A stretch of 64,000 nt of DNA, taken from contig NZ_JACHJS010000001.1 of the NCBI RefSeq assembly GCF_014203755.1, positions 930,001 to 994,000 of the forward strand, in the 5' to 3' direction. This DNA is from Saccharothrix violaceirubra. GTDB lineage: Bacteria; Actinomycetota; Actinomycetes; Mycobacteriales; Pseudonocardiaceae. The position numbers were made by a program, and so were the translations under genes. Below, one piece after another: positions 1 through 64,000 of the stretch; the stretch's first letter is position 1; the number at the start of each line of letters is the position of its first letter. The notes under the pieces are model-generated. The model made no database searches, was not told the DNA's origin, and saw nothing but the letters and a program-made list of their open reading frames with translations.

Positions 1-1576
1 TGAACGTGAACCGGAACACGGCCGCGTGGTCGGTGGGCGTGATCTCGGTGCGCATCCCGTTCTCGAACGTCACGCCGTAGTAGTGCGCACGTGCTTCCTC
101 GGCGGAATGCCGGAACGGCAGCGCGCGGCCGGCCCGGTCCGCGGTCGGCGTGCCCGCCACGGGCATGACCTGGAACGTCTGCCGGTCGCCCATCCACGGG
201 CTCGGTTCGTGGCTCGCGGTGAACGCCTCGACGCGCGGCAGGTTGGCGTCGTCGTTGCGGCGCGCGTACTCGTAGATCCAGTCGATCGACCCGGCGTTCG
301 TCGTGGGCGTCCAGAAGTTGAACCCGTGCGGCACGGCCGTGGCCGGGAACGTGTTGCCGCGCGAGAAGGAGCTGCCGGAGTTCGTGCCCCGCGTCGTGAG
401 CACGTGGTCCGACGGCCGCCCCGACGACGTCCGGACCGCCGGGCCGAGCGCGATGTCGTCGAACCACCCCGCGAACGACGCCGGCCCGCGCGGGTTGTCG
501 TAGCCGATCAGGATCCGGCGCACGGTCCTGCCCGCCGCGACGGCGCCGATCGCCGAGGTGATCCGGTTCCACTGGTTGGTGGACAAGGATTTCGCCTCGC
601 CCTGACCGCGTGGCGACAGCGGGAACCCGTACTGGTCGGACGCGCCCAGGCCGCTCAGGTAGGTGCCGTCGGAGAACGCCAGGTCGACGGCCACGAACGT
701 CGACGGGTACGCGAGGTCGACGTGCGTGGGGAAGACCAGGTACGACAACTCGGTGTCGGCCGCTACGGGCACGTCGACCTCGAACACCTTGTTGTACGCG
801 TAGCCCCGGCCACTCCCGGTGTGCGTCCCGGCGTAGCGCAATGCCCGCGTACCGGTGAAACCCATGCCCGGTCGGGTGTTGTAGCCACCGTTCGCCCCAC
901 GCCCCGCGACGGTCAGCATCGTGCGCGGCGCGGGCGTGGTCGAGCCGTCGGAGAACCGCACGTCGGCCAGTTGCACCTCGCGGGCGCCCGAGTTCGCCGT
1001 GACGTCGAGCCGGTACCAGCGGAACGCCGCGGGCGTGGCCACGTCGAACGTCCGCGACTCGCCCCGCGACCGGAACGCCTCGCCGCCGCGCGAGTCGACC
1101 ACCGTCCACGCCTTGCCGTCCGCGGACCCGCGCAGCACCCAGTCGCGGGGATCTCGGGCCGGCACGTCGTTGGCCGAGGTGAGCGCGTACCGGGTCACGG
1201 CCACGTCGCCGTCGAACCCGAAGTCGACCCAGCCGGTGGCCGCGAACACCAGCCACTTCGACGCCACGCTGCCGTCGACGAGGTTCTCCTTCAGCTCGCC
1301 CGAGCCGGTGTTCTCGCCGCTGGCCGCGAGTGCGACCACGCGGGAGGTCACGTCGCCGGGCAGGCCGGTGGAGTCGGTGCCGTCGACGCCGGACACGAGC
1401 GGTGACCCGTCCGGTCCGGTCTCGGCCGTGCTGGTCCAGCGCGGCTGCGCCTGGCCCTCCTCGAACGAGCTGGAGAACGTGGTCACGTCGGGCCTCCCCG
1501 GTGAGGCGATCGCCGGTACCCAGCCTGCCACGAGAGCCGAGACCACCACAGCGGCCGTCACGGCGATCGTCCGCAT
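1..1576 (-). CDS. Secreted GH92 alpha-mannosidase-like glycosidase, N-terminal part (cut by window edge)
   Basis: The reading frame opens with ATG at 1576 and stays open to the window edge, giving about 525 residues. It starts with a typical signal peptide (Arg at 2, hydrophobic stretch to about residue 23, Ala-rich cleavage region). A discoidin (F5/8 type C)-like carbohydrate-binding region follows, then a jelly-roll-like stretch, and then the start of a GH92 N-terminal domain with the landmarks GNTFPATAVPHGFNFW and MGDRQTFQVMP. GH92 enzymes are exo-acting, calcium-dependent mannosidases; the catalytic C-terminal domain lies outside the window, so activity cannot be judged. It is probably exported to degrade mannose-containing glycans. 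It is divergent from the ROK regulator gene, which may control it (inference from position). Confidence 0.85.
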   Translation of the reverse strand, partial: MRTIAVTAAVVVSALVAGWVPAIASPGRPDVTTFSSSFEEGQAQPRWTSTAETGPDGSPLVSGVDGTDSTGLPGDVTSRVVALAASGENTGSGELKENLVDGSVASKWLVFAATGWVDFGFDGDVAVTRYALTSANDVPARDPRDWVLRGSADGKAWTVVDSRGGEAFRSRGESRTFDVATPAAFRWYRLDVTANSGAREVQLADVRFSDGSTTPAPRTMLTVAGRGANGGYNTRPGMGFTGTRALRYAGTHTGSGRGYAYNKVFEVDVPVAADTELSYLVFPTHVDLAYPSTFVAVDLAFSDGTYLSGLGASDQYGFPLSPRGQGEAKSLSTNQWNRITSAIGAVAAGRTVRRILIGYDNPRGPASFAGWFDDIALGPAVRTSSGRPSDHVLTTRGTNSGSSFSRGNTFPATAVPHGFNFWTPTTNAGSIDWIYEYARRNDDANLPRVEAFTASHEPSPWMGDRQTFQVMPVAGTPTADRAGRALPFRHSAEEARAHYYGVTFENGMRTEITPTDHAAVFRFTF

Positions 1577-1670
1577 CCCAGACCCCTCTCCCCGAGTCAC
1601 CGGCACACTACCGACGGTCACCGACAAAAGCCGTGGCGCCAAGCCGACCCGTCGGCCGGTCGTGGAGATC

Positions 1671-1676
1671 TAGACT
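1671..1676 (+). promoter_or_regulatory. Candidate -10 element (TAGACT) of a leaderless ROK-gene transcript
   Basis: TAGACT lies 8 nt before the GTG start at 1685. That spacing puts the expected transcription start at or next to the start codon. No convincing -35 box is visible. The same arrangement is seen before argS (4825-4830) and prmC (18189-18194). Confidence 0.4.
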
Positions 1677-1684
1677 CACTCGCC

Positions 1685-2878
1685 GTGACGGTCCGCCCCT
1701 CTCCCCAGGTAGGCACCCCCGCGGGGATGCGCGTGCTCAACCAGCGGGCGGTGCTCGACCGGCTGCGCGCCGGCGGACCGGCCACCCGACCGCAGATCGC
1801 CAAGGACACCGGTCTGTCCAAACCGACCGTCGGCCAGGCGCTGCTCGACCTGGAACGCCGCGACCTGGTCCGGCCGATCGGCCGGACGACGGCCGGTCCG
1901 GGCCGCTCGGCCATGGTCTACGAGACGAACCCGGCCGCCGGGCACGTGCTCGGCGTGGACATCGGCCGGCGGCGCATCCGGGCGGCCGTCGCGGACCTCG
2001 CCGGTTCGGTGATCGCACGGGTCGACGAGCGCAACCGCTGCCGCACGGCCACGACGCTCGTGCGCACGGTCAAGGAGTTGGCCGCGCGCACGGTCGCGGA
2101 TGCGGGCCTGGTCGCCGAGGACGTCGTGGTCACGGTCGTCGGCACGCCCGGCGTCCCCGACCGGAGCGACCGCACGCTGCGGCACGCGCCCAACCTGCCC
2201 GGCTGGGAGCGTCGGGGCCTGCTCGACGACCTGGAGGCCGAACTCGGTCCGGGTCTGGTCGTGGTGGAGAACGACGCCAACCTCGCGGCCGTCGGCGAGT
2301 ACGCGCACGGCGCCGCGCGGGGTGTGGGCGTGTTCGTGTGCCTGACCGTGGGCACCGGTCTCGGCATGGGGATCATGGTCGAGGGGCACCTGTTCCGGGG
2401 CGCGAACGGTGCCGCGGGCGAAGTCGGCTACCTGCCTTACGGCGCGGAGGAGTCCGTTGTGGACGATCTCGGGCGCGGCCGGATCGAGGCGGCGGTGTCC
2501 GGCGACGCGGTCGTGGCGCTGGCCCGGGACCGGGGCCTGGCGGTGAAGTCCGCGCGCGAGGTGTTCGCGCTGGCGAAGTCCGGCGACGAGCGGGCACGGG
2601 CGGTGGTGGCGGCCGAGGCGGACCGGCTCGCGCACGTGGTGGCGTCGGTGGCGGCCGTGGTGGATCCGGAGTTGGTCGTACTCGGCGGTGGCGTGGGCGG
2701 CAGCGCGGACCTGCTGCCGGGGCCGATCGAGGAGGCGCTGTGCCGGATCACCCCGCTCAGACCCCGGGTGGTGGCGGGTGCGCTGGGTGACGGCGCGGTG
2801 TTGGGCGGTGCGATCGCGCGGGCGTTGGTCTCGGCGAACGACCTGGTGTTCGACCGTAAGGATGCAGTGACGGTCTGA
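1685..2878 (+). CDS. ROK family transcriptional regulator
   Basis: 397 residues from GTG. An N-terminal winged helix-turn-helix (about residues 15-75, with TGLSKPTVGQALLDL as recognition region) is followed by a ROK sugar-kinase fold (about 85-390). The sugar-binding pair Asn196-Asp197 in VVVENDAN is kept. The zinc-site histidine of ROK proteins is replaced by Tyr249 in GAAGEVGY, and the CxCGxxGC zinc motif is absent, so it is more likely a sugar-responsive repressor than a glucokinase. Divergence from the GH92 gene suggests control of glycan use, which is an inference from position. Confidence 0.85.
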   Translation: MTVRPSPQVGTPAGMRVLNQRAVLDRLRAGGPATRPQIAKDTGLSKPTVGQALLDLERRDLVRPIGRTTAGPGRSAMVYETNPAAGHVLGVDIGRRRIRAAVADLAGSVIARVDERNRCRTATTLVRTVKELAARTVADAGLVAEDVVVTVVGTPGVPDRSDRTLRHAPNLPGWERRGLLDDLEAELGPGLVVVENDANLAAVGEYAHGAARGVGVFVCLTVGTGLGMGIMVEGHLFRGANGAAGEVGYLPYGAEESVVDDLGRGRIEAAVSGDAVVALARDRGLAVKSAREVFALAKSGDERARAVVAAEADRLAHVVASVAAVVDPELVVLGGGVGGSADLLPGPIEEALCRITPLRPRVVAGALGDGAVLGGAIARALVSANDLVFDRKDAVTV

Positions 2879-3049
2879 TGGGTGAACGCCCCCCGTTACG
2901 GCCGGGTGATTCACTCGAAAGTAGTAGAGGCATTCGTCAGGTTTATGACATACCGTAACCACACCTCCACCTGGAGGGTTGTGTCCTTCCGTAGTGCAAG
3001 GGGAGTCGGACGGGGAGTACGGGGGACGTGGTCCCCTTCCGACCGTACG

Positions 3050-3088
3050 CACGGGGCAGGTGCCGCGCCCGCAATCACCTGCCCCGTG
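3050..3088. terminator. Bidirectional terminator hairpin between convergent genes
   Basis: A perfect 13-bp inverted repeat (3050-3062 with 3076-3088) has a 13-nt loop. It lies between the ROK gene and the DUF305 gene, which converge. There is no U tract, as is common for terminators in GC-rich actinobacteria. The rest of 2879-3104 holds no gene. Confidence 0.65.
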
Positions 3089-3104
3089 TACTGCGGAAAC
3101 CCGC

Positions 3105-3788
3105 CTACGGGAACGGCAGCGGCTGGGCGTTGCGCTCGGCGAGCAGCGTGCGCATGTAGTCCGCCTCGCCCGTCTGCGACTTGAGCATGTTGGCGGCCAG
3201 CGTCCGCACCACGGCCTCGCCCGCGTGCTCGGACCCGTACTTCGCCATGGGCGCACCGCCCTGGTGGTGGCGCAGCATGAGCTGGAGGAAGTAGACGTCG
3301 AACTCGGTGCCCGACAGGCTCCGCAGCTTCGACAGCTCCTCCGAGGTCGCCATGCCCGGCATCAGACCCGACACGGCGGCCGACGGCGCGGCGGACGAGT
3401 GCTCGTGCGAGCCGGACTCCATCCACGCCATGTGCGTGCCGTCGACCGACTGCTCCGGCTGACCCCACAGGCTCAGCCAGCCCTTCATCCGACCCACCTG
3501 CTCCAACTGCGTCGACTGGATGTCGAACGCGAGCTGCCGGACGAACTTGTCGGTCGTCTTGTCGCGGGCCGCGTTGGCCATGGTGATGCCCTGGAGGTGG
3601 TGCACGGCCATGTCCTGGAGGAATCCGACGTCGACGGATTCCCGGGCGGGCACCGACGACGAGGGCGTCCCGGGCAGCTTGATCAGCAGCCCGATCGCGG
3701 CGCCGAGCAGCAGCACGGCCACCACCGCGACGGACACGACGACGGTCCGCGTCGCGGTGAGGCCGCGCCGCTGCTCGACTTCCTCCAC
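3105..3788 (-). CDS. DUF305 membrane-anchored protein
   Basis: 227 residues from GTG at 3788. There is one N-terminal membrane segment (about residues 14-36) and then an extracytoplasmic DUF305 domain. The domain is a tandem of ferritin-like helical halves with the typical paired-histidine motifs DMAVHHLQGITMA and MLRHHQGGAPMA, which suggest metal binding. The family's biochemical role is not settled; copper-related roles have been proposed for some members. It starts 1 nt after the stop of the DUF3105 gene, so the two are almost surely co-transcribed and translationally coupled. The pair is a common actinobacterial unit next to argS. Confidence 0.85.
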   Translation of the reverse strand: MEEVEQRRGLTATRTVVVSVAVVAVLLLGAAIGLLIKLPGTPSSSVPARESVDVGFLQDMAVHHLQGITMANAARDKTTDKFVRQLAFDIQSTQLEQVGRMKGWLSLWGQPEQSVDGTHMAWMESGSHEHSSAAPSAAVSGLMPGMATSEELSKLRSLSGTEFDVYFLQLMLRHHQGGAPMAKYGSEHAGEAVVRTLAANMLKSQTGEADYMRTLLAERNAQPLPFP

Positions 3789-3789
3789 G

Positions 3790-4686
3790 TCAGCTGCTCG
3801 GCTGCGTCGTCGGCGCGGCGGAACCCTGGGTGGCCGGCGCCCCGGTGCCCGCAGTGGGGGCTGCGGTGGGGGCGACCGTGCCGGTCATCTCGCCACCGGC
3901 CTCGGTCGCGTCCTTCTCGCCGCCCTCCATCGGGATGGCGTCGGCGCCCGGCTTCTCGGCCACGAACGGCGGCGGGTTCTCGGTGTCGAACGTGCTGGAG
4001 TCGCACGCCGCGCCGATCTCCGGGTACTGGTACTGGTTGCGCAGCAGCGACTGCACGAACTGGTCGATGCGCTCGTCGTCGACCGAGTCGACCTTGAGCT
4101 GGTGGCCCCACGACTGCAGCGAGATCGGCTTGTCCAGGCCCGGGTACGGCGACAGCATGGAGAACTGCCGGCCCTCGACCTTCTTCTTCAGCTTGTCGAG
4201 CGCCTCACCCGTCACCTGGTCGGGGTTGTAGGCGATCCACACGGCACCGTGCTCCAGCGAGTGGACCATGTTCTCGGTGCGCACCGGCTTCGCGTAGACG
4301 ACGCCCATGCAGTTGGCCCACGTGGAGTCGTGCGGGCCGCCGTAGGGCGGCGACAGGTCGTAGCCCACGCGCTGGGTCGGCTGCACGTGCTTGCCGGCCT
4401 CGTAGGTCTTCTTGACCACGCCCTGGATCTGGTCCGAGGGGTCCTTGTTCTCCTCGGTCGGGTTCCATTTGGCCAGCGCGGCCTCGCGGTCGCTCTTCTC
4501 GTTGAGCTGCGTGATCGCGTAGCCGAACACACCACCCGCGAGCGCGAGGACGGCGATCACGGCGACGATCGTCCCCCACGGCTTCGGTTTGCTCGCCACC
4601 ACCGAGGAACGGGCCGCAGCCACGCTGGACCGCGCCGCCTTCGTCTTCTTGCCGCTGGTCATGTCCGCCTCAGGTCCGGAAGTCAT
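3790..4686 (-). CDS. DUF3105 membrane-anchored protein
   Basis: 298 residues from ATG at 4686; a second ATG eight codons later is possible. A Lys/Ser-rich cytoplasmic start precedes one membrane segment (about residues 35-60) and an extracytoplasmic DUF3105 domain. Its hallmarks are GGPHD, the single-Cys WANCMG motif, and VHSLEHGAVWIAY. The last 45 residues are a low-complexity Ala/Pro/Thr tail. Function is unknown. It is the first gene of a two-gene unit with the DUF305 gene and is divergent from argS, with which it shares a 150-bp upstream region containing a palindrome. Confidence 0.85.
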   Translation of the reverse strand: MTSGPEADMTSGKKTKAARSSVAAARSSVVASKPKPWGTIVAVIAVLALAGGVFGYAITQLNEKSDREAALAKWNPTEENKDPSDQIQGVVKKTYEAGKHVQPTQRVGYDLSPPYGGPHDSTWANCMGVVYAKPVRTENMVHSLEHGAVWIAYNPDQVTGEALDKLKKKVEGRQFSMLSPYPGLDKPISLQSWGHQLKVDSVDDERIDQFVQSLLRNQYQYPEIGAACDSSTFDTENPPPFVAEKPGADAIPMEGGEKDATEAGGEMTGTVAPTAAPTAGTGAPATQGSAAPTTQPSS

Positions 4687-4751
4687 CCACCCATGCCGCC
4701 GGTCAGTGTAGGGACAGGGTGTCTGGTCGACGTCAACTCCCGGTCACCCGA

Positions 4752-4767
4752 CTGTTGACATCAACAG
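4752..4767. promoter_or_regulatory. 16-bp palindrome in the DUF3105/argS divergent promoter region
   Basis: CTGTTGA-CA-TCAACAG is a perfect 7-bp inverted repeat with a 2-nt centre and contains a TTGACA -35-like hexamer. It lies 66 bp before DUF3105 and 70 bp before argS. It could be a repressor site; the regulator is not known. Confidence 0.4.
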
Positions 4768-4824
4768 CGCGTCGCTCCCGTCAGGTGGGACGTAACCCGG
4801 TCGAGACCAGCGGGAACAGTTCCC

Positions 4825-4830
4825 TAGACT
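4825..4830 (+). promoter_or_regulatory. Candidate -10 element (TAGACT) of argS
   Basis: TAGACT ends 6 nt before the GTG start of argS, and no ribosome binding site fits in between. This spacing predicts a leaderless mRNA for the argS-thrB operon. No clear -35 box is visible. Confidence 0.4.
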
Positions 4831-4836
4831 TGCCGG

Positions 4837-6486
4837 GTGACTCCCGCAGCACTCGCTCAACTCGTCCGTGCGACGGCCGTGGACGTGCTGTCCACCCGCG
4901 GCCTCGACCCCGCCGCCCTCCCCGAGGCGGTCACGATCGAGCGACCGCGCAACCCCGAGCACGGCGACTACGCCACCAACCTGGCCCTCCAGACCGCGAA
5001 GAAGCTCGGTGTCGCGCCCCGTGACCTGGCCGGCTGGCTCGCCGAGGCGCTCACCGGAACCGACTCGATCGCGTCGGTCGACGTGGCGGGTCCGGGCTTT
5101 CTGAACCTGCGCCTGGCCGCCGACGCGCAGGGCGAGATCGTGCGCGACGTGCTGCGCGCGGGCGAGGCGTACGGCCGCGGCGGCAAGTACGCGGGTGTGA
5201 AGGTCAACCTGGAGTTCGTGTCCGCGAACCCGACCGGCCCGGTCCACCTGGGCGGCACGCGGTGGGCGGCGGTCGGCGACGCGCTGGGGCGCGTGCTGAC
5301 CGCGAACGGCGCCGAGGTGACCCGTGAGTACTACTTCAACGACGCCGGCGCGCAGATCGACCGGTTCGTGCGGTCCCTGATCGCCGCCGCCAAGGGCGAA
5401 CCCGCCCCCGAGGACGGCTACGCGGGCGCCTACATCGGCGACATCGCCGCCGAGGTGCTGCGCCGCGAGCCGGGCGCGCTGTCCGCGCCGGACAGCCATG
5501 AGGTCTTCCGCTCGATCGGCGTGAACCTGATGTTCGACGAGATCAAGCGGGACATGCACGACTTCGGCACCGACTTCGACGTGTACTTCCACGAGGACTC
5601 GCTGCACCGCTCCGGCGCCGTGGCCAAGGCCGTGGAGGAACTGAAGACCTCGGGCTCGCTCTACTTCGCCAACGGCGCGTGGTGGCTGCGGTCCACCGAG
5701 TACGGCGACGACAAGGACCGCGTCGTCATCAAGAGCGACGGTGCGCCCGCGTACATCGCCGGCGACATCGCCTACTTCCTGGACAAGCGGTCGCGCGGCT
5801 TCGACCTGTGCATCTACATGCTGGGTGCGGACCACCACGGCTACGTGGCCCGGCTCAAGGCCGCCGCGGCGGCGGTGGGCGACGACCCGGACACGGTCGA
5901 GGTCCTGATCGGCCAGCTCGTCAACCTCGTCAGCGACGGCAAGCCCGTGCGGATGAGCAAGCGGGCCGGCACGGTCGTCACCATGCAGGACCTGGTGGAG
6001 GCCGTCGGCGTGGACGCGTCGCGGTTCGCGCTGTCCCGATCGTCCGCCGACGCGTCGCTGGACATCGACCTCGACCTGCTGCGCAAGCACAGCAACGACA
6101 ACCCGGTCTACTACGTGCAGTACGCGCACTCGCGCATCTGCTCGGTGCTGCGCAACGCCGCCGACCTGGGCGTCGTGCCCAACGACCGGTTCGACCTGCT
6201 CACCCACGACCGCGAGGGCGACCTCATCCGCACGCTGGGCGAGTACCCGCGCGTCGTCGAGACCGCCGGCGAACTGCGCGAACCGCACCGGATCGCGCGG
6301 TACCTCGAAGAACTCGCGGGCACGTTCCACCGGCACTACGACACCCCGGAACTGCGCGTGACGCCGCGTGGCGACGAGCAGCCGACCGAGGAGCAGGGTG
6401 CCCGGCACCAGCTCTACGTCGCGGCCCGCCAGGTGTTCCGCAACGGTCTGGCCCTGCTGGGCGTGACCGCGCCGGAGCGCATGTGA
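4837..6486 (+). CDS. argS: Arginyl-tRNA synthetase
   Basis: 549 residues from GTG. This class I synthetase attaches arginine to tRNA(Arg) in the cytoplasm. The N-terminal tRNA-recognition domain (about 1-100) is followed by the catalytic core with the HIGH-type motif VHLGG near residue 137 and the KMSKS-type motif RMSKR near residue 371. The C-terminal DALR anticodon-binding domain ends in [10 protein letters not shown]. The length is normal for the family. Its stop overlaps the lysA start (TGATG), so argS leads an operon with lysA, hom, thrC and thrB. The argS-lysA link is common in actinobacteria. Confidence 0.96.
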
Positions 6487-7910
6487 TGCGCGCGCACCCG
6501 GCCGGTCCCCGGCACGCCGACGTCCTGGTGCCCGCCAACACGGCGGGCACCCGTCCGTCCACTCCGGACGCGCTCGACGACCTGCACCCGCGTGTGTGGC
6601 CGCGCAACGCCGCACGCGGCGAGGACGGCGTGGTCCGGCTCGCCGGCGTCGACGTGCGCGACCTCGCCGAGCGGCACGGCACCCCGCTGTTCGTCCTCGA
6701 CGAGGCCGACTTCCGGTCCCGCTGCCGCGACCACGCCGAGGCGTTCGGCGACCCGACCCGCGTGCACTACGCCTCCAAGGCGTTCCTGTCCGTCGCGGTC
6801 GCCCGGTTCGTCGCGGAAGAGGGCCTGAGCATCGACGTGTGCAGCGGCGGCGAACTGGCCATCGCGCTGCGCGCCGACTTCCCGCCCGAGCGGATCGCCT
6901 TGCACGGCAACAACAAGTCCGTCGCCGAGCTGACCCGTGCGGTCGAGGCCGGTGTCGGCGTGGTCGTGCTCGACTCGTTCCACGAGATCGCCCGGCTCGA
7001 CCAGATCACCCGCGAGCACGGCCGCGTCCAGCAGGTCATGATCCGCGTGACGGTCGGCGTCGAGGCGCACACCCACGAGTTCATCGCCACCGCGCACGAG
7101 GACCAGAAGTTCGGCTTCTCGCTGTCCTCCGGCGACGCCGCCGAGGCCGCGCGCCGCGTGCTCAAGGCCGAGGGCCTCAAGCTGATCGGCCTGCACAGCC
7201 ACATCGGCTCGCAGATCTTCGACGCCAGCGGCTTCGAGGTCGCCGCGCGCCGCGTCGTCGGCCTGGTCGCCCAGTTGCGCGACGAGCACGGTGACGACGT
7301 GCTGTCCGACCTGTCCACCGTCGACCTCGGCGGCGGCCTGGGCATCGCCTACACGCCCGACGACGACCCGCCGCCGCCCGCCGAACTCGCCCGGCAGCTC
7401 GCGAACATCGTCGCGAAGGAGTGCGAGCACAACGACCTGCCGACGCCGCACATCGCCGTCGAACCCGGACGGGCGATCGTCGGACCCGGCACGGTGACCC
7501 TCTACGAGGTGGGCACCATCAAGGACGTGCAGCTCGACGCCGGCGCGATCCGCCGGTACGTCAGCGTGGACGGCGGGATGAGCGACAACATCCGCACCGC
7601 CCTCTACGACGCGGTCTACGACTGCAAGCTGGTGTCGCGCGCGGCCGGACCGGACGCCAACGCCGTCCTGTGCCGGGTCGTGGGCAAGCACTGCGAGTCC
7701 GGCGACGTGGTCGTCCGCGACTGCTGGCTGCCCGACGACCTCGCGCCCGGCGACCTGCTCGCGGTGGCGGCGACCGGCGCGTACTGCTACTCGATGGCCA
7801 GCGGCTACAACCGCCTGCCCCGGCCCGCGCTCGTCGCGGTCGCCGACGGGCAGGACCGGACGCTGCTGCGCCGCGAGACCGAGGAAGACCTGTTCCGCCT
7901 GGAGGTGTGA
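6486..7910 (+). CDS. lysA: Diaminopimelate decarboxylase
   Basis: 474 residues from the ATG at 6486, which shares its A with the argS stop. It is a fold-III PLP enzyme that decarboxylates meso-diaminopimelate to lysine, the last step of the pathway. Landmarks are the PLP lysine in VHYASKAF, the HSHIGSQ glycine loop, the phosphate-binding [16 protein letters not shown], and the second active-site part with GKHCESGD and the dimer-contributed Tyr region. Earlier in-frame starts exist inside argS but are ignored because of the coupled ATG. It is followed 1 nt later by hom. Confidence 0.96.
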
Positions 7911-7911
7911 C

Positions 7912-9219
7912 GTGCCCGGCCACAAACAGCACGGTCCGATCAGGGTCGCCCTGCTCGGGTGCGGGACGGTCGGCACGGAGGTGGTGCGGCTGCTCACCGA
8001 GCAGGCCGACGACCTCACGGCGCGCGTCGGCGCGCCGATCGAGCTGGCCGGCATCGCCGTCCGCAAGCCGAACAAGCACCGCGAGGTGCCCGCGGACCTG
8101 CTCACCACCGACGCCGAGGCGCTGGTCGCCTCGGACGTCGACGTGGTGATCGAGGTCATCGGTGGCATCGAGCCCACGCGCACGCTGCTGCGCAAGGCGC
8201 TCGAGGGCGGCAAGTCCGTGGTGACCGCGAACAAGGCGCTGCTCGCCGAGCACTCGGCCGAGTTGTTCGAGGCGGCCGACGCCTCGGGCGCCGACCTGTA
8301 CTTCGAGGCCGCCGTCGCGGGGGCGATCCCGCTGCTGCGGCCGTTGCGCGAGTCCCTCGCCGGTGACCGGATCACCCGCGTGATGGGCATCGTGAACGGC
8401 ACGACCAACTTCATCCTCTCGGGCATGACCTCGACCGGGTCGAGCTACGCCGAGACGCTCGAAGAGGCGACCCGGCTCGGGTACGCCGAGGCCGACCCGA
8501 CCGCGGACGTGGACGGCTACGACGCCGCGTCCAAGGCCGCGATCCTGGCGTCGCTGGCGTTCCACAGCCGGGTCACCGCCTCCGACGTGCACCGCGAGGG
8601 CATCGCGTCGGTCAGCGCGGCCGACATCGCCGCCGCCAAGGGCCTGGGGCGCGTGGTCAAGCTGCTCGCGATCTGCGAACGCGTCGAGGTCGACGGCACG
8701 GAGAGCATCGCGGTGCGCGTGCACCCGGCGATGATCCCGGTCGCGCACCCGCTGGCGAGCGTGAACGGCGCGTTCAACGCCGTGTTCGTCGAGGCCGACG
8801 CGGCGGGCGAGATGATGTTCTACGGCCAGGGCGCCGGCGGTGCCCCGACCGCGAGCGCGGTGCTGGGCGACCTGGTCGCCGCCGCGCGCAACCGGGTGGG
8901 CGGCGGGCACGGCCCGCGCGAGTCGGCGTACGCGGCGCTGCCCGTGCGGCCGATGGGCCAGACTCCGACGCGGTACCACATCAGCCTCGACGTGGCCGAC
9001 CGGCCGGGTGTGCTGTCGCAGGTGGCGGCGGTGTTCGCGGAACACGACGTGAGCATCGCGGCCGTGCGCCAGGAGGGACGGGTCGACGACGCCGGACTGG
9101 TGGTCGTCACCCACGCCGCGACGGACGCGGCACTGCGGTCGACCGTGGACAAAATCAGCGGACTGCCGGTGGTTCGGGAAGTGGTCAGCGTGATGCGTGT
9201 GGAAGGCGAAGAGACATGA
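7912..9219 (+). CDS. hom: Homoserine dehydrogenase
   Basis: 435 residues from GTG. It reduces aspartate semialdehyde to homoserine, the branch point to threonine and methionine. An N-terminal NAD(P)-binding fold with [11 protein letters not shown] is followed by the catalytic domain with [11 protein letters not shown] and the lysine in [12 protein letters not shown]-terminal ACT domain (from about residue 355, [18 protein letters not shown]) is the usual site of threonine feedback inhibition. It lies 1 nt after lysA and overlaps thrC by 4 nt. Confidence 0.96.
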
Positions 9220-10292
9220 CGATCCCAGCAGGCGTGCGACCGGGGTGGCCCGGTCTGATCCGCGCTTATGCGGACCGGATCGAACTTCCCGAGGGTGCCA
9301 AGGTCGTCACCCTGCATGAGGGCGGGACCCCGCTGGTCGCGTCGGACTACCTGTCCGACGTGACGGGGAACACCGTCTACGTCAAGGTCGAGGGCGCGAA
9401 CCCGACCGGCTCGTTCAAGGACCGCGGCATGACCGTGGCCATGACGTACGCGCTGGCCAGCGGCATCAAGGCGGTCATCTGCGCGTCGACGGGCAACACG
9501 TCGGCGTCGGCCGCGGCGTACGCGGCCAAGGCCGGGCTGACCGCGGCGGTGCTGGTGCCGCGCGGCAAGATCGCGCTGGGCAAGCTGGCCCAGGCGGTCA
9601 TGCACGGCGCGCGCATCCTCCAGATCGACGGCAACTTCGACGACTGCCTGGAGCTGGCCTCGAAGACCGCGGCCGAGTTCCCGATCACGCTGGTCAACTC
9701 GGTCAACCCGGTGCGGCTGATCGGCCAGAAGACCGCCGCGTGGGAGATCTGCGACGTGCTGGGCCGCGCGCCGGACGTGCACTGCCTGCCGGTCGGCAAC
9801 GCGGGCAACATCACCGCGTACTGGCGCGGCTACTCCGACTACGCCCGTGACGGTGTGATCGGTGCCACGCCGCGCATGTTCGGCTTCCAGGCCGCCGGGT
9901 CGGCGCCGCTCGTGCACGGCGAGCCGGTCGCGAACCCGGAGACGATCGCGACCGCGATCCGGGTCGGCAGCCCGGCGTCGTGGACCGGCGCGGTGGCGGC
10001 CAAGGACGAGTCCGGCGGCCTGTTCGAGGCGGTCACGGACGAGAAGATCCTCGAGGCGTACCGGGCGCTGGCCCGGCACGACGGGATCTTCGTCGAGCCC
10101 GCGTCGGCCACGAGCGTCGCCGGCCTGCTCGCGACCAGCGCGGACGGCCGGCTGCCCCAGGGCTCGGTCGTGGTCTGCACGGTGACCGGCCACGGGCTCA
10201 AGGACCCGGACACCGCGTTGAGCACCGTGACCGAGGTCGAGCCGGTGCCGGTGGACCCCAACGCGGTCGCCACCGCGCTGGAGCTGGCGTGA
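9216..10292 (+). CDS. thrC: Threonine synthase
   Basis: 358 residues from ATG, overlapping the hom stop (ATGA). It is a fold-II PLP enzyme that converts O-phosphohomoserine to threonine. The PLP lysine lies in [11 protein letters not shown], and the phosphate-binding loop is the VGNAGNI region. It is of the shorter type usual in actinobacteria. The next gene is thrB, so the pathway intermediate passes between products of adjacent genes. Confidence 0.96.
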
Positions 10293-11161
10293 CCGGCTTC
10301 CGGGTGTCGGTGCCCGCGTCGACCGCCAACCTGGGGTCGGGGTTCGACGCGCTGGGCATGGCGCTGGGGCTGCGGGACGAGCTGGAGTTCGAGGCCCGCG
10401 CCGATGGCCTCGTCGTAGAGGTCTCCGGCGAGGGCGCGACCGTGCCGACCGACGAGTCGCACCTGGTCGTCCGGGCCTTCCGCGAGGCGTGCGCCCAGGT
10501 CGACGTGAAGGTGTCGGGCCTGCGGTTGCGCTGTCGCAACGCCATCCCGCACTCGCGCGGCCTGGGCTCCTCGGCGGCGGCCGTCGTCGCGGGCGTCGCG
10601 GCGGCGTACGCGTTCGCCGGTCGCGAGTTGGACACGGACGCGTTGCAACTCGCCGCCGAGTTCGAGGGCCACGCCGACAACGCGGCGGCCGGCATGTTCG
10701 GTGGCGTGGTCGTGGCGTGGACCGTGGGCACCCGGTACCGCTTCGCGCGGCTGGACCCGCACCCGGACGTGCGGCCGGTGGTGCTGGTGCCGGACGTGGA
10801 GTCGTCGACGAAGACGACCCGCGGCCTGCTGCCCGCGACCGTGCCGCACGCCGACGCCGCGTTCGCCGCCGGGCGGTCTGCGCTGGCCGTGCACGCCCTG
10901 ACGCGCGACCCGGCGCTGCTGGTCGAGGCGTTGGACGACCGGCTGCACGAGCCGTACCGCCAACCGGCCTGGCCCGCCACGTCCGCGCTGGTCACGGCGT
11001 TGCGGGCGGCCGGTGTGGCGGCGGCGGTGTCCGGTGCGGGACCGACCGTGCTGGCGCTGCCCGAGGGCGGGGTGCTGCCCGCCGGCGTCGACACGTCGGG
11101 GTTCGCGACCCGGCCGTTGCCGGTGGACCTCGCTGGCGTGACGGTTGCGCCACTCGGCTGA
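10289..11161 (+). CDS. thrB: Homoserine kinase
   Basis: 290 residues from the GTG at 10289, which overlaps the thrC stop by 4 nt (GTGA). It is a GHMP-family kinase that phosphorylates homoserine with ATP. The N-terminal motif [15 protein letters not shown] and the ATP-binding motif [14 protein letters not shown] are intact, as is the C-terminal GAGPTVLAL glycine motif. A longer in-frame reading into thrC is rejected because of the coupled start. It is the last gene of the argS operon; no clear terminator is seen before the rho promoter. Confidence 0.95.
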
Positions 11162-11508
11162 GCGGGACGACGCGCCGTGCCCCGGTTGTTGCACCTGACC
11201 GGGGCTGCGTCTACCCTCGGGGCCATCAGTCACCGCGCGCACGGGCGCCGGTGTGGTGCCCGGACACTGTGTTCCGGATCGCATTCCTCCAGTGACTTGG
11301 CCCTGTGCCGTACGGACGGGGTCGAGGCTGGAAGGCACCCGCTCGCCGTGTGACCGAAAGTCCCGTACCGGAGGACTCCGCTTTGGCGCGCTTCCCCAGC
11401 GCAGAAGAGGTCCGCCTGAACCGGGGCGAAACTGCCGCACCGCAATACCGTCGGACGGCAGGTCCGCTGGACCGCGTAGGAGGCGCTGTCCGGTCAGGAA
11501 GGACATGT
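11162..11508 (+). other. rho promoter and 5' leader
   Basis: This is the only stretch above 300 bp without a gene. A good sigma-70 type promoter is visible: TTGCAC at 11189-11194 and TACCCT at 11212-11217 with a 17-nt spacer. About 285 nt of untranslated leader follow, with a GC-rich hairpin around 11245-11265. Long leaders are common before rho and can serve autoregulation, but no specific element is recognised. In-frame GTG codons at 11350 and earlier are considered less likely starts. Confidence 0.5.
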
Positions 11509-13485
11509 GTGAGCAACACCGATCTGTTGAGCAGCGAAGCTCCAGCTGCTCCCACCGCCGCAGCCCGTTCCGGAGCCGAGGAGACCGCTCTGTCCACCCC
11601 TTCGAACGGAACCGCCGCGCCACGCAGGCGGGCCGGCCTCTCTGGAATGGTGCTGGCCGAACTCCGCGAACTCGCGGGCCAACTCGGCATCACGGCGACC
11701 GCGGGACTCCGCAAGGGCGATCTCATCGCGGCCATCAAGGAGCGCCAGGGCGGAACCTCCGGTCGTGGCGGTGCCGCGACGCCGTCCAAGTCGGACAAGA
11801 AGGCGGCCGAGAAGCCCGCCTCCGTCGAGGCGCCCGCCGCTCCCGTGGTCGAGAAGGCGCCGGAGAAGCCCGTCCAGCAGCAGCTCGACGTGACCGACCG
11901 GCCCGCCGCCGAGGAGGAAGGCGGTCGTCGGGGCAACCGGCGTCGCCGCTCCGCGAACCGTCCGACCGGCAGCCCGGAGGCCGCCGCGTCGACGACCGCA
12001 CCCGAGGCGCCCGCCACCGCGCCGGCCGAGCAGCAGCGTCCCGAGCGCGTCGAGCGCCCGGAACGCGGTGAGCAGCGCGAACAGCGCCAGGAGCGGGGCG
12101 AGCGCGGTGACCGGGGCGAGCGCGGTGACCGCAACCGCGGTCGGGACCGTGACCGCGATCGGGACCGCGGGCGTGACCGCGACCGGGACCGGGATCGGGA
12201 CCGGGATCGCGACCGGCAGAACGTGGCGCAGGACGAGGACGACGAGGAAGGCGGTCGGCGCGGCCGGCGCTTCCGCGATCGTCGGCGTCGTGGCGGCCGG
12301 GGCGAGGACACCGGTCGCAGCACCGACACCGAGGTCCGCGACGACGACGTGCTGCTGCCCGTGGCGGGCATCCTGGACGTGCTGGAGAACTACGCGTTCG
12401 TCCGCACGTCGGGCTACCTGGCCGGGCCCAACGACGTGTACGTGTCGTTGTCGCTGGTCCGCAAGTACGGCCTGCGTCGCGGTGACGCGATCATCGGTGC
12501 CGTGCGCCAGCCCCGCGAGGGCGAGCAGCAGCGGCAGAAGTTCAACCCGCTGGTCCGCGTCGACAAGATCAACGGCCTGGACCCGGAGGAGTCGCGCAAC
12601 CGGCCCGACTTCACCAAGCTGACGCCGTTGTACCCGAACGAGCGGCTGCGGCTGGAGACCGAGCCGCACATCCTGACGACGCGCGTCATCGACCTGGTGA
12701 TGCCGATCGGCAAGGGGCAGCGCGCGCTGGTCGTCTCCCCGCCCAAGGCGGGCAAGACCTCGGTGCTCCAGTCGATCGCGAACGCGATCACGACGAACAA
12801 CCCCGAGTGCCACCTGATGGTCGTGCTCGTGGACGAGCGTCCCGAAGAGGTCACCGACATGCAGCGGTCGGTGAAGGGCGAGGTCATCGCCTCCACCTTC
12901 GACCGCCCGCCGTCGGACCACACGACGATCTCGGAGCTGGCCATCGAGCGGGCCAAGCGCCTGGTCGAGATGGGCCACGACGTGGTCGTGCTGCTGGACT
13001 CGATCACGCGTCTGGGTCGTGCGTACAACCTGGCCGCCCCGGCGTCCGGCCGCATCCTGTCCGGTGGTGTCGACTCGACGGCGCTGTACCCGCCGAAGCG
13101 GTTCCTCGGCGCGGCCCGCAACATCGAGGGCGGCGGCTCGCTGACCGTGATCGCCACCGCGCTGGTGGAGACGGGTTCCGCGGGCGACAGCGTGATCTTC
13201 GAGGAGTTCAAGGGCACCGGCAACGCGGAGCTGAAGCTCGACCGCAAGATCGCGGACAAGCGGACGTTCCCGGCGGTGGACGTGGACTCGTCGGGTACGC
13301 GCAAGGAGGACCTGCTCCTGTCGCCGGACGAGCTGGCGGTCATGCACAAGCTGCGTCGGGTGCTGCACGCGCTCGACAGCCAGCAGGCGATCGACCTCCT
13401 GCTGGACCGGCTGCGCAAGAGCCGGACCAACATCGAGTTCCTGATGCAGGTGGCCAAGACCACCCCGGGCTCCGACAACGACTGA
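11509..13485 (+). CDS. rho: Transcription termination factor Rho
   Basis: 658 residues from GTG 11509, chosen for the GGAAGGA ribosome site just upstream. It is the hexameric RNA-dependent ATPase that ends transcription. A Rho_N-type helical domain (about residues 45-80) is followed by a long insert rich in Arg, Asp, Glu and Gln (about 85-265), which includes a run of Arg-Asp dipeptides encoded by a GC-rich repeat at 12120-12215. The RNA-binding cold-shock-like domain (VAGILDVLENYAFVRTSGYL) and the RecA-type ATPase with Walker A PPKAGKTSVL near residue 410 follow. Such large disordered inserts are typical of actinobacterial Rho and are thought to bind RNA. It is a single gene ended by a strong hairpin. 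Confidence 0.95.
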   Translation: MSNTDLLSSEAPAAPTAAARSGAEETALSTPSNGTAAPRRRAGLSGMVLAELRELAGQLGITATAGLRKGDLIAAIKERQGGTSGRGGAATPSKSDKKAAEKPASVEAPAAPVVEKAPEKPVQQQLDVTDRPAAEEEGGRRGNRRRRSANRPTGSPEAAASTTAPEAPATAPAEQQRPERVERPERGEQREQRQERGERGDRGERGDRNRGRDRDRDRDRGRDRDRDRDRDRDRDRQNVAQDEDDEEGGRRGRRFRDRRRRGGRGEDTGRSTDTEVRDDDVLLPVAGILDVLENYAFVRTSGYLAGPNDVYVSLSLVRKYGLRRGDAIIGAVRQPREGEQQRQKFNPLVRVDKINGLDPEESRNRPDFTKLTPLYPNERLRLETEPHILTTRVIDLVMPIGKGQRALVVSPPKAGKTSVLQSIANAITTNNPECHLMVVLVDERPEEVTDMQRSVKGEVIASTFDRPPSDHTTISELAIERAKRLVEMGHDVVVLLDSITRLGRAYNLAAPASGRILSGGVDSTALYPPKRFLGAARNIEGGGSLTVIATALVETGSAGDSVIFEEFKGTGNAELKLDRKIADKRTFPAVDVDSSGTRKEDLLLSPDELAVMHKLRRVLHALDSQQAIDLLLDRLRKSRTNIEFLMQVAKTTPGSDND

Positions 13486-13495
13486 GCCCGATCGC

Positions 13496-13534
13496 GCCGA
13501 AGCCCGTCCGGGAGTCTTCCGGGCGGGCTTCGGC
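13496..13534 (+). terminator. rho terminator
   Basis: A 16-bp stem (13496-13511 with 13519-13534, one G-T pair) with a 7-nt loop starts 10 nt after the rho stop. There is no T tract. Confidence 0.75.
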
Positions 13535-13538
13535 GTGT

Positions 13539-13604
13539 CGTGAGTGCATGTTTCGCGGTGCCTGAGTGCACAACTCGCGGTGTCTGAACGTATAACTCGC
13601 GCGG
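13539..13604. repeat. 22-bp repeat cluster A (3 units)
   Basis: Three 22-bp units lie at 13539-13560, 13561-13582 and 13583-13604. On the minus strand they follow the consensus CACCGCGAGTTGTGCRYTCA plus GA. The last unit touches the stop codon of the minus-strand gene at 13605 with no gap. Related clusters lie at 31116, 51844 and 63481. Confidence 0.8.
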
Positions 13605-13991
13605 TCAGGACCAGCCGGACTGGTGGGCGGACTCGGCGGTGAGGCGGCGTTCGACGAAGTAGCGGTGTACCAGGAAGGCGACGGCGGGCAGGCCGATCAG
13701 GCAGGACAGGCCGACGGGGACCTGGACGCCGTCCGCGAACACGCCGACCACCAGGAAGGCGGCGGGGTAGGCCCAGCGCGGCGGGCGGTAGCGTCGCCAG
13801 GAGACCAGCGGCGCGGTCACGAAACCCATGGCGGCCGAGGCGCCGAACAACGCCGACGGCAGGGTGATCGGGCGTGGGTCCCCGAGCAGCACGGCACCCA
13901 GCCCGGTGAGCCCGAGCACCGCCGTGCCGAACAGGACGGGCACGGCGAGCCACGAGACCGGGCGCAGCGGGCGTCCGACGATGCATGACAC
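13605..13991 (-). CDS. Small integral membrane protein, unknown function
   Basis: 128 residues from GTG 13991; the frame is open further upstream into prfA, so the start is a judgement. About four hydrophobic segments are visible (roughly residues 12-35, 42-65, 72-90 and 92-110), followed by a polar tail. No family is recognised. It converges with rho, and its stop codon is directly followed by repeat cluster A. The gene after it on the minus side ends at the rho terminator region, so it is probably transcribed alone. Confidence 0.6.
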   Translation of the reverse strand: MSCIVGRPLRPVSWLAVPVLFGTAVLGLTGLGAVLLGDPRPITLPSALFGASAAMGFVTAPLVSWRRYRPPRWAYPAAFLVVGVFADGVQVPVGLSCLIGLPAVAFLVHRYFVERRLTAESAHQSGWS

Positions 13992-14222
13992 GCGGCACAG
14001 TGTGCGCGGTGTGCGCGCGAACGGAGCAACGCGAACGCCCTGAGTAGTCGAACGGCTGCATCGTGCGCCCAGCGGCGGTCCCCACGCGACCAACGGGAAC
14101 ACCACGGCTCCGACGCTGGTTACACCGCATGACGGAGCGTCTGGCACACTGTCAGGTCGAGTCCGGCTCCGGTTCACCCGTGCCAGCGGGACCCGGCGGC
14201 CACCACCGAAAGGGATCAAGAC

Positions 14223-14435
14223 GTGAAGACCGGCATCCACCCCGAATACGTGACGACCGAGGTCACCTGCGGTTGCGGCAACTCGTTCACCACCCGCAGC
14301 ACGAAGACCTCCGGTTCCATCCACGTCGAGGTCTGCTCGAACTGCCACCCGTTCTACACCGGCAAGCAGAAGATCCTCGACACCGGTGGTCGGGTCGCGC
14401 GCTTCGAGGCCCGCTACGGCAAGCGCGCCAAGTAG
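14223..14435 (+). CDS. rpmE: 50S ribosomal protein L31 (zinc-binding form)
   Basis: 70 residues from GTG with an AAAGG ribosome site 9-10 nt upstream. It is a ribosomal large-subunit protein of the central protuberance and intersubunit bridge. Cys16, Cys18, Cys38 and Cys41 mark the zinc-containing C+ type, which is normally replaced by a Cys-less paralogue under zinc limitation. HPFYTGKQK is the family signature. It lies between rho and prfA as in most actinobacteria and is followed directly by a terminator. Confidence 0.97.
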
Positions 14436-14445
14436 CACTGGAATC

Positions 14446-14477
14446 GGCGTCCACCCGCACGGGGTGGGCGCCTTTTT
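14446..14477 (+). terminator. rpmE terminator
   Basis: An 11-bp stem with at most one mismatch (GGCGTCCACCC with GGGTGGGCGCC) is followed by TTTTT, a textbook intrinsic terminator. It partly separates rpmE from prfA. Confidence 0.85.
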
Positions 14478-14507
14478 CGTCCCCACACCCCGGCAAGGAG
14501 CGCCACC

Positions 14508-15563
14508 GTGACCCTGGACGACCTGCGTGCCGAGCACGCCGAGCTGGAGAAGCGGCTCGCGGACCCCTCGGTGCACGCCGACCAGGCGGGAGCGCGCAAG
14601 CTGGGCAAGCGGTACGCGGAGCTGACCCCGATCATCCGCGCGGCCGACGACCTGGACCGGGCGCGTGAGGACCTGGGGACGGCGCGCGAGCTGGCCGACG
14701 AGGACGACGCGTTCGCCCAGGAGGCCCGCGACCTCCAGGAACGGCTCCCGGACCTGGAGAACCGGCTCACCGAGCTGCTGCTGCCGCGCGACCCGCACGA
14801 CGGCGCCGACGTGGTGCTGGAGATCAAGTCCGGCGAGGGCGGCGCGGAGTCCGCGCTGTTCGCGGGCGACCTGCTGCGCATGTACCTGCGCTACGCCGAA
14901 CGTCGCGGCTGGAAGGCCGAGGTGCTCGACGGCACCGACTCGGACCTCGGCGGCTTCAAGGACGTGACGGTCGCGATCAAGGCCCGCGCGGTCACACCCG
15001 ACGGCGTGTGGTCGCGGCTGAAGTTCGAGGGCGGCGTGCACCGCGTGCAGCGCGTGCCCGTGACCGAGTCGCAGGGCCGCATCCACACCAGCGCGGCCGG
15101 TGTCCTGGTCTTCCCGGAGACCGAGGACGTCGAGATCGAGATCGACGAGAACGACCTGCGCGTGGACGTGTTCCGCTCGTCGGGCAAGGGCGGTCAGAGC
15201 GTCAACACGACCGACTCGGCCGTGCGCATCACGCACCTGCCGACCGGCATCGTGGTGTCGTGCCAGAACGAGCGCAGCCAGCTCCAGAACAAGGCCCGCG
15301 CGATGCAGGTCCTCCAGGCCCGGCTGACGGCGTTGGCCGAGGAGAAGGCCCAGCAGGAGGCGTCGGACGCACGGCGCACGCAGATCCGCACGGTCGACCG
15401 TTCCGAACGGGTGCGGACCTACAACTTCCCGGAATCACGCATCTCCGACCATCGCGTCGGGTACAAAGCCCATAACCTGGACCAAGTGCTCGACGGCGAT
15501 CTCGACGCGGTGCTGGACGCACTCGCGTCGGCGGACCGGGCGGAACGCCTCGCCGGCGGGTGA
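14508..15563 (+). CDS. prfA: Peptide chain release factor 1
   Basis: 351 residues from GTG. It reads UAA and UAG stop codons and releases the peptide. The N-terminal helical domain is followed by the tripeptide anticodon of RF1, PVT at 184-186 (RF2 would have SPF), and the catalytic GGQ at 228-230. Conserved RF1 length. In most actinobacteria its own methyltransferase gene prmC follows directly. Here two unrelated genes lie between them. Confidence 0.96.
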
Positions 15564-15581
15564 CCAACCGGAGGGCCGGCC

Positions 15582-16787
15582 ATGCCCGACATCACCGTCA
15601 AGCCGAGCGGCGCACCCCTCGACACCCCGTTGGCCATCCTGGTGGAGGACCTGCCACCGGGTGAGTCCGTCACGGTGCGCTTCACGACCGGTGATCGCTG
15701 CGCCGAGGCGGTGTTCGTCGCCGACGACCGGGGCGTGGTGGACCTGCGGGTGCACGCGCCCGTGCGGGGCAGCTACTCGGGTGTCGACGCGATGGGCCTG
15801 TTCTGGTCGACGACGGCGACCGGCGACGAACCCGGCCCCGAACGGGTGGTCGTGGCGGGCGTCGGTGAGGTCGAGCTGGACCGGCGGCGCGTGCCCGAGG
15901 GCGTCAAGCGCACCGAGGTGTCCGAGAACGGCCTGGTGGGCGTGCTGTTCGAACCCGACGACGGTGTCGAGCACCCCGGCGTGATCGTGCTCGGCGGCAG
16001 CGAGGGCGGCCTGCACGAGCTGGACGCGGCACTGCTGGCCGGGCACGGGTTCGCCGCGCTGGCGTTGGCGTACTTCGGCGTCGACGGCGTCCCCGAGTAC
16101 CTGGTCGACATCCCGCTCGAGTACGTGGGCACGGCCATCGCCTACCTCAAGAAGCGCACGACGGGCGTCGGACTGGTCGGCGGCTCGCGTGGCGGCGAGC
16201 TGGCGTTGCTGGCCGGTGCGGCGTTCCCGGACGTGAAAGCCGTGGTCAGCGTCGTGGGCAGCGGTGTCGTGACGCAGTGCATCGGGCCCGGCGACCGACT
16301 GCTGGACAAGATCGGGCTCGAAGCCGCGTCGTGGACGTGGGAGGGCCGGCCGCTGCCGTACCTGCCGTACTCGGTCCCGGACGAGTTGCGGGCACGGATC
16401 GTCGACGGTCGGCCGGTGGCGTTGCGGCTGGCGTTCGACCTGGCGGACGGCATCCCTGCCGACGTCGAGATCCCGGTCGAGCGGATCGAGGGCGGCGTGC
16501 TGCTGCTCTCGGCCGCGGACGACGAGAGCTGGCCGTGCACCGACCTGAGCGACGTGGCGTACCGGCGGTTGAAGGACTCCTACCACCCGCACGAGTTCGA
16601 GCACGTCGTGTACCCGGGGGCGGGGCACCTGATCGCCGGTCCGCCGTACCGGTCGACGAGCGACGTGCTGGTGCCCGGCCCCGGCGTGACGTTCGCGCTG
16701 GGCGGGATGCCGGCGTTGACGGCCGCCGCGAAGGCCGACGCGTGGCGCCGGACGGTCGAGTTCTTCACGGCGCGACTGGCCACCTAA
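15582..16787 (+). CDS. Acyl-CoA thioester hydrolase / BAAT-family alpha/beta hydrolase
   Basis: 401 residues from ATG with a GGAGG ribosome site 9 nt upstream. An N-terminal immunoglobulin-like BAAT/thioesterase domain (about 5-115) precedes a BAAT C-terminal alpha/beta hydrolase fold. The nucleophile is Ser202 in [12 protein letters not shown], where animal BAAT enzymes have Cys. The probable Asp is in SAADDESW near 313 and the His in PGAGHLI near 349. It would cleave acyl-CoA or related thioesters; the substrate is unknown. It follows prfA by 18 nt and precedes the dihydrolipoyl dehydrogenase gene, probably in one transcript. Confidence 0.8.
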
Positions 16788-16797
16788 TGTGTCGCCC

Positions 16798-18183
16798 ATG
16801 AGCGCACACTTTGACGTCGTGGTCCTCGGAGCGGGGCCCGGCGGGTACGTCGCCGCGATCCGCGCGGCCCAGTTGGGGCTGCGGACGGCGGTCATCGAGG
16901 AGCGTTACTGGGGCGGTGTGTGCCTGAACGTCGGCTGCATCCCGTCGAAGGCACTGCTGCGCAACGCCGAACTCGCGCACATCTTCCAGCACGAGCGCAA
17001 GGTCTACGGCATCGAGGTCGACGGCGAGGTGCGCTTCGACTACGGCGTCGCCTTCGAGCGCAGCCGCAAGGTCGCGGACGGGCGCGTCAAGGGCGTGCAC
17101 TTCCTGATGAAGAAGAACGGCATCACCGAGTTCCACGGTCGGGGGACGTTCGTCGACGCGAACTCCATCCGGGTGGGCGACGAGACGGTCACGTTCGACT
17201 CGGTGATCATCGCGGCCGGCGCGACGACGCGGCTGTTGCCGGGGACGAAGCTGTCCGATCGGGTGGTGACGTACGAGGAGCAGATCCTGGAGCGCGACCT
17301 GCCCGGCAGCATCGTGATCGCGGGTGCGGGCGCGATCGGTGTCGAGTTCGCGTACGTGCTGCACAACTACGGCGTGAAGGTCACGATCGTCGAGTTCCTC
17401 GACCGCGTGGTGCCGTTGGAGGACGAGGAAGTCTCCGCGGAGCTGTTGAAGCGGTACAGGAAGCTCGGCATCGACGTGCGCACCGGCACGAAGGTGGAGT
17501 CGATCGACGACTCGGGCGCGAAGGTGCGCGTCACGGTGTCGAAGAACGGCGTCGAGGAGGTGCTGGAGGCGGACAAGGTCCTCCAGGCCATCGGCTTCCA
17601 GCCCCGGACCGAGGGCTACGGGCTGGAGAACACGGGCGTGGCGCTGACCGCTCGTGGGGCGATCGAGGTCGACGGTCGCGGGCGGACGAACGTGCCGCAC
17701 ATCTTCGCGATCGGCGACGTGACCGCGAAGCTCATGCTCGCGCACGCGGCCGAGGCGATGGGGATCATCGCGGCCGAGACCATCGCCGGCGCCGAGACGC
17801 AGGAGGTGGAGTTCGTGATGATCCCGCGCGCCACCTACTGCCAGCCGCAGATCGCGAGCTTCGGGTACACGGAGAAGCAGGCCCGCGAGCAGGGCTTCGA
17901 CGTGAAGGTCGCGAAGTTCCCGTTCACGGCCAACGCGAAGGCGCACGGCATCGGCGACCCGGGCGGGTTCGTGAAGCTGATCAGCGACGCCACACACGGC
18001 GAGCTGCTCGGCGGTCACCTGATCGGGCCGGACGTGACGGAACTGCTGCCGCAGCTGACGTTGGCGCAGCAGTGGGACCTGACCGTGCACGAGGTGGCGC
18101 GCAACGTGCACGCCCATCCGACGCTGGGCGAGGCCGTGAAGGAGGCCGTGCACGGACTGGCCGGTCACATGATCAACTTCTGA
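16798..18183 (+). CDS. lpdA: Dihydrolipoyl dehydrogenase (E3)
   Basis: 461 residues from ATG 16798; a GTG 9 nt earlier is also possible. Neither has a clear ribosome site, and coupling to the previous stop is likely. It is a flavoprotein that reoxidises dihydrolipoamide in 2-oxoacid dehydrogenase complexes. FAD-binding [12 protein letters not shown], the redox pair Cys42/Cys47 in [12 protein letters not shown], the NAD-binding GAGAIGVEF and the catalytic HAHPTLGEA near residue 440 are all present. The N-terminus closely resembles the mycobacterial LpdC type. No other complex subunits lie nearby, so it probably serves complexes encoded elsewhere. Confidence 0.94.
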
Positions 18184-18188
18184 GGCTC

Positions 18189-18194
18189 TAGGCT
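18189..18194 (+). promoter_or_regulatory. Candidate -10 element (TAGGCT) of prmC
   Basis: TAGGCT ends 7 nt before the prmC GTG start, with no ribosome site in between. This is consistent with a leaderless transcript. No clear -35 box is visible. Confidence 0.35.
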
Positions 18195-18201
18195 TGGGTT
18201 C

Positions 18202-19056
18202 GTGACCCGACACCCGCTGCGTGCCGCGCTCCAGGAAGCCGAACGGATGCTGGCGGCGGCGGGTGTCGACAGTCCCCGCGTGGACGCCGAGTTGTTGGCG
18301 GCGCACGTGTTGGGCGTGTCGCGGTCGCGGCTCCCGTTGATCCCGTTGGTCGATCCGGCTGTCGTGGACGCGTTGCACAAGTTGGTGTTGGCGCGGCAGA
18401 CCCGCGTGCCGTTGCAGCATCTCACCGGGGCGGTCCATATGGGAGGGATCGACCTCGCGGTGGGACCGGGGGTGTTCATCCCCCGTCCGGAGACGGAATA
18501 CCTACTCGACCGAGTGTTGTCCACTGTGGACTTCTCGGTGGCGGTCGATCTGTGCACCGGGTCGGGGGCGTTGGCGTTGGCGTTGGCCCACAACCGGCCC
18601 GGCGCGATCGTGCACGCCGTCGAACGCGACGCAACCGCCTTGTCCTGGGCTCGCCGCAACGCCGATGCGCGTGCCGCGGCGGGTGACACCCCGATCCGCC
18701 TGCACTCCGGCGACGTGACCGCACCGGACGTGCTGGCGGATCTGGAGGGGACGGCGGACCTGGTGGTGTGCAACCCGCCCTACGTCCCCGACGACACCCC
18801 CGTGCAGCCCGAGGTCGCCGACCACGACCCTCGTCAGGCGGTGTTCGGGGGACCTGATGGGTTGGACGTGATCCGCCACGTCGTCGGGTTGGCGGCGCGG
18901 CTGCTCAAGCCGGGCGGCTGGGTGGCGATCGAACACGACGACACCCACGGCGAGTCGGTACCCGCGTTGCTGGCGGCCCGCCGGGTGCTGACCGACGTCG
19001 AGGGGCACCTCGACCTGGCCGGTCGACCTCGTTTCGCAACGGCCCGCCGGGTGTGA
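18202..19056 (+). CDS. prmC: Release factor glutamine N5-methyltransferase
   Basis: 284 residues from GTG. It methylates the glutamine of the GGQ motif of RF1 and RF2. The N-terminal helical domain (about 1-75) binds the release factor. The SAM-binding motif VDLCTGSGALALAL (about 115-128) and the catalytic NPPY at 191-194 are intact. It is usually next to prfA and tsaC; here two genes lie before it and a CRISPR array after it. Confidence 0.94.
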   Translation: MTRHPLRAALQEAERMLAAAGVDSPRVDAELLAAHVLGVSRSRLPLIPLVDPAVVDALHKLVLARQTRVPLQHLTGAVHMGGIDLAVGPGVFIPRPETEYLLDRVLSTVDFSVAVDLCTGSGALALALAHNRPGAIVHAVERDATALSWARRNADARAAAGDTPIRLHSGDVTAPDVLADLEGTADLVVCNPPYVPDDTPVQPEVADHDPRQAVFGGPDGLDVIRHVVGLAARLLKPGGWVAIEHDDTHGESVPALLAARRVLTDVEGHLDLAGRPRFATARRV

Positions 19057-19141
19057 GCGACGTCGGTCGCGACCCTTTCGAGACTGCTGTGAACCGAATG
19101 AAAATGGGCCAACTGCCCGATATCGTCGCAGGTCAAGAAGT
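19057..19141 (+). promoter_or_regulatory. Putative CRISPR leader
   Basis: The 85 bp between the prmC stop and the first repeat are less GC-rich than the surroundings, with GAACCGAATGAAAATGGGCC near 19090. The intact repeats begin here and the degenerate repeat is at the far end, so the leader side is inferred to be this one. No clear promoter boxes are seen. Confidence 0.5.
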
Positions 19142-19780
19142 GTCTTCCCCGCACACGCGGGGGTGGTCCCGGCATCAGTTCGCCTCCAGCCAGCCGAGCA
19201 CGGTCTTCCCCGCACACGCGGGGGTGGTCCGCTCGCCAGCTACCGAGACGCCGTCGACAGCCTGTCTTCCCCGCACACGCGGGGGTGGTCCCAGGCCGCG
19301 GCGGGTGCCTCCGGTTTTGCGTCGGTCTTCCCCGCACACGCGGGGGTGGTCCCCGAGCGGAAGCCTCTGGGTCAACCTCGGGGACGTCTTCCCCGCACAC
19401 GCGGGGGTGGTCCGGGGAGGCCACAGAGGCCGCAGAGGACGGGTCCGTCTTCCCCGCACACGCGGGGGTGGTCCCTCCGCGCTGTCCGGCAGCCACGGCT
19501 CGATCTCGTCTTCCCCGCACACGCGGGGGTGGTCCGGTCACCGGGCAGATGGCCAACGACATGGTGTTGGTCTTCCCCGCACACGCGGGGGTGGTCCCTC
19601 ACTCTGACCCGATCGGGTCGTCGGGTGAAAGTCTTCCCCGCACACGCGGGGGTGGTCCCAAGATCAGTCTGAAGGTCGTCAAGGGCGAGCAGTCTTCCCC
19701 GCACACGCGGGGGTGGTCCGTACGCGCATCTGGTCGTGCCGGTGACGGGTGCGTCTTCCCCGCACACGCGGGGGAGTCGG
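19142..19780 (+). CRISPR. Type I-E style CRISPR array, 11 repeats and 10 spacers, no cas genes in window
   Basis: Ten identical 28-nt repeats begin at 19142, 19203, 19264, 19325, 19386, 19447, 19508, 19570, 19631 and 19692. An eleventh at 19753 keeps only the first 22 nt. The repeat starts GTCTTCCCCGC, has ACAC as loop, and continues GCGGGGGTGGTCC, which gives the CCCCGC/GCGGGG stem of type I-E repeats. Spacers are 33 nt, except the seventh (34 nt). The decayed last repeat marks the trailer end, so transcription is expected on the plus strand. No cas1, cas2 or Cascade gene is present in the 64 kb, so the array depends on cas genes elsewhere or is a remnant. The uniform repeats argue for recent activity. 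Confidence 0.97.
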
Positions 19781-19994
19781 TCTACATTTCCAAGATCACC
19801 GGAAGACTGTCGTTTTCCTGCGCACTTCCCTTGGTCGGCGTCCGGGCCTGGGCGTGGCGCGGTATGGACCGTGGCCGTGTTCTCGCTGGTTCGGGCTGGT
19901 GTCGGTTTGGGTTGTCGTCGGTCTTGGTTCTCTCGACCGGGATGGACGTGACCGTGGTTACGGTCACCGGGTGTGGTTGTGCCAGGATCGAGCG

Positions 19995-20645
19995 GTGAGC
20001 TGGGTATACGACTGTAGTGTTCCCGCCGATCGGGCGGCCGGGCTTGCGTCCGCGGCCACCGGCGTGCGGTCGGGCCGGTTGGTTGTGCTGCCTACGGACA
20101 CCGTCTACGGCATCGGGTGCGACGCGTTCGACGCCAAGGCCGTCCGGTACCTCCTGGAGGCCAAGGGGCGCGGGCCGGACATGCCCGTTCCCGTCCTAGT
20201 CGGGTCCTGGACGACGATCGACGGGCTGGTCCTGTCGGTTCCCCGGGACGCCCGCGCGTTGATCGAGGCGTTCTGGCCCGGCGGGTTGTCCCTCGTCCTC
20301 CAGCACGCGCCCTCGTTGACCTGGGACCTCGGGCACACGCGGGGGACGGTCATGCTGCGCATGCCGTTGCACCCCGTCGCCCTGGAGCTGTTGCGCGACG
20401 TCGGTCCGATGGCCGTGTCCAGCGCCAACAAGTCCGGGTTCCCGCCCGCCACCACCGCCGCGCAGGCCCAGCAGCAGCTCGGCGAGGAGGTCGGCGTCTA
20501 CCTCGACGGCGGCACGTCCGGGGAGAACATCCCCTCCACGATCGTCGACCTGACCGGGCCGGAACCGCTGGTCCTGCGGGAGGGTGCGGTGGCCGTCTCG
20601 CAGGTGCGCGAGGTGCTCGGTCGGGAAGTCGAGGTCGCCGGCTAG
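19995..20645 (+). CDS. tsaC: L-threonylcarbamoyladenylate synthase
   Basis: 216 residues from GTG 19995. An upstream in-frame extension runs back into the CRISPR array and is rejected. The enzyme makes threonylcarbamoyl-AMP from threonine, bicarbonate and ATP for the t6A modification of tRNAs reading ANN codons. The YrdC/Sua5 signatures PTDTVYGIGCDAFD, AKGRGPDMPVPVLVG and SSANKSG are present. It is the short form without the Sua5 C-terminal domain, as usual in actinobacteria. The 215 bp between the array and this gene hold no other recognised feature. Confidence 0.93.
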   Translation: MSWVYDCSVPADRAAGLASAATGVRSGRLVVLPTDTVYGIGCDAFDAKAVRYLLEAKGRGPDMPVPVLVGSWTTIDGLVLSVPRDARALIEAFWPGGLSLVLQHAPSLTWDLGHTRGTVMLRMPLHPVALELLRDVGPMAVSSANKSGFPPATTAAQAQQQLGEEVGVYLDGGTSGENIPSTIVDLTGPEPLVLREGAVAVSQVREVLGREVEVAG

Positions 20646-20713
20646 TGGATCATGGCGACCGGAGTAGCGTGGGTGGCGAAAAGTCCGCCGACCCGCCGAG
20701 GGGCTAGCTTTCC

Positions 20714-21871
20714 GTGGGCCCGTTGCCTGCCACCTCCGTCCTCCCCGTGCGGGAGTACCTCCTCGTCGCGTTGACCGCCGCCGTGGTCACGTTCCTGCTC
20801 GTCGGCCTGGTCCGGGCGCTCGCGTTCCGGATCGGGGCCGTCGCCTACCCGCGCCAACGCGACGTGCACGTCAAGCCCATGCCCCGCATGGGCGGCCTCG
20901 CCATGTACGGCGGTGTCATCGGCGGCATGCTGCTCGCGCACCAGTTGCCCGTGCTGCGGTCCGCCTTCGACTTCTCCGACGACCCGTACGCCGTGATGAT
21001 CGGCGGCGGGGTGATCGTCCTCGTCGGCGTCCTCGACGACCGGTTCGAACTCGACTCCCTGACGAAACTCGCCGGACAGGTCACCTCGGCCGGCATCCTC
21101 GTCCTCTTCGGGCTCCAGTGGCTCGTCTTCTGGGTGCCGTGGGGCGACGACGGCGCGGGCACGGGGTCCGTCCTCGCGCTCGACCAGAACCAGGGCGCCC
21201 TGCTGAGCGTGCTGCTCGCGGTCACCATGGTCAACGCCATGAACTTCGTCGACGGGCTCGACGGGCTCGCCGCCGGCATCGGGCTGATCGCCGCCATCGC
21301 CACGTGCGCGTTCTCCATCGGCCTGCTCGCCGACAACGGGGGCGAGGTCGGCGCGTACCCGCCGGCGCTGATCGCGGCGACGTTGGCCGGGGCGTGCCTG
21401 GGCTTCCTGCCGCACAACTTCAACCCGGCCCGGATCTTCATGGGCGACTCGGGGTCGATGCTTATCGGCCTGATGCTCGCCGCCGCCACCACGTCGGCCT
21501 CCGGCAAGATCAACTACAGCTCGCTCGACGCGACCGACCTGCTCGGTCTGCTCTCGCCGCTGGTGGTCGTGGCCGCGGTCCTCTTCGTGCCGATGCTCGA
21601 CCTGCTGATGGCCGTCGTCCGGCGCACACGACGGGGCGAAAGTCCGTTCTCCGCCGACAAGATGCACCTGCACCACCGGCTCCTGGAGATCGGCCACTCG
21701 CAGCGCCGCGCCGTCCTGCTGATCTACCTGTGGGCGGGCGTGCTGGCGTTCGGCGCGGTCGCGTTGACGCTGTTCGACGACGCCGTCGTGCTGTGGTGCC
21801 TGGCGATCGGGCTGCTGCTCGCGCTGCTCGTCTCGGCCATCCCGAGGCTGCGCGAACCCCGCCGCGGGTGA
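20714..21871 (+). CDS. wecA: WecA-like undecaprenyl-phosphate GlcNAc-1-phosphate transferase
   Basis: 385 residues from GTG, a polytopic membrane enzyme with about 11 membrane segments. It transfers GlcNAc-1-phosphate from UDP-GlcNAc to a polyprenyl phosphate carrier, the first step of arabinogalactan or teichoic-acid type linker synthesis. The MraY/WecA superfamily motifs are clear: the Asp pair in VLDDRFELD, NFVDGLDGLAAG, NPARIFMGDSGS and the His-rich HLHHRLLE. In actinobacteria this gene commonly lies between tsaC and the atp operon. A hairpin terminator follows. Confidence 0.9.
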   Translation: MGPLPATSVLPVREYLLVALTAAVVTFLLVGLVRALAFRIGAVAYPRQRDVHVKPMPRMGGLAMYGGVIGGMLLAHQLPVLRSAFDFSDDPYAVMIGGGVIVLVGVLDDRFELDSLTKLAGQVTSAGILVLFGLQWLVFWVPWGDDGAGTGSVLALDQNQGALLSVLLAVTMVNAMNFVDGLDGLAAGIGLIAAIATCAFSIGLLADNGGEVGAYPPALIAATLAGACLGFLPHNFNPARIFMGDSGSMLIGLMLAAATTSASGKINYSSLDATDLLGLLSPLVVVAAVLFVPMLDLLMAVVRRTRRGESPFSADKMHLHHRLLEIGHSQRRAVLLIYLWAGVLAFGAVALTLFDDAVVLWCLAIGLLLALLVSAIPRLREPRRG

Positions 21872-22026
21872 GGCCCGAGTGTTCGCTTTGCGCGTAGTGC
21901 ATCGCCGGTTGATCCAGCGCGCACGATCAGCTTCGGCACCGCACGCGCGAAGGTGAGCACTGCACCGTTACAGTGGTCGGTAAAGAGGGCGTTCCGTAGA
22001 ACTGCGGTCTACGCTCAGTGACGGAC

Positions 22027-22047
22027 GGGTGCCCGCTTCGGGCACCC
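22027..22047 (+). terminator. Terminator hairpin before the atp operon
   Basis: A perfect 9-bp stem (22027-22035 with 22039-22047) with a 3-nt loop lies between the wecA-like gene and atpI. It may limit read-through into the atp operon. The rest of 21872-22115 holds no gene; the atp promoter is expected here, but no convincing boxes are seen. Confidence 0.65.
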
Positions 22048-22115
22048 CGCCGGCCAGGCGAAAACCAAGCCCCTTTTACACTCAGGCCGAACGACGCGTG
22101 AGGAGGGTGGGAACA

Positions 22116-22562
22116 GTGAGCCAGGACGACGTGGAGTGGAGCCACGAGACCGTGGTGAAGCGGTTGGCTTCCGAGATGTTCCGCGGCGCGCTGGTCGCCA
22201 CCCTGGTCACGGTCGGTGTCTGCCTTGTGGTCTGGACCGTGGTCGAGGGGTTGCCGGGACTGCTCGCCGCCCTGGTCGGCGGCCTGGTCGCGTGCCTGTC
22301 CTCGATCGCCACGCTGGTGCTGATGCGGAAGACGGCCGCGCTGCCCGTGCAGTTCATCATGGTGGCCGCGCTCGGCGGGTTCATGGGCAAGCTGATCATG
22401 CTCGTGCTCGTGATGTTCCTGCTGCGGAAATTCCCTGTGCTGCACGTGAACGCGCTCGGCATCACCATGGCCGCGACGATCCTCGTCGCCACCTTCATGG
22501 AGGTGCGCGCTTCCAAGCGCAGTCGCAGTCAGATGGTCGTGCCCACCCCCGGCGGCGCCTGA
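22116..22562 (+). CDS. atpI: AtpI-like ATP synthase accessory membrane protein
   Basis: 148 residues from GTG 22116 with a strong AGGAGGG ribosome site; a longer in-frame reading is rejected. Four membrane segments are visible (about residues 25-45, 47-67, 78-102 and 110-130), with a basic C-terminus. It sits where atpI lies in other bacteria. AtpI proteins are weakly conserved and are thought to help c-ring assembly or Mg2+ supply. Assignment rests on position, size and topology more than on motifs. Confidence 0.75.
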   Translation: MSQDDVEWSHETVVKRLASEMFRGALVATLVTVGVCLVVWTVVEGLPGLLAALVGGLVACLSSIATLVLMRKTAALPVQFIMVAALGGFMGKLIMLVLVMFLLRKFPVLHVNALGITMAATILVATFMEVRASKRSRSQMVVPTPGGA

Positions 22563-22715
22563 GAAACCGGCTGGTAGCGTGCGAGCCGGGACGGGACACC
22601 CAGGTAGGTGGGGTGCCTCTCGCAGGCGCGTGCGGTCCGTAAGGTACGTTTAGTCCCGATCGTGACGATTCCCCCGGCGGAGTGAACGCCGGCCGGGAGA
22701 ACCGGAAGGAACACA

Positions 22716-23498
22716 GTGACCACGATGGTGCTGGCCGACGGCGCGGAGTTCACTGCGCCCGGGGTGAAGGACTTCTTCCTCCCGAAGATCATCGAACCTT
22801 ATGTCGACAAGCCCATGATCCTCCTGGTGCTGTCGATCGTGATCATCTCGGTGTTCTTCCTCGTCGCCACCCGGAACCTGAAGATCGTACCCGGCAAGCT
22901 CCAGTTCGCGGCCGAACAAGTCTACGACTTCGGCCGCAACGGCATCGCCCGCGAGCAGATCGGCGCCAAGGACTTCAAGCCGTTCGTGCCGCTCATCGTC
23001 GCCATCTTCACCTTCGTGTTGGTGAACAACCTGTTCGGGCTCATCCCGATCGTGCAGTTCCCCACGATGTCGCACATCGGGTTCCCCCTGGCGGTCTCGC
23101 TCTTCGTCGTCTACCCGGTCTACCACTTCGTCGGGTTCAAGCGCCACGGTTTCGTCGGCTACTTGAAGCACCAGACGATCCCGCCGGGCGCGCCGTGGTT
23201 CGTGCTGCCCCTGCTGATCCCGATCGAGTTCTTCCAGAAGTTCGTCCTCAACCCGATCACGCTGGCGATCCGAGTGTTCGCCGCGATGTTCGCGGGACAC
23301 CTGCTCCTGCTGGTGTTCACCTTGGCGGGCGAGTTCCTGCTGCTCAACGGTGGCATCACGGTCATCGTCGGGCCGATCTCCATCGCCTTCGCCATCGCGC
23401 TGACGTTCCTCGAAGCGCTGATCATGGTGCTCCAGGCGTACATCTTCGCGCTGCTGTCGGCCAGCTACATCGGCATGGCACTCGCGGAAGAGCACTGA
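22716..23498 (+). CDS. atpB: ATP synthase F0 subunit a
   Basis: 260 residues from GTG with a GGAAGGA ribosome site. It forms the proton half-channels next to the c-ring in the membrane. The essential Arg lies in NPITLAIRVFAAMFAGHLLL, and the conserved EFFQKFVLNPITL and LEALIMVLQAYIFALL helices are present. It is first of the structural genes, in the usual order B-E-F-H-A-G-D. Confidence 0.96.
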   Translation: MTTMVLADGAEFTAPGVKDFFLPKIIEPYVDKPMILLVLSIVIISVFFLVATRNLKIVPGKLQFAAEQVYDFGRNGIAREQIGAKDFKPFVPLIVAIFTFVLVNNLFGLIPIVQFPTMSHIGFPLAVSLFVVYPVYHFVGFKRHGFVGYLKHQTIPPGAPWFVLPLLIPIEFFQKFVLNPITLAIRVFAAMFAGHLLLLVFTLAGEFLLLNGGITVIVGPISIAFAIALTFLEALIMVLQAYIFALLSASYIGMALAEEH

Positions 23499-23524
23499 CG
23501 CGCCTTACAGCGCACACCGAGTAA

Positions 23525-23833
<309 letters not shown>

Positions 23834-23864
23834 TCGAGTTTTCATCGCAACGAAAGGGTTCGTG

Positions 23865-24407
23865 ATGAATTCCCTCATCCTGGCGGAGGGGCCGGTCAAT
23901 CCGGTCGTCCCTCACACGGTCGAGATCATCGTCGGCCTGATCGCGTTCCTGCTGCTCTTCTTCGTCATCAAGAAGTTCGTTTCGCCGCGCTTCGAGGCGT
24001 TGTACGAGGAGCGCACCGCCAAGATCGAGGGCGGCATCGCGAAGGCGGAGCAGGCGCAGGTCGAGGCGCAGCAGGCCCTGGCGCAGTACCGGGACCAGCT
24101 GGCCGAGGCGCGTGCCGAGGCCGCGCGCATCCGTGACGACGCCCGCATCGAGGGCGAGGCGATCATCGCCGAACTCCGCGCCAAGGCGCAGGAGGAAGCG
24201 GGTCGCATCGTCGCGCAGGGCCAGACGCAGCTGGAGACCCAGCGCGCGCAGATCGTCGCGGAACTGCGCGGCGAGCTGGGCAAGCTGGCCGTCGACCTGG
24301 CCGACCGCGTGGTCGGCGAGTCCCTGGAGGACGAGGTGCGCCGCAGGGGCACCGTCGACCGCTTCCTGGCCGAGCTGGACGGCGCGTCCGCTCCGGCCGC
24401 CAAGTGA
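23865..24407 (+). CDS. atpF: ATP synthase F0 subunit b
   Basis: 180 residues from ATG 23865, which has better spacing to the AAAGGG site than the GTG at 23862. One membrane helix (about residues 22-42) is followed by a long charged coiled coil that forms the peripheral stalk and reaches subunit delta. Normal length for a bacterial b subunit. The stop is 10 nt before atpH. Confidence 0.94.
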
Positions 24408-24417
24408 GGGAACGCCG

Positions 24418-25245
24418 ATGACGCTGCACGCCGCTAGCCGGGACGCCCTGGCCGCCGCCGAACTGCGGCTGCTGGAGGTCCTGGACGACACGGGCAACGC
24501 CACCGTCGTCGACGGTCTCGGCGAGGAACTGTTCGCCGTGGTCGACCTGCTCACCGGGCAGATCGCGCTGCGTCGGGCACTCGCGGAGAACTCGTCCGAG
24601 CCCGAAAGCCGTGAGCGGCTGCTGCGCGGCCTGCTCGACGGCAAGGTCTCGGCCGCGACCCTTCAGGTGCTGACCACGGTCGTCACCGCCCGCTGGTCGA
24701 GCCCGCGCGAGCTGGTCGACGGCATCGAGTCGCTCGCCCGTACCACGCTGCTGGTGCGGGCCGAGCGGGCCGGTCGCCTGGACGCGGTCGAGGACGAGCT
24801 GTTCCGGCTCGGCCGCATCGTCGCGGGCAACCACGAGCTGGAACGCGCCCTGACCGACGCGGGCGCCATCGGCGCCGGCAAGGTCGCCCTGGTCGACAGC
24901 CTGATCGCGGGCAAGGTCGACGACGTCACCAAGACCCTCGTCGACCAGTTGGTCCGCGCTCCGCGTGGCCGCAGCGTCGTCGTGGGACTCGGCGAGCTGG
25001 CCGCCCTGGCGGCCAAGCGCCGGGAGCGCTCCGTCGCGCATGTCCGTTCCGCCGTCGAGTTGGACGCGGCGCAGCAGGACCGGCTCGAAGCGACGCTGAC
25101 CCGGATCTACTCGCGTCCGATCGCGCTGCACGTCGAGGTCGACCCGACGCTGCGCGGTGGTCTGCTGATCAAGATCGGCGATGAAGTGATCGACGGCAGC
25201 GTCGCCGGTCGGCTGGCGGCACTGCGCCGCGATCTCGCCGGCTGA
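24418..25245 (+). CDS. atpH: ATP synthase F1 subunit delta
   Basis: 275 residues from ATG 24418. It links the peripheral stalk to the top of the F1 head. It is a normal-length stand-alone delta of the non-mycobacterial type; in mycobacteria delta is fused to a b-type subunit. The C-terminal signature [25 protein letters not shown] is shown by its ends DPTLRGG and GSVAGRL. It lies between atpF and atpA. Confidence 0.94.
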
Positions 25246-25307
25246 CGAACCGGAACCGCGGCCCCCGAAGCCCCTTTCCCTGAACGAGAAGTGAGAGCAG
25301 GAACGAC

Positions 25308-26954
25308 ATGGCGGAGCTGACGATCTCGTCGGACGAGATCCGCAGTGCGATCGAGAAGTACGTCTCGACCTACTCCCCGGAAGTCAGCCGGGAAGAGGTC
25401 GGCGTCGTCGCGGAGACCTACGACGGCATCGCCATCGTCGAGGGCCTGCCGGGGACGATGACCAACGAGATCCTCGAGTTCCCGGGCGGCGTGCTGGGCG
25501 TCGCCCTGAACCTCGAGGTCCGCACCATCGGTGCGGTCATCCTGGGTGACTTCGACAAGATCGAAGAAGGCCAGGAGGTCAAGCGGACGGGCCGGGTCCT
25601 CTCGGTGCCCGTCGGCGACGGCTTCCTCGGCCGCGTGGTCAACCCGCTCGGCCAGCCGATCGACGGCCTGGGCGACGTCGTCGCCGACGACGTCCGCGCC
25701 CTGGAACTCCAGGCCGCGACGGTGCTCCAGCGCCAGCCCGTCGGCGAGCCGATGCAGACCGGCATCAAGTCGATCGACGCGATGACGCCGATCGGCCGCG
25801 GCCAGCGCCAGTTGATCATCGGCGACCGCAAGACCGGCAAGACCGCGGTCTGCATCGACACGATCATCAACCAGAAGAAGGCGTGGGAGTCGGGCGACCC
25901 GACGCAGCAGGTCCGCTGCGTGTACGTCGCCGTCGGCCAGAAGGGCTCCACCATCGCGGGCGTCAAGGCCGCGCTGGAAGAGGCCGGCGCCTTGGAGTAC
26001 ACGACCATCGTCGCGGCGCCCGCGTCCGACTCGGCCGGCTTCAAGTGGCTCGCCCCCTACACCGGCTCGGCCATCGGCCAGCACTGGATGTACCAGGGCA
26101 AGCACGTCCTGATCGTGTTCGACGACCTGACCAAGCAGGCCGAGGCGTACCGCGCCATCTCCCTGCTGCTGCGCCGCCCGCCGGGCCGTGAGGCGTACCC
26201 GGGCGACGTCTTCTACTTGCACTCGCGCCTGCTGGAGCGTTGCGCGAAGCTGTCCGACGAGCTGGGCGGCGGCTCGATGACCGGTCTGCCGATCATCGAG
26301 ACCAAGGCCAACGACGTGTCGGCGTACATCCCGACCAACGTCATCTCGATCACCGACGGCCAGTGCTTCCTCGAGTCCGACCTGTTCAACGCCGGCGTCC
26401 GCCCGGCCGTGAACGTCGGTATCTCGGTCTCCCGCGTCGGTGGCGCCGCGCAGATCAAGGCCATGAAGCAGGTGTCGGGCTCGCTGCGCCTGGACCTGTC
26501 GCAGTTCCGCGAGCTGGAGGCGTTCTCCGCGTTCGCGTCCGACCTCGACGCCGCGTCGCGCGCCCAGCTCGACCGCGGTGCCCGGCTGGTCGAGCTGCTC
26601 AAGCAGGGCCAGTACTCGCCGTTCCCGGTCGAGGAGCAGGTCGTGTCGATCTTCATCGGCACGCAGGGCCACCTCGACTCCGTCCCGGTCGGCGACATCC
26701 GCCGCTTCGAGACCGAGTTCCTCGACCACCTGCGGCGCAACCACACCGCGATCCTGTCGGGCATCCGCGAGACCAAGCAGCTCTCGGACGACGCCCGCAA
26801 CGGTCTGGTGTCCGCGGTCGACGACTTCAAGCAGCAGTTCACCGCCTCCGGTGGTGCGACCAAGGTCAACGAGGCCGCCGCCACCGCGCTGGGCGCCGAC
26901 GAGGTCGGGCACGAGTCGGTCAAGGTCAACCGACCCGACCCGACCGAGAAGTGA
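25308..26954 (+). CDS. atpA: ATP synthase F1 subunit alpha
   Basis: 548 residues from ATG with an AGAGCAGGAA ribosome region. It is the non-catalytic nucleotide-binding subunit of the alpha3-beta3 head. Walker [11 protein letters not shown], the conserved [17 protein letters not shown] and the arginine finger region are present. The C-terminal tail after residue 510 is acidic and variable, as in other actinobacteria. Confidence 0.97.
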
Positions 26955-26961
26955 TGTAGGC

Positions 26962-29302
<2,341 letters not shown>

Positions 29303-29316
29303 CGTCCGACGCTTGA

Positions 29317-29343
29317 GGGCCGTCCCTACGGGGGCGGCCCTTT
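29317..29343. terminator. Terminator between atpD and the convergent IclR gene
   Basis: A 10-bp stem (29317-29326 with 29331-29340, one G-T pair), a 4-nt loop and a short TTT tract. It lies 15 nt after the atpD stop and just before the stop of the opposite gene, so it can end both transcripts. Confidence 0.75.
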
Positions 29344-29347
29344 CGCG

Positions 29348-30091
29348 TTACGGCCGGTTCCCCAGTTCACGGGACAACGCCAGCCCGCACGTGCGCACAG
29401 CCGGGAGCACGGTCTCGCGACGCGTGCCGGCGGGCACGACCACGGACACGGCTGCGACCACCTCGCCCGAGGCGTCGCGGACGGGTGCGGCCACCGAGTA
29501 GGTGGTCATCTCGATCTGGCGGTCGCTGACCGCGTAGTCGTCCCGTCGGACCTGGGCGAGGGTCTCGCGCAGCTTGGCGGCCGTGGTGATGGTGCGGGCC
29601 GTGAAGCGCTTGAGCGGGCCGTCCAGGACCCGCTGCCGGACGTCGGCGGGCGCGTTGGCGAGCAGCACCAGCCCGACGCCGGTCGCGTGCAGGGGGAGCC
29701 GGTCGCCGGTCCGGGTGAGGATGCTGACCGCGTTCGGGCCGGAGAGGCGTTCGACGTAGAGCGTGTCCAGGTCGTCGCGGATGGCGAGCTGGACGTTGTG
29801 CCGGGTGACCTCGTACAGGTCCTCCAGGAAGGGCACGGCACGTTCACGCAGGTCGCGGCTGCCGGGGGAGAGCACGCCGAGTTCCCAGAGGCGCAGGCCG
29901 ATGGCGTAGCGGCCGTCCGGGCGGCGTTCCAGCGCCCGCCAGGCGACGAGTTCGCGCACGAGGCGGTGCGTGGTGCTCAGCGGCAGTCCGCAGCCGCGTG
30001 ACAGATCCGACAGGGACGCCACCGGGCGCTGCGCGGTGAAGACGGCGAGCAGCGCGAAGGCCCGTCCCAGCAGCGACTTGGGTGCCGTCAC
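29348..30091 (-). CDS. IclR family transcriptional regulator, inserted between atpD and atpC
   Basis: 247 residues from GTG 30091; a longer frame runs into the atpC side and is rejected. An N-terminal winged HTH (about residues 5-65, [22 protein letters not shown]) is followed by the IclR effector-binding GAF-like domain (about 75-240, [14 protein letters not shown] as landmark). IclR proteins usually repress catabolic genes and respond to small organic acids. The gene is antisense to the ATP synthase operon and divergent from atpC, with 97 bp between the starts. It probably acts on itself and may touch atpC transcription; no operator is obvious. Confidence 0.9.
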
Positions 30092-30150
30092 CCGTGCGAG
30101 TGTGGCACCGCCGGGCGGGAGTGGTGCGGCGAGCCCGCGAAGCGACCGTT

Positions 30151-30156
30151 TAGACT
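30151..30156 (+). promoter_or_regulatory. Candidate -10 element (TAGACT) for atpC
   Basis: TAGACT lies 32 nt before the atpC start in the IclR-atpC divergent region. No clear -35 box is seen. A promoter here is required if atpC is not read from atpD. Confidence 0.4.
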
Positions 30157-30188
30157 GCACACGACCCCAGTCTGACAAGGGAGATGCC

Positions 30189-30560
30189 GTGGCCGAGATG
30201 ACCGTCCAGCTGGTCGCCGTGGAACGCCGACTCTGGTCCGGCCGCGCCACCTTGGTGGTCGCGCAGACGACCGAGGGCGAGATCGGCATCCTGCCGGGCC
30301 ACGAGCCGGTGCTCGGTCAGCTGACCGAGGGCGGCGTCGTCCGGATCAAGACGACCGACGGCCACACCGTGACGGCGGCCGTGCACGGCGGCTTCCTGTC
30401 GGTCACCGGGACCGAGGTGAGCATCCTCGCGGAGGACGCCGCGTTGTCGGGCGAGATCGACGTGGAAGCGGCCAAGCAGGCCCTGAGCGCGGACCTGGAC
30501 GAGGTGGAGCGCGTACGGGCGGCAGCCCGGTTGCGTGCCGCCGTCGGACACTCCGCCTGA
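30189..30560 (+). CDS. atpC: ATP synthase F1 subunit epsilon
   Basis: 123 residues from GTG 30189 with an AAGGGAG ribosome site. It is the rotor foot subunit and can inhibit ATP hydrolysis. The beta-sandwich domain has [18 protein letters not shown] and [19 protein letters not shown]; the C-terminal helical hairpin is short, as in other actinobacteria. It is physically cut off from the other atp genes by the IclR gene and a terminator, so it probably has its own promoter. Confidence 0.95.
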
Positions 30561-30581
30561 CCGGCCAGAGCGGGCAGCGCC

Positions 30582-31016
30582 GTGGGGATCGCCGAGTTGG
30601 TCGGGGTGGTCCTGTTCGTCGTGGCGATCCTGCTCGCGTACTTCGTGTGGCGCCGCCTTCGCCTGTTGCGGGCGGGCGGCGTGCACGTGGCCCTGCGCAC
30701 GAGACTCGACGAGTCGGGCCGGGGCTGGCACCTGGGCGTGGGGCACTACCGGGGTGACGAGTTCGTGTGGTTCAGAGTGCTGAGCCTGCGGACCGGCCCG
30801 GACAAGACCATCAGCCGCGACGGGTTCGAGATCGACGAGCGCCGCGAGCCGACCGCGCCGGAGGCGTACGCGATGCCGTCCGGAGCGAAGGTGCTCGCGT
30901 GTCGCGGGGCCAAGGGCGAACCCGTGGAGATCGCGATGGGCCCGGACGCGCTGACCGGCTTTCTGAGCTGGCTGGAATCAGCGCCTCCGGGCCGCTCCAT
31001 TCCCTGGGCAAGCTGA
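30582..31016 (+). CDS. DUF2550 membrane protein
   Basis: 144 residues from GTG, 21 nt after atpC and likely co-transcribed. One N-terminal membrane helix (about residues 4-22) is followed by a cytoplasmic DUF2550 domain with WHLGVGHYRGDEFVWFRV and the C-terminal MGPDALTGFLSWLESAPPG. The gene is conserved behind atpC in actinobacteria. Its function is unknown. Confidence 0.88.
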   Translation: MGIAELVGVVLFVVAILLAYFVWRRLRLLRAGGVHVALRTRLDESGRGWHLGVGHYRGDEFVWFRVLSLRTGPDKTISRDGFEIDERREPTAPEAYAMPSGAKVLACRGAKGEPVEIAMGPDALTGFLSWLESAPPGRSIPWAS

Positions 31017-31115
31017 CCGGACGGCACGAAGCCGATACCGCTGCCAGGGGCGGGCACATCAGCGACAGCCCCGGCAGCATCTGGCGCAACCCACGACGGC
31101 AGCCAACTCACAGTG

Positions 31116-31180
31116 CCCGAGTGCACAACTCGCGGTGTCTGAACGCACAACTCGCGGTGTCCGAGTGCATAACTCGCGGG
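31116..31180. repeat. 22-bp repeat cluster B (3 units)
   Basis: Units lie at 31116-31137, 31138-31159 and 31160-31180. The last one touches the stop codon of the minus-strand adenosyltransferase gene without a gap. The centre unit matches the consensus CACCGCGAGTTGTGCRYTCA perfectly on the minus strand. It lies between convergent genes; 31017-31115 holds nothing recognised. Confidence 0.85.
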
Positions 31181-31753
31181 TCAGGCGTGGGCGCCGGGTT
31201 GCCAGAGGACGTCCCCGTCGGGGTTGGCCACGCGGGCCAGGATGAAGAGCAGGTCGGACAGCCGGTTGAGGTACTTGGCCGTCAGGATGTTGGTGTCCTC
31301 CGGGGACGACTCCAGAAGGACCCAGGCGGAGCGCTCGGCCCGGCGGGCGATCACCCGGGCCTGGTGCAGGAGGGCCGCCGCGGGCGTGCCCCCGTTGAGG
31401 ATGAACGAATCCAGCTTGGGCAGGCCCGAGTTGAACTCGTCGCACCACCCCTCGAGACGATCCACGTAGGCCTGGGTCACGCGCAAAGGCGGGTACTCGG
31501 GAGAAGGCACGATCGGCGTGCACAGATCCGCCCCCACGTCGAACAGGTCGTTCTGCACCTTGAGCACCACCGACGCCACATCGTCGGCAGGAGAGCCCAG
31601 AGCCAGCACCACGCCCAGAGCGGCGTTGGTCTCGTCCACGTCCGCGTAGGCCGCGATCCGGGGCGAGGTCTTGGGCACCCGGGAGAAGTCGCCGAGACCG
31701 GTCGTGCCGTCGTCGCCGACCCGCGTGTAGATCTTGGTGAGGTGAACAGCCAT
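31181..31753 (-). CDS. Cob(I)yrinic acid a,c-diamide adenosyltransferase (PduO type)
   Basis: 190 residues from ATG 31753. It transfers the adenosyl group of ATP to cob(I)alamin, giving adenosylcobalamin for enzymes such as methylmalonyl-CoA mutase. The PduO signatures [26 protein letters not shown] and the [10 protein letters not shown] helix near the ATP site are present. It is divergent from murA, an arrangement shared with streptomycetes. Adenosylcobalamin would be used together with the epimerase encoded at 56653. Confidence 0.93.
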
Positions 31754-31841
31754 ACCGGCACTGTATGGCCAAGACCCCGGACCGGACCGATCCAGTGCCG
31801 TACGTAGGATTCGCGGCAAAGCCGACAGAGGAGTTTCCTTG

Positions 31842-33098
31842 GTGAGCGAGCACTTCCGGGTCAAGGGCGGTGCGCGGCTGGTCGGCGACGTCGACGTCGT
31901 CGGTGCCAAGAACAGCGTGCTGAAACTGATGGCGGCGGCCCTGCTGGCCGAGGGCACGACCACCATCACCAACTGCCCGGAGATCCTCGACGTCCCGCTC
32001 ATGGCCGACGTCCTGCGCAGCCTGGGCTGCGAGGTGACGCTCGAAGGCGACGTCGCCACGATCACGACCCCGAAGGAACTCGACCACCGGGCCGACTCCG
32101 AGGCCATGGGCAAGCTGCGCGCGAGCGTCTGCGTGCTCGGCCCGCTGGTCGGCCGGTGCAAGCGCGCGGTCGTGGCGCTGCCCGGCGGTGACGCGATCGG
32201 CTCGCGGCCGTTGGACATGCACCAGAACGGACTGCGCAAGCTCGGCGCCACGAGCGAGATCGAGCACGGCTGTGTGGTGGCCGAGGCGCAGGGCCTGCAC
32301 GGCGCGCAGATCTGGCTGGACTTCCCCAGCGTGGGCGCGACCGAGAACATCCTGATGGCCGCGGTGCTGGCGGACGGCACGACGGTGATCGACAACGCCG
32401 CGCGCGAGCCGGAGATCGTCGACATCTGCACGATGCTCGTGGAGATGGGCGCCCGGATCGAGGGCGCGGGCACGTCCACGCTGACCGTGCACGGCGTGAC
32501 GGAACTCAAGCCGACCACGCACCGCGTCATCGGCGACCGGATCGTGGGTGCGACGTGGGCGTTCGCGGCGGCCATGACCCAGGGCGACATCACGGTGCGC
32601 GGCGTGGACCCGCACCACCTCGACCTGGTGCTGGAGAAGCTGCGCACGGCGGGTGCCGAGGTGACGATCGTCGACGGCGGTTTCCGCGTGGTGCAACGGG
32701 ACCGGCCGACGTCGGTGGACTTCGTGACGTTGCCCTACCCGGGTTTCGCGACCGACCTCCAGCCGTTCGCGATCGCGTTGTCGACGGTGTCCGACGGCAC
32801 GTCGATGATCACCGAGAACCTGTTCGAGGCGCGGTTCCGGTTCATCGAGGAGATGGTGCGGCTGGGCGCCGACGCGCGCACCGACGGCCACCACGCGGTG
32901 GTCCGGGGCATCGAACGGCTGTCGAGCGCGCCGGTGTGGGCCTCCGACATCCGGGCGGGCGCCGGGCTGGTGCTGGCCGGGCTGTGCGCGGACGGCGTGA
33001 CCGAGGTGTACGAGATCTTCCACATCGAGCGCGGCTACCCCGGTTTCGTCGAGAACCTGCGGCGGCTGGGCGCGACCGTGGACCGGGTGCAGGGCTAG
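31842..33098 (+). CDS. murA: UDP-N-acetylglucosamine 1-carboxyvinyltransferase
   Basis: 418 residues from GTG 31842 with a GAGGAG ribosome site; a TTG one codon earlier is rejected. It adds enolpyruvate to UDP-GlcNAc, the first committed step of peptidoglycan synthesis. Lys23-Asn24 in VGAKNSVLK are the substrate-binding pair. The catalytic loop reads [14 protein letters not shown], with Asp117 in place of the usual Cys. This change is known from mycobacteria and gives fosfomycin insensitivity. The length and the rest of the fold are normal. Confidence 0.96.
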
Positions 33099-33114
33099 GG
33101 ACTTTTCCGGGTCG

Positions 33115-34101
33115 GTGCGTACACGGTTGGCGGACTGGGCTTCACGGCCTGGTGTCCGGCGAGGTGTGGGGTGGGCCGCCGTGGTGGCCCAGGTCCTGGT
33201 CGCCTTGGGCGGCGCGGTGGTGCGCGTGACGGGGTCCGGGCTGGGGTGTCCCACCTGGCCGGAGTGCGCGCCGGGCAGCATGTTCCCGGTCGAGCACCCC
33301 GAACTCGGGCAGGTCCACCAGTGGATCGAGTTCGGCAACCGGCTGCTCGGGGTCGGTGTCGGGGTGGTGGCCGCGATCGCCTTCCTGGTGGCGTGGGTCG
33401 GGCGTCCCCGGCGGCGTCGGTTCCTCCTGTTGGCCGCGACCATGCCCCTCGGGGTGCTCGCACAGGGGGTCGTGGGCGGGTTCACGGTCCTGATGGGGCT
33501 GGAGTGGTGGACGGTCGCCCTGCACTTCCTGCCCTCGCCGGTCCTGGTGTGGTGCGCGGTGCTGTTGGCCGCTGCCGCAAACGAGGGTGACGGCCCGGCC
33601 CGGTGGCACGCGCCCCGGCCGTTGCTCGTCGCGACCGCGGTGGTGCTCGGTGCCGTGCTCGTCAGCGGCACGCTGGTCACGGGTGCCGGGCCGCACGCGG
33701 GCGACGCCGGCACGCCTCGGCTCGCGCTTCCGGTCTCGGTGCTCGCGCAGGTCCACGCCGACCTGCTGTTCCTGTTCCTGGGCCTGGTGGTGGCGCTGGG
33801 GTTCGTCGCGCGAAACCGTCGCTACCCGCTGCTGGTCGCGGCCGTCCTGGCACAGGCGGTGGTCGGCGTGGTGCAGTACCGGATCGGCGTGCCGATCGTG
33901 CTCGCCGCCCTGCACGTCCTGGGCGCCATGCTCACGGTCGCCGCGCTCGCCGCCGTGTGGACCGCGTCCCGGGAGCGCGGAGTCCTAGACGTCCCGCAGC
34001 ACGAGCCGGGCCTCGGCGGCGTCGGCGGGGAAGACCAGGAGCCGGTGTCCGTGGTCGCGGTTGACGACCGTCACCCGGATGCGGGACCTGCGCAAGCGTG
34101 A
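33115..34101 (+). CDS. ctaA: Heme A synthase (CtaA/COX15 family)
   Basis: 328 residues from GTG, 16 nt after murA. It is a membrane protein with about eight helices in two homologous halves that oxidises heme O to heme A for cytochrome c oxidase. The four heme-ligand histidines are His68, His137, His214 and His267, and the periplasmic Cys45/Cys51 pair is in GLGCPTWPECAPG. The last 38 residues have an unusual acidic composition and overlap the opposite gene at 33985 by 117 bp, so the true fold probably ends near residue 290. Position after murA rather than near ctaB is noteworthy. Confidence 0.9.
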   Translation: MRTRLADWASRPGVRRGVGWAAVVAQVLVALGGAVVRVTGSGLGCPTWPECAPGSMFPVEHPELGQVHQWIEFGNRLLGVGVGVVAAIAFLVAWVGRPRRRRFLLLAATMPLGVLAQGVVGGFTVLMGLEWWTVALHFLPSPVLVWCAVLLAAAANEGDGPARWHAPRPLLVATAVVLGAVLVSGTLVTGAGPHAGDAGTPRLALPVSVLAQVHADLLFLFLGLVVALGFVARNRRYPLLVAAVLAQAVVGVVQYRIGVPIVLAALHVLGAMLTVAALAAVWTASRERGVLDVPQHEPGLGGVGGEDQEPVSVVAVDDRHPDAGPAQA

Positions 34102-34278
34102 CGCGAGCACCTGCGCCGCCTCGGGCGTGGGCACGACCGCGACCTCGGTCAGCAACCCGAAGTCGGTCCCGGTGTGGTCCGGCACGCCCCGGCGGTCGCT
34201 GCCGAACGCCCACCGCAGCACCAGGGCCAGCAGGCCGAGCACGACGGTCAGGATCAGCAGCGGGGTGAGCGTGGTCAC
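33985..34278 (-). CDS. Small membrane-anchored DUF2007-like protein
   Basis: 97 residues from ATG 34278. One N-terminal membrane helix (about residues 5-24) is followed by a compact domain with PTPEAAQVLASRLRRSRIRV and LLVFPADAAEARLVL, which resembles DUF2007 (putative signal-transducing) proteins. It overlaps the end of ctaA by 117 bp in opposite orientation. Function unknown. Family assignment is tentative. Confidence 0.65.
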   Translation of the reverse strand: MTTLTPLLILTVVLGLLALVLRWAFGSDRRGVPDHTGTDFGLLTEVAVVPTPEAAQVLASRLRRSRIRVTVVNRDHGHRLLVFPADAAEARLVLRDV

Positions 34279-34320
34279 GACCGACCATGCTCCTCCCGCC
34301 GCCGTCCGGTGGGCAATCGG

Positions 34321-34842
34321 TCAGCCCGTGACGTCCTTCGTGGACACGATCTGCGCGAACCGGCCGCCGGCCAGGTTGGTCGCGGTGGCCTGGGCGAGCT
34401 GGTCCGCGGTGAGGTCGCCGAGGTCGAACGTGTAGGTGGCGTCCAGCACGACCTTCACCCGGTAGCCGAGGTTGTGGCCGAGGCGGGCCGTGGTCTCGAC
34501 GCACATGTTGGTCTGGATGCCCGCCAGCACGATCTCCGTGATGCCCCGTCCGGTCAGCCAGGCGTGCAGGTCGACCTCGCCGTGGAACGCCGAGTGGACC
34601 TTCTTGCCGAACAGCAGGTGCGGCACGACGCCGTCGAGCACGGGCTTGAACGTGTTGCCCTCGGTGCCGGGTTCCAGGGGCGAGCCGGGCTCGACGGAGT
34701 CGTGGCGGACGAGCACGAGCGTGCCGGTCCACGCGCCGAGCAGGGCCGCGATGTTGGCTTCGGCGTCGGGGTTGTTGCGCGGGCCCAGGACGGGGTTGTC
34801 GAAGCCGCGCTGCACGTCGATGAGGATCAGGGCTGAGGTCAT
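34321..34842 (-). CDS. Cysteine hydrolase of the isochorismatase family
   Basis: 173 residues from ATG 34842. The catalytic triad of the family is visible as Asp9 (LILIDVQRGF), Lys81 (GKKVHSAF) and Cys114 (IQTNMCVETTARLGHNLGY). Members hydrolyse isochorismate, nicotinamide, N-carbamoyl compounds or similar amides; the substrate cannot be told. It is divergent from the GlxA-like regulator, which is a common pairing and suggests that the regulator controls it. Confidence 0.88.
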   Translation of the reverse strand: MTSALILIDVQRGFDNPVLGPRNNPDAEANIAALLGAWTGTLVLVRHDSVEPGSPLEPGTEGNTFKPVLDGVVPHLLFGKKVHSAFHGEVDLHAWLTGRGITEIVLAGIQTNMCVETTARLGHNLGYRVKVVLDATYTFDLGDLTADQLAQATATNLAGGRFAQIVSTKDVTG

Positions 34843-34914
34843 GGCTGTGATCGTGGCTTTCCGCCACCACGCCCGGACAGTGGCAGAAGTGGCGCGATCC
34901 GGTACTTTCCTGCC

Positions 34915-35856
34915 ATGCGGACGATCGGGGTCCTGGTGTTGCCGGGCAGTCGGATGTTCGACGTCGCCGTGGTCGGCGAGGTGTGGGGCGTCGGGCGGGT
35001 GGACGCCGGGGTCGGGCCGTTCGAGGTGCGGATGTGCGCGCCGGACGGGGTGTCCACGCCCGTGCACCCGTTCGGCGTGATCCCGGCGACGCACGACCTG
35101 TCCGGGCTCGTCGACTGCGATCTCGTCGTGGTTCCGGGGCGGGTCGACCCGTTCCAGCCGGTGCCCGCGGTGGCGGTCGAGGCGTTGCGGGACTTTGGGG
35201 GCGCGATCGCGGCGTTGTGCTCCGGTGCGTTCACGCTCGCGGCGGCCGGACTGCTCGACGGGCTCCCGGCCACCACGCACTGGATGTTGCTCGACGCCTT
35301 GGCCGAGCGCGCCCCGGCGGTCGACGTGCGGCACGACGTGCTGTTCACGTCCGAGGGCCGGGTGCTCACGTCGGCGGGCGTGGTCGGCGGGTTCGACCTG
35401 TGCCTGCACCTGGTGCGCCGCGAACTCGGGGCGGACGCCGCCGCGACCCTGGCCCGCCGCCTGGTGATGCCGCCCGTGCGCCACGGCGACCAGCGCCAGT
35501 ACGTGGAGCCGCCGTTGCCCAGTCGGCCCGGTTCGGGGATCGCGGCCACCGTGGACTGGGCGGTCGACCGGCTCGCGGACCCCATCGGCGTGGCCGACCT
35601 CGCCGCGCACGCCGGGCTGAGCGAACGCACCTTCCACCGGACGTGGCTCGCGGTCACCGGCAGCACGCCCGGCCGGTGGCTCCAGACCCAGCGCGTGCTG
35701 CTCGCCCAACGGCTGCTGGAGACCACGGACCTGCCGGTGGACCGCGTGGCCGAACGCGCCGGGCTCGGCACGGCCGCCAACCTGCGTCGACGGCTGCGTG
35801 CCGAACTCGGCGTGGCGCCCGACGCGTACCGCCGGACGTTCCGGGTGCCGGCCTGA
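34915..35856 (+). CDS. GlxA family (DJ-1/PfpI plus AraC) transcriptional regulator
   Basis: 313 residues from ATG. The N-terminal DJ-1/PfpI domain (about 3-165) keeps the nucleophile-elbow Cys in ALCSGAFTLAAAG, and the C-terminal AraC-type double HTH (about 210-312) has GLSERTFHRTW and ERAGLGTAANLRRRL. Such proteins are activators of catabolic genes, for example for arginine or betaine derivatives. It is divergent from the cysteine hydrolase gene, with 72 bp between starts. Confidence 0.9.
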   Translation: MRTIGVLVLPGSRMFDVAVVGEVWGVGRVDAGVGPFEVRMCAPDGVSTPVHPFGVIPATHDLSGLVDCDLVVVPGRVDPFQPVPAVAVEALRDFGGAIAALCSGAFTLAAAGLLDGLPATTHWMLLDALAERAPAVDVRHDVLFTSEGRVLTSAGVVGGFDLCLHLVRRELGADAAATLARRLVMPPVRHGDQRQYVEPPLPSRPGSGIAATVDWAVDRLADPIGVADLAAHAGLSERTFHRTWLAVTGSTPGRWLQTQRVLLAQRLLETTDLPVDRVAERAGLGTAANLRRRLRAELGVAPDAYRRTFRVPA

Positions 35857-35857
35857 C

Positions 35858-36721
35858 CTACGGCGCGGTCGCGACGTCGAACACGCCGCCGCCGGTGTCG
35901 AGGACCAGCCTGTTCCCCACCGGCTTCGACAGCTCGATCTTGTACTTCTTCGTCTTGACCTCCTGGGTGCGCACGCACTCGCCCGGGTCGCCGACGGTCT
36001 TCACGGACAGGGTCACGGACAGGTCCGACTCGACCGCGACGGCCTCGTTCGTCGCGGGCTGGTGGCCGGGGCACGGTGCCGGGGCGTCGGGCAGCACGAC
36101 GGTCAGCGTCGAGCCCTGGGCGATCGCGCCGTTGCCGAGCGTCGTGGCCTTCAGGTTGTCCGGGTTCCAGAACAGGCTCGGGTCGATCGCGGGCCACGTC
36201 ACCTCCCCGCCGCCGGCCAGGTGGAAGGACCATGCCGGGATGTCGATCCGGCCGCGGTCGGTGGTGACGGTGGCCTTGATCCGTTCGATCTCGACGATCT
36301 CGATCGCCGTCGGGTCGTCGGGCAGCGACGTCATGGCCTGGTACGCCTCGGCCGCGTCGATCACCCGCGTGGTGACCTTCTCGCCGGTCGGCAGGAAGAT
36401 CTCCTGGGGGCCGGGGGTCTGCGGCGCCTGGACGGTCGTGCTCAGCTTGAACGCGTGGCGCCGGGCGGCCTCCCGTTGTGCCTCGGAGAAGTCGCCGAGC
36501 AGGCCGAGCCGACCGCCGGGCATGACGATCGGACGCGGGGTCGCGGTCACCGGGAAACCCGTGTCGACGGGCGCGAAACCCGGTGGCGTCGAGGTGCCCG
36601 GCGCGGCGCTCGGCTCGACCGGGGTGGTCGTGGGGTTCGAACCCGCCGGGGGCAGGGCGTTCCCCGACGCGCACCCCGTGAGCAGGAGGGCCAGCACCAC
36701 CAAGCGGATTCTCATGGTCAT
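35858..36721 (-). CDS. Secreted lipoprotein, unknown function
   Basis: 287 residues from ATG 36721, which overlaps the stop of the GNAT gene (ATGA). A lipobox LLLTGC places the lipid-bearing Cys at residue 17. A Pro/Thr/Ser-rich linker (about 20-62) is followed by a folded region with no recognised family; it has one Cys pair (in PAPCPGHQ and GECVRTQE) that could form a disulfide. It is last of a four-gene minus-strand cluster and converges with the GlxA-like gene with only 1 nt between stops. Confidence 0.78.
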   Translation of the reverse strand: MTMRIRLVVLALLLTGCASGNALPPAGSNPTTTPVEPSAAPGTSTPPGFAPVDTGFPVTATPRPIVMPGGRLGLLGDFSEAQREAARRHAFKLSTTVQAPQTPGPQEIFLPTGEKVTTRVIDAAEAYQAMTSLPDDPTAIEIVEIERIKATVTTDRGRIDIPAWSFHLAGGGEVTWPAIDPSLFWNPDNLKATTLGNGAIAQGSTLTVVLPDAPAPCPGHQPATNEAVAVESDLSVTLSVKTVGDPGECVRTQEVKTKKYKIELSKPVGNRLVLDTGGGVFDVATAP

Positions 36722-37254
36722 GGGACGGTGGGCGGGGTCCCGGCGGTTGCAAGCTTGTAGAACAGGGTGGTCGGCCGCAGGGCGCCGCCCGGGTCGGCGG
36801 CGAAGTCCGGGATGCGGCCCACCTCGGTCCAGCCCGCCGACCGGTACAGGTTCTCGGCGGGCGAGCCCGTCTCGGTGTCCAGGACCAGCAGCGTCCGACC
36901 CAGCCGGGCCGCGCCGCGTTCGGCCGTGTCGAGCAGGCGGCGGCCGACGCCCCAACCCCGGGCGGACGGGGCGACCATCAGCTTGGCCACCTCCGCGCGG
37001 TGCGTGCCGTTGGGCATCGTGCCGTGCCTGAGCTGCACCGTGCCGACGATCCGGCCCTCGGCGCGGGCGACCCACAGCGTCAGCGCGCCGTTGGCCAGCG
37101 GCGCGGCCAGGCCACGCCACCACGTCACGGCTTCGGCGTGCGTCAACGTCGCCAGGAACCCGACCGACGAGCCGCCCGCGACGACCGTGAGCAGCAGGTC
37201 GGCCAGTTCGTCCGCGTCGGCGAGCAGGCCGGCCGAGGTCGACTCGGTGATCAC
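36718..37254 (-). CDS. GNAT family N-acetyltransferase
   Basis: 178 residues from GTG 37254, which overlaps the NUDIX stop (GTGA). A longer in-frame reading is rejected. The acetyl-CoA binding motif A is VAPSARGWGVGRRLLDTAE, followed by LYRSAGWTEVGRI near the C-terminus. Substrate unknown. Tight overlaps on both sides place it in one operon with the NUDIX hydrolase and the lipoprotein. Confidence 0.87.
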   Translation of the reverse strand: MITESTSAGLLADADELADLLLTVVAGGSSVGFLATLTHAEAVTWWRGLAAPLANGALTLWVARAEGRIVGTVQLRHGTMPNGTHRAEVAKLMVAPSARGWGVGRRLLDTAERGAARLGRTLLVLDTETGSPAENLYRSAGWTEVGRIPDFAADPGGALRPTTLFYKLATAGTPPTVP

Positions 37255-37790
37255 GGCTGCGCGTGTTCGTGCAGCAGGAGCAGGGTGTACGCGGCGATCG
37301 ACTGCGCGTCGGTGATCTCGCCGCGCGCCATCATCGCCTCGACCTCGGCACGCGGGAACCACGCCGAGCGCATGTCCTGCTCCTCCTGCTCGCGCTCGTG
37401 GTCGCCCTCGGTCAGCTCGGTCGCCAGGAACACCCGGCCGCGCTGGCTGGACATGCCCGGTGCCACGTCCAGGTTGCCGAGTTCGACCAGCTTCCCGGCG
37501 CGCAGGCCGGTCTCCTCGCGCAGTTCGCGGGCGGCGAGTTCGAGGGGGTCGGCCTCGGCCCGGTCGGGCGCGGTGCCCTGCGGGAACTCCCAGCGCCGCA
37601 GGCCCAGTGGGTAGCGGTACTGCTCGACCAGCCGCAGCCGTTCGCCGTCGAGCGGGACGACCAACGCGTACGCGGGTTTGTCGACCACGCCGTAGATGCC
37701 CGTGGTGCCGTCCGCCCGTCGGATGTCGTCCTCGCGGACCGTCATCCACGGGTTCGCGTACACCTGACGTGAGCCGAGCTTCTCCACCAT
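37251..37790 (-). CDS. NUDIX hydrolase, ADP-ribose pyrophosphatase-like
   Basis: 179 residues from ATG 37790, which has an AGGGAG site 4 nt upstream; GTG at 37793 or 37787 is also possible. The NUDIX box ends in RELREETGL with a slightly long loop before it. [17 protein letters not shown] resembles ADP-ribose and GDP-mannose pyrophosphatases. It would hydrolyse a nucleoside diphosphate linked to another group. Its start overlaps the stop of a small upstream gene (TGATG). Confidence 0.87.
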
Positions 37791-37987
37791 CACACTCCCT
37801 GTGGCCGCCTTACGTAGCCGAAGTACACCACCAGTCCTCCCTCGGTCCACGTGGCGGGCGTCGGGCCCTCGGCCGGTGGGGCTGCGGGAGCCTCGTCGCA
37901 GGTCGGGCCGGTGTCCACGCTCGGCCTCGCCCGGTCGCCCGGCCGCACGGGCATGGCGAGCGTGGCGACCACCACACCGACGATCAC
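37790..37987 (-). CDS. Small putative secreted or membrane protein
   Basis: 65 residues from GTG 37987. It begins with a short hydrophobic segment ([13 protein letters not shown]), then a Pro/Ala-rich stretch with a single Cys. No family is recognised. The main support is its TGATG coupling to the NUDIX start and its GC3 pattern. The start could lie further upstream; no good ribosome site is visible. Confidence 0.4.
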
Positions 37988-38052
37988 CGTGTTGGCCGTG
38001 GGGGCGGTACCTGTCCGTGATGTGCGGGCGTCACGTGCGTAACCTGTCGGCC

Positions 38053-38712
38053 GTGCGCCTCGTCATCGCTCGCTGCCAGGTCGACTACGTCGGACGACTC
38101 ACCGCCCACCTGCCGATGGCGCAGCGGTTGCTGCTGGTCAAGGCCGACGGGTCGGTGTCGATCCACTCCGACGACCGCGCTTACAAGCCGTTGAACTGGA
38201 TGAGCCCGCCGTGCTGGCTCATCGAGGAGCCGGACCTGTGGGTGGTGCAGAACAAGGCCGGCGAGAAGTTGATCATCAGCCTGGCCGAGGTGCTGCACGA
38301 CTCGAAGCACGAACTCGGTCCGGAGCCCGGCCTGGTGAAGGACGGGGTGGAGGCGGACCTCCAGAAGTTGCTGGCCGAGCACGTGACCACGTTGGGGGAG
38401 GGGTGGACCCTCGTCCGTCGCGAGTTCCCGACGGCGATCGGTCCGGTGGACCTGATGTGCCGGGATTCCTCGGGTTCCTCGGTGGCCGTGGAGATCAAGC
38501 GGCGCGGCGAGATCGATGGGGTCGAGCAGTTGACCCGGTACCTGGAGCTGCTCAACCGGGACCCGTTGTTGGCGCCGGTGTCCGGGGTGTTCGCCGCCCA
38601 GCAGATCCGGCCGCAGGCGCGGACTTTGGCGGAGGACCGGGGCATCCGGTGCGTGGTGTTGGACTACGACGCGTTGCGCGGGATCGAGTCGGACGAGTTC
38701 CGGCTGTTCTGA
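38053..38712 (+). CDS. nucS: Mismatch-specific endonuclease NucS (EndoMS)
   Basis: 219 residues from GTG 38053; upstream in-frame readings are rejected because family members start with [12 protein letters not shown]. It cuts both strands at mismatched bases and replaces MutS/MutL in actinobacteria and some archaea. The N-terminal DNA-binding and dimerisation domain ([15 protein letters not shown]) is followed by a RecB-like nuclease domain with Asp133, Glu147 and Lys149 in PVDLMCRD and VAVEIKRRG. The length is normal. Directly downstream, 8 nt away, is an Imm1-like gene that is not part of the usual context. Confidence 0.95.
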
Positions 38713-38720
38713 CCCGTCTG

Positions 38721-39164
38721 GTGGCGTTGATCGCGGCGTACGACCCCGACGGCCCCGTCGCGATTACGACGGTGGCCGAGTTGGATGCCGTCGTGGACCA
38801 GGTGGTCGGGTGGGGTCATCGTGCCGTCGTCGAACTCAAGATCGCCCGACCGGTGGAGCCGCGGGGGCGGCAGTTGTCGTTGACCGTCGGAATACACGGT
38901 GCGGCGGGGCTGGGGACGCTGATCTACTCGTCGCCGGACGGGGTGTGGTTCGGCAAGGCGACTCCCGGGCCGGAGTGGGCCGAGGTGGACGAGCGGGTCC
39001 TGTACTTCCTGATGTCCGCCGACACCGAGTATCCGCCCGAGTCCGAGATTCCTCTGGACGTTGTGCGGCGGGCGGCCCAGGAGTACTGGCATGGTGGAGG
39101 ATCGCGGCCGGGTGGTGTCGGCTGGTGTGCGCCGCCTCCGTGGTATCCGACGGCGTTTCGGTGA
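38721..39164 (+). CDS. Imm1 family immunity protein (orphan)
   Basis: 147 residues from GTG 38721; the exact start is uncertain since the frame is open upstream. The C-terminal part has the Imm1 signature YFLMSADTEYPPESEIPLD followed by a helix and HGGGSRP. Imm1 proteins neutralise deaminase-type toxins of polymorphic toxin systems. No toxin lies next to it on this strand. The paralogue with a toxin partner is encoded convergently 125 bp further on. It could be a spare antidote gained against rivals. Confidence 0.7.
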   Translation: MALIAAYDPDGPVAITTVAELDAVVDQVVGWGHRAVVELKIARPVEPRGRQLSLTVGIHGAAGLGTLIYSSPDGVWFGKATPGPEWAEVDERVLYFLMSADTEYPPESEIPLDVVRRAAQEYWHGGGSRPGGVGWCAPPPWYPTAFR

Positions 39165-39289
39165 TGCGATCTTCGTTGGCTGGAGCCGCATCGGCAGCGA
39201 ACGCCGACCGGTACGCATTTACCTGCCGGTAAGCAGACGTTGATCGTGGTCGGCTCTGCCGCACCGCAGGGCTGGGTGTTCGCCGGGGT

Positions 39290-39727
39290 TCATTCGGGTC
39301 CCTGTGGCGGTCGGTGGCCGGTTTGCCAGGGCACGGTTTCCGGGCGTTGGTTGGTGGCGAGGTAGGCCACTACCGCGTCTTCCACATCGGCGGCGGTCAC
39401 CTCGGAGTCGGGTGGGAATTCCGTGTCCGCTGTGACGTAGTAGTAGATCACCGGTTCGGAATTGGAAGGCATTCGGCTGTGGCTGTAGGCACCGTCGGGG
39501 TGGTCCTCGCCGGAGTAGTGCAGGACGCCCACGTCGCCGTCGAGGCCTGCGTTGAGTTCCGAAGACCAGGGGTCTTCGGCGTGGACGATCGTGAGCAGGA
39601 CCGCGTTTCCCGCCGGGTGCTTGTCCCGCACTGTGGCGAGCAGTTCTCGGACCTGTTGTGGTGTGGTCACGACGACAGGGTCGTCGGCGTGTCCGGCGTC
39701 GTAGTAGACCTTCAGTCCTTGCGCCAC
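39290..39727 (-). CDS. Imm1 family immunity protein, partner of the deaminase toxin
   Basis: 145 residues from GTG 39727 with a GGAGGAG ribosome site; it overlaps the toxin end by 16 nt. The Imm1 signature is IYYYVTADTEFPPDSEVTAAD near residues 98-120, ending in RPETVPWQ. It is expected to bind and block the toxin encoded just upstream. It shares only the family motif with the orphan copy at 38721; the N-terminal parts differ. Confidence 0.78.
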   Translation of the reverse strand: MAQGLKVYYDAGHADDPVVVTTPQQVRELLATVRDKHPAGNAVLLTIVHAEDPWSSELNAGLDGDVGVLHYSGEDHPDGAYSHSRMPSNSEPVIYYYVTADTEFPPDSEVTAADVEDAVVAYLATNQRPETVPWQTGHRPPQGPE

Positions 39728-40518
39728 GGTGGTTTCGCTCCTCCCCGATAGGTCTTCTCGAAGCCGTTCGCGCCGTGCACGGTCAGGGTGGCGCCTGCGG
39801 GCAGCAGGACCGGTACGAGCCGGTCGCAGCCGAATTCGCCCACGCACGGAGTGTTGTTGATGACCAGTGTGGCTGAGTGGATGCCGTGGTTGCGCATGTG
39901 GGCGGCCAGCTTCATCTCGACGTCCGACGCGCGGGTCAGTTTCCTGCGGAATCCCAGGTCGGCCAATGCGGTTGCGGACTCCGGGTACATCCCGTCCTCC
40001 CCGCTCTGGACGGCGTGGGTTCGACCGTCCGGACCGATCCACCTTCCGTGGGTCTTGGGACGGGGTGCGCCTGGTGGGCGTCGATCGGCGGGCGGAACAT
40101 CGTCGGGAAGTTCCCCGCGGAGCCGTTCGATCCGTTCGGGCGGGACGACCGAAGACGTGTCGTCGACTGATGGCGAGGCCGAGAACGGAGTCGGGTGTGG
40201 GTTTTCCGGTGTCCGCGCGAGTTGCGGGATCGTCGGTGACCTGGCGCTGCCGGTCAAGGTGGTCAGCAAGGTCGTCGCGTCGGAGATGATCTTCTCGACG
40301 ACCGCGCACAGCCTGGCTGCTCCATCGACCACTTGGTGAAGGACGGCTTTCGCCTGCTCGGCCTCGGCTGCCAAGTCGTGCGCACCCGTCAATGCGGTCG
40401 ACAACGTCGTTCGCGCGTCCTCCGCGAGTTCGCGGGCCGACACCAGCATGTTCAAGCACTGTGACGCTTTGTCAGAAGCTCGGGAAACCTGCTCGGCGAC
40501 TTCCCCCAGGGATGACAC
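39712..40518 (-). CDS. DddA/SCP1.201-like deaminase toxin
   Basis: 268 residues from GTG 40518 with an AGGAGG site 10 nt upstream. An N-terminal helical region (about 1-90, no signal peptide) resembles WXG100/ESX-type export domains. A Pro-rich linker follows (about 95-155), then a SCP1.201-like deaminase domain with GRWIGPDG, the DVE motif at 199-201, and the Cys225/Cys231 pair in PCVGEFGCDRL, ending in LPAGATLTVHG. Deaminases usually have HxE or CxE in the first motif; Asp199 takes that place here. DddA relatives deaminate cytosine in DNA. It is followed by an overlapping Imm1 gene, the expected antidote. Confidence 0.75.
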   Translation of the reverse strand: MSSLGEVAEQVSRASDKASQCLNMLVSARELAEDARTTLSTALTGAHDLAAEAEQAKAVLHQVVDGAARLCAVVEKIISDATTLLTTLTGSARSPTIPQLARTPENPHPTPFSASPSVDDTSSVVPPERIERLRGELPDDVPPADRRPPGAPRPKTHGRWIGPDGRTHAVQSGEDGMYPESATALADLGFRRKLTRASDVEMKLAAHMRNHGIHSATLVINNTPCVGEFGCDRLVPVLLPAGATLTVHGANGFEKTYRGGAKPPWRKD

Positions 40519-40604
40519 CTCGCAGCGGCCTCCTCCCGCAGTGCCGGTGCGGCCATTTGGCCGTTTACGACACCGGCCGCAACGACTGTGCGCAACGCAC
40601 TACT

Positions 40605-40640
40605 GCGGATATCGCCGGTTCGAGAGTCGGCGATATCCGC
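40605..40640. repeat. 12-bp perfect inverted repeat upstream of the toxin gene
   Basis: GCGGATATCGCC (40605-40616) pairs with 40629-40640 across a 12-nt loop. It lies between the DUF397 gene end at 40702 and the toxin start at 40518, so it can be the terminator of the first or an operator of the second. The stretch 40519-40701 holds no other feature. Confidence 0.6.
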
Positions 40641-40701
40641 TCGTGCTGCGGCGTGCGACCCACGAAAGGGCGCCTGCCGAGCCGCCTCCGGATGTGTGCG
40701 G

Positions 40702-40989
40702 TCAGCGGTCGAGGGTGTGGAGGAAGCGGCGCCATTCGGTGGTACTGAAGGAGAGCGCCGGGCCGGTGGGGTTTTTCGAGTCCCGGGTCAGGACTTGTTC
40801 GTTCGTTGGGGTCACCTCTACGCACGACTGCCCGTTGGCGCTGTGGGTGCTCGTGTGCCAGCCGACTTCTACGCAGGATGCGCCGTTGCCGCTGTGCGTG
40901 CTGGTTCGCCAGGCCACTTCCACGCAGCTTGGGCCTTCGCCGCTGTGGCTGCTGGTGCGCCAGGTCGTGGTGGTCGGGGTGGCTGGCAT
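40702..40989 (-). CDS. DUF397 protein with a triplicated N-terminal motif
   Basis: 95 residues from ATG 40989. Normal DUF397 proteins have one WRKSSxSxxxxxCVEV motif followed by VRDSKxPxGPxLxF and a C-terminal helix. Here the first motif occurs three times as 17-residue units (10-26, 27-43, 44-60), each with Trp, TS, HS and SCVEV. The single C-terminal part (LTRDSKNPTGPALSFSTTEW) is normal. DUF397 proteins usually work with an XRE regulator and control development or act as toxin-antitoxin pairs. No XRE gene is directly upstream here. Confidence 0.85.
   Translation of the reverse strand: MPATPTTTTWRTSSHSGEGPSCVEVAWRTSTHSGNGASCVEVGWHTSTHSANGQSCVEVTPTNEQVLTRDSKNPTGPALSFSTTEWRRFLHTLDR
40810..40962 (-). 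repeat. Three tandem 51-bp repeats inside the DUF397 gene
   Basis: Codons 10-60 of the gene consist of three 51-bp copies encoding the WxTSxHSxxGxSCVEVx unit. They are diverged at the DNA level, so the duplication is not brand new. Confidence 0.75.
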
Positions 40990-41013
40990 TTGGGCCTCCC
41001 GGTGCGTTGTGGC

Positions 41014-41559
41014 CTACCTGGTCGAATGTAGTTCGGCGGCGGCCAGTACCTCGTCTGCCAGTTCAGTGGTGGTGAGGTGGTCCGAGCGGAGTTTCAGGGT
41101 TCCGCTTGGTTGGTGGGCGGCGGCTGTGATGGCTGCGGTCATGCGTTCCAGGGCCCACTCGCGGGCCGTTTGGCCGGTTACCGGGGTGTCGGTGACGGGG
41201 CCTCGGGCGTCCAGTCTGGCGATCAGGACGGTGGGGTCGGCTTCCAGGAAGACGTGGAGGACTTCCTCGCCTGCCGTTGCCAGGCCGCCGAGGATCTCTG
41301 CCTGGTAGGCGGTGTTGGTCAAGGTCATCGGGATGATGAGGGTGTCCGTGTGGTGTCTGCGTAGCGAGATCGCTGTGGCGACCACCAGTTCGCGCCAGGC
41401 CGCGAGGTTTTGGAAGTCGTCGTTGGGCGGGACCCACTTCCACAGGGTGATGCCGAGTTCCTCGGGGTCGAAGACGACCGCCTGGGGGAGTCGCCTGAGC
41501 AACTCCCCGGCCAGCGTCGTTTTTCCTGCCGCGAAACTGCCGTTGAGCCAGATGATCAC
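41014..41559 (-). CDS. TmrB-like AAA/P-loop kinase-type ATPase
   Basis: 181 residues from ATG 41559. The P-loop is NGSFAAGKTT at residues 6-15. DPEELGITLWKW and the DFQNLAAWRELV stretch resemble TmrB, the tunicamycin-resistance ATP-binding protein, and related small-molecule kinases. It may phosphorylate or bind an antibiotic-like compound; this is inferred from family only. It lies between two DUF397 genes and is 24 nt upstream of the first on the minus strand. Confidence 0.78.
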   Translation of the reverse strand: MIIWLNGSFAAGKTTLAGELLRRLPQAVVFDPEELGITLWKWVPPNDDFQNLAAWRELVVATAISLRRHHTDTLIIPMTLTNTAYQAEILGGLATAGEEVLHVFLEADPTVLIARLDARGPVTDTPVTGQTAREWALERMTAAITAAAHQPSGTLKLRSDHLTTTELADEVLAAAELHSTR

Positions 41560-41584
41560 GGTCGGACGCTACCCCCAGCGGTTG

Positions 41585-41785
41585 TTAGGGGCGGTCGGCC
41601 CCTGTGAGGCTGGTGCAGAAGGTGCGCCACTGGTCGGCGGTGAAGGTCAGGACCGGGCCCGTGGGGTTCTTGGAGTCGCGGGCGGCGACCCGATCGTCTA
41701 CCGGGGCCACTTCGACGCAAGCCTCCCCGTTGCCGCTGTAGCTGCTCGTGCGCCAAGCTGCGCCTGACAGGTCTTCGTACTTCAT
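41585..41785 (-). CDS. DUF397 protein paired with an XRE regulator
   Basis: 66 residues from ATG 41785, overlapping the XRE stop (ATGA). It has the standard single motif WRTSSYSGNGEACVEV and the ARDSKNPTGPVLTF and QWRTF parts. In Streptomyces such pairs (for example scr1/scr2 and the whiJ locus) act in development or as toxin-antitoxin-like modules. It is the normal-architecture paralogue of the triplicated protein at 40702. Confidence 0.9.
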   Translation of the reverse strand: MKYEDLSGAAWRTSSYSGNGEACVEVAPVDDRVAARDSKNPTGPVLTFTADQWRTFCTSLTGADRP

Positions 41786-42660
41786 GGCCGTGCCTCATTT
41801 CGTCGGTACTCGGATGCGATCTCGGCGATGAACGCCGACGAGTCGTTGGGGCTCATGGCCACGGCGACCAGGTGGTCGAAGTCGGAGCGGAAACGCTTGA
41901 TATCCGTCTCGGACTCCAGGAGCGTCTCACCGGCCTGTCCGTCGACGTAGATCAGGTCGGCATCCATCGGGTCCTCGAACTCCATTACGACGAACTGGCC
42001 AGGCATGCCGGGATGGGAACCCGAGCTGAACGGGATGATCTGGATCTTCACGGTGGCGACCATCGCCGTCTGACGCAGGTGTTCCAGTTGGGCGTGCATG
42101 ACCTCTCGACCACCGATCTCCCTGCGCAGTGCGGCCTCGTCGATGACCGCCCAGAGGTGGAGTGGCCGCTCCTTGGTCAGGACGGCCCGCCGCTCCATGC
42201 GCGTACGGACACGATCTTCGATCTGCTCCGTGGTCGCGGAGTGCAAGACGCCACCGATTACTGCACGGGCGTAGTCCTCGGTCTGAAGCAGGCCTGGCAT
42301 GAATAGTCCCGAGTAGTTGCGCATGCCTTGCGCTTCGTCCTCGAAGCTGATGTAGGTCGTGTACTCCTCGGCCAGGCTCTCGTGCCACGGGCGGATCCAG
42401 CCCGGCTTGACCGACTCCTTCGACAGGGTCTTCAGACGTTCCTGCTCATCGGCCGGGGTGTCGTAGAGGTCGAGGAGGGTCAGCAGTGTGCGGGTCTGTG
42501 GGCGCGACTTGGCGGTCTCGATCCGGTAGAGGGTGGCGGCGTTGATGTTCGTCCGCTCGGCCACCTCCTCGCGGGTGAGGTCGGCGCCTTCGCGAAGACG
42601 GCGGAGCTGAGTGGCCAACCGCCGTAGTCGAACGGTCGGCATGCTCTTCTTCGCGGCCAC
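41782..42660 (-). CDS. XRE family regulator with DUF5753 domain
   Basis: 292 residues from GTG 42660 with a GGAAGG ribosome site; ATG 42642 is an alternative. The N-terminal HTH_31/XRE domain (about 8-70, LTREEVAERTNINAATLYRIE) precedes a DUF5753 effector domain with YSGLFMPGLLQTEDYARAVI and RQTAMVATVKIQIIPFSSGSH. These WhiJ-like regulators work with an adjacent DUF397 protein. The gene is divergent from the small gene at 42853, with repeats in between that could be its operator. Confidence 0.9.
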   Translation of the reverse strand: MAAKKSMPTVRLRRLATQLRRLREGADLTREEVAERTNINAATLYRIETAKSRPQTRTLLTLLDLYDTPADEQERLKTLSKESVKPGWIRPWHESLAEEYTTYISFEDEAQGMRNYSGLFMPGLLQTEDYARAVIGGVLHSATTEQIEDRVRTRMERRAVLTKERPLHLWAVIDEAALRREIGGREVMHAQLEHLRQTAMVATVKIQIIPFSSGSHPGMPGQFVVMEFEDPMDADLIYVDGQAGETLLESETDIKRFRSDFDHLVAVAMSPNDSSAFIAEIASEYRRNEARP

Positions 42661-42737
42661 GATGTCCAATCCTTCCTCAACTCCCCTTGGGAGCCACGTC
42701 AGTGTGGCTGTGATCCGAGTCGGGCTCAAGCTCATCC

Positions 42738-42771
42738 GCAAGTGCACGACATGTACTTGCACGACTTGCAT
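42738..42771. promoter_or_regulatory. Putative operator upstream of the XRE/DUF397 unit
   Basis: Direct repeats TGCACGAC (42743-42750 and 42758-42765) and an inverted pair GCAAGT (42738-42743) / ACTTGC (42755-42760) cluster here, 78-111 bp before the XRE start and between divergent genes. Autoregulation by the XRE protein is a reasonable guess. Confidence 0.4.
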
Positions 42772-42852
42772 ATTCCGACGTGCAGAGGCATTCTGATGTC
42801 CGCGTACCGTAGCGGGTCGCTGCGGACAGTCACCATCGAGTGAGGGGTTGGC

Positions 42853-43125
42853 ATGGAAATCGACTTCGACACGCTGTTGCACGAGGTGGCGAGCGAGAGT
42901 GCGCCGCGGAAGTTCGCGATCGTGGAGGAATGGGTGGACGGGGACGTCGTGGTCTCCGCCTACGGCCTTGCCTACGCGGATCGGGCCGAGGCGGCGTCGG
43001 TGAGCAGTGAGTTCGCGGCCCACGCGGACACCGCCGAAGGGGTTCGCGCGCTGTTCGCGGTCGACGGTCAGGCTTACCTGGTGTGGCTGGACGAGGAGAT
43101 CAGCGCCCCCGCAGCAGGACGATGA
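42853..43125 (+). CDS. Small hypothetical protein
   Basis: 90 residues from ATG with a GAGGGG site upstream. It is acidic and soluble with no cysteine, signal or membrane segment (EVASESAPRKFAIVEEWVDGDVV). No family is recognised. It is divergent from the XRE gene, shares its upstream region and may be in the same regulatory module. It overlaps the opposite small membrane gene by 26 bp at its end. Confidence 0.6.
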   Translation: MEIDFDTLLHEVASESAPRKFAIVEEWVDGDVVVSAYGLAYADRAEAASVSSEFAAHADTAEGVRALFAVDGQAYLVWLDEEISAPAAGR

Positions 43126-43306
43126 TCGCGATGGCGAGGGTGAGCGTTCCCCCGAACGCCACCCCGCCCGTGATGATCGAACCGGGCACGTCGGCGGTCG
43201 AGAGCCAGGACAGCCAGCCCGCGACGAAGGCGACGCCGACCGCCACGAGGAGCGCGAACGCCATCCACACGAGCAGGAACTGTTTTTGAGCCGTCGTCGC
43301 GGGCAT
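43100..43306 (-). CDS. Small two-helix membrane protein
   Basis: 68 residues from ATG 43306. Two membrane helices are clear (about residues 10-33 and 44-65). No family is recognised. It is divergent from the HTH-NACHT gene, with an operator-like palindrome between the two, and overlaps the end of the opposite gene by 26 bp. Small membrane proteins next to NACHT-type genes can be effectors or partners, but nothing here proves that. Confidence 0.65.
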   Translation of the reverse strand: MPATTAQKQFLLVWMAFALLVAVGVAFVAGWLSWLSTADVPGSIITGGVAFGGTLTLAIAIIVLLRGR

Positions 43307-43354
43307 GAGATCCTCTTCTCTGAGCGTCGACCGAGGAGAAAGGGTTCCGCCGGG

Positions 43355-43394
43355 GTGTCAGATCTGTACATCTGACACGTCTGACACGTAGGGT
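43355..43394. promoter_or_regulatory. Palindromic operator and -10 box before the HTH-NACHT gene
   Basis: GTGTCAGAT (43355-43363) and ATCTGACAC (43370-43378) form a perfect 9-bp inverted repeat with a 6-nt centre. A third TGACAC half site follows at 43382-43387, and a TAGGGT -10-like box at 43389-43394. The layout suggests autoregulation by the HTH domain of the downstream protein and control of the divergent small gene. Confidence 0.55.
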
Positions 43395-43446
43395 ACGGCT
43401 CGTCCGACCCCGCACGCAATCAGGGTGAACCCCGAGGAGAACGACC

Positions 43447-44790
43447 GTGGAGTCAGCAGCCGCTCGACTGACCGAAGAGCTGCGTGACCTCCACCTGCGC
43501 GCGGGTGCGCCGAGCATGCGGACCCTGGCGTCGTCGGCGGATATGAGCCATACCAGCGCGCACGACGCGCTCAACGGCAAGCGGCTCCCGTCGTGGTCCG
43601 TCGTGGCGAACCTGGTCCGCGCCCTCGACGGCGACGTCGACTACTTCCGCGACCTCTGGAACCGGGCCAACGCCCCCTCGGACGATCTGGTGCCGCTGTA
43701 CTTGCGACAGGAGGCGAACCGGCTCAGGCGGCTGCTCGGTGTGGACCTCATGCCATTGCGGGTCGATGGTCCGTACGGGCCGGAGGTGCTCGACGACTTC
43801 GACGAGCAGTTGCGCCGGGCCCTGTTCATCGGCGAGCCCGGTTCGGGCAACTTCACGCTGCTCCTGGTGTTCGCCCGGGGACTGATGAAGCGGACCGTCG
43901 ACCACGTGCCATTCGTGGTGTCGTTGGCCCGGTTCGGCGACGAGTACCCCCCACACCGGTCGATCGCCGGATTCGTCGAGCACCATGTGCGCACGGTCAA
44001 CCAGCTCGACGTGCCCGACGGGTGGGTGTCGGGGCTCTTCGCGTCCGGTAGGGCACTGGTGTTGTTCGACGGGCTCAGCAAGGTGCCGGACGAGCGACGG
44101 GCCAGGATCGCCGAGGTCGTCGAGAACTTCGTCCTCCGGTACCCGGACCTCAGGGTGGCGCTGACCCTGCGACCGCGCGACGTCGGCCTGATCGACGAGA
44201 AGATGTTCGCGCACTACCGGATGCTGCCGCCCGAAACCCGCGACGTCGACCGGTACTGCGACCGGGAGCGGGTTCCGGTACCGGCGCCGGACGAGCTGTT
44301 GATCACTCCCGGGTTGGTCGTCGAAGCCGTGCGCGACGCGCGACGTGGGCAACCGTGGGGCCACTGCGCGACAGTCGAGGCGTACCTGCGCACGGTGTTG
44401 GCCGACATGATCACCGACGACACGGTCCTGGCGTTGGCCGCCCTCGCGTCGGCCAGGACCGAGTTCCGACGGGCGCCCGCCGTCGCCATGCTCCGGGAAG
44501 TGCTCGGCGACTACGCGGTCGCGCAGGATTTGTTCGATGCCTGTGTGCAGTACCTGCTGCTGGGGGACGGCGAGGGGACCTACTGGTTCACGACGCCGGC
44601 GGTTCACAGTTACCTCGTGGCGGTCCGTCTGGTGGCGCACGCGGCCGACGTCGAAGACCTGGTGGTGAGCGGGCCTCAGGTGCGGAGGTTCGTGTTCGAA
44701 CTCGCCGATCGGCGGTGGCCGGACGGCGCCGAACTGCTCCGTGAAGCGCTGACCCGAACGGATGCGTCCCAGGGGAAACGGCCGGGTTAG
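43447..44790 (+). CDS. HTH-NACHT protein with degenerate Walker A and B motifs
   Basis: 447 residues from GTG. The N-terminal HTH-like domain (about 5-75, RTLASSADMSHTSAHDALNGK) is typical of actinomycete HTH-NTPase proteins. A NACHT-like domain follows (about 125-245). Walker A reads GEPGSGNFT (129-137) with Asn135 where Lys is required, and Walker B reads ALVLFDGLSKVP (203-214) with Ser211-Lys212 where the family has Asp-Glu. The ATPase is probably dead or only binds nucleotide. The C-terminal part is helical without recognisable repeats. Relatives act in regulation or phage defence; the role here is unknown. It stands alone behind a palindromic operator. Confidence 0.75.
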   Translation: MESAAARLTEELRDLHLRAGAPSMRTLASSADMSHTSAHDALNGKRLPSWSVVANLVRALDGDVDYFRDLWNRANAPSDDLVPLYLRQEANRLRRLLGVDLMPLRVDGPYGPEVLDDFDEQLRRALFIGEPGSGNFTLLLVFARGLMKRTVDHVPFVVSLARFGDEYPPHRSIAGFVEHHVRTVNQLDVPDGWVSGLFASGRALVLFDGLSKVPDERRARIAEVVENFVLRYPDLRVALTLRPRDVGLIDEKMFAHYRMLPPETRDVDRYCDRERVPVPAPDELLITPGLVVEAVRDARRGQPWGHCATVEAYLRTVLADMITDDTVLALAALASARTEFRRAPAVAMLREVLGDYAVAQDLFDACVQYLLLGDGEGTYWFTTPAVHSYLVAVRLVAHAADVEDLVVSGPQVRRFVFELADRRWPDGAELLREALTRTDASQGKRPG

Positions 44791-44824
44791 GCTGACGGCC
44801 CGGTAGCGCCTTCTGGAGGATTCC

Positions 44825-45232
44825 GTGCGAAGACCCTGGTTGCCCGCTGTGTTCGTGGTGGTGCTGAGCGGTTGTTCGGTCGAGGCGGCGTCCACGCCCC
44901 TTCCGGTCCGGCAGGCCGATCCCGCGTTCGTCGCGCCGGTGACCACGACACGGCTCGCGACCGGCGCCCGGCTGTCCGCGCTGCCCATGGCCGGCAAGGC
45001 CGGGGACAAGGTCAAACTCACGGGCCAGGGGTTTCCGCCCAACGCCCGCGTCGTGCTGTCCTTCCACGACACCAAGGTGGGCGAGGTGACGGCCGACGCC
45101 GTCGGTGGATTCGCCGACGCCGAGGTGGTCGTGCCCGATTCGTTCGGTGGGTCCGGTCCGGGGACACAGTTCTTCCTGCGTGCGGGGGCCGGTCCGTATC
45201 AGGCCGAAGCACCTTTCGTACTCACCGGGTGA
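44825..45232 (+). CDS. Small secreted lipoprotein
   Basis: 135 residues from GTG. A lipobox VLSGC places the lipid Cys at residue 17. The folded part (about 50-135) has an Ig/IPT-like look, with GDKVKLTGQGFPPNARVVLSF as in cell-surface carbohydrate or adhesion modules. No enzyme motif. It follows the HTH-NACHT gene by 34 nt but looks unrelated. Confidence 0.68.
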   Translation: MRRPWLPAVFVVVLSGCSVEAASTPLPVRQADPAFVAPVTTTRLATGARLSALPMAGKAGDKVKLTGQGFPPNARVVLSFHDTKVGEVTADAVGGFADAEVVVPDSFGGSGPGTQFFLRAGAGPYQAEAPFVLTG

Positions 45233-45288
45233 ACAGGTTTCCGTCCGGGTAGTCCCGCGTACTGGCGGCGCGACCCGGGAGGTGGGCG

Positions 45289-46971
45289 ATGGTGCCCCTG
45301 GCGGAAGCGGACCTGCGCTTGGACGCGGGTCCGCTCGACTACGCCCTGTTGGCGCTGTACTTCGTGTTCGTGCTCGGCATCGGGTTCCTGGCCCGCCGGT
45401 CGGTCACCTCCAGCCTGGACTTCCTGCTGTCCGGGCGGTCGCTGCCCGCGTGGGTCACGGGCCTGGCGTTCGTGTCCGCGAACCTGGGCGCGATCGAATT
45501 GCTCGGCATGTCGGCGAACGGCGCCCAGTACGGCATGGCGACCGTGCACTACTACTGGATCGGCGCGATCCCGGCCATGGTGTTCCTCGGCCTGGTGATG
45601 ATGCCGTTCTACTACGGCTCCAAGGTGCGCAGCGTCCCCGAGTTCCTGCGCCGCCGGTTCGGCACGGGCGCGCACCTGGTCAACGCGATCAGCTTCGCCG
45701 TCGCCCAGGTGCTGATCGCGGGCGTGAACCTGTACGCGCTGGCGTTGCTGCTCAACCTCCTGCTGGGCTGGCCGATCCCGCTGTCGGTGGTCGCCGCCGC
45801 CGCGATCGTGCTCGTGTACACCACGCTCGGCGGGCTGTCGGCCGCGATCTACAACGAGGTGTTGCAGTTCTTCGTGATCCTGGCCGCGCTGCTGCCGTTG
45901 ACGATCGTCGGCCTGCACAAGGTCGGCGGGTGGCAGGGCCTGGTCGACAAGGTCACGGCCGGTCCCGGCGGCGCCGACCAGCTCTCGGCCTGGCCCGCCA
46001 CCGAACTCACCGGCATCTCGAACCCCGTGCTCAGCGTGCTGGGCATCGTGTTCGGGCTCGGGTTCGTGCTGTCGTTCGGCTACTGGACGACGAACTTCGC
46101 CGAGGTCCAGCGCGCCCTGTCGGCCAAGAGCATGTCGGCGGCGAAGCGGACGCCGATCATCGGCGCGTTCCCCAAGGCGCTGATCCCGTTCGTGGTGATC
46201 ATCCCGGGCATCATCGCGGCGGTCGTCGTCCCGGAGATGGCCGCGCTCAAGGGCGGCGAGGCCACCGGCGTCACCTACAACAACGCGTTGCCGCTGCTCA
46301 TGCGCGACCTGCTGCCCAACGGCATGCTCGGCATCGCGATCACGGGTCTGCTGGCGTCGTTCATGGCGGGTGTGGCGGCGAACGTGTCGTCGTTCAACAC
46401 CGTGTTCACCTACGACCTGTGGCAGAGCTACGTCCGCAAGGAGCGGCCGGACGGCTATTACCTCAAGGTCGGTCGGATCGCGACGGTCGTCGGCGTGCTG
46501 ATCGCGATCGGCACGGCGTTCTTCGCGGCCGGCTACGGCAACATCATGGACTACCTGCAGGCGCTGTTCTCGTTCTTCAACGCGCCGCTGTTCGCCACGT
46601 TCATCCTCGGCATGTTCTGGAGGCGGATGTCGGCCGCCGCGGGCTGGTCGGGCCTGGTCGCGGGCACGCTCGCGGCCGTCGGCGTGTTCGTGCTCGCCGA
46701 GACCGGCGTGCTCGACCTGCCCGGCCAGGGCGCGAGTTTCCTGGGCGCGGGCGTGGCGTTCGCGGTCGACATCGTGGTGAGCGTGGCCGTCACGCTGGTC
46801 ACGAAGCCCGTGCCACCCGAACGTCTCACGGGCCTGGTCTACGGACTGACGCCCAAGAAGGACCGGGAGCACGACACCTCCGGCGAGAACGCCGGGTGGT
46901 ACCGGTCGCCCGCGTTGCTCGGCGGCGCGGTGCTCGTCCTGACCCTGCTGCTCAACATCGTCTTCGGCTGA
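45289..46971 (+). CDS. Sodium:solute symporter (SSS family)
   Basis: 560 residues from GTG with a GGGAGG site. Some 14 membrane segments are visible. The core has the family fold, with SANLGAIELLGMSANGAQYG in the first inverted repeat and FGLGFVLSFGYWTTNFAEVQRAL in the discontinuous helix region. It imports an organic solute with Na+; sugar-type relatives are closest by eye. It is coupled to a 72-residue membrane protein 10 nt downstream, as in some SSS systems with small accessory subunits. Confidence 0.87.
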   Translation: MVPLAEADLRLDAGPLDYALLALYFVFVLGIGFLARRSVTSSLDFLLSGRSLPAWVTGLAFVSANLGAIELLGMSANGAQYGMATVHYYWIGAIPAMVFLGLVMMPFYYGSKVRSVPEFLRRRFGTGAHLVNAISFAVAQVLIAGVNLYALALLLNLLLGWPIPLSVVAAAAIVLVYTTLGGLSAAIYNEVLQFFVILAALLPLTIVGLHKVGGWQGLVDKVTAGPGGADQLSAWPATELTGISNPVLSVLGIVFGLGFVLSFGYWTTNFAEVQRALSAKSMSAAKRTPIIGAFPKALIPFVVIIPGIIAAVVVPEMAALKGGEATGVTYNNALPLLMRDLLPNGMLGIAITGLLASFMAGVAANVSSFNTVFTYDLWQSYVRKERPDGYYLKVGRIATVVGVLIAIGTAFFAAGYGNIMDYLQALFSFFNAPLFATFILGMFWRRMSAAAGWSGLVAGTLAAVGVFVLAETGVLDLPGQGASFLGAGVAFAVDIVVSVAVTLVTKPVPPERLTGLVYGLTPKKDREHDTSGENAGWYRSPALLGGAVLVLTLLLNIVFG

Positions 46972-46981
46972 GGAGGTCGTC

Positions 46982-47200
46982 GTGTCGGGACTGTCCGACC
47001 TGCGCGTGGTGATCGCCGCGCTGTTCGGGGTGTACGGGGTCGTGCTGGTCGTCGTCGGCCTGTGGTTCACGGCGGCCGACGACCTCGCCGCGGCGGACGG
47101 GTTCAACGTCAACCTGTGGGCGGGTGGCGGCATGGTCGCACTGGCGCTCGTGTTCACCGCGTGGGCGTTGCTGCGGCCGTTGCGGGTGCCGGAGGGCTGA
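46982..47200 (+). CDS. Small membrane protein next to the SSS symporter
   Basis: 72 residues from GTG with a GGAGG site that overlaps the stop of the symporter gene. Two membrane helices (about residues 8-29 and 45-66) flank a loop. It resembles short accessory proteins encoded behind some solute symporters. No defined family. Likely co-translated with the symporter. Confidence 0.7.
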   Translation: MSGLSDLRVVIAALFGVYGVVLVVVGLWFTAADDLAAADGFNVNLWAGGGMVALALVFTAWALLRPLRVPEG

Positions 47201-47278
47201 ATCGTTCCCGAATGCTGTGGCGAGGCTCAACCCCGTGATGTGACCCCTTTTCACACCTTTGGTCGCTACCGTGCACCC

Positions 47279-48280
47279 GTGCCCCGTCTCGTCGCCGTCC
47301 TGTGTGCGCTCCTGGTCCTGGCCGGCTGTGCCGGAACGGACCTCAGCAAGCAGCCCCCGTCCGCGCGCAGCACCATCCCGGCCAAGGACGCCGCGGACGC
47401 GGTGGCGACGAGCACCGGCGCGGCGCCGACCGGCACGGCGGGCGAGGGACCGGTCGACCCGGCGTTCGCGGTGGACAAACTGCGGTTGATCGACCCGTGC
47501 GCGTTGCTCGAACGCGACCTGCTCGCCCAGTTGGGCACGCCCGGCGAGACCTCGCGCAGCGGGTTCAGCCGGTGCTCGAACTTCATGAAGGACAAGAACA
47601 AGAAGGACCTCGCCGTCACGGTCGACGTCGGGCAGTCGCTGACCGCCGAGCTGAACAACGCCAAGAAGCAGCTCGCCGGGCTCAAGTCGCACGAGCAGGT
47701 GCTGCCCGGCAGCGCGTGCTTCGTCTCCGTGATCACGCAGGAGAAGCCGGGCCTGGGCATCACCGTGCAGATCGGGTCCAAGGAGGACGAACCGTGCGCG
47801 CCCGGCCGGGTCGTGGCCGAGGCCGTGGTCAAGAAGCTCAAGACCAAGCCGTCGCCGGTCACCCCGGCCAAGGGTTCGCTGCTGACGTTGGACGCGTGCT
47901 CGCTGCCGGACAAGGCGGCGGTCACGGCGGCGGCCGGCACCCAGGCCCGGACCTACCCGTACGGGCTGCACACGTGCTCGTGGCTGGGCGACAGCGAGGA
48001 GGCCGGGCTGGACTTCCGGCTCGGGTTCGTGCCGCGCGACAAGAAGTTCGACCCCAAGCAGACCGAGGTGGACCTCGGCAACGGGGTCGTCGGCTACCAG
48101 GTCGACGGGTCGACCGCGTTCCCCACGTGCACGATCAAGTGGGTGCAGCGCCTGGCCTCCGGCGACGAGGGCGAGACCGTCGAGGTGAAGTCGGCCGGAC
48201 CGTCGAAGGCGACGTTCAACCGGTGCGAGCGGGCGCAGGCGTTGGCCAAGGCCGTCCTGCCCAAGATCCCCAGACCGTGA
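47279..48280 (+). CDS. DUF3558-type lipoprotein with two domains
   Basis: 333 residues from GTG 47279; a GTG 39 nt earlier is less likely because it would precede the signal peptide. The lipobox VLAGC puts the lipid Cys at 17. Two DUF3558-like halves are visible: LIDPCALLERDLLAQLG with GFSRCSNF, and LDACSLPDKAAVTAAAG with GLHTCSWLG. Each has a disulfide-like Cys pair. DUF3558 lipoproteins are frequent in Pseudonocardiales and mycobacteria with unknown function. A single-domain relative is encoded at 52013. Confidence 0.85.
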   Translation: MPRLVAVLCALLVLAGCAGTDLSKQPPSARSTIPAKDAADAVATSTGAAPTGTAGEGPVDPAFAVDKLRLIDPCALLERDLLAQLGTPGETSRSGFSRCSNFMKDKNKKDLAVTVDVGQSLTAELNNAKKQLAGLKSHEQVLPGSACFVSVITQEKPGLGITVQIGSKEDEPCAPGRVVAEAVVKKLKTKPSPVTPAKGSLLTLDACSLPDKAAVTAAAGTQARTYPYGLHTCSWLGDSEEAGLDFRLGFVPRDKKFDPKQTEVDLGNGVVGYQVDGSTAFPTCTIKWVQRLASGDEGETVEVKSAGPSKATFNRCERAQALAKAVLPKIPRP

Positions 48281-48353
48281 GGCACCCCCGTCGGCGTCCC
48301 CGCGAGTAGCCGAATACCCTTCGGAAACCCGTCGTGATCTGGAGGGACGCCCG

Positions 48354-49823
48354 ATGGTCGATGCTTCCCGGTTCGCGTCCCTCGACCCGCGCACGGGCGA
48401 GGTCGTCGGCCACCACCAGGTCCACGACGCCGCCGACGTCCGTGCCGCCGTCGAGGCCGCCCGCGCGGCGGCGGTGTTCTGGGCCGACCTCGGGTTCGCC
48501 GGCCGCAAGGCCCGGCTCGACGCGTGGCGCCGGCTGCTGGTCAAGCGGCTCGGCGACCTCCAGACGTTGATCAGCGCCGAGACCGGGAAGTCTGCCGACG
48601 ACGCGCGCACCGAGTCCGTGCTGGTCGTCGACCACCTGCACTGGGCGGCCCGCAACGCGGAGAAGGTGTTGCGGCGGCGCAAGGTCGCGTCCGGCGTGCT
48701 GGGGCACAACCACGCGGCGACCGTCGAGTACCGGCCGCTGGGTGTGGTCGGCGTGATCGGACCGTGGAACTACCCGGCGTTCACGCCCATGGGTTCGGCG
48801 GCGTACGCGCTCGCGGCGGGCAACGCGGTGGTGTTCAAACCCAGCGAGTTCACACCCGGCGTCGGTGAGTTCCTGGCGTCGGCGTTCGCCGAGGTCGTGC
48901 CCGAGTTCCCGGTGTTCACCGTCGTGACCGGGTACGGGAAGACCGGTGCGTCGCTGTGCGCGGCGGGCGTGGACAAGATCGCGTTCACCGGGTCGACCGC
49001 GACCGGGCGCAAGGTGCTCGCGGCGTGCGCCTCGTCGTTGACGCCCGTGCTGCTGGAGTGCGGCGGCAAGGACGCGTTGATCGTGGCCGAGGACGCGGAT
49101 GTGCGCGCCGCCGCCCGGGGCGCGGTGTGGGGCGGGTTCTTCAACTCCGGGCAGACCTGCGCGGGCGTGGAACGGGTCTACGTCGCCGACGCGGTGTACG
49201 ACGAGTTCGTGCGCGAGGTGACCGCCGCCGCGTCCAGGGTGCGTCCCGGCGGTGATCCCGACGCCGACTTCGGGCCGATCACCATGCCCGGTCAGGTGGA
49301 CGTCATCCGGGCGCACGTGACCGAGGCGTTGGCGCGCGGCGCGCGGGCCGTCGTCGGCGGACCGGAGTCGATCCGGCCGCCGTTCGTCGAACCCGTCGTG
49401 CTGGTGGACGTGCCGGACGACGCGGCGGCGGCGACCGAGGAGACGTTCGGGCCGATCCTGGTGGTGCGCCGGGTCGCCGACGTCGACGAGGCCGTGGCGC
49501 TGGCGAACTCGTCGCGTTACGGCCTCGGCGCGGCCGTGTACTCGAAGGCCCGCGGCGAGGAGATCGCCGCCCGGCTGCGCTGCGGGATGGTGGCGGTGAA
49601 CGGGGTCCTGGCGTACGCGTCGGTGCCCGGCCTGCCGTTCGGCGGTGTCGGCGACTCCGGGTTCGGGCGGATCCACGGGCCGGACGGGTTGCGCGAGTTC
49701 TGCTACGCGCGGTCGGTGACCCGGCGGCGGTTCCGGCCCTTGCTGGACGTGATGACCTACGACCGGGGTGCGCGGACCGTCCGCCGACTGGTGCGGCTGA
49801 TCCGGGTGCTGCGCGGGCGCTGA
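48354..49823 (+). CDS. Aldehyde dehydrogenase
   Basis: 489 residues from ATG. It oxidises aldehydes with NAD(P)+. The catalytic Cys is in FFNSGQTCAGVERV near residue 268, the general-base Glu in LLECGGKDALIV near 236, and the Asn in the GPWNYPAF region near 140. C-terminal GFGRIHGPDGLREFCYAR. The substrate is not defined by the sequence. It lies 32 nt before dhaK and may act on a product of the same pathway, but this is only position. Confidence 0.92.
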   Translation: MVDASRFASLDPRTGEVVGHHQVHDAADVRAAVEAARAAAVFWADLGFAGRKARLDAWRRLLVKRLGDLQTLISAETGKSADDARTESVLVVDHLHWAARNAEKVLRRRKVASGVLGHNHAATVEYRPLGVVGVIGPWNYPAFTPMGSAAYALAAGNAVVFKPSEFTPGVGEFLASAFAEVVPEFPVFTVVTGYGKTGASLCAAGVDKIAFTGSTATGRKVLAACASSLTPVLLECGGKDALIVAEDADVRAAARGAVWGGFFNSGQTCAGVERVYVADAVYDEFVREVTAAASRVRPGGDPDADFGPITMPGQVDVIRAHVTEALARGARAVVGGPESIRPPFVEPVVLVDVPDDAAAATEETFGPILVVRRVADVDEAVALANSSRYGLGAAVYSKARGEEIAARLRCGMVAVNGVLAYASVPGLPFGGVGDSGFGRIHGPDGLREFCYARSVTRRRFRPLLDVMTYDRGARTVRRLVRLIRVLRGR

Positions 49824-49855
49824 CGGCGTAGGAATGGGGTGACGGGAGGCGCTCC

Positions 49856-50875
49856 ATGAAGAAGATCATCAACGAGCCGGCGACCGTGGTCGTCGACGCG
49901 TTGCGCGGGTTCGAGGTCGCGCACGCCGATCTGGTGCGTGTGTCGTACGACCCGGTGTTCGTGGTGCGGGCCGACGCGCCGGTGCGGGGCAAGGTCGCGC
50001 TCGTGTCCGGCGGCGGATCGGGGCACGAGCCGCTGCACATCGGGTTCGTGGGGCCGGGGATGTTGGACGCCGCCGTGCCCGGCGAGGTGTTCACCTCGCC
50101 CACACCCGACCAGATCGTGGCGGCTGTGCGGGCGGTCGGCGGTGGCGCGGGTGTGCTGCTGATCGTGAAGAACTACACCGGGGACGTGCTCAACTTCGAG
50201 TTGGCGGCCGAGATGGCTCTTGCCGAGGGGATCGAGGTGCGGACCCTGGTCGTGGCCGACGACGTCGTGGCGCAGCGCGGGGTGGCCGGGACCCTGGTCG
50301 TCGAGAAGATCCTCGGCGCGGCGGCGGCCGGTGGCGCGGACCTGGAGACCTGTCTGGAGATCGGCCGGCATGTGGCTTCGCACGCGTTCTCGATCGGCGT
50401 GGCGCTGGAGGCCGGGACCGTGCCGCACGTCGGCTCGCCGGGTTTCGTGCTCGGGCCCGCGGAGGTCGAGTACGGCGTCGGCATCCACGGCGAGCCGGGG
50501 CATGAGCGGCAGGAGCTGCGACCCGCTCGGGCGTTGGTGGAGGGGATGGCGTCCGAGGTGGCGGTCCAACTGCCGGTGGGTCGGGGCGACCGGGTGCTCG
50601 TGCTGACCAACGGGATGGGCGGGACGCCGCCGGTGGAGCTGTACCTGGCGCACGGGATCGCCGAGCGGTCGTTGGTCGAGCACTGGGGTGTGGTGGTGGA
50701 GCGGCGGCTGGTCGGGTCGTTCGTGACCAGTCTGGAGATGCGAGGGCTGAGCATCACGGTGGTGGTGCTGGACGGTGCGCGGATCTTCCTGCCGGAGGAG
50801 CGGTCGCGGCTGGCCCGGTTGGTCGAGTGGTGGGACGCGCCGGTGCGCACGGCGGCGTTGCGCTGGGGGATGTGA
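49856..50875 (+). CDS. dhaK: Dihydroxyacetone kinase subunit DhaK
   Basis: 339 residues from ATG. It binds dihydroxyacetone covalently as hemiaminal through the active-site His, seen here in GIHGEPGHER near residue 212. SGGGSGHEPLHIGFVG and KNYTGDVLNFE are other family markers. The length is that of the PTS-dependent type. The DhaL start overlaps its stop (TGATG). The phosphate donor is DhaM, encoded third. Confidence 0.94.
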   Translation: MKKIINEPATVVVDALRGFEVAHADLVRVSYDPVFVVRADAPVRGKVALVSGGGSGHEPLHIGFVGPGMLDAAVPGEVFTSPTPDQIVAAVRAVGGGAGVLLIVKNYTGDVLNFELAAEMALAEGIEVRTLVVADDVVAQRGVAGTLVVEKILGAAAAGGADLETCLEIGRHVASHAFSIGVALEAGTVPHVGSPGFVLGPAEVEYGVGIHGEPGHERQELRPARALVEGMASEVAVQLPVGRGDRVLVLTNGMGGTPPVELYLAHGIAERSLVEHWGVVVERRLVGSFVTSLEMRGLSITVVVLDGARIFLPEERSRLARLVEWWDAPVRTAALRWGM

Positions 50876-51471
50876 TGGAGTGCCGGGCGGCGGTTCTGGC
50901 GGTGGCGGCCGTGGTCGCGGCGCACCGCGACGAGCTGGTGGAGCTGGACCGCGTGATCGGCGACGGTGACCACGGGGAGAACCTCCGGCGGGGATTCGCC
51001 GCCGCTGTGTCCACTGTGGATGGTTCCGGGCCGGTGCTGAGGCAGGTGGCCACGCTGTTGATCTCCAAGGTCGGGGGTGCGGCGGGGCCCTTGTACGGCA
51101 CGGGGTTCCTGCGTGCGGCCGGTGCGGTGGAGGGGCGGCCGTTGGACGGGTTCGTGGTGGCCTCGGCGTTGGCTGCCGCGTTGGAGGGTGTCGTGGCTTT
51201 GGGCAAGGCCGCGGTGGGGGACAAGACGATGGTGGACGCGCTTGCTCCGGCTGTTGCCGCCGCCGAGTCCGCGGCGGCCAGTGGGGGGTCGGTCGCCGCG
51301 GTGTTGGAGGCGGCGGCCGTGGCGGCGGCGGAAGGGGCGGCTTCGACCGTGCCTTTGGTGGCGCGTAAGGGGCGTGCGGCCTACTTGGGGGCGCGGAGCG
51401 CGGGCCACCTCGATCCGGGGGCGCGGTCGACGGCGTTGGTGCTGCGGGCTTTCGCGGACGCGGCCCGATGA
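50875..51471 (+). CDS. dhaL: Dihydroxyacetone kinase subunit DhaL
   Basis: 198 residues from ATG 50875. It binds ADP and two Mg2+ tightly and passes phosphate from DhaM to dihydroxyacetone on DhaK. The Asp cluster is in VIGDGDHGENLRRGF, and the nucleotide lid has the LLISKVGGAAGPLYGTGF and AVGDKTMVDALAPA motifs. The C-terminal ARSAGHLDPGA is also typical. Overlaps both neighbours. Confidence 0.93.
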   Translation: MECRAAVLAVAAVVAAHRDELVELDRVIGDGDHGENLRRGFAAAVSTVDGSGPVLRQVATLLISKVGGAAGPLYGTGFLRAAGAVEGRPLDGFVVASALAAALEGVVALGKAAVGDKTMVDALAPAVAAAESAAASGGSVAAVLEAAAVAAAEGAASTVPLVARKGRAAYLGARSAGHLDPGARSTALVLRAFADAAR

Positions 51472-51833
51472 TCTCGTTGGTGATCGTGTCGCACAGTCGG
51501 CTGTTGGCCGAGGGCGTGGTGGAGTTGGCCGCAGAGATGGCTCCGCACGTGTCGATCACGGCGTGCGGTGGGCTGTCCGGTCGGTTGGGTACCGACTTCG
51601 CGGCGGTGTCGGCGGCGGTGGGGCGGGCGTCCTCGGGGGTGGTGATCCTCTACGACCTGGGCAGTGCGCGGATGGTCGCGGAGTTGGCGGCCGAAGGGGC
51701 TTCGGTGCCGGTGGTGGTCGTGGCCGCGCCTGTGGTGGAGGGTGCCGTGGCCGCCGCCGTGGCGGCCGAGAGCGGTGCCTCCTTGCCCGAGGTGGCCACC
51801 GCCGCCGCCGAGAGCGTCCGCTGGCTGACCTGA
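51468..51833 (+). CDS. dhaM: Dihydroxyacetone kinase phosphotransfer subunit DhaM (EIIA domain only)
   Basis: 121 residues from ATG, overlapping dhaL (ATGA). It is a mannose-class EIIA fold with the phosphorylatable His9 in VIVSHSRLLAEGV. Only this domain is present; the larger DhaM proteins of enterobacteria also carry HPr and EI-like parts. It must therefore get phosphate from HPr encoded elsewhere. Directly behind the gene lies repeat cluster C. Confidence 0.9.
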   Translation: MISLVIVSHSRLLAEGVVELAAEMAPHVSITACGGLSGRLGTDFAAVSAAVGRASSGVVILYDLGSARMVAELAAEGASVPVVVVAAPVVEGAVAAAVAAESGASLPEVATAAAESVRWLT

Positions 51834-51843
51834 CCCCCACCCA

Positions 51844-51931
51844 CCCCGCGAGTCGTGCCTTCAGACACCGCGAGTTGTGCACTCAGGCACTGCGAGTTGT
51901 GCGTTCAGACACCGCGAGACGGGTACTCGGG
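51844..51931. repeat. 22-bp repeat cluster C (4 units)
   Basis: Units lie at 51844-51865, 51866-51887, 51888-51909 and 51910-51931 on the plus strand. They begin 10 nt after the dhaM stop. Units two and three alternate between the CACTCA and CGTTCA variants; the first and last are diverged. Here the downstream gene is codirectional, unlike the other clusters. Confidence 0.8.
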
Positions 51932-52012
51932 GGCATTCGACCCGGATCGGGGTGATGGAGCGTGGGGACACCTGGGCGCGGGCAGGGTTGGACCGTTTGG
52001 CATCGTGGTGGT

Positions 52013-52618
52013 ATGCGACGTCTGGTGATCCCGTTCCTGGTGGCGGCCCTCGCGGTGGTCGGCGGGTGCTCGTACAAGGTCAACGGCGCGCCGGTGTCGA
52101 CGGCGCCCCTGGAGGTCGAGCCGCCGTTCGGGGGCGAGGATCCGTCCTCGACCGAGGAGACGGACCCGTCGTCCACGGATTCGCCCGACCCGTCCGGTTC
52201 CGCCGAGCCGTCGGCGGTGGGCGACGTGTGTTCGCTGATCGGGTGGAAGGACCTGCCCTACGACGTGCCCGACAAGAACGCCAAGCCCACCGACACCGGG
52301 TACGACTCGTCGTTCGACCAGTCGTGCAAGTGGCAGACGCACGTGGACGACCTGGACGTCGGCGTGACCCTGCGGTTCCGGGAGAGCCGCACCATCACGC
52401 TCAAGGACGCGACCGGCGAGGTCGAGGTCGGCGGGCGCAAGGTCGCCTACAGCGATCGCACGACGGACACCGAGGTGCAGCCGTCGTGCGTGCTGGCGAT
52501 GGACTACGCGGGTGGCGGGATCGGGATCATCGTGATCGACGGGTCGGCCCGGTTCGGTGCGATCTGCGACCAGGGCAAGAGGGTGGCCGAGCTGTTGCTG
52601 GGCAAGGAGCCTGCCTGA
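52013..52618 (+). CDS. DUF3558-type lipoprotein
   Basis: 201 residues from ATG 52013; an in-frame extension upstream is rejected. Signal peptide with lipobox VVGGC and lipid Cys19. An acidic Ser/Asp/Pro linker (about 35-65) leads to a single DUF3558 domain with VCSLIGWKDLPYD and a second Cys in DQSCKW. Function unknown. No clear operon partner: the region between dhaM and this gene carries repeat cluster C. Confidence 0.82.
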   Translation: MRRLVIPFLVAALAVVGGCSYKVNGAPVSTAPLEVEPPFGGEDPSSTEETDPSSTDSPDPSGSAEPSAVGDVCSLIGWKDLPYDVPDKNAKPTDTGYDSSFDQSCKWQTHVDDLDVGVTLRFRESRTITLKDATGEVEVGGRKVAYSDRTTDTEVQPSCVLAMDYAGGGIGIIVIDGSARFGAICDQGKRVAELLLGKEPA

Positions 52619-52624
52619 CCGGGG

Positions 52625-52828
52625 TCAGCCGCAGCACCCGCCGCCGCAGCACCCGCCACCGCCCTGTCCGCCGCCCGTCGTCTTGCCGGCGAGACCGGCC
52701 ATCGACAGCAGCTTCACGGTGTCGTCATGGCCCTCGGGGCAGGACGCGGGCGCCGAGGACTCGGCGAGGGGACGGTTCACGTCGAACGTCGAACCACACG
52801 TCTTGCAGCGGAACTCGTAGGTCGGCAC
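52625..52828 (-). CDS. FmdB-type zinc ribbon protein
   Basis: 67 residues from ATG 52828. The N-terminal zinc ribbon has MPTYEFRCKTCGSTFDV with CxxC, and the second pair is diverged to a single Cys in ASCPEGHD. The last residues are a Gly/Cys tail (GGCCGGGCCG) with four cysteines. FmdB-like proteins are small putative regulators. It is 4 nt upstream of the end of the membrane gene at 52833, read in the same direction. Confidence 0.85.
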   Translation of the reverse strand: MPTYEFRCKTCGSTFDVNRPLAESSAPASCPEGHDDTVKLLSMAGLAGKTTGGGQGGGGCCGGGCCG

Positions 52829-52832
52829 GGGG

Positions 52833-53249
52833 TCATTGTCGCGGTCTGCCGGGCATGAGCACCAGCGTGGACACGGCGACCAGGCTCACGCCCGCCAGCG
52901 CCGCCACCGCCGGCAGCCCGTAGGACCAGGCCAGGCCCACCACCGCCACCCGCGTGCCGGCGAACGTCCCCAACCACGAGCGCGACCGGGGGCGGGCCAG
53001 GACGGTCGCCGCCGCCACCCCGGCGGTGACCATCAGGATCGTGATCGTGGCGACCCGGACACCGACGCGTGGGGCGTGTCGTCGTTTCGCCTCGGTCGCG
53101 GTCCGGTCCTCCGCCGAGACGGTGACCGCCTGGCGTTCAAGGTTGGTCAGCTCGTCCAGCACGCTCAGGGTCCGCGCGATCGGTAACAGGGTCACCGCTA
53201 CTTCGGCCAGGAGCACGGTCACGACCGCGATCCGCTGCCACTTGTTCAT
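52833..53249 (-). CDS. Membrane protein of unknown function
   Basis: 138 residues from ATG 53249. Three membrane segments (about residues 8-25, 68-87 and 98-132, the last possibly two helices). A charged soluble loop lies between the first two (LDELTNLERQAVTVSAEDRT is its core). No family is recognised. Likely co-transcribed with the FmdB-like gene downstream. Confidence 0.7.
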   Translation of the reverse strand: MNKWQRIAVVTVLLAEVAVTLLPIARTLSVLDELTNLERQAVTVSAEDRTATEAKRRHAPRVGVRVATITILMVTAGVAAATVLARPRSRSWLGTFAGTRVAVVGLAWSYGLPAVAALAGVSLVAVSTLVLMPGRPRQ

Positions 53250-53302
53250 CCGCCCGACCGTAGGCGATCGGGCGTCACCCGGCGGGATTACCCTGGGAAG
53301 CC

Positions 53303-53599
53303 GTGCCACGCCGCAACCGCCCCAAACGCCCGGACGACGAACCGCGCCCGCCCGCCGGACACGGCTGGGCGCGGGCCGAGCAGGCCGCGGACGGCGAGTG
53401 GTTGGTGCGCAACGTCAGCGGGGCGGGGACCACGAAGAACTACCGGTGTCCGGGGTGCGATCACGAGATCCGGCCCGGGACGCCGCACGTGGTGGCCTGG
53501 CCGTCCGGCGAGCACGGCTCGGTGGCCGACCGACGGCACTGGCACCCGTACTGCTGGTCGTCGCGGTCCCGCCGGACGCCCACTCGCCGCCGTTGGTGA
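53303..53599 (+). CDS. Small zinc-finger-like actinobacterial protein
   Basis: 98 residues from GTG. It is basic, with a central core WLVRNVSGAGTTKNYRCPGC, followed by HEIRPGTPHVVAW and RRHWHPYCW. Two Cys in CPGC plus His and a late Cys suggest a zinc site. Such proteins are annotated as ATP/GTP-binding in many actinomycetes without evidence; no P-loop is visible. The 267 bp after it hold no gene or clear hairpin. Confidence 0.72.
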   Translation: MPRRNRPKRPDDEPRPPAGHGWARAEQAADGEWLVRNVSGAGTTKNYRCPGCDHEIRPGTPHVVAWPSGEHGSVADRRHWHPYCWSSRSRRTPTRRRW

Positions 53600-53866
53600 T
53601 CTGACACCGATGCCCTGACACCGGTGATGCGATGCCGATGGCCTGGCGTCGGCGATCCGCTGTCGGGTGGTCGGGGTGCCGCTCCCGACCTGCTGCCGCT
53701 GACCTGCCGGTGGAAGGCGACGCGTTCACGCACCGCAGCGGCCGGCCAAAGGATGCGCGAGCGGGGCGAGGATGACCGTCACGGGTTCTTCGACCTGTCC
53801 GCGGTATGTCCCGGGCGACCCCTGGAAAGGGCGGGTGCCCGCTGCCCGGTGATTGTCGAGTGGGGT

Positions 53867-54397
53867 TTACCGGGGTTCCCCTCCGGAAAGGCGGCGCCAG
53901 ACCAGGACCGGGCCGTCGATCGTGATCGAGTCGGCCGTGTGGACGAATCCGAGTTTCTCCGCCACCCGTTGCGACGGTTTGTTGTCGACGTCGGTGATGA
54001 TCACCACCGGGCGGTCGGGGGTGTTCGTGTCCGCCCAGGCGATGGCCGCCGCGGCCATTTCCGGGGCGTAGCCCTTGCCCCAGTGGATCGGTGTGAAGCG
54101 GTAGAAGAGGTTGAGGGTCTGTTCGCCGTCCTGGACGTGGTGGCGCAGGCCGCCGAAGCCGACCTGGTCGCCGGTCGTCCGCAGGGTCACCGACCAGTAG
54201 CCGATCCCGTCGCGCCGCCAGTGCTCCTGCCACTCGGCCACCTGGGCGGTGGCCTCCTCGGGAGTCGGAGCGCCCGCCGGGTTGTACCGGTTCGTCTCCG
54301 GGTCGCCCATGATCCTGATCGCCGCGGGGACGTCCGCGTCCGTCACGCGGCGCAGCACCAGGCGTTCCGTGCGCAGCTCCGTCGGGTCGGTGGTCAT
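53867..54397 (-). CDS. GNAT family acetyltransferase, RimJ/RimL type
   Basis: 176 residues from ATG 54397. ERLVLRRVTDADVPA at the start and the acetyl-CoA loop around WGKGYAPEMAAAAIAW, with NKPSQRVAEKLGFV, are typical of the RimJ/RimL group, which acetylates protein N-termini or small amines. Substrate unknown. It is divergent from an alpha/beta hydrolase gene 38 bp away. Confidence 0.87.
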   Translation of the reverse strand: MTTDPTELRTERLVLRRVTDADVPAAIRIMGDPETNRYNPAGAPTPEEATAQVAEWQEHWRRDGIGYWSVTLRTTGDQVGFGGLRHHVQDGEQTLNLFYRFTPIHWGKGYAPEMAAAAIAWADTNTPDRPVVIITDVDNKPSQRVAEKLGFVHTADSITIDGPVLVWRRLSGGEPR

Positions 54398-54434
54398 GGC
54401 ACCACGGTAGGGACCGGGTCCGACAATCTTCGGC

Positions 54435-55130
54435 ATGGGAATGCCTCCGGTGGTGCTGTTGCACGCGTTTCCGCTCGACTCGCGGATGTGGGACGGGGTG
54501 CGGGCCGAACTCGACGTCATCACGCCTGACCTGCGCGGATCAGGTCGGGAGCCCGATCTCGACGTGCTGGCGCGGGACGTGGTGGAGCTGATCGAGCCAC
54601 TCGGTCGGGTGATTCTCGGCGGGTGTTCGATGGGCGGGTACGTCGCCATGGCCGTGCTGCGGCTCGCGCCGGAGCGGGTGGCCGGGTTGGTCCTCGCCGA
54701 CACGCGGGCGGGTGCGGACACCGACACGGCCCGCGCCACCCGGCTCGCGGTCGCGCGGCGGGTGGAGGCCGAGGGGCTGGAGTGGCTGCCGGACGCGGTC
54801 GTGCCCGGACTGCTCGGACCCGAGCCGTCCGCCGACGTGGTGGCCGGGGTGCGCGGGTTCGTGCTCGACCAGGACCCGGTCGAGGTGGCGTGGGCGCAGC
54901 GGGCCATGGCCGCCCGACGCGATTCGGCCGAGGTGCTGCGCGGCGCGGACGTGCCCGCGCTCGTCCTCGTCGGCGAGCACGACGGCCTCGCGCCGCCCGC
55001 GGTGGGGCGGGAGTTGGCCGGGTCGCTGCCGCGGTCGACCTACGTCGAACTGCCCGGCGCCGGACACCTCACGCCGGTGGAGGCGCCGCAGGCGTTCGCC
55101 GCCGCGATCCGGACCTGGTGGGACGCCTGA
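54435..55130 (+). CDS. Alpha/beta hydrolase
   Basis: 231 residues from ATG; a second ATG two codons later is possible. The fold starts with VVLLHAFPLDSRMWDGV. The nucleophile Ser is in GGCSMGGYVAM near residue 62, the Asp in VGEHDGLAP near 182, and the His in GAGHLTPVEAP near 214. Substrate unknown. It converges with the large coiled-coil gene with 4 nt between ends. Confidence 0.87.
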   Translation: MGMPPVVLLHAFPLDSRMWDGVRAELDVITPDLRGSGREPDLDVLARDVVELIEPLGRVILGGCSMGGYVAMAVLRLAPERVAGLVLADTRAGADTDTARATRLAVARRVEAEGLEWLPDAVVPGLLGPEPSADVVAGVRGFVLDQDPVEVAWAQRAMAARRDSAEVLRGADVPALVLVGEHDGLAPPAVGRELAGSLPRSTYVELPGAGHLTPVEAPQAFAAAIRTWWDA

Positions 55131-55134
55131 CGGC

Positions 55135-56472
55135 TCAGCGCTTGCCGGTGTGCGCGCGCGGGTTGGGGCGGGGGATCTTGCGGGTGGGGCCGTCGACCTT
55201 GGACGTCGGGGCCTCGTCAGCGGGCTTGGCCTTGGTCTCGGTGCGCTTGGTCGCGTCGGCGGCCGGCGCGGGACCGGGCTCGGACGGACCCGGCGTCGGC
55301 TGGGCGGGAGCGTTCTGCACCGGAGCGACCTGGGTCGTGGTGTTCCGCGCGGATTCGGGGTTCGGGCCACTCTTCGCCGGGCCGCCCTGGGCCGGCACGG
55401 CCTGGGCCGCGGCGGGCTCGACGACGGTGCCGGCGGCCGGCTGGATCGTGGTCGCGGGGACCGGACGCGGCTTCTCCTCTTCCAACGGGTCAAGGAGCGG
55501 CGTCACCTCCAGCAGGGCGGCACGCGCCGCGTGGAGCTGCTGCGACAGCCGGTTGCGCAGGTTGCGCAACGAGTCGACCTTCTGCGACGCCGCCGTCACC
55601 CGCCGGTTCGCCTCCTCGGTCGCCTCGCGCACCCGGCGGTTCGACTCGTCGACGGCCTCCTGCACGCGCGCGGTCGCCTCGCTGATCGAGTCGTGCCGAC
55701 GCCGGTTGGCCTCCTCGGTCGCCTCGCGGACCAGGCGCTGGGCCTCGGCGTTGGCCGCCGCCTGCTCCTGCGCGACCTGGGTGCGGATGCGGGCGGCCTC
55801 GTCGGTCGCCTCCCGCACGCGCCGGTCCGCCTCGGCCTTCGACGACGCCTCGGTCTCGGCCAGGGTCCGCATCGACTCGACCCGGCGGGCGGCCATCGCG
55901 ATCTCGAAGTCCTCCTCGACCGTGGTCCGGCGCTGGAGCGACTCCTCGTCCAGCCGGGCCGCCTCCTCGCGGGACGTGCCCACGATCCGGTCCGCCTCGG
56001 CGCGGGCGGTCTCCAGCACGCCCCGGTGCTCGGCCTCCATGTCGGCCCGTCGCCGGTCCAGGTCGGAGATCAACTGCTCGTAGCGGGTGCGCAACGTCAA
56101 CGCCTCGGCCTCGGACCTGGCCCGGACGTGGCCCGCCTCGGCCTCGGCGCGGGCGTGGATCTCGTTGGCCTCCTCCTGGGCGAGGCGCAGCATGTGCTGC
56201 AACCGCTCGCTCAGGCCCTCCAGGGTCGTCGGCGGCAGCGACAGGCGCTCGACCTGGCCGCGCAGGTCCGCGATCTCCGACCGGGCGGCCTCGAGCTGAC
56301 GGGCCAGGTCGTTGGTCTGCGACACGGCCGCGTCGCGGTCGGCGGCGAGCAGGCGCAGATCCGAGTCGATGCCGTGCAGGTGCTCCTCGACCTGCGCGCG
56401 GTCGTAGCCGCGTTTGACGATGTCGAAGCCGGTTCCCAGGGGGACGAGGTCACGGTCGTCGGCGAGGCCCAT
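55135..56472 (-). CDS. DivIVA-like/Scy-FilP-type coiled-coil polarity protein
   Basis: 445 residues from ATG 56472. The N-terminal part (about 8-40, VKRGYDRAQVEEHLHGID) resembles the DivIVA lipid-binding crossing-over region. A long coiled coil follows (about 40-320), including repeats of VREATEEANRR. The C-terminal 120 residues are rich in Pro, Ala and Thr. In streptomycetes the Scy and FilP genes lie at the matching place, next to mce and an acetyl-CoA acetyltransferase gene. It is therefore likely a hyphal-tip or cell-pole scaffold. Which of the two it represents cannot be decided here. Confidence 0.75.
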   Translation of the reverse strand: MGLADDRDLVPLGTGFDIVKRGYDRAQVEEHLHGIDSDLRLLAADRDAAVSQTNDLARQLEAARSEIADLRGQVERLSLPPTTLEGLSERLQHMLRLAQEEANEIHARAEAEAGHVRARSEAEALTLRTRYEQLISDLDRRRADMEAEHRGVLETARAEADRIVGTSREEAARLDEESLQRRTTVEEDFEIAMAARRVESMRTLAETEASSKAEADRRVREATDEAARIRTQVAQEQAAANAEAQRLVREATEEANRRRHDSISEATARVQEAVDESNRRVREATEEANRRVTAASQKVDSLRNLRNRLSQQLHAARAALLEVTPLLDPLEEEKPRPVPATTIQPAAGTVVEPAAAQAVPAQGGPAKSGPNPESARNTTTQVAPVQNAPAQPTPGPSEPGPAPAADATKRTETKAKPADEAPTSKVDGPTRKIPRPNPRAHTGKR

Positions 56473-56598
56473 GGCCTCACGCTACCCGCATGCGCGACGC
56501 GGCCGGCACCCCGTGCGGCGCGGCGCGCGGCGGATTCGCTTGACCCACCTCGAAAACGGCAAATCCGGTACACCGTGGACGGTGTCGGTGCTACCCGT

Positions 56599-56641
56599 GG
56601 GTAACCGCCGTGCTGTGAGCCGTCGCACGCTGCGGTTACCC
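56599..56641 (-). terminator. Probable mce terminator hairpin
   Basis: GGGTAACCG (56599-56607) pairs with CGGTTACCC (56633-56641), a 9-bp perfect stem with a 25-nt loop. It lies 12 nt after the mce stop and 126 bp before the coiled-coil gene. The large loop lowers confidence. Confidence 0.4.
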
Positions 56642-56652
56642 GAACGGGCTAG

Positions 56653-57093
56653 TCAGTGCGCGCCGGGCTCGACCAGTTCGACGAGCACGCCCCCCGCGTC
56701 CTTGGGGTGCACGAAGTTGACGCGGCTGCCCGCCGTGCCGCGCCGCGCCTCGGGGTAGAGGACGCGCAAGCCCTTGGCGCGCAACGCCGCCGTCGCCGCG
56801 TCCACATCGGACACCTGGTACGCGAGCTGCTGCAGGCCCGGACCCGACCGGTCGAGGAACTTCGCGATCGTCGACTCGGGGGTCAGCGGCGCGAGCAGCT
56901 GCACGGCCGCGCCCGACGGGTCGCCCGGCGCCCGCAGCATGGCCTCGCGCACGCCCTGCTCCTCGTTGACCTCCTCGTGCGCCACCTCCAGGCCGAAGTG
57001 CTCACGGTGGAACGCGATCGCCGCGTCCAGGTCCGGGACGGCGATGCCGACGTGGTCGATGGCGGTCACGTAGCCGCCCAGTTCTGCCCGCAT
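56653..57093 (-). CDS. mce: Methylmalonyl-CoA epimerase
   Basis: 146 residues from ATG 57093; GTG 57069 would give a more usual N-terminus (TAIDHVGIAV) and GTG 57102 is also open. It interconverts the methylmalonyl-CoA epimers, needed by the adenosylcobalamin-dependent mutase. It has two VOC-type beta-alpha-beta-beta-beta modules, with metal ligands in DHVGIAV, LQQLAYQV and the C-terminal LVELV Glu. It is divergent from the thiolase gene, and both fit propionate and branched-chain acid metabolism. Confidence 0.92.
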   Translation of the reverse strand: MRAELGGYVTAIDHVGIAVPDLDAAIAFHREHFGLEVAHEEVNEEQGVREAMLRAPGDPSGAAVQLLAPLTPESTIAKFLDRSGPGLQQLAYQVSDVDAATAALRAKGLRVLYPEARRGTAGSRVNFVHPKDAGGVLVELVEPGAH

Positions 57094-57203
57094 GCCCGGC
57101 ACTGTAGCCGGCGGAACCTGTGTCCGACCTCACCCGATCGCACTCTGGGACGCCTGAGTATCGTGTTTGGTTAACGACCGCTTACAACGCTGTGGAGGTT
57201 GCG

Positions 57204-58391
57204 GTGTCCGGTTCCGTCATCGTCGCCGGGGCGCGCACCCCGATGGGCAAGCTGCTCGGCTCGCTGAAGGACTTCTCCGGTGCCCGGCTCGGCGGCGTCG
57301 CGATCAAGGCCGCGCTGGAGCGCGCGGGCGTCGCACCGGAGCAGGTCCAGTACGTGATCATGGGCCAGGTGCTCACGGCCGGCGCGGGCCAGATCCCCGC
57401 CCGGCAGGCCGCCGTCGCCGCCGGCATCCCGATGACCGTGCCCGCGTTGACCGTCAACAAGGTCTGCCTGTCCGGCGTCGACGCGATCGCGCTCGCCGAC
57501 CAGCTCATCCGCGCCGGCGAGTTCGACATCGTCGTGGCGGGCGGCCAGGAGTCCATGACCCAGGCGCCGCACCTGCTGCCCAAGTCGCGCGGCGGGTACA
57601 AGTTCGGCGACGTCACCGTGCAGGACCACATGCAGCTCGACGGTCTGTTCTGCGCGTTCGACCAGGTCGCCATGGGCGCCTCGACCGAGAAGGCCAACGC
57701 CCGCTACGACCTGACCCGCGAGGAGCAGGACGAGTTCGCCGCCCGCTCGCACCGGCTGGCCGCCGCGGCGATCGCGAACGGCGTGTTCGCCGAGGAGATC
57801 GCGCCCGTCGAGATTCCCCAGCGCAAGGGCGACCCGCTGCTGTTCGCCACCGACGAGGGCGTGCGCGCGGACACCACGGTCGAGGGCCTGGCCAGGCTGC
57901 GCCCGGCGTTCTCGGCCGACGGCACGATCACCGCCGGTTCCGCGTCGCAGATCTCCGACGGCGCGGCGGCCGTCGTCGTGATGAGCAAGGCCAAGGCCGA
58001 GGAGCTGGGCCTGACCTGGCTGGCCGAGATCGGGGCGCACGGCGTCGTCGCGGGCCCCGACGCGACCCTGCACGAGCAGCCGGCCAACGCGATCAAGGCG
58101 GCGTGCGCCAAGGCGGGCATCACCCCTGACGACCTCGACCTCGTCGAGATCAACGAGGCGTTCGCGGCCGTCGGCATCGTGTCCACGCGGCAGTTGGGCA
58201 TCTCGCCGGACAAGGTCAACGTCAACGGCGGCGCGCTCGCCCTCGGCCACCCGATCGGCATGTCCGGCGCGCGGCTCGTGCTGCACCTGGCGCTGGAGCT
58301 GAAGCGGCGCGGCGGCGGGGTTGGCGCGGCGGCGTTGTGCGGCGGCGGCGGCCAGGGCGACGCGCTGATCGTGCGCGTGCCGAAGGCGTAG
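57204..58391 (+). CDS. Acetyl-CoA C-acetyltransferase (thiolase)
   Basis: 395 residues from GTG 57204 with a GGAGG site; an upstream reading is rejected. Thiolase with the nucleophile Cys in [12 protein letters not shown], the His in [17 protein letters not shown] and the second Cys in [12 protein letters not shown]. It condenses two acetyl-CoA or cleaves acetoacetyl-CoA; the direction is not fixed by sequence. In other actinomycetes the same gene lies beside mce and Scy. A 23-bp perfect hairpin follows its stop by 2 nt. Confidence 0.93.
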
Positions 58392-58393
58392 TG

Positions 58394-58443
58394 CCTTTCG
58401 GGGTGTACCGGGACCGCGGACGGTCCCGGTACACCCCGAAAGG
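58394..58443. terminator. Perfect 23-bp hairpin after the thiolase gene
   Basis: 58394-58416 pairs without mismatch with 58421-58443 around a CGGA tetraloop. It begins 2 nt after the thiolase stop. A short A-rich stretch but no T tract follows. Most simply it is a very strong terminator; the perfect match over 23 bp is exceptional in this window. Confidence 0.8.
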
Positions 58444-58529
58444 AAAGGCTCTCAGGAGCGCTCTTGCGGCGCCGATAGGGGGACGACGGCGGAACCGCCG
58501 CCACCACCTGTCGTCGGGGGAGCGCCAGC

Positions 58530-60524
58530 ATGTCGAGTTTCCGGTTGTCGAGTTTTCGGGGCCGTCTGCTCGCCGTGCTCGTTCCCGTCGTCGTGCTGGG
58601 GCTGGCCGTCCTGTCGGTGTTCGTCGTGGTCAGCGCCACGACGCTGGAGGAGGACGCGCAGCGCGGGCACGGTCGCGACGTCGCGGAGAGCCTCGCCCGG
58701 CAGGTGGAGACCCGGATCGCGGCGGCCCGCGCCGCCGAGCGCGCCATCGTCGCCACCGGCGGTGTGCTGCCGACGGAGAACCGCCCGCTGCTGGACGAGG
58801 TGGTCCGCGCGTCGCTCGCCGCCACGCCCGAGATCTTCGACATGTACCTGTGCTTCGAGGTCCCCGGCGACCCGCGCTACCCGCTCTCGGGCGTCCAGCA
58901 GTACCTCTGGGTCAAGGACGCGAACGGCACGCCCGTGCGCCAGGACCTCGACGACGCGGCGAACGCCGAGGCCATCAAGTACGACTGGTACACCCAGCCC
59001 AAGCGCACCAACGCCGAGAGCATCGTCGAGCCGTACTACGACGAGAACCTCAAGGCGCTCATGACCTCGGTGACGGCCCCGATCGTCCAGAACGGGAAGA
59101 CGGTGGGCATCGCGGGCGTCGACGTCACGCTCGACCAGCTCTCCCAGCAGGTGAGCGCCGCGAAGGTGTCCGACAACGGCTACGCGGTCCTGCTCTCCCG
59201 GCAGGGCATGCTGCTCGCGGCGCCCGACGCGTCGGGCGTGGGGTCCAAGACGCTGGAGCAGGTCGCGTCCGAGCCCGCGCGCGACACCGCCGCCGCCCTG
59301 ACGAGCGCGATCGCGGCCAACGGCAGCGGGACCCTCGACGGCCTCGACCCGCTCTCGGCGGAGGCGAGCGACGCGGTGGTGACCTGGGCGCCGGTCGAGG
59401 GCACGGGTTGGACGCTGGCGACGGTGACGCCGATGGACGACGTGCTCGCCCCGGTCGCCGCGCTGCGCACCAAGCTGATCGGTTTCGCGCTCGGTATCGC
59501 CCTGGTGCTGCTCGCGACCGTGTGGTTCACGACCCGCCGCCTGACCGCCCGCATGCCCGTGCTGCGCACCGCGGCGCTCGACATCGCCCGTGGTCGCCTG
59601 GACGTCACCCTGCCCCGCGCCGGGCGGGACGAGCTGGGCGAGCTGGCGGTCGCCTTCGGCGAGATGGTCGCGACGCTGCGCCGCACGGCCGACCACCTCC
59701 GCCGGATCGCCTCCGGCGACCTGGCCGCACCGGTCCGGCCCGCCGGTCCCGACGACGAACTCGGCAACGCGCTCGTGGAGATGCAGCGCGGGCTGACCTC
59801 GTCGGTGCGGGCCGTGGTGGAGACCGCCGGCACCCTCAGCGGATCGGCCGAGGCGCTGCGCGGCCAGGCCGGGGAGCTGCGGGAGAGCGCGGCGGTGACC
59901 TCCAGCCAGTCGGCGGCGGCCAGCGTCGGCGCGGCCGAGTTCAGCGCCAGCGTCGCGGAGATCGCCTCGACCATCTCGCGCGGCGCGGACCTGGCCATGG
60001 ACGCGGAGCAGGCGACGGCCACCATGACCGCGCAGCTGCACAGCCTCGCCGGGTCCTCGGCCGCCATCGCGGACGTGGTCGACGTGATCACCAGGATCGC
60101 CGCCCAGACCCACCTGCTCGCGCTCAACGCGACCATCGAGGCGTCCCGCGCGGGCGAGGCGGGCCGCGGGTTCGCGGTCGTGGCCACCGAGGTGAAGAGC
60201 CTCGCCGAGTCGACGACGACCGCGACGGTGAGCGTCACCGAGCGCATCGCGGCGATCCAGTCCGATGTGGACGGAACCGTCCGGGTGATCGAGCGGATCG
60301 GTGCCTCGATCCGCGACATGACCGAGCTGCAGGGCGTCATCGTCGCCGCGGTCGAGGAGCAGTCGGCGGCGTCGCACTCGGTGCGGGAGAGCATCGGGCA
60401 CGTCGCGGACGTGGCGGGTCGCACGGAGACCAACGTCCAGGCCGGCCTCGGCCTCGCCGACGACCTGGCCGACGCGGTCGGGCGGCTGGAAGAGGTGAGC
60501 AAGGGCTTCCGGCTGGGCGACTGA
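58530..60524 (+). CDS. Methyl-accepting chemotaxis protein
   Basis: 664 residues from ATG. One N-terminal membrane helix (about 13-36), a periplasmic double-Cache sensor (about 45-305), a second helix (about 312-334), a HAMP domain (about 338-390) and a cytoplasmic signalling domain. Its tip is IAAQTHLLALNATIEASRAG near residue 525 followed by GRGFAVVATEVKSLAE. The tip binds CheA/CheW. No chemotaxis or flagellar genes lie nearby, and most related actinomycetes are non-motile, so it either serves motile spores or another output. The ligand is unknown; dCache domains often bind amino acids. Confidence 0.92.
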   Translation: MSSFRLSSFRGRLLAVLVPVVVLGLAVLSVFVVVSATTLEEDAQRGHGRDVAESLARQVETRIAAARAAERAIVATGGVLPTENRPLLDEVVRASLAATPEIFDMYLCFEVPGDPRYPLSGVQQYLWVKDANGTPVRQDLDDAANAEAIKYDWYTQPKRTNAESIVEPYYDENLKALMTSVTAPIVQNGKTVGIAGVDVTLDQLSQQVSAAKVSDNGYAVLLSRQGMLLAAPDASGVGSKTLEQVASEPARDTAAALTSAIAANGSGTLDGLDPLSAEASDAVVTWAPVEGTGWTLATVTPMDDVLAPVAALRTKLIGFALGIALVLLATVWFTTRRLTARMPVLRTAALDIARGRLDVTLPRAGRDELGELAVAFGEMVATLRRTADHLRRIASGDLAAPVRPAGPDDELGNALVEMQRGLTSSVRAVVETAGTLSGSAEALRGQAGELRESAAVTSSQSAAASVGAAEFSASVAEIASTISRGADLAMDAEQATATMTAQLHSLAGSSAAIADVVDVITRIAAQTHLLALNATIEASRAGEAGRGFAVVATEVKSLAESTTTATVSVTERIAAIQSDVDGTVRVIERIGASIRDMTELQGVIVAAVEEQSAASHSVRESIGHVADVAGRTETNVQAGLGLADDLADAVGRLEEVSKGFRLGD

Positions 60525-60787
60525 CCCCGTCGGTGCCGCACCGCACCGAAGTGCCGGTCCGCCGGTCCGAGATGTCTCAACTGGGCTTTGTGCGAAATCG
60601 ACGGGAATAGTCGTCCGCAGGGTTTCCGCTGGTCCCGGATGATCCACTGAAAAACGAGGTGTGCTCGGCGACACAGGGGGAATTCCTCCATCCGTGTGCG
60701 CAGACGAACGCGGGACTTCCGACCCTAGGCAAAACGCGGGGACAGACCGAACGTTTGTGTCCGGCAACTGGGGGATGAAGAGGTGCG

Positions 60788-61186
60788 ATGTACGACTCGG
60801 TCGGACTTGAGGTGCTCTCCAGACAGGAGTGTCTCGAACTGCTGGGAGCGTCGTCCATAGGACGGCTGGTGTTCACGGACCGTGCGCTCCCGATGGTCCA
60901 CCCGGTCGTGTTCGCGCTCGACGGCGAGTCGGTCGTGCTGCGGGTGCCCGAGGGCAGCGCCACGCTCGTCGCCCGCGACACGATCGTCGCGTTCGAGATC
61001 GACGAGATCGAGAAGGACCTGTCCCGGGGTTGGTCGGTGATGGCCGTCGGGCACGTCACCGAGGTCGACGACGAGGCGAGCCTGGAACGCCTGCGCGCCC
61101 TGCCGCTGGCGAGCCGGCCGCACGGCCGCGTCGACCACTACCTCGTGGTGGAGTTGGAGGTGCTCACCGGCCGTCGCATTCCGTAG
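60788..61186 (+). CDS. Pyridoxamine 5'-phosphate oxidase-like flavin-binding protein
   Basis: 132 residues from ATG with a GAAGAGG site. It has the split beta-barrel fold of FMN or F420 binding proteins: SSIGRLVFTDRALPMVHPVVFALDG and GWSVMAVGHVTEV are landmarks. Such proteins often lie next to DevS-type kinases and in the dormancy regulon of mycobacteria. It is separated by 45 nt from the histidine kinase gene and is probably regulated with it. The 263 bp before it carry no clear feature. Confidence 0.82.
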   Translation: MYDSVGLEVLSRQECLELLGASSIGRLVFTDRALPMVHPVVFALDGESVVLRVPEGSATLVARDTIVAFEIDEIEKDLSRGWSVMAVGHVTEVDDEASLERLRALPLASRPHGRVDHYLVVELEVLTGRRIP

Positions 61187-61231
61187 CCGGAAGGTACTAA
61201 TCTCGGAGCCGCGCTGTGGAGGTGTGGTTCC

Positions 61232-62797
61232 TTGGGCGGTTCCCCGGAGACGAACGCGATGCGGCTTGACGGCCTGTTGCGCGAGTTGACCGACCGCACG
61301 GCACAGGTGCTCATGTCCCAGGAACGGCTGCACCGGCTGCTCGGCGCGGTGATGTCGCTGGCCAGCGACCTGTCGCTGCCCGACGTGCTGCGCCGCATCG
61401 TCGAGTCGTCGTGCGGCCTGGTCGGCGCCCGTTACGGCGCGTTGGCGGTGATGGGACCGCACCGGCAGCTCCTGGAGTTCACCTACGGCGACGACGACCA
61501 CCGCGCCGCGTTCGCGGGCACCACCTTCGACCCGGCCGCACCCGGTTTCCTGGGCGTGCCCGTGCACGTGCGCGGCGAGGTGTTCGGCAACCTCTACCTG
61601 ACGGACAAGGAGGACGGCGCCGACTTCACGCGCGCCGACCAGGAGGTCGTCACGGCCATCGCCGCCGCCGCCGGCATCGCGATCGAGAACGCCCGCCTCT
61701 ACGAGCAGTCCCGGCAGCGCGAGGTGTGGCTGCGCGCGTCCAACGAGGTGACGAACGCGCTGCTCACCGGCACGCCGGACCGCGACGCGCTGCGCCTGGT
61801 CGCCGTGCGCGCCCGGCTGGCCGCCGACGGGGCGTGCGCCGTGCTCGCGCTGCCCGACGAGCAGGGCGAGCTGCAGATCCGGGTCAACGACGGCGAACTT
61901 CGCGGCTTCACCATGTCGCGCGAGGGCAGTGCCAGCCGCGAGGTGTTCACGACCGGGCGGACCATGGTGCTCGACGGGCTGCCCGGCCACTTCGACCGGA
62001 TCGGGCCCGTGGTGATCGTGCCGCTGGCCGCCGGCGACCGGCAGCTCGGCGTGCTCATGGTGGCCCGCGCCCGCGACCGGGCCGGGTTCGGCTCGTCGGA
62101 CGTGATGCTGGTCGAGGCGTTCGCCCGGCAGGCGGCGTTGATCCTGGAGTTCACGCGGGCGTCCGGTGTCGGGCGGCGGCTGGCCGTGCTGGAGGACCGC
62201 GACCGGATCGCGCGGGACCTGCACGACCTCGTGGTGCAGCGGCTGTTCGGGCTGGGCCTGGGCTTGCAGAGCCTCAACGGGCTGGTGGAGCAGCCGCTGG
62301 TGGCCGACCGGCTGGCCGAGTTCGTGGCCGAGGTCGACCAGACGATCCGCGAGATCCGGCAGACGATCTTCTCGTTGCAGGAGCCGCCGGACGGGCCGAA
62401 CAGCCTGCGCGGTCAGCTCGTGCGCGCGGTCCAGGACGCCAGCCGGCTGCTCGGGTACGAGCCGACGCTGGCGATCGAGGGGCCGGTCGACTCGGTGGTG
62501 CCCGACCACGTCCGGCCCGATCTGCTGGCGACCCTGCGCGAGGCGTTGGCCAACGCGGCGCGGCACGCGTCGGCGCGGATGGTCGAGGTGGCCATGCGGG
62601 TCGACCGGGACGCGACCGAGGCGACGTTGATCGTGCGGGACGATGGTGCCGGGCTGCCCGAGGGCGGGCCCCGGCACACGGGCGGGTTGGCGAACATGAC
62701 CGCGCGGGCACGGCGGTGGAACGGCACGTGCGTGGTCGACTCGGCGGAGGGCCACGGGGTGACCGTCACGTGGTCCGTCCCGCTGGCGTCGGTGTGA
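61232..62797 (+). CDS. DevS/DosS-like histidine kinase with truncated GAF-A domain
   Basis: 521 residues from TTG 61232, supported by a GGAGG site 9 nt upstream; ATG 61259 is an alternative. Two GAF domains (about 35-155 and 165-310) precede a HisKA_3 domain with phospho-acceptor His331 in ARDLHDLVVQRLFG, and an HATPase domain with the D-box DDGAGLPEG and GLANMTARA. In DosS the first GAF has a loop with the heme-ligand His before FLGVPV. Here TTFDPAAPGFLGVPV follows a shortened segment, and no His is at that place. So oxygen or redox sensing by heme is unlikely. It pairs with the response regulator 32 nt downstream. Confidence 0.85.
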   Translation: MGGSPETNAMRLDGLLRELTDRTAQVLMSQERLHRLLGAVMSLASDLSLPDVLRRIVESSCGLVGARYGALAVMGPHRQLLEFTYGDDDHRAAFAGTTFDPAAPGFLGVPVHVRGEVFGNLYLTDKEDGADFTRADQEVVTAIAAAAGIAIENARLYEQSRQREVWLRASNEVTNALLTGTPDRDALRLVAVRARLAADGACAVLALPDEQGELQIRVNDGELRGFTMSREGSASREVFTTGRTMVLDGLPGHFDRIGPVVIVPLAAGDRQLGVLMVARARDRAGFGSSDVMLVEAFARQAALILEFTRASGVGRRLAVLEDRDRIARDLHDLVVQRLFGLGLGLQSLNGLVEQPLVADRLAEFVAEVDQTIREIRQTIFSLQEPPDGPNSLRGQLVRAVQDASRLLGYEPTLAIEGPVDSVVPDHVRPDLLATLREALANAARHASARMVEVAMRVDRDATEATLIVRDDGAGLPEGGPRHTGGLANMTARARRWNGTCVVDSAEGHGVTVTWSVPLASV

Positions 62798-62829
62798 CCG
62801 CGCGGTCGGGTGTCACGGAAGGGAGAGGG

Positions 62830-63480
62830 ATGTCCATCTCGGTACTGCTGGTCGACGACCACGAGATCGTCCGGCGGGGGTTGCAGCAACTGCTGGCGGT
62901 CGAGGCGGACATCACCGTGGTCGGCGAGGCGGACACGGCCGCGTCCGCGGTGACCGCCGCCGCCGAGCACCGGCCCGACGTGGCGGTGATCGACGTCCGC
63001 CTGCCCGACGGCGACGGGGTGACCGTGTGCCGGGAGATCCGGTCCGTGGTGGACCCGCCGCCCGCCTGCCTGATGCTGACCTCGTACTCGGACGACGAGG
63101 CGCTGTTCGGCGCGATCATGGCCGGTGCCGCCGGGTACATGCTCAAGCAGGTGTCCGGCAACGACCTGGTCTCCGCGATCCGGACCCTGGCCGCCGGCGG
63201 GTCGCTGCTGCACTCGGGGGTGACGGCCACCGTGTTGCAGCGGTTGCGGGGCGGGCCGGTCGAGGACCCCCGGTACGCCGCGCTGAGCCCGCAGGAGCGG
63301 CGGATCCTCGACCTCATCGCGGAGGGGTTGACCAACCGGCAGATCGCGCACCGGCTCTACCTCGCGGAGAAGACCGTGAAGAACTACGTGTCGTCCCTGC
63401 TGCACAAGCTGGGGTTTGACCGGCGGACCGAGGCCGGGGTGTACGCGGCCAAGCGCCGCCAGCGCGGCGCCGGCCTCTGA
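62830..63480 (+). CDS. NarL/FixJ-type response regulator (DevR-like)
   Basis: 216 residues from ATG with a GGGAGAGG site. The receiver has Asp9-Asp10, the phosphorylation site Asp55, Ser85 and Lys106. The LuxR-type HTH lies near 145-205 (LSPQERRILDLIAEGLTNRQI). It is the partner of the upstream kinase. In mycobacteria DevR controls dormancy genes under hypoxia; here the sensor seems not to bind heme, so the signal is open. The stop codon is directly followed by repeat cluster D. Confidence 0.93.
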   Translation: MSISVLLVDDHEIVRRGLQQLLAVEADITVVGEADTAASAVTAAAEHRPDVAVIDVRLPDGDGVTVCREIRSVVDPPPACLMLTSYSDDEALFGAIMAGAAGYMLKQVSGNDLVSAIRTLAAGGSLLHSGVTATVLQRLRGGPVEDPRYAALSPQERRILDLIAEGLTNRQIAHRLYLAEKTVKNYVSSLLHKLGFDRRTEAGVYAAKRRQRGAGL

Positions 63481-63546
63481 CCCCGCGAGTCATACGTTCG
63501 GACACCGCGAAATGTGCACTCGGACACCGCGAACTGTGCGTTCAGG
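63481..63546. repeat. 22-bp repeat cluster D (3 units)
   Basis: Units lie at 63481-63502, 63503-63524 and 63525-63546. The first begins directly after the response regulator stop. The last contains the stop codon (63542-63544) of the convergent hydrolase gene. Confidence 0.85.
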
Positions 63547-64000
63547 CACCCCCGATCGGGGTGCCGGGGCACGTGGTGTCGCGCGTGGGCAGCGTGCCGT
63601 CCACCAGGAAGTCCTCCACGGCGTCGTTGACGCACGCGTTGTCGTAGCCGTAGACGGTGTGGTCGCCGTCGTCGACGGTGAGCATGCGTGAACCCGCGAA
63701 CCGGGCGTGCGTCCTGCGGGCGCCCTCGACCGGCGTGGCGGGGTCGCGTTCGGTCTGCACGAAGAGCACCGGCGGGACGCCCTGGCCCGTGGGCGTCTTC
63801 AAGGTGAGGCTGGGCCGGTCCCAGAAGGCGCACGGTGCCAACGGCTGGTAGTAGCCGTTCAACGGGTACCGCCCGCCCAGCCGCGCCGACTCCTCGGCCA
63901 GGAAGTCCGGCCCGCCGCGGAACGGGGTGTCGTTGCACATGATCATGTACGCCGTCGCCCGCGACGCGTCCGGGCTGCCCGGGTCGAACGCGGCGAACTC
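63542..64000 (-). CDS. TAP-like alpha/beta hydrolase, C-terminal part (cut by window edge)
   Basis: The last 152 residues are visible, and the frame is open to the window end. The sequence matches the C-terminal domain of TAP-like (tripeptidyl aminopeptidase-type) secreted hydrolases: MIMCNDTPFRGG, VLFVQTERDPATPVEGA with the catalytic Asp, and the catalytic His in VDDGDHTVYGYDNACVN. A Cys pair near the end (NACVND and TTCPGTP) fits extracellular location. The nucleophile Ser and any signal peptide lie outside. It converges with the response regulator gene. Confidence 0.82.
   Translation of the reverse strand, partial: EFAAFDPGSPDASRATAYMIMCNDTPFRGGPDFLAEESARLGGRYPLNGYYQPLAPCAFWDRPSLTLKTPTGQGVPPVLFVQTERDPATPVEGARRTHARFAGSRMLTVDDGDHTVYGYDNACVNDAVEDFLVDGTLPTRDTTCPGTPIGGA

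Follow-up and report, generated by a model that had tools for sequence, protein, structure and literature searches.

Polar arrays of a 22-bp repeat at gene ends in Saccharothrix violaceirubra and other Pseudonocardiaceae

Background

The ending of transcription without U-tailed hairpins in high-GC actinomycetes is only partly understood. Elsewhere, the terminator boxes of Pol I act as roadblock terminators, and we know of no natural bacterial version that operates at hundreds of gene ends genome-wide. Repeats of comparable period or position occur in other settings. Plasmid iterons recur with a period of about 22 bp, and the mycobacterial interspersed repeats (MIRUs) are actinobacterial elements at gene junctions that touch stop codons, are longer than 22-bp units, and lie between the genes of operons.

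Among dispersed repeats, the GTAG class of REPs often supplies the TAG stop codon, according to the sections of PMC3733652 that treat them, and a study cited in part of PMC12306157 places 260 of 496 E. coli REPs within reach of translation termination. Bound proteins are able to end transcription, sometimes in an orientation-dependent manner (sections of PMC10310618). BldC binds cooperatively and head-to-tail to direct repeats of variable number, as the sections of PMC5859096 on its binding describe.

Here we describe tandem arrays of a 22-bp repeat, identified in a stretch of 64,000 nucleotides of the Saccharothrix violaceirubra genome (hereafter the window) and followed through the genome and the family Pseudonocardiaceae. 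The arrays have a polar order of units, are anchored at gene ends, prefer convergent gaps, and are built on a conserved frame with a near-fixed period of 21 or 22 bp, or about two turns of B-DNA, that is kept despite a variable tail sequence. We found no description of this repeat in the literature, in a search that covered mainly freely accessible papers, so that an earlier account is possible; literal repeat sequences returned seemingly unrelated papers only, and searches by topic gave only relatives by analogy. Together with the Rfam result given below, this agrees with the preliminary description of the window, which did not recognise the repeat as a known family. The placement of the arrays behind stop codons, especially between convergent genes, and their varying sequence among related bacteria suggest an undescribed kind of gene-end signal.

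Four arrays in the window

The preliminary description had reported four clusters of tandem 22-bp units, each placed at or shortly after a stop codon and always in the same orientation. All four clusters are present, each with three strong units, and at every one the first unit follows closely on a co-oriented stop (Table 1). Degenerate fourth units lie behind arrays B and C. The 20-letter consensus, with up to three mismatches, matches the window eight times, compared with 0.15 matches expected from shuffles. The uniform orientation holds at the four window loci but does not extend to the genome, where at 23 of 78 arrays the gene on the head side presents its 5' end and not a 3' end (80 arrays lie above threshold and both neighbours are available for 78). 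Orientation relative to genes is thus not universal in this genome.

Table 1. Arrays of the 22-bp repeat and neighbouring genes in the window
Feature	Coordinates	Strand	Description	Basis
Array A	13536..13601	-	three 22-bp units, classes C, D, E; head 3 nt past stop
Gene ending at array A	13605..13991	-	nothing in Pfam at E 0.001	own gene calling; Pfam
Transcription termination factor Rho	11647..13485	+	convergent to the gene at array A	Pfam
Array B	31113..31178	-	three 22-bp units, classes C, D, D; head 2 nt past stop
Cobalamin adenosyltransferase	31181..31753	-	ends at array B	own gene calling; Pfam
DUF2550 gene	30582..31016	+	convergent partner at array B	own gene calling; Pfam
Array C	51847..51912	+	three 22-bp units, all class D; head 13 nt past stop
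PTS EIIA-man domain gene	51468..51833	+	upstream of array C	own gene calling; Pfam
DUF3558 gene	52025-52618	+	after array C, codirectional	own gene calling; Pfam
Array D	63484..63549	+	three 22-bp units, classes C, E, E; head 3 nt past stop
LuxR-type response regulator	62830..63480	+	ends at array D	Pfam
TAP-like hydrolase	63542..64000	-	convergent partner at array D; cut by window end	Pfam

An ordinary-looking hairpin sequence is found between the stop of the Rho gene and array A. Array D is followed by the inverted repeat GGCACCCCCGATCGGGGTGCC, and the called stop codon of the TAP-like hydrolase gene falls inside its last unit. A search of Rfam at gathering thresholds returned nothing at the arrays; its one match in the window is the L31-Actinobacteria ribosomal protein leader (RF03158) at 14163-14201, near array A and the rho gene. 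Two other repeats were seen in the window: a CRISPR-like tandem structure at 19268-19719, with a period of about 61 and repeats like GTCTTCCCCGCACACGCGGGGGTGG, and a 51-bp tandem repeat in three copies at 40813-40963, which adjoins a called gene at 41014-41559.

Organization of the repeat in the genome

A position weight matrix trained on the repeat identified 215 units in 1.664 Mb, a sample that consisted of the window and 80 stretches of 20 kb at even spacing (22% of the 7.35-Mb genome), and the reversed control gave none. Scaled to the whole genome, this corresponds to approximately 950 units. Searches of the complete genome gave 316 matches to CGCGAGTTGTGCNNTC with at most one mismatch, compared with two for the control, and 185 matches to a strict form of the repeat, GCGAGTYGTGCRYTC. 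The family is therefore spread genome-wide, well beyond the four window loci.

Of 140 pairs of adjacent units, 128 have a spacing of exactly 22 bp. Five unit classes cover 211 of 225 units, and the remaining 14 fit none. The classes follow a near-strict order from the head of the array, with A then B, or C, at the start, D units next, and E last; of the 128 steps between neighbouring units, a single one goes backwards (E to D), and in three a D unit is followed by B. The arrays are polar, with the head unit closest to the stop and the other classes behind it. Facing and composite arrays also exist, for example A>B> separated by 12 bp from <b<a, or A>B> followed after 31 bp by C>D>.

The preliminary description had noted that many adjacent units differ at the RY position (AC or GT). 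Over this genome, the RY dinucleotide of the frame is usually GT or AC (272 of 313 units: GT 138, AC 134, GC 26, AT 12, other 3). Base pairing within the unit or with the next unit was considered as the basis of this choice and rejected as inconsistent, because units with GAAA also carry either AC or GT.

Position relative to genes

Genes in the sample were called with a purpose-written script, and individual ends may be wrong. On these calls, arrays occupy 34 of the 234 gaps between convergent genes, 22 of the 911 between codirectional genes, and 6 of the 241 between divergent genes (Fisher p=2.9e-12), and the enrichment in convergent gaps is also found by base pairs (p=3e-9). With an array of defined place and polarity in about one of every seven convergent gaps, the question of termination becomes testable. 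Nearly all units (209 of 215) lie within the gaps between genes and 6 outside them, with stretch ends counted in. The family is thus neither random in location nor restricted to four places; it is tied to gene 3' ends and stop codons, as had been proposed from the window.

A co-oriented unit is present between -50 and +400 at 54 gene 3' ends. The first such unit starts at +1 to +4 in 29 of the 54 and at +1 to +13 in 33. The stops preceding these 33 arrays are TGA in 27 cases, TAG in five and TAA in one, similar to the usage of the genome as a whole (TGA 1107, TAG 247, TAA 47; n=1401). Since the anchored stops mirror the genome proportions, the anchor is the end of the gene and not one stop sequence. 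At seven of the 54 ends the first unit lies at exactly -27, and nine codons of the gene are read into the array. At these loci (L085, L093, L101, L106, L109, L134 and L142) the frame enters an A unit and stops at the TGA of the next unit, so that the array itself supplies the stop codon.

The 22 array-bearing codirectional gaps contain sense arrays only in nine cases, antisense arrays only in ten, and both in three. A KOPS-like signal of chromosome polarity was rejected, as the strand of the arrays has no consistent bias along the chromosome.

Additional shared sequence was observed near some arrays. Behind the arrays at L003, L018, L020 and L023 (near 1500-1750) we found further similarity including CCGAAAGGTGGGCG and its surroundings; the exact 15-mer had no match in the sampled stretches. 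A longer or composite element may exist around some arrays. A second dispersed motif resembling CTCGCCGC..GGGCAGACCACCNGAAAGGGGC occurs near the arrays at L003, L004, L028 and L030, with one match in the sample.

Distribution and dialects among relatives

We searched the family for a general tandem frame consisting of GCGAGTYNYNCRYTC, 5-7 nt, and GCGAGTYNYNC. Tandem copies of the frame GCGAGT-YNYNC-RYTC, spaced by 21 or 22 bp, are present in 72 of 390 Pseudonocardiaceae genomes and in 17 of 46 genera, compared with two control matches in total across the 390 genomes. At least five matches are present in 47 of the 72 positive genomes, and many of the others have one to four. The sequence between the constant positions differs among genomes, and we refer to these variants as dialects. 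The strict dialect of S. violaceirubra peaks in few genomes, and within one genus (g54) it ranges from 0 to 443 matches per genome, the maximum being that of genome G290. In a scan across genome contigs the strict dialect had no match, and a looser dialect was found in nine stretches. Named carriers are Amycolatopsis pithecellobii, Prauserella flavalba, a Pseudonocardia MAG, and Saccharothrix yanglingensis.

Within Saccharothrix, orthologues of the cobalamin adenosyltransferase and LuxR genes that end at arrays B and D have no array within 187 nt past the stop in any of 24 congeners. Two other Saccharothrix genomes, G007 and G024, have arrays of another dialect. All eight loci tested between these two genomes are shared at the same place (the partner test left out L048, L067, L069 and L075). 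Unit number differs at some of them, in a comparison where two of six pairs could not be anchored; no empty sites were found among the tested loci. No array-bearing gene common to S. violaceirubra and G007/G024 was found in a sample of 22% of the former and 17 loci of the latter.

In G290, which belongs to a genus other than Saccharothrix, the unit period is 21 bp in 155 of 158 pairs. The 25 array loci examined there, from stretches picked for arrays, comprise 15 convergent, 10 codirectional and no divergent gaps, and 11 of the 15 convergent loci have both arms. Position 7 is C in the first unit of all 41 arms and T in the last unit of 22 of them. Single loci from 29 other genomes (30 were examined, one without a cluster) are convergent in 14 cases, codirectional in 14 and divergent in one, and eight of the 29 have their head no more than 10 nt away from a co-oriented stop. 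Anchoring is therefore looser in these genomes, so far as can be judged with a gene model that was trained on a different genome. Several genomes of another genus, g43, have few arrays, with a tail in common such as AATCAC and a period of 21 (loci of the L126, L144 and L148 type: L359, L360, L362, L364, L365, L367 and L368).

Two units of the same array share all four middle letters in 65% of pairs, and two units of different genomes do so in 7%, based on 17 arrays from the 16 of 30 loci that pass a stricter rule. One orthologous convergent gap of g54 has facing arrays near the same gene ends in three genomes. The dialect at this gap is of the CGTGC type in G290 and the CTCCC/CCCCC type in G289, and G288 has a mixture; flank identity is 92-94% for G289 and 86-90% for G288. 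In G291, with flanks 75-79% identical, the orthologous gap is 52 bp long and contains no array. Because this gap differs by dialect, the places of arrays can persist while their sequence turns over. Such persistence is documented completely at one gap and partially at another; at gap L306 the array of G288 is seen directly and that of G289 is judged from a contiguous match across the array.

Constraint on the unit is concentrated in the frame. Among 71 interior slots of G290 arrays, picked independently of their own sequence, 58 have no frame mismatch, ten have one, and three have more, and 58-66% of pairs have different letters at positions 17, 19 and 20. Between G007 and G024, 4 of 288 sites differ in the first nine positions of the unit and 51 of 220 in the tail, compared with 2.7% of third codon positions, a contrast that is inflated by the choice of units on a core pattern in G007 and by reshuffling of units, some of which may be non-orthologous. 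At the variable positions in S. violaceirubra, the likeness of same-class units within one arm (0.459) is lower than that of units from different loci (0.604).

Folding potential and hairpins

An mRNA-stability function at 3' ends had been among the early suggestions. The four window arrays all fold slightly worse than their shuffles (z +0.5 to +1.6), and the 42 nt at array ends have a median of -13.7 compared with -13.4 at ordinary stops (n=73 and 1307). A stability hairpin is therefore unsupported for single arrays, and a hairpin behind the array was likewise rejected, given that array 3' ends have no excess stability. The only dyad within the unit is short, of the GAGT..ACTC type, and is missing from the GAAA units. 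For 20 sense arms of G290, folding is somewhat more stable than in shuffles (mean z -1.5).

Facing arms could in principle pair with each other. At the variable positions, the match between facing arms in S. violaceirubra is 0.623 compared with 0.604 between loci, which is no excess over chance, and in G290 it is 0.454 compared with 0.556. In G007/G024, facing arms match at 0.574 compared with 0.375 for other loci (0 of 5000 resamples). An excess match is thus seen in one of three lineages, and in S. violaceirubra neither single arrays nor their 3' ends have the excess stability that would be expected of an intrinsic terminator.

Strong hairpins (below -20 kcal/mol) are present outside the array in 43% of array-bearing convergent gaps, compared with 80% of other convergent gaps (30 and 114 gaps; length-matched Wilcoxon p=0.017, a small test partly confounded by length). 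The median length of convergent gaps is 117 bp with arrays and 103 bp without. As the array gaps are poor in hairpins and of similar length, the arrays seem to stand in for ordinary terminators.

Function of the arrays

Judging from sequence and placement, the reading that we favour, although we would not call it probable, is that the arrays are binding sites for a protein that ends or insulates transcription at gene ends. Of the functions at 3' ends put forward in the preliminary description, termination or insulation fits best, and a stability hairpin is not supported for single arrays. In favour of protein-bound arrays we count the enrichment in convergent gaps here and the prevalence of convergent loci in G290, the anchoring of first units at +1 to +4, the near-fixed period and polar order of units in both genomes, the conserved frame, the weak folding of the window arrays, the scarcity of strong hairpins in array-bearing convergent gaps, and the precedents of transcription ended by bound proteins and of BldC. 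A putative trans-acting protein would read the frame GCGAGT-YNYNC-RYTC, perhaps by binding DNA cooperatively and head-to-tail in a manner like that of BldC or the iteron-binding proteins. The bound array may block, release or insulate RNA polymerase leaving the gene, and, at sites of collision between two transcription units, could take the place of an ordinary hairpin terminator. The unit's middle letters would shift between genomes alongside the reader, or through recombination between arrays. Stated in full for the Pseudonocardiaceae, with two-turn-phased polar arrays flush with stops as putative roadblock terminators that replace RNA hairpins, and with site and reader changing together in each species while positions stay, the proposal is rather unlikely to hold in all of its parts. 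Several observations count against protein-bound arrays. Antisense-only arrays make up 10 of the 22 array-bearing codirectional gaps, and six divergent gaps contain arrays. Only eight of the 29 single loci in other genomes have the head close to a co-oriented stop. The array-bearing gene ends differ between lineages (none of the 24 congeners at two ends), which is odd for a needed terminator. Dialects that turn over are also unusual where one regulator serves hundreds of sites. Finally, facing arms match in G007/G024, as a stem would need, and the better folding of G290 sense arms also counts on this side.

The chief rival was also foreseen in the preliminary description, as a mobile element that targets stop codons. 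The arrays may form a non-autonomous mobile repeat family comparable to REPINs or MITEs, in which an element of two facing arrays is copied to gene ends and homogenised within each genome; this we consider doubtful, but a serious candidate. Arms would grow and shrink by units, the frame would be read by the copying machinery, single arrays would be half-lost elements, and no benefit to the host would be required. The patchy spread in 72 of 390 genomes, the range from 0 to 443 within g54, the genome-specific dialects, and the array-free ends of both tested orthologues in 24 congeners all agree with such a family. So do the facing elements found behind a single gene (for example L085, L087 and L098), the seven genes that read nine codons into an array, the differences in unit number between sister genomes, and the 52-bp gap of G291, which is what insertion predicts. 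However, sister genomes share positions (all eight tested G007/G024 loci, and three of four g54 genomes at one gap), and arrays follow TGA, TAG and TAA in genome proportions, hence at no single target sequence. The Y1 transposase is missing from the array-bearing genomes G007 and G024. Array-bearing convergent gaps are not clearly longer and are poorer in hairpins, which looks like replacement and not addition. No match was found in viral contigs scanned for the GTGC dialect, or in phage and plasmid records searched with one window array, and carriage by phages or plasmids was rejected on these limited queries. The patchy distribution and the dialects therefore fit a mobile family well, and the shared positions and precise anchoring fit it less well. 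A roadblock terminator and a mobile family may also both be true at once. That hundreds of dispersed sites change together, some of them in place, points to a co-evolving reader or to an unknown copying process.

Two further explanations have less in their favour than either a bound protein or a mobile family. It is improbable, in our estimate, that the signal resides in RNA, as the transcript of a sense array or a long stem of two facing arrays serving as a bidirectional hairpin terminator, an RNase site, or an RNA-binding site. Many arrays are co-oriented with the gene and start right past its stop, long stems are possible between some facing arms (for example L134), and the arm matching in G007/G024 and the folding of G290 sense arms would suit such an element. 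Against this, facing arms match no better than chance in S. violaceirubra and G290, neither the window arrays nor the 42 nt at array ends show excess structure, and codirectional gaps contain antisense arrays as often as sense arrays. A sequence of the DNA-uptake type, by which a species labels its own DNA for import and whose inverted pairs at gene ends double as terminators, seems very improbable. We know of no uptake-sequence competence in these actinomycetes. A constant frame with genome-specific dialects and inverted pairs at gene ends is indeed reminiscent of the Neisseriaceae, but the relevant sections of PMC3630211 do not mention tandem phased arrays for the uptake sequences of that family, and they describe intragenic copies as common, whereas 209 of 215 units here lie in gaps.

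Comparison with known systems

The arrays resemble dispersed repeats located near stop codons, but features that define REPs and uptake sequences are only partly found in them. REP, BIME and REPIN elements are likewise high-copy intergenic sequences of 20-40 bp that lie downstream of genes or in convergent gaps, often as inverted pairs, and as with REPs many copies of the present repeat sit close behind a stop, the first unit being less than 15 nt away at 33 of 54 gene ends. Unlike REPs, the units are non-palindromic and form polar 21/22-bp tandem arrays with an order of classes, and no conserved GTAG or CGTC tetranucleotide is evident by eye in the unit profile. An origin from RAYT-associated REPs was rejected because the Y1 transposase family (PF01797, IS200/IS605-type) does not track the arrays: there is one match in G000 and none in G007 or G024, and the five positive genomes among 25 include G013, G015, G019 and G023, all with few arrays. 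Facing arrays provide the inverted ends expected of a MITE; no target duplication was seen by eye, and the flanks of the G291 gap are just 75-79% identical. The units are contiguous at 22 bp, variable, and without spacers, and so lack the features of a CRISPR array. MIRUs differ from these arrays, which favour convergent gaps, and iterons differ in being located at plasmid origins.

The uptake sequences of the Neisseriaceae are similar in being family-wide, with a constant core, species dialects, and inverted pairs at terminators (sections of PMC3630211), but the present frame is longer, is arranged in tandem, and has almost no intragenic copies. Roadblock terminators such as those of yeast Reb1 and Rap1, or LacI, share the proposed mode of action, and some of them depend on orientation (sections of PMC10310618). 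A parallel in arrangement is BldC, whose sites are also head-to-tail direct repeats of variable number that are bound cooperatively (sections of PMC5859096), although those repeats are 9 bp long, AT-rich, and located in promoters. A proven protein reader, if found, would make this repeat family a new kind.
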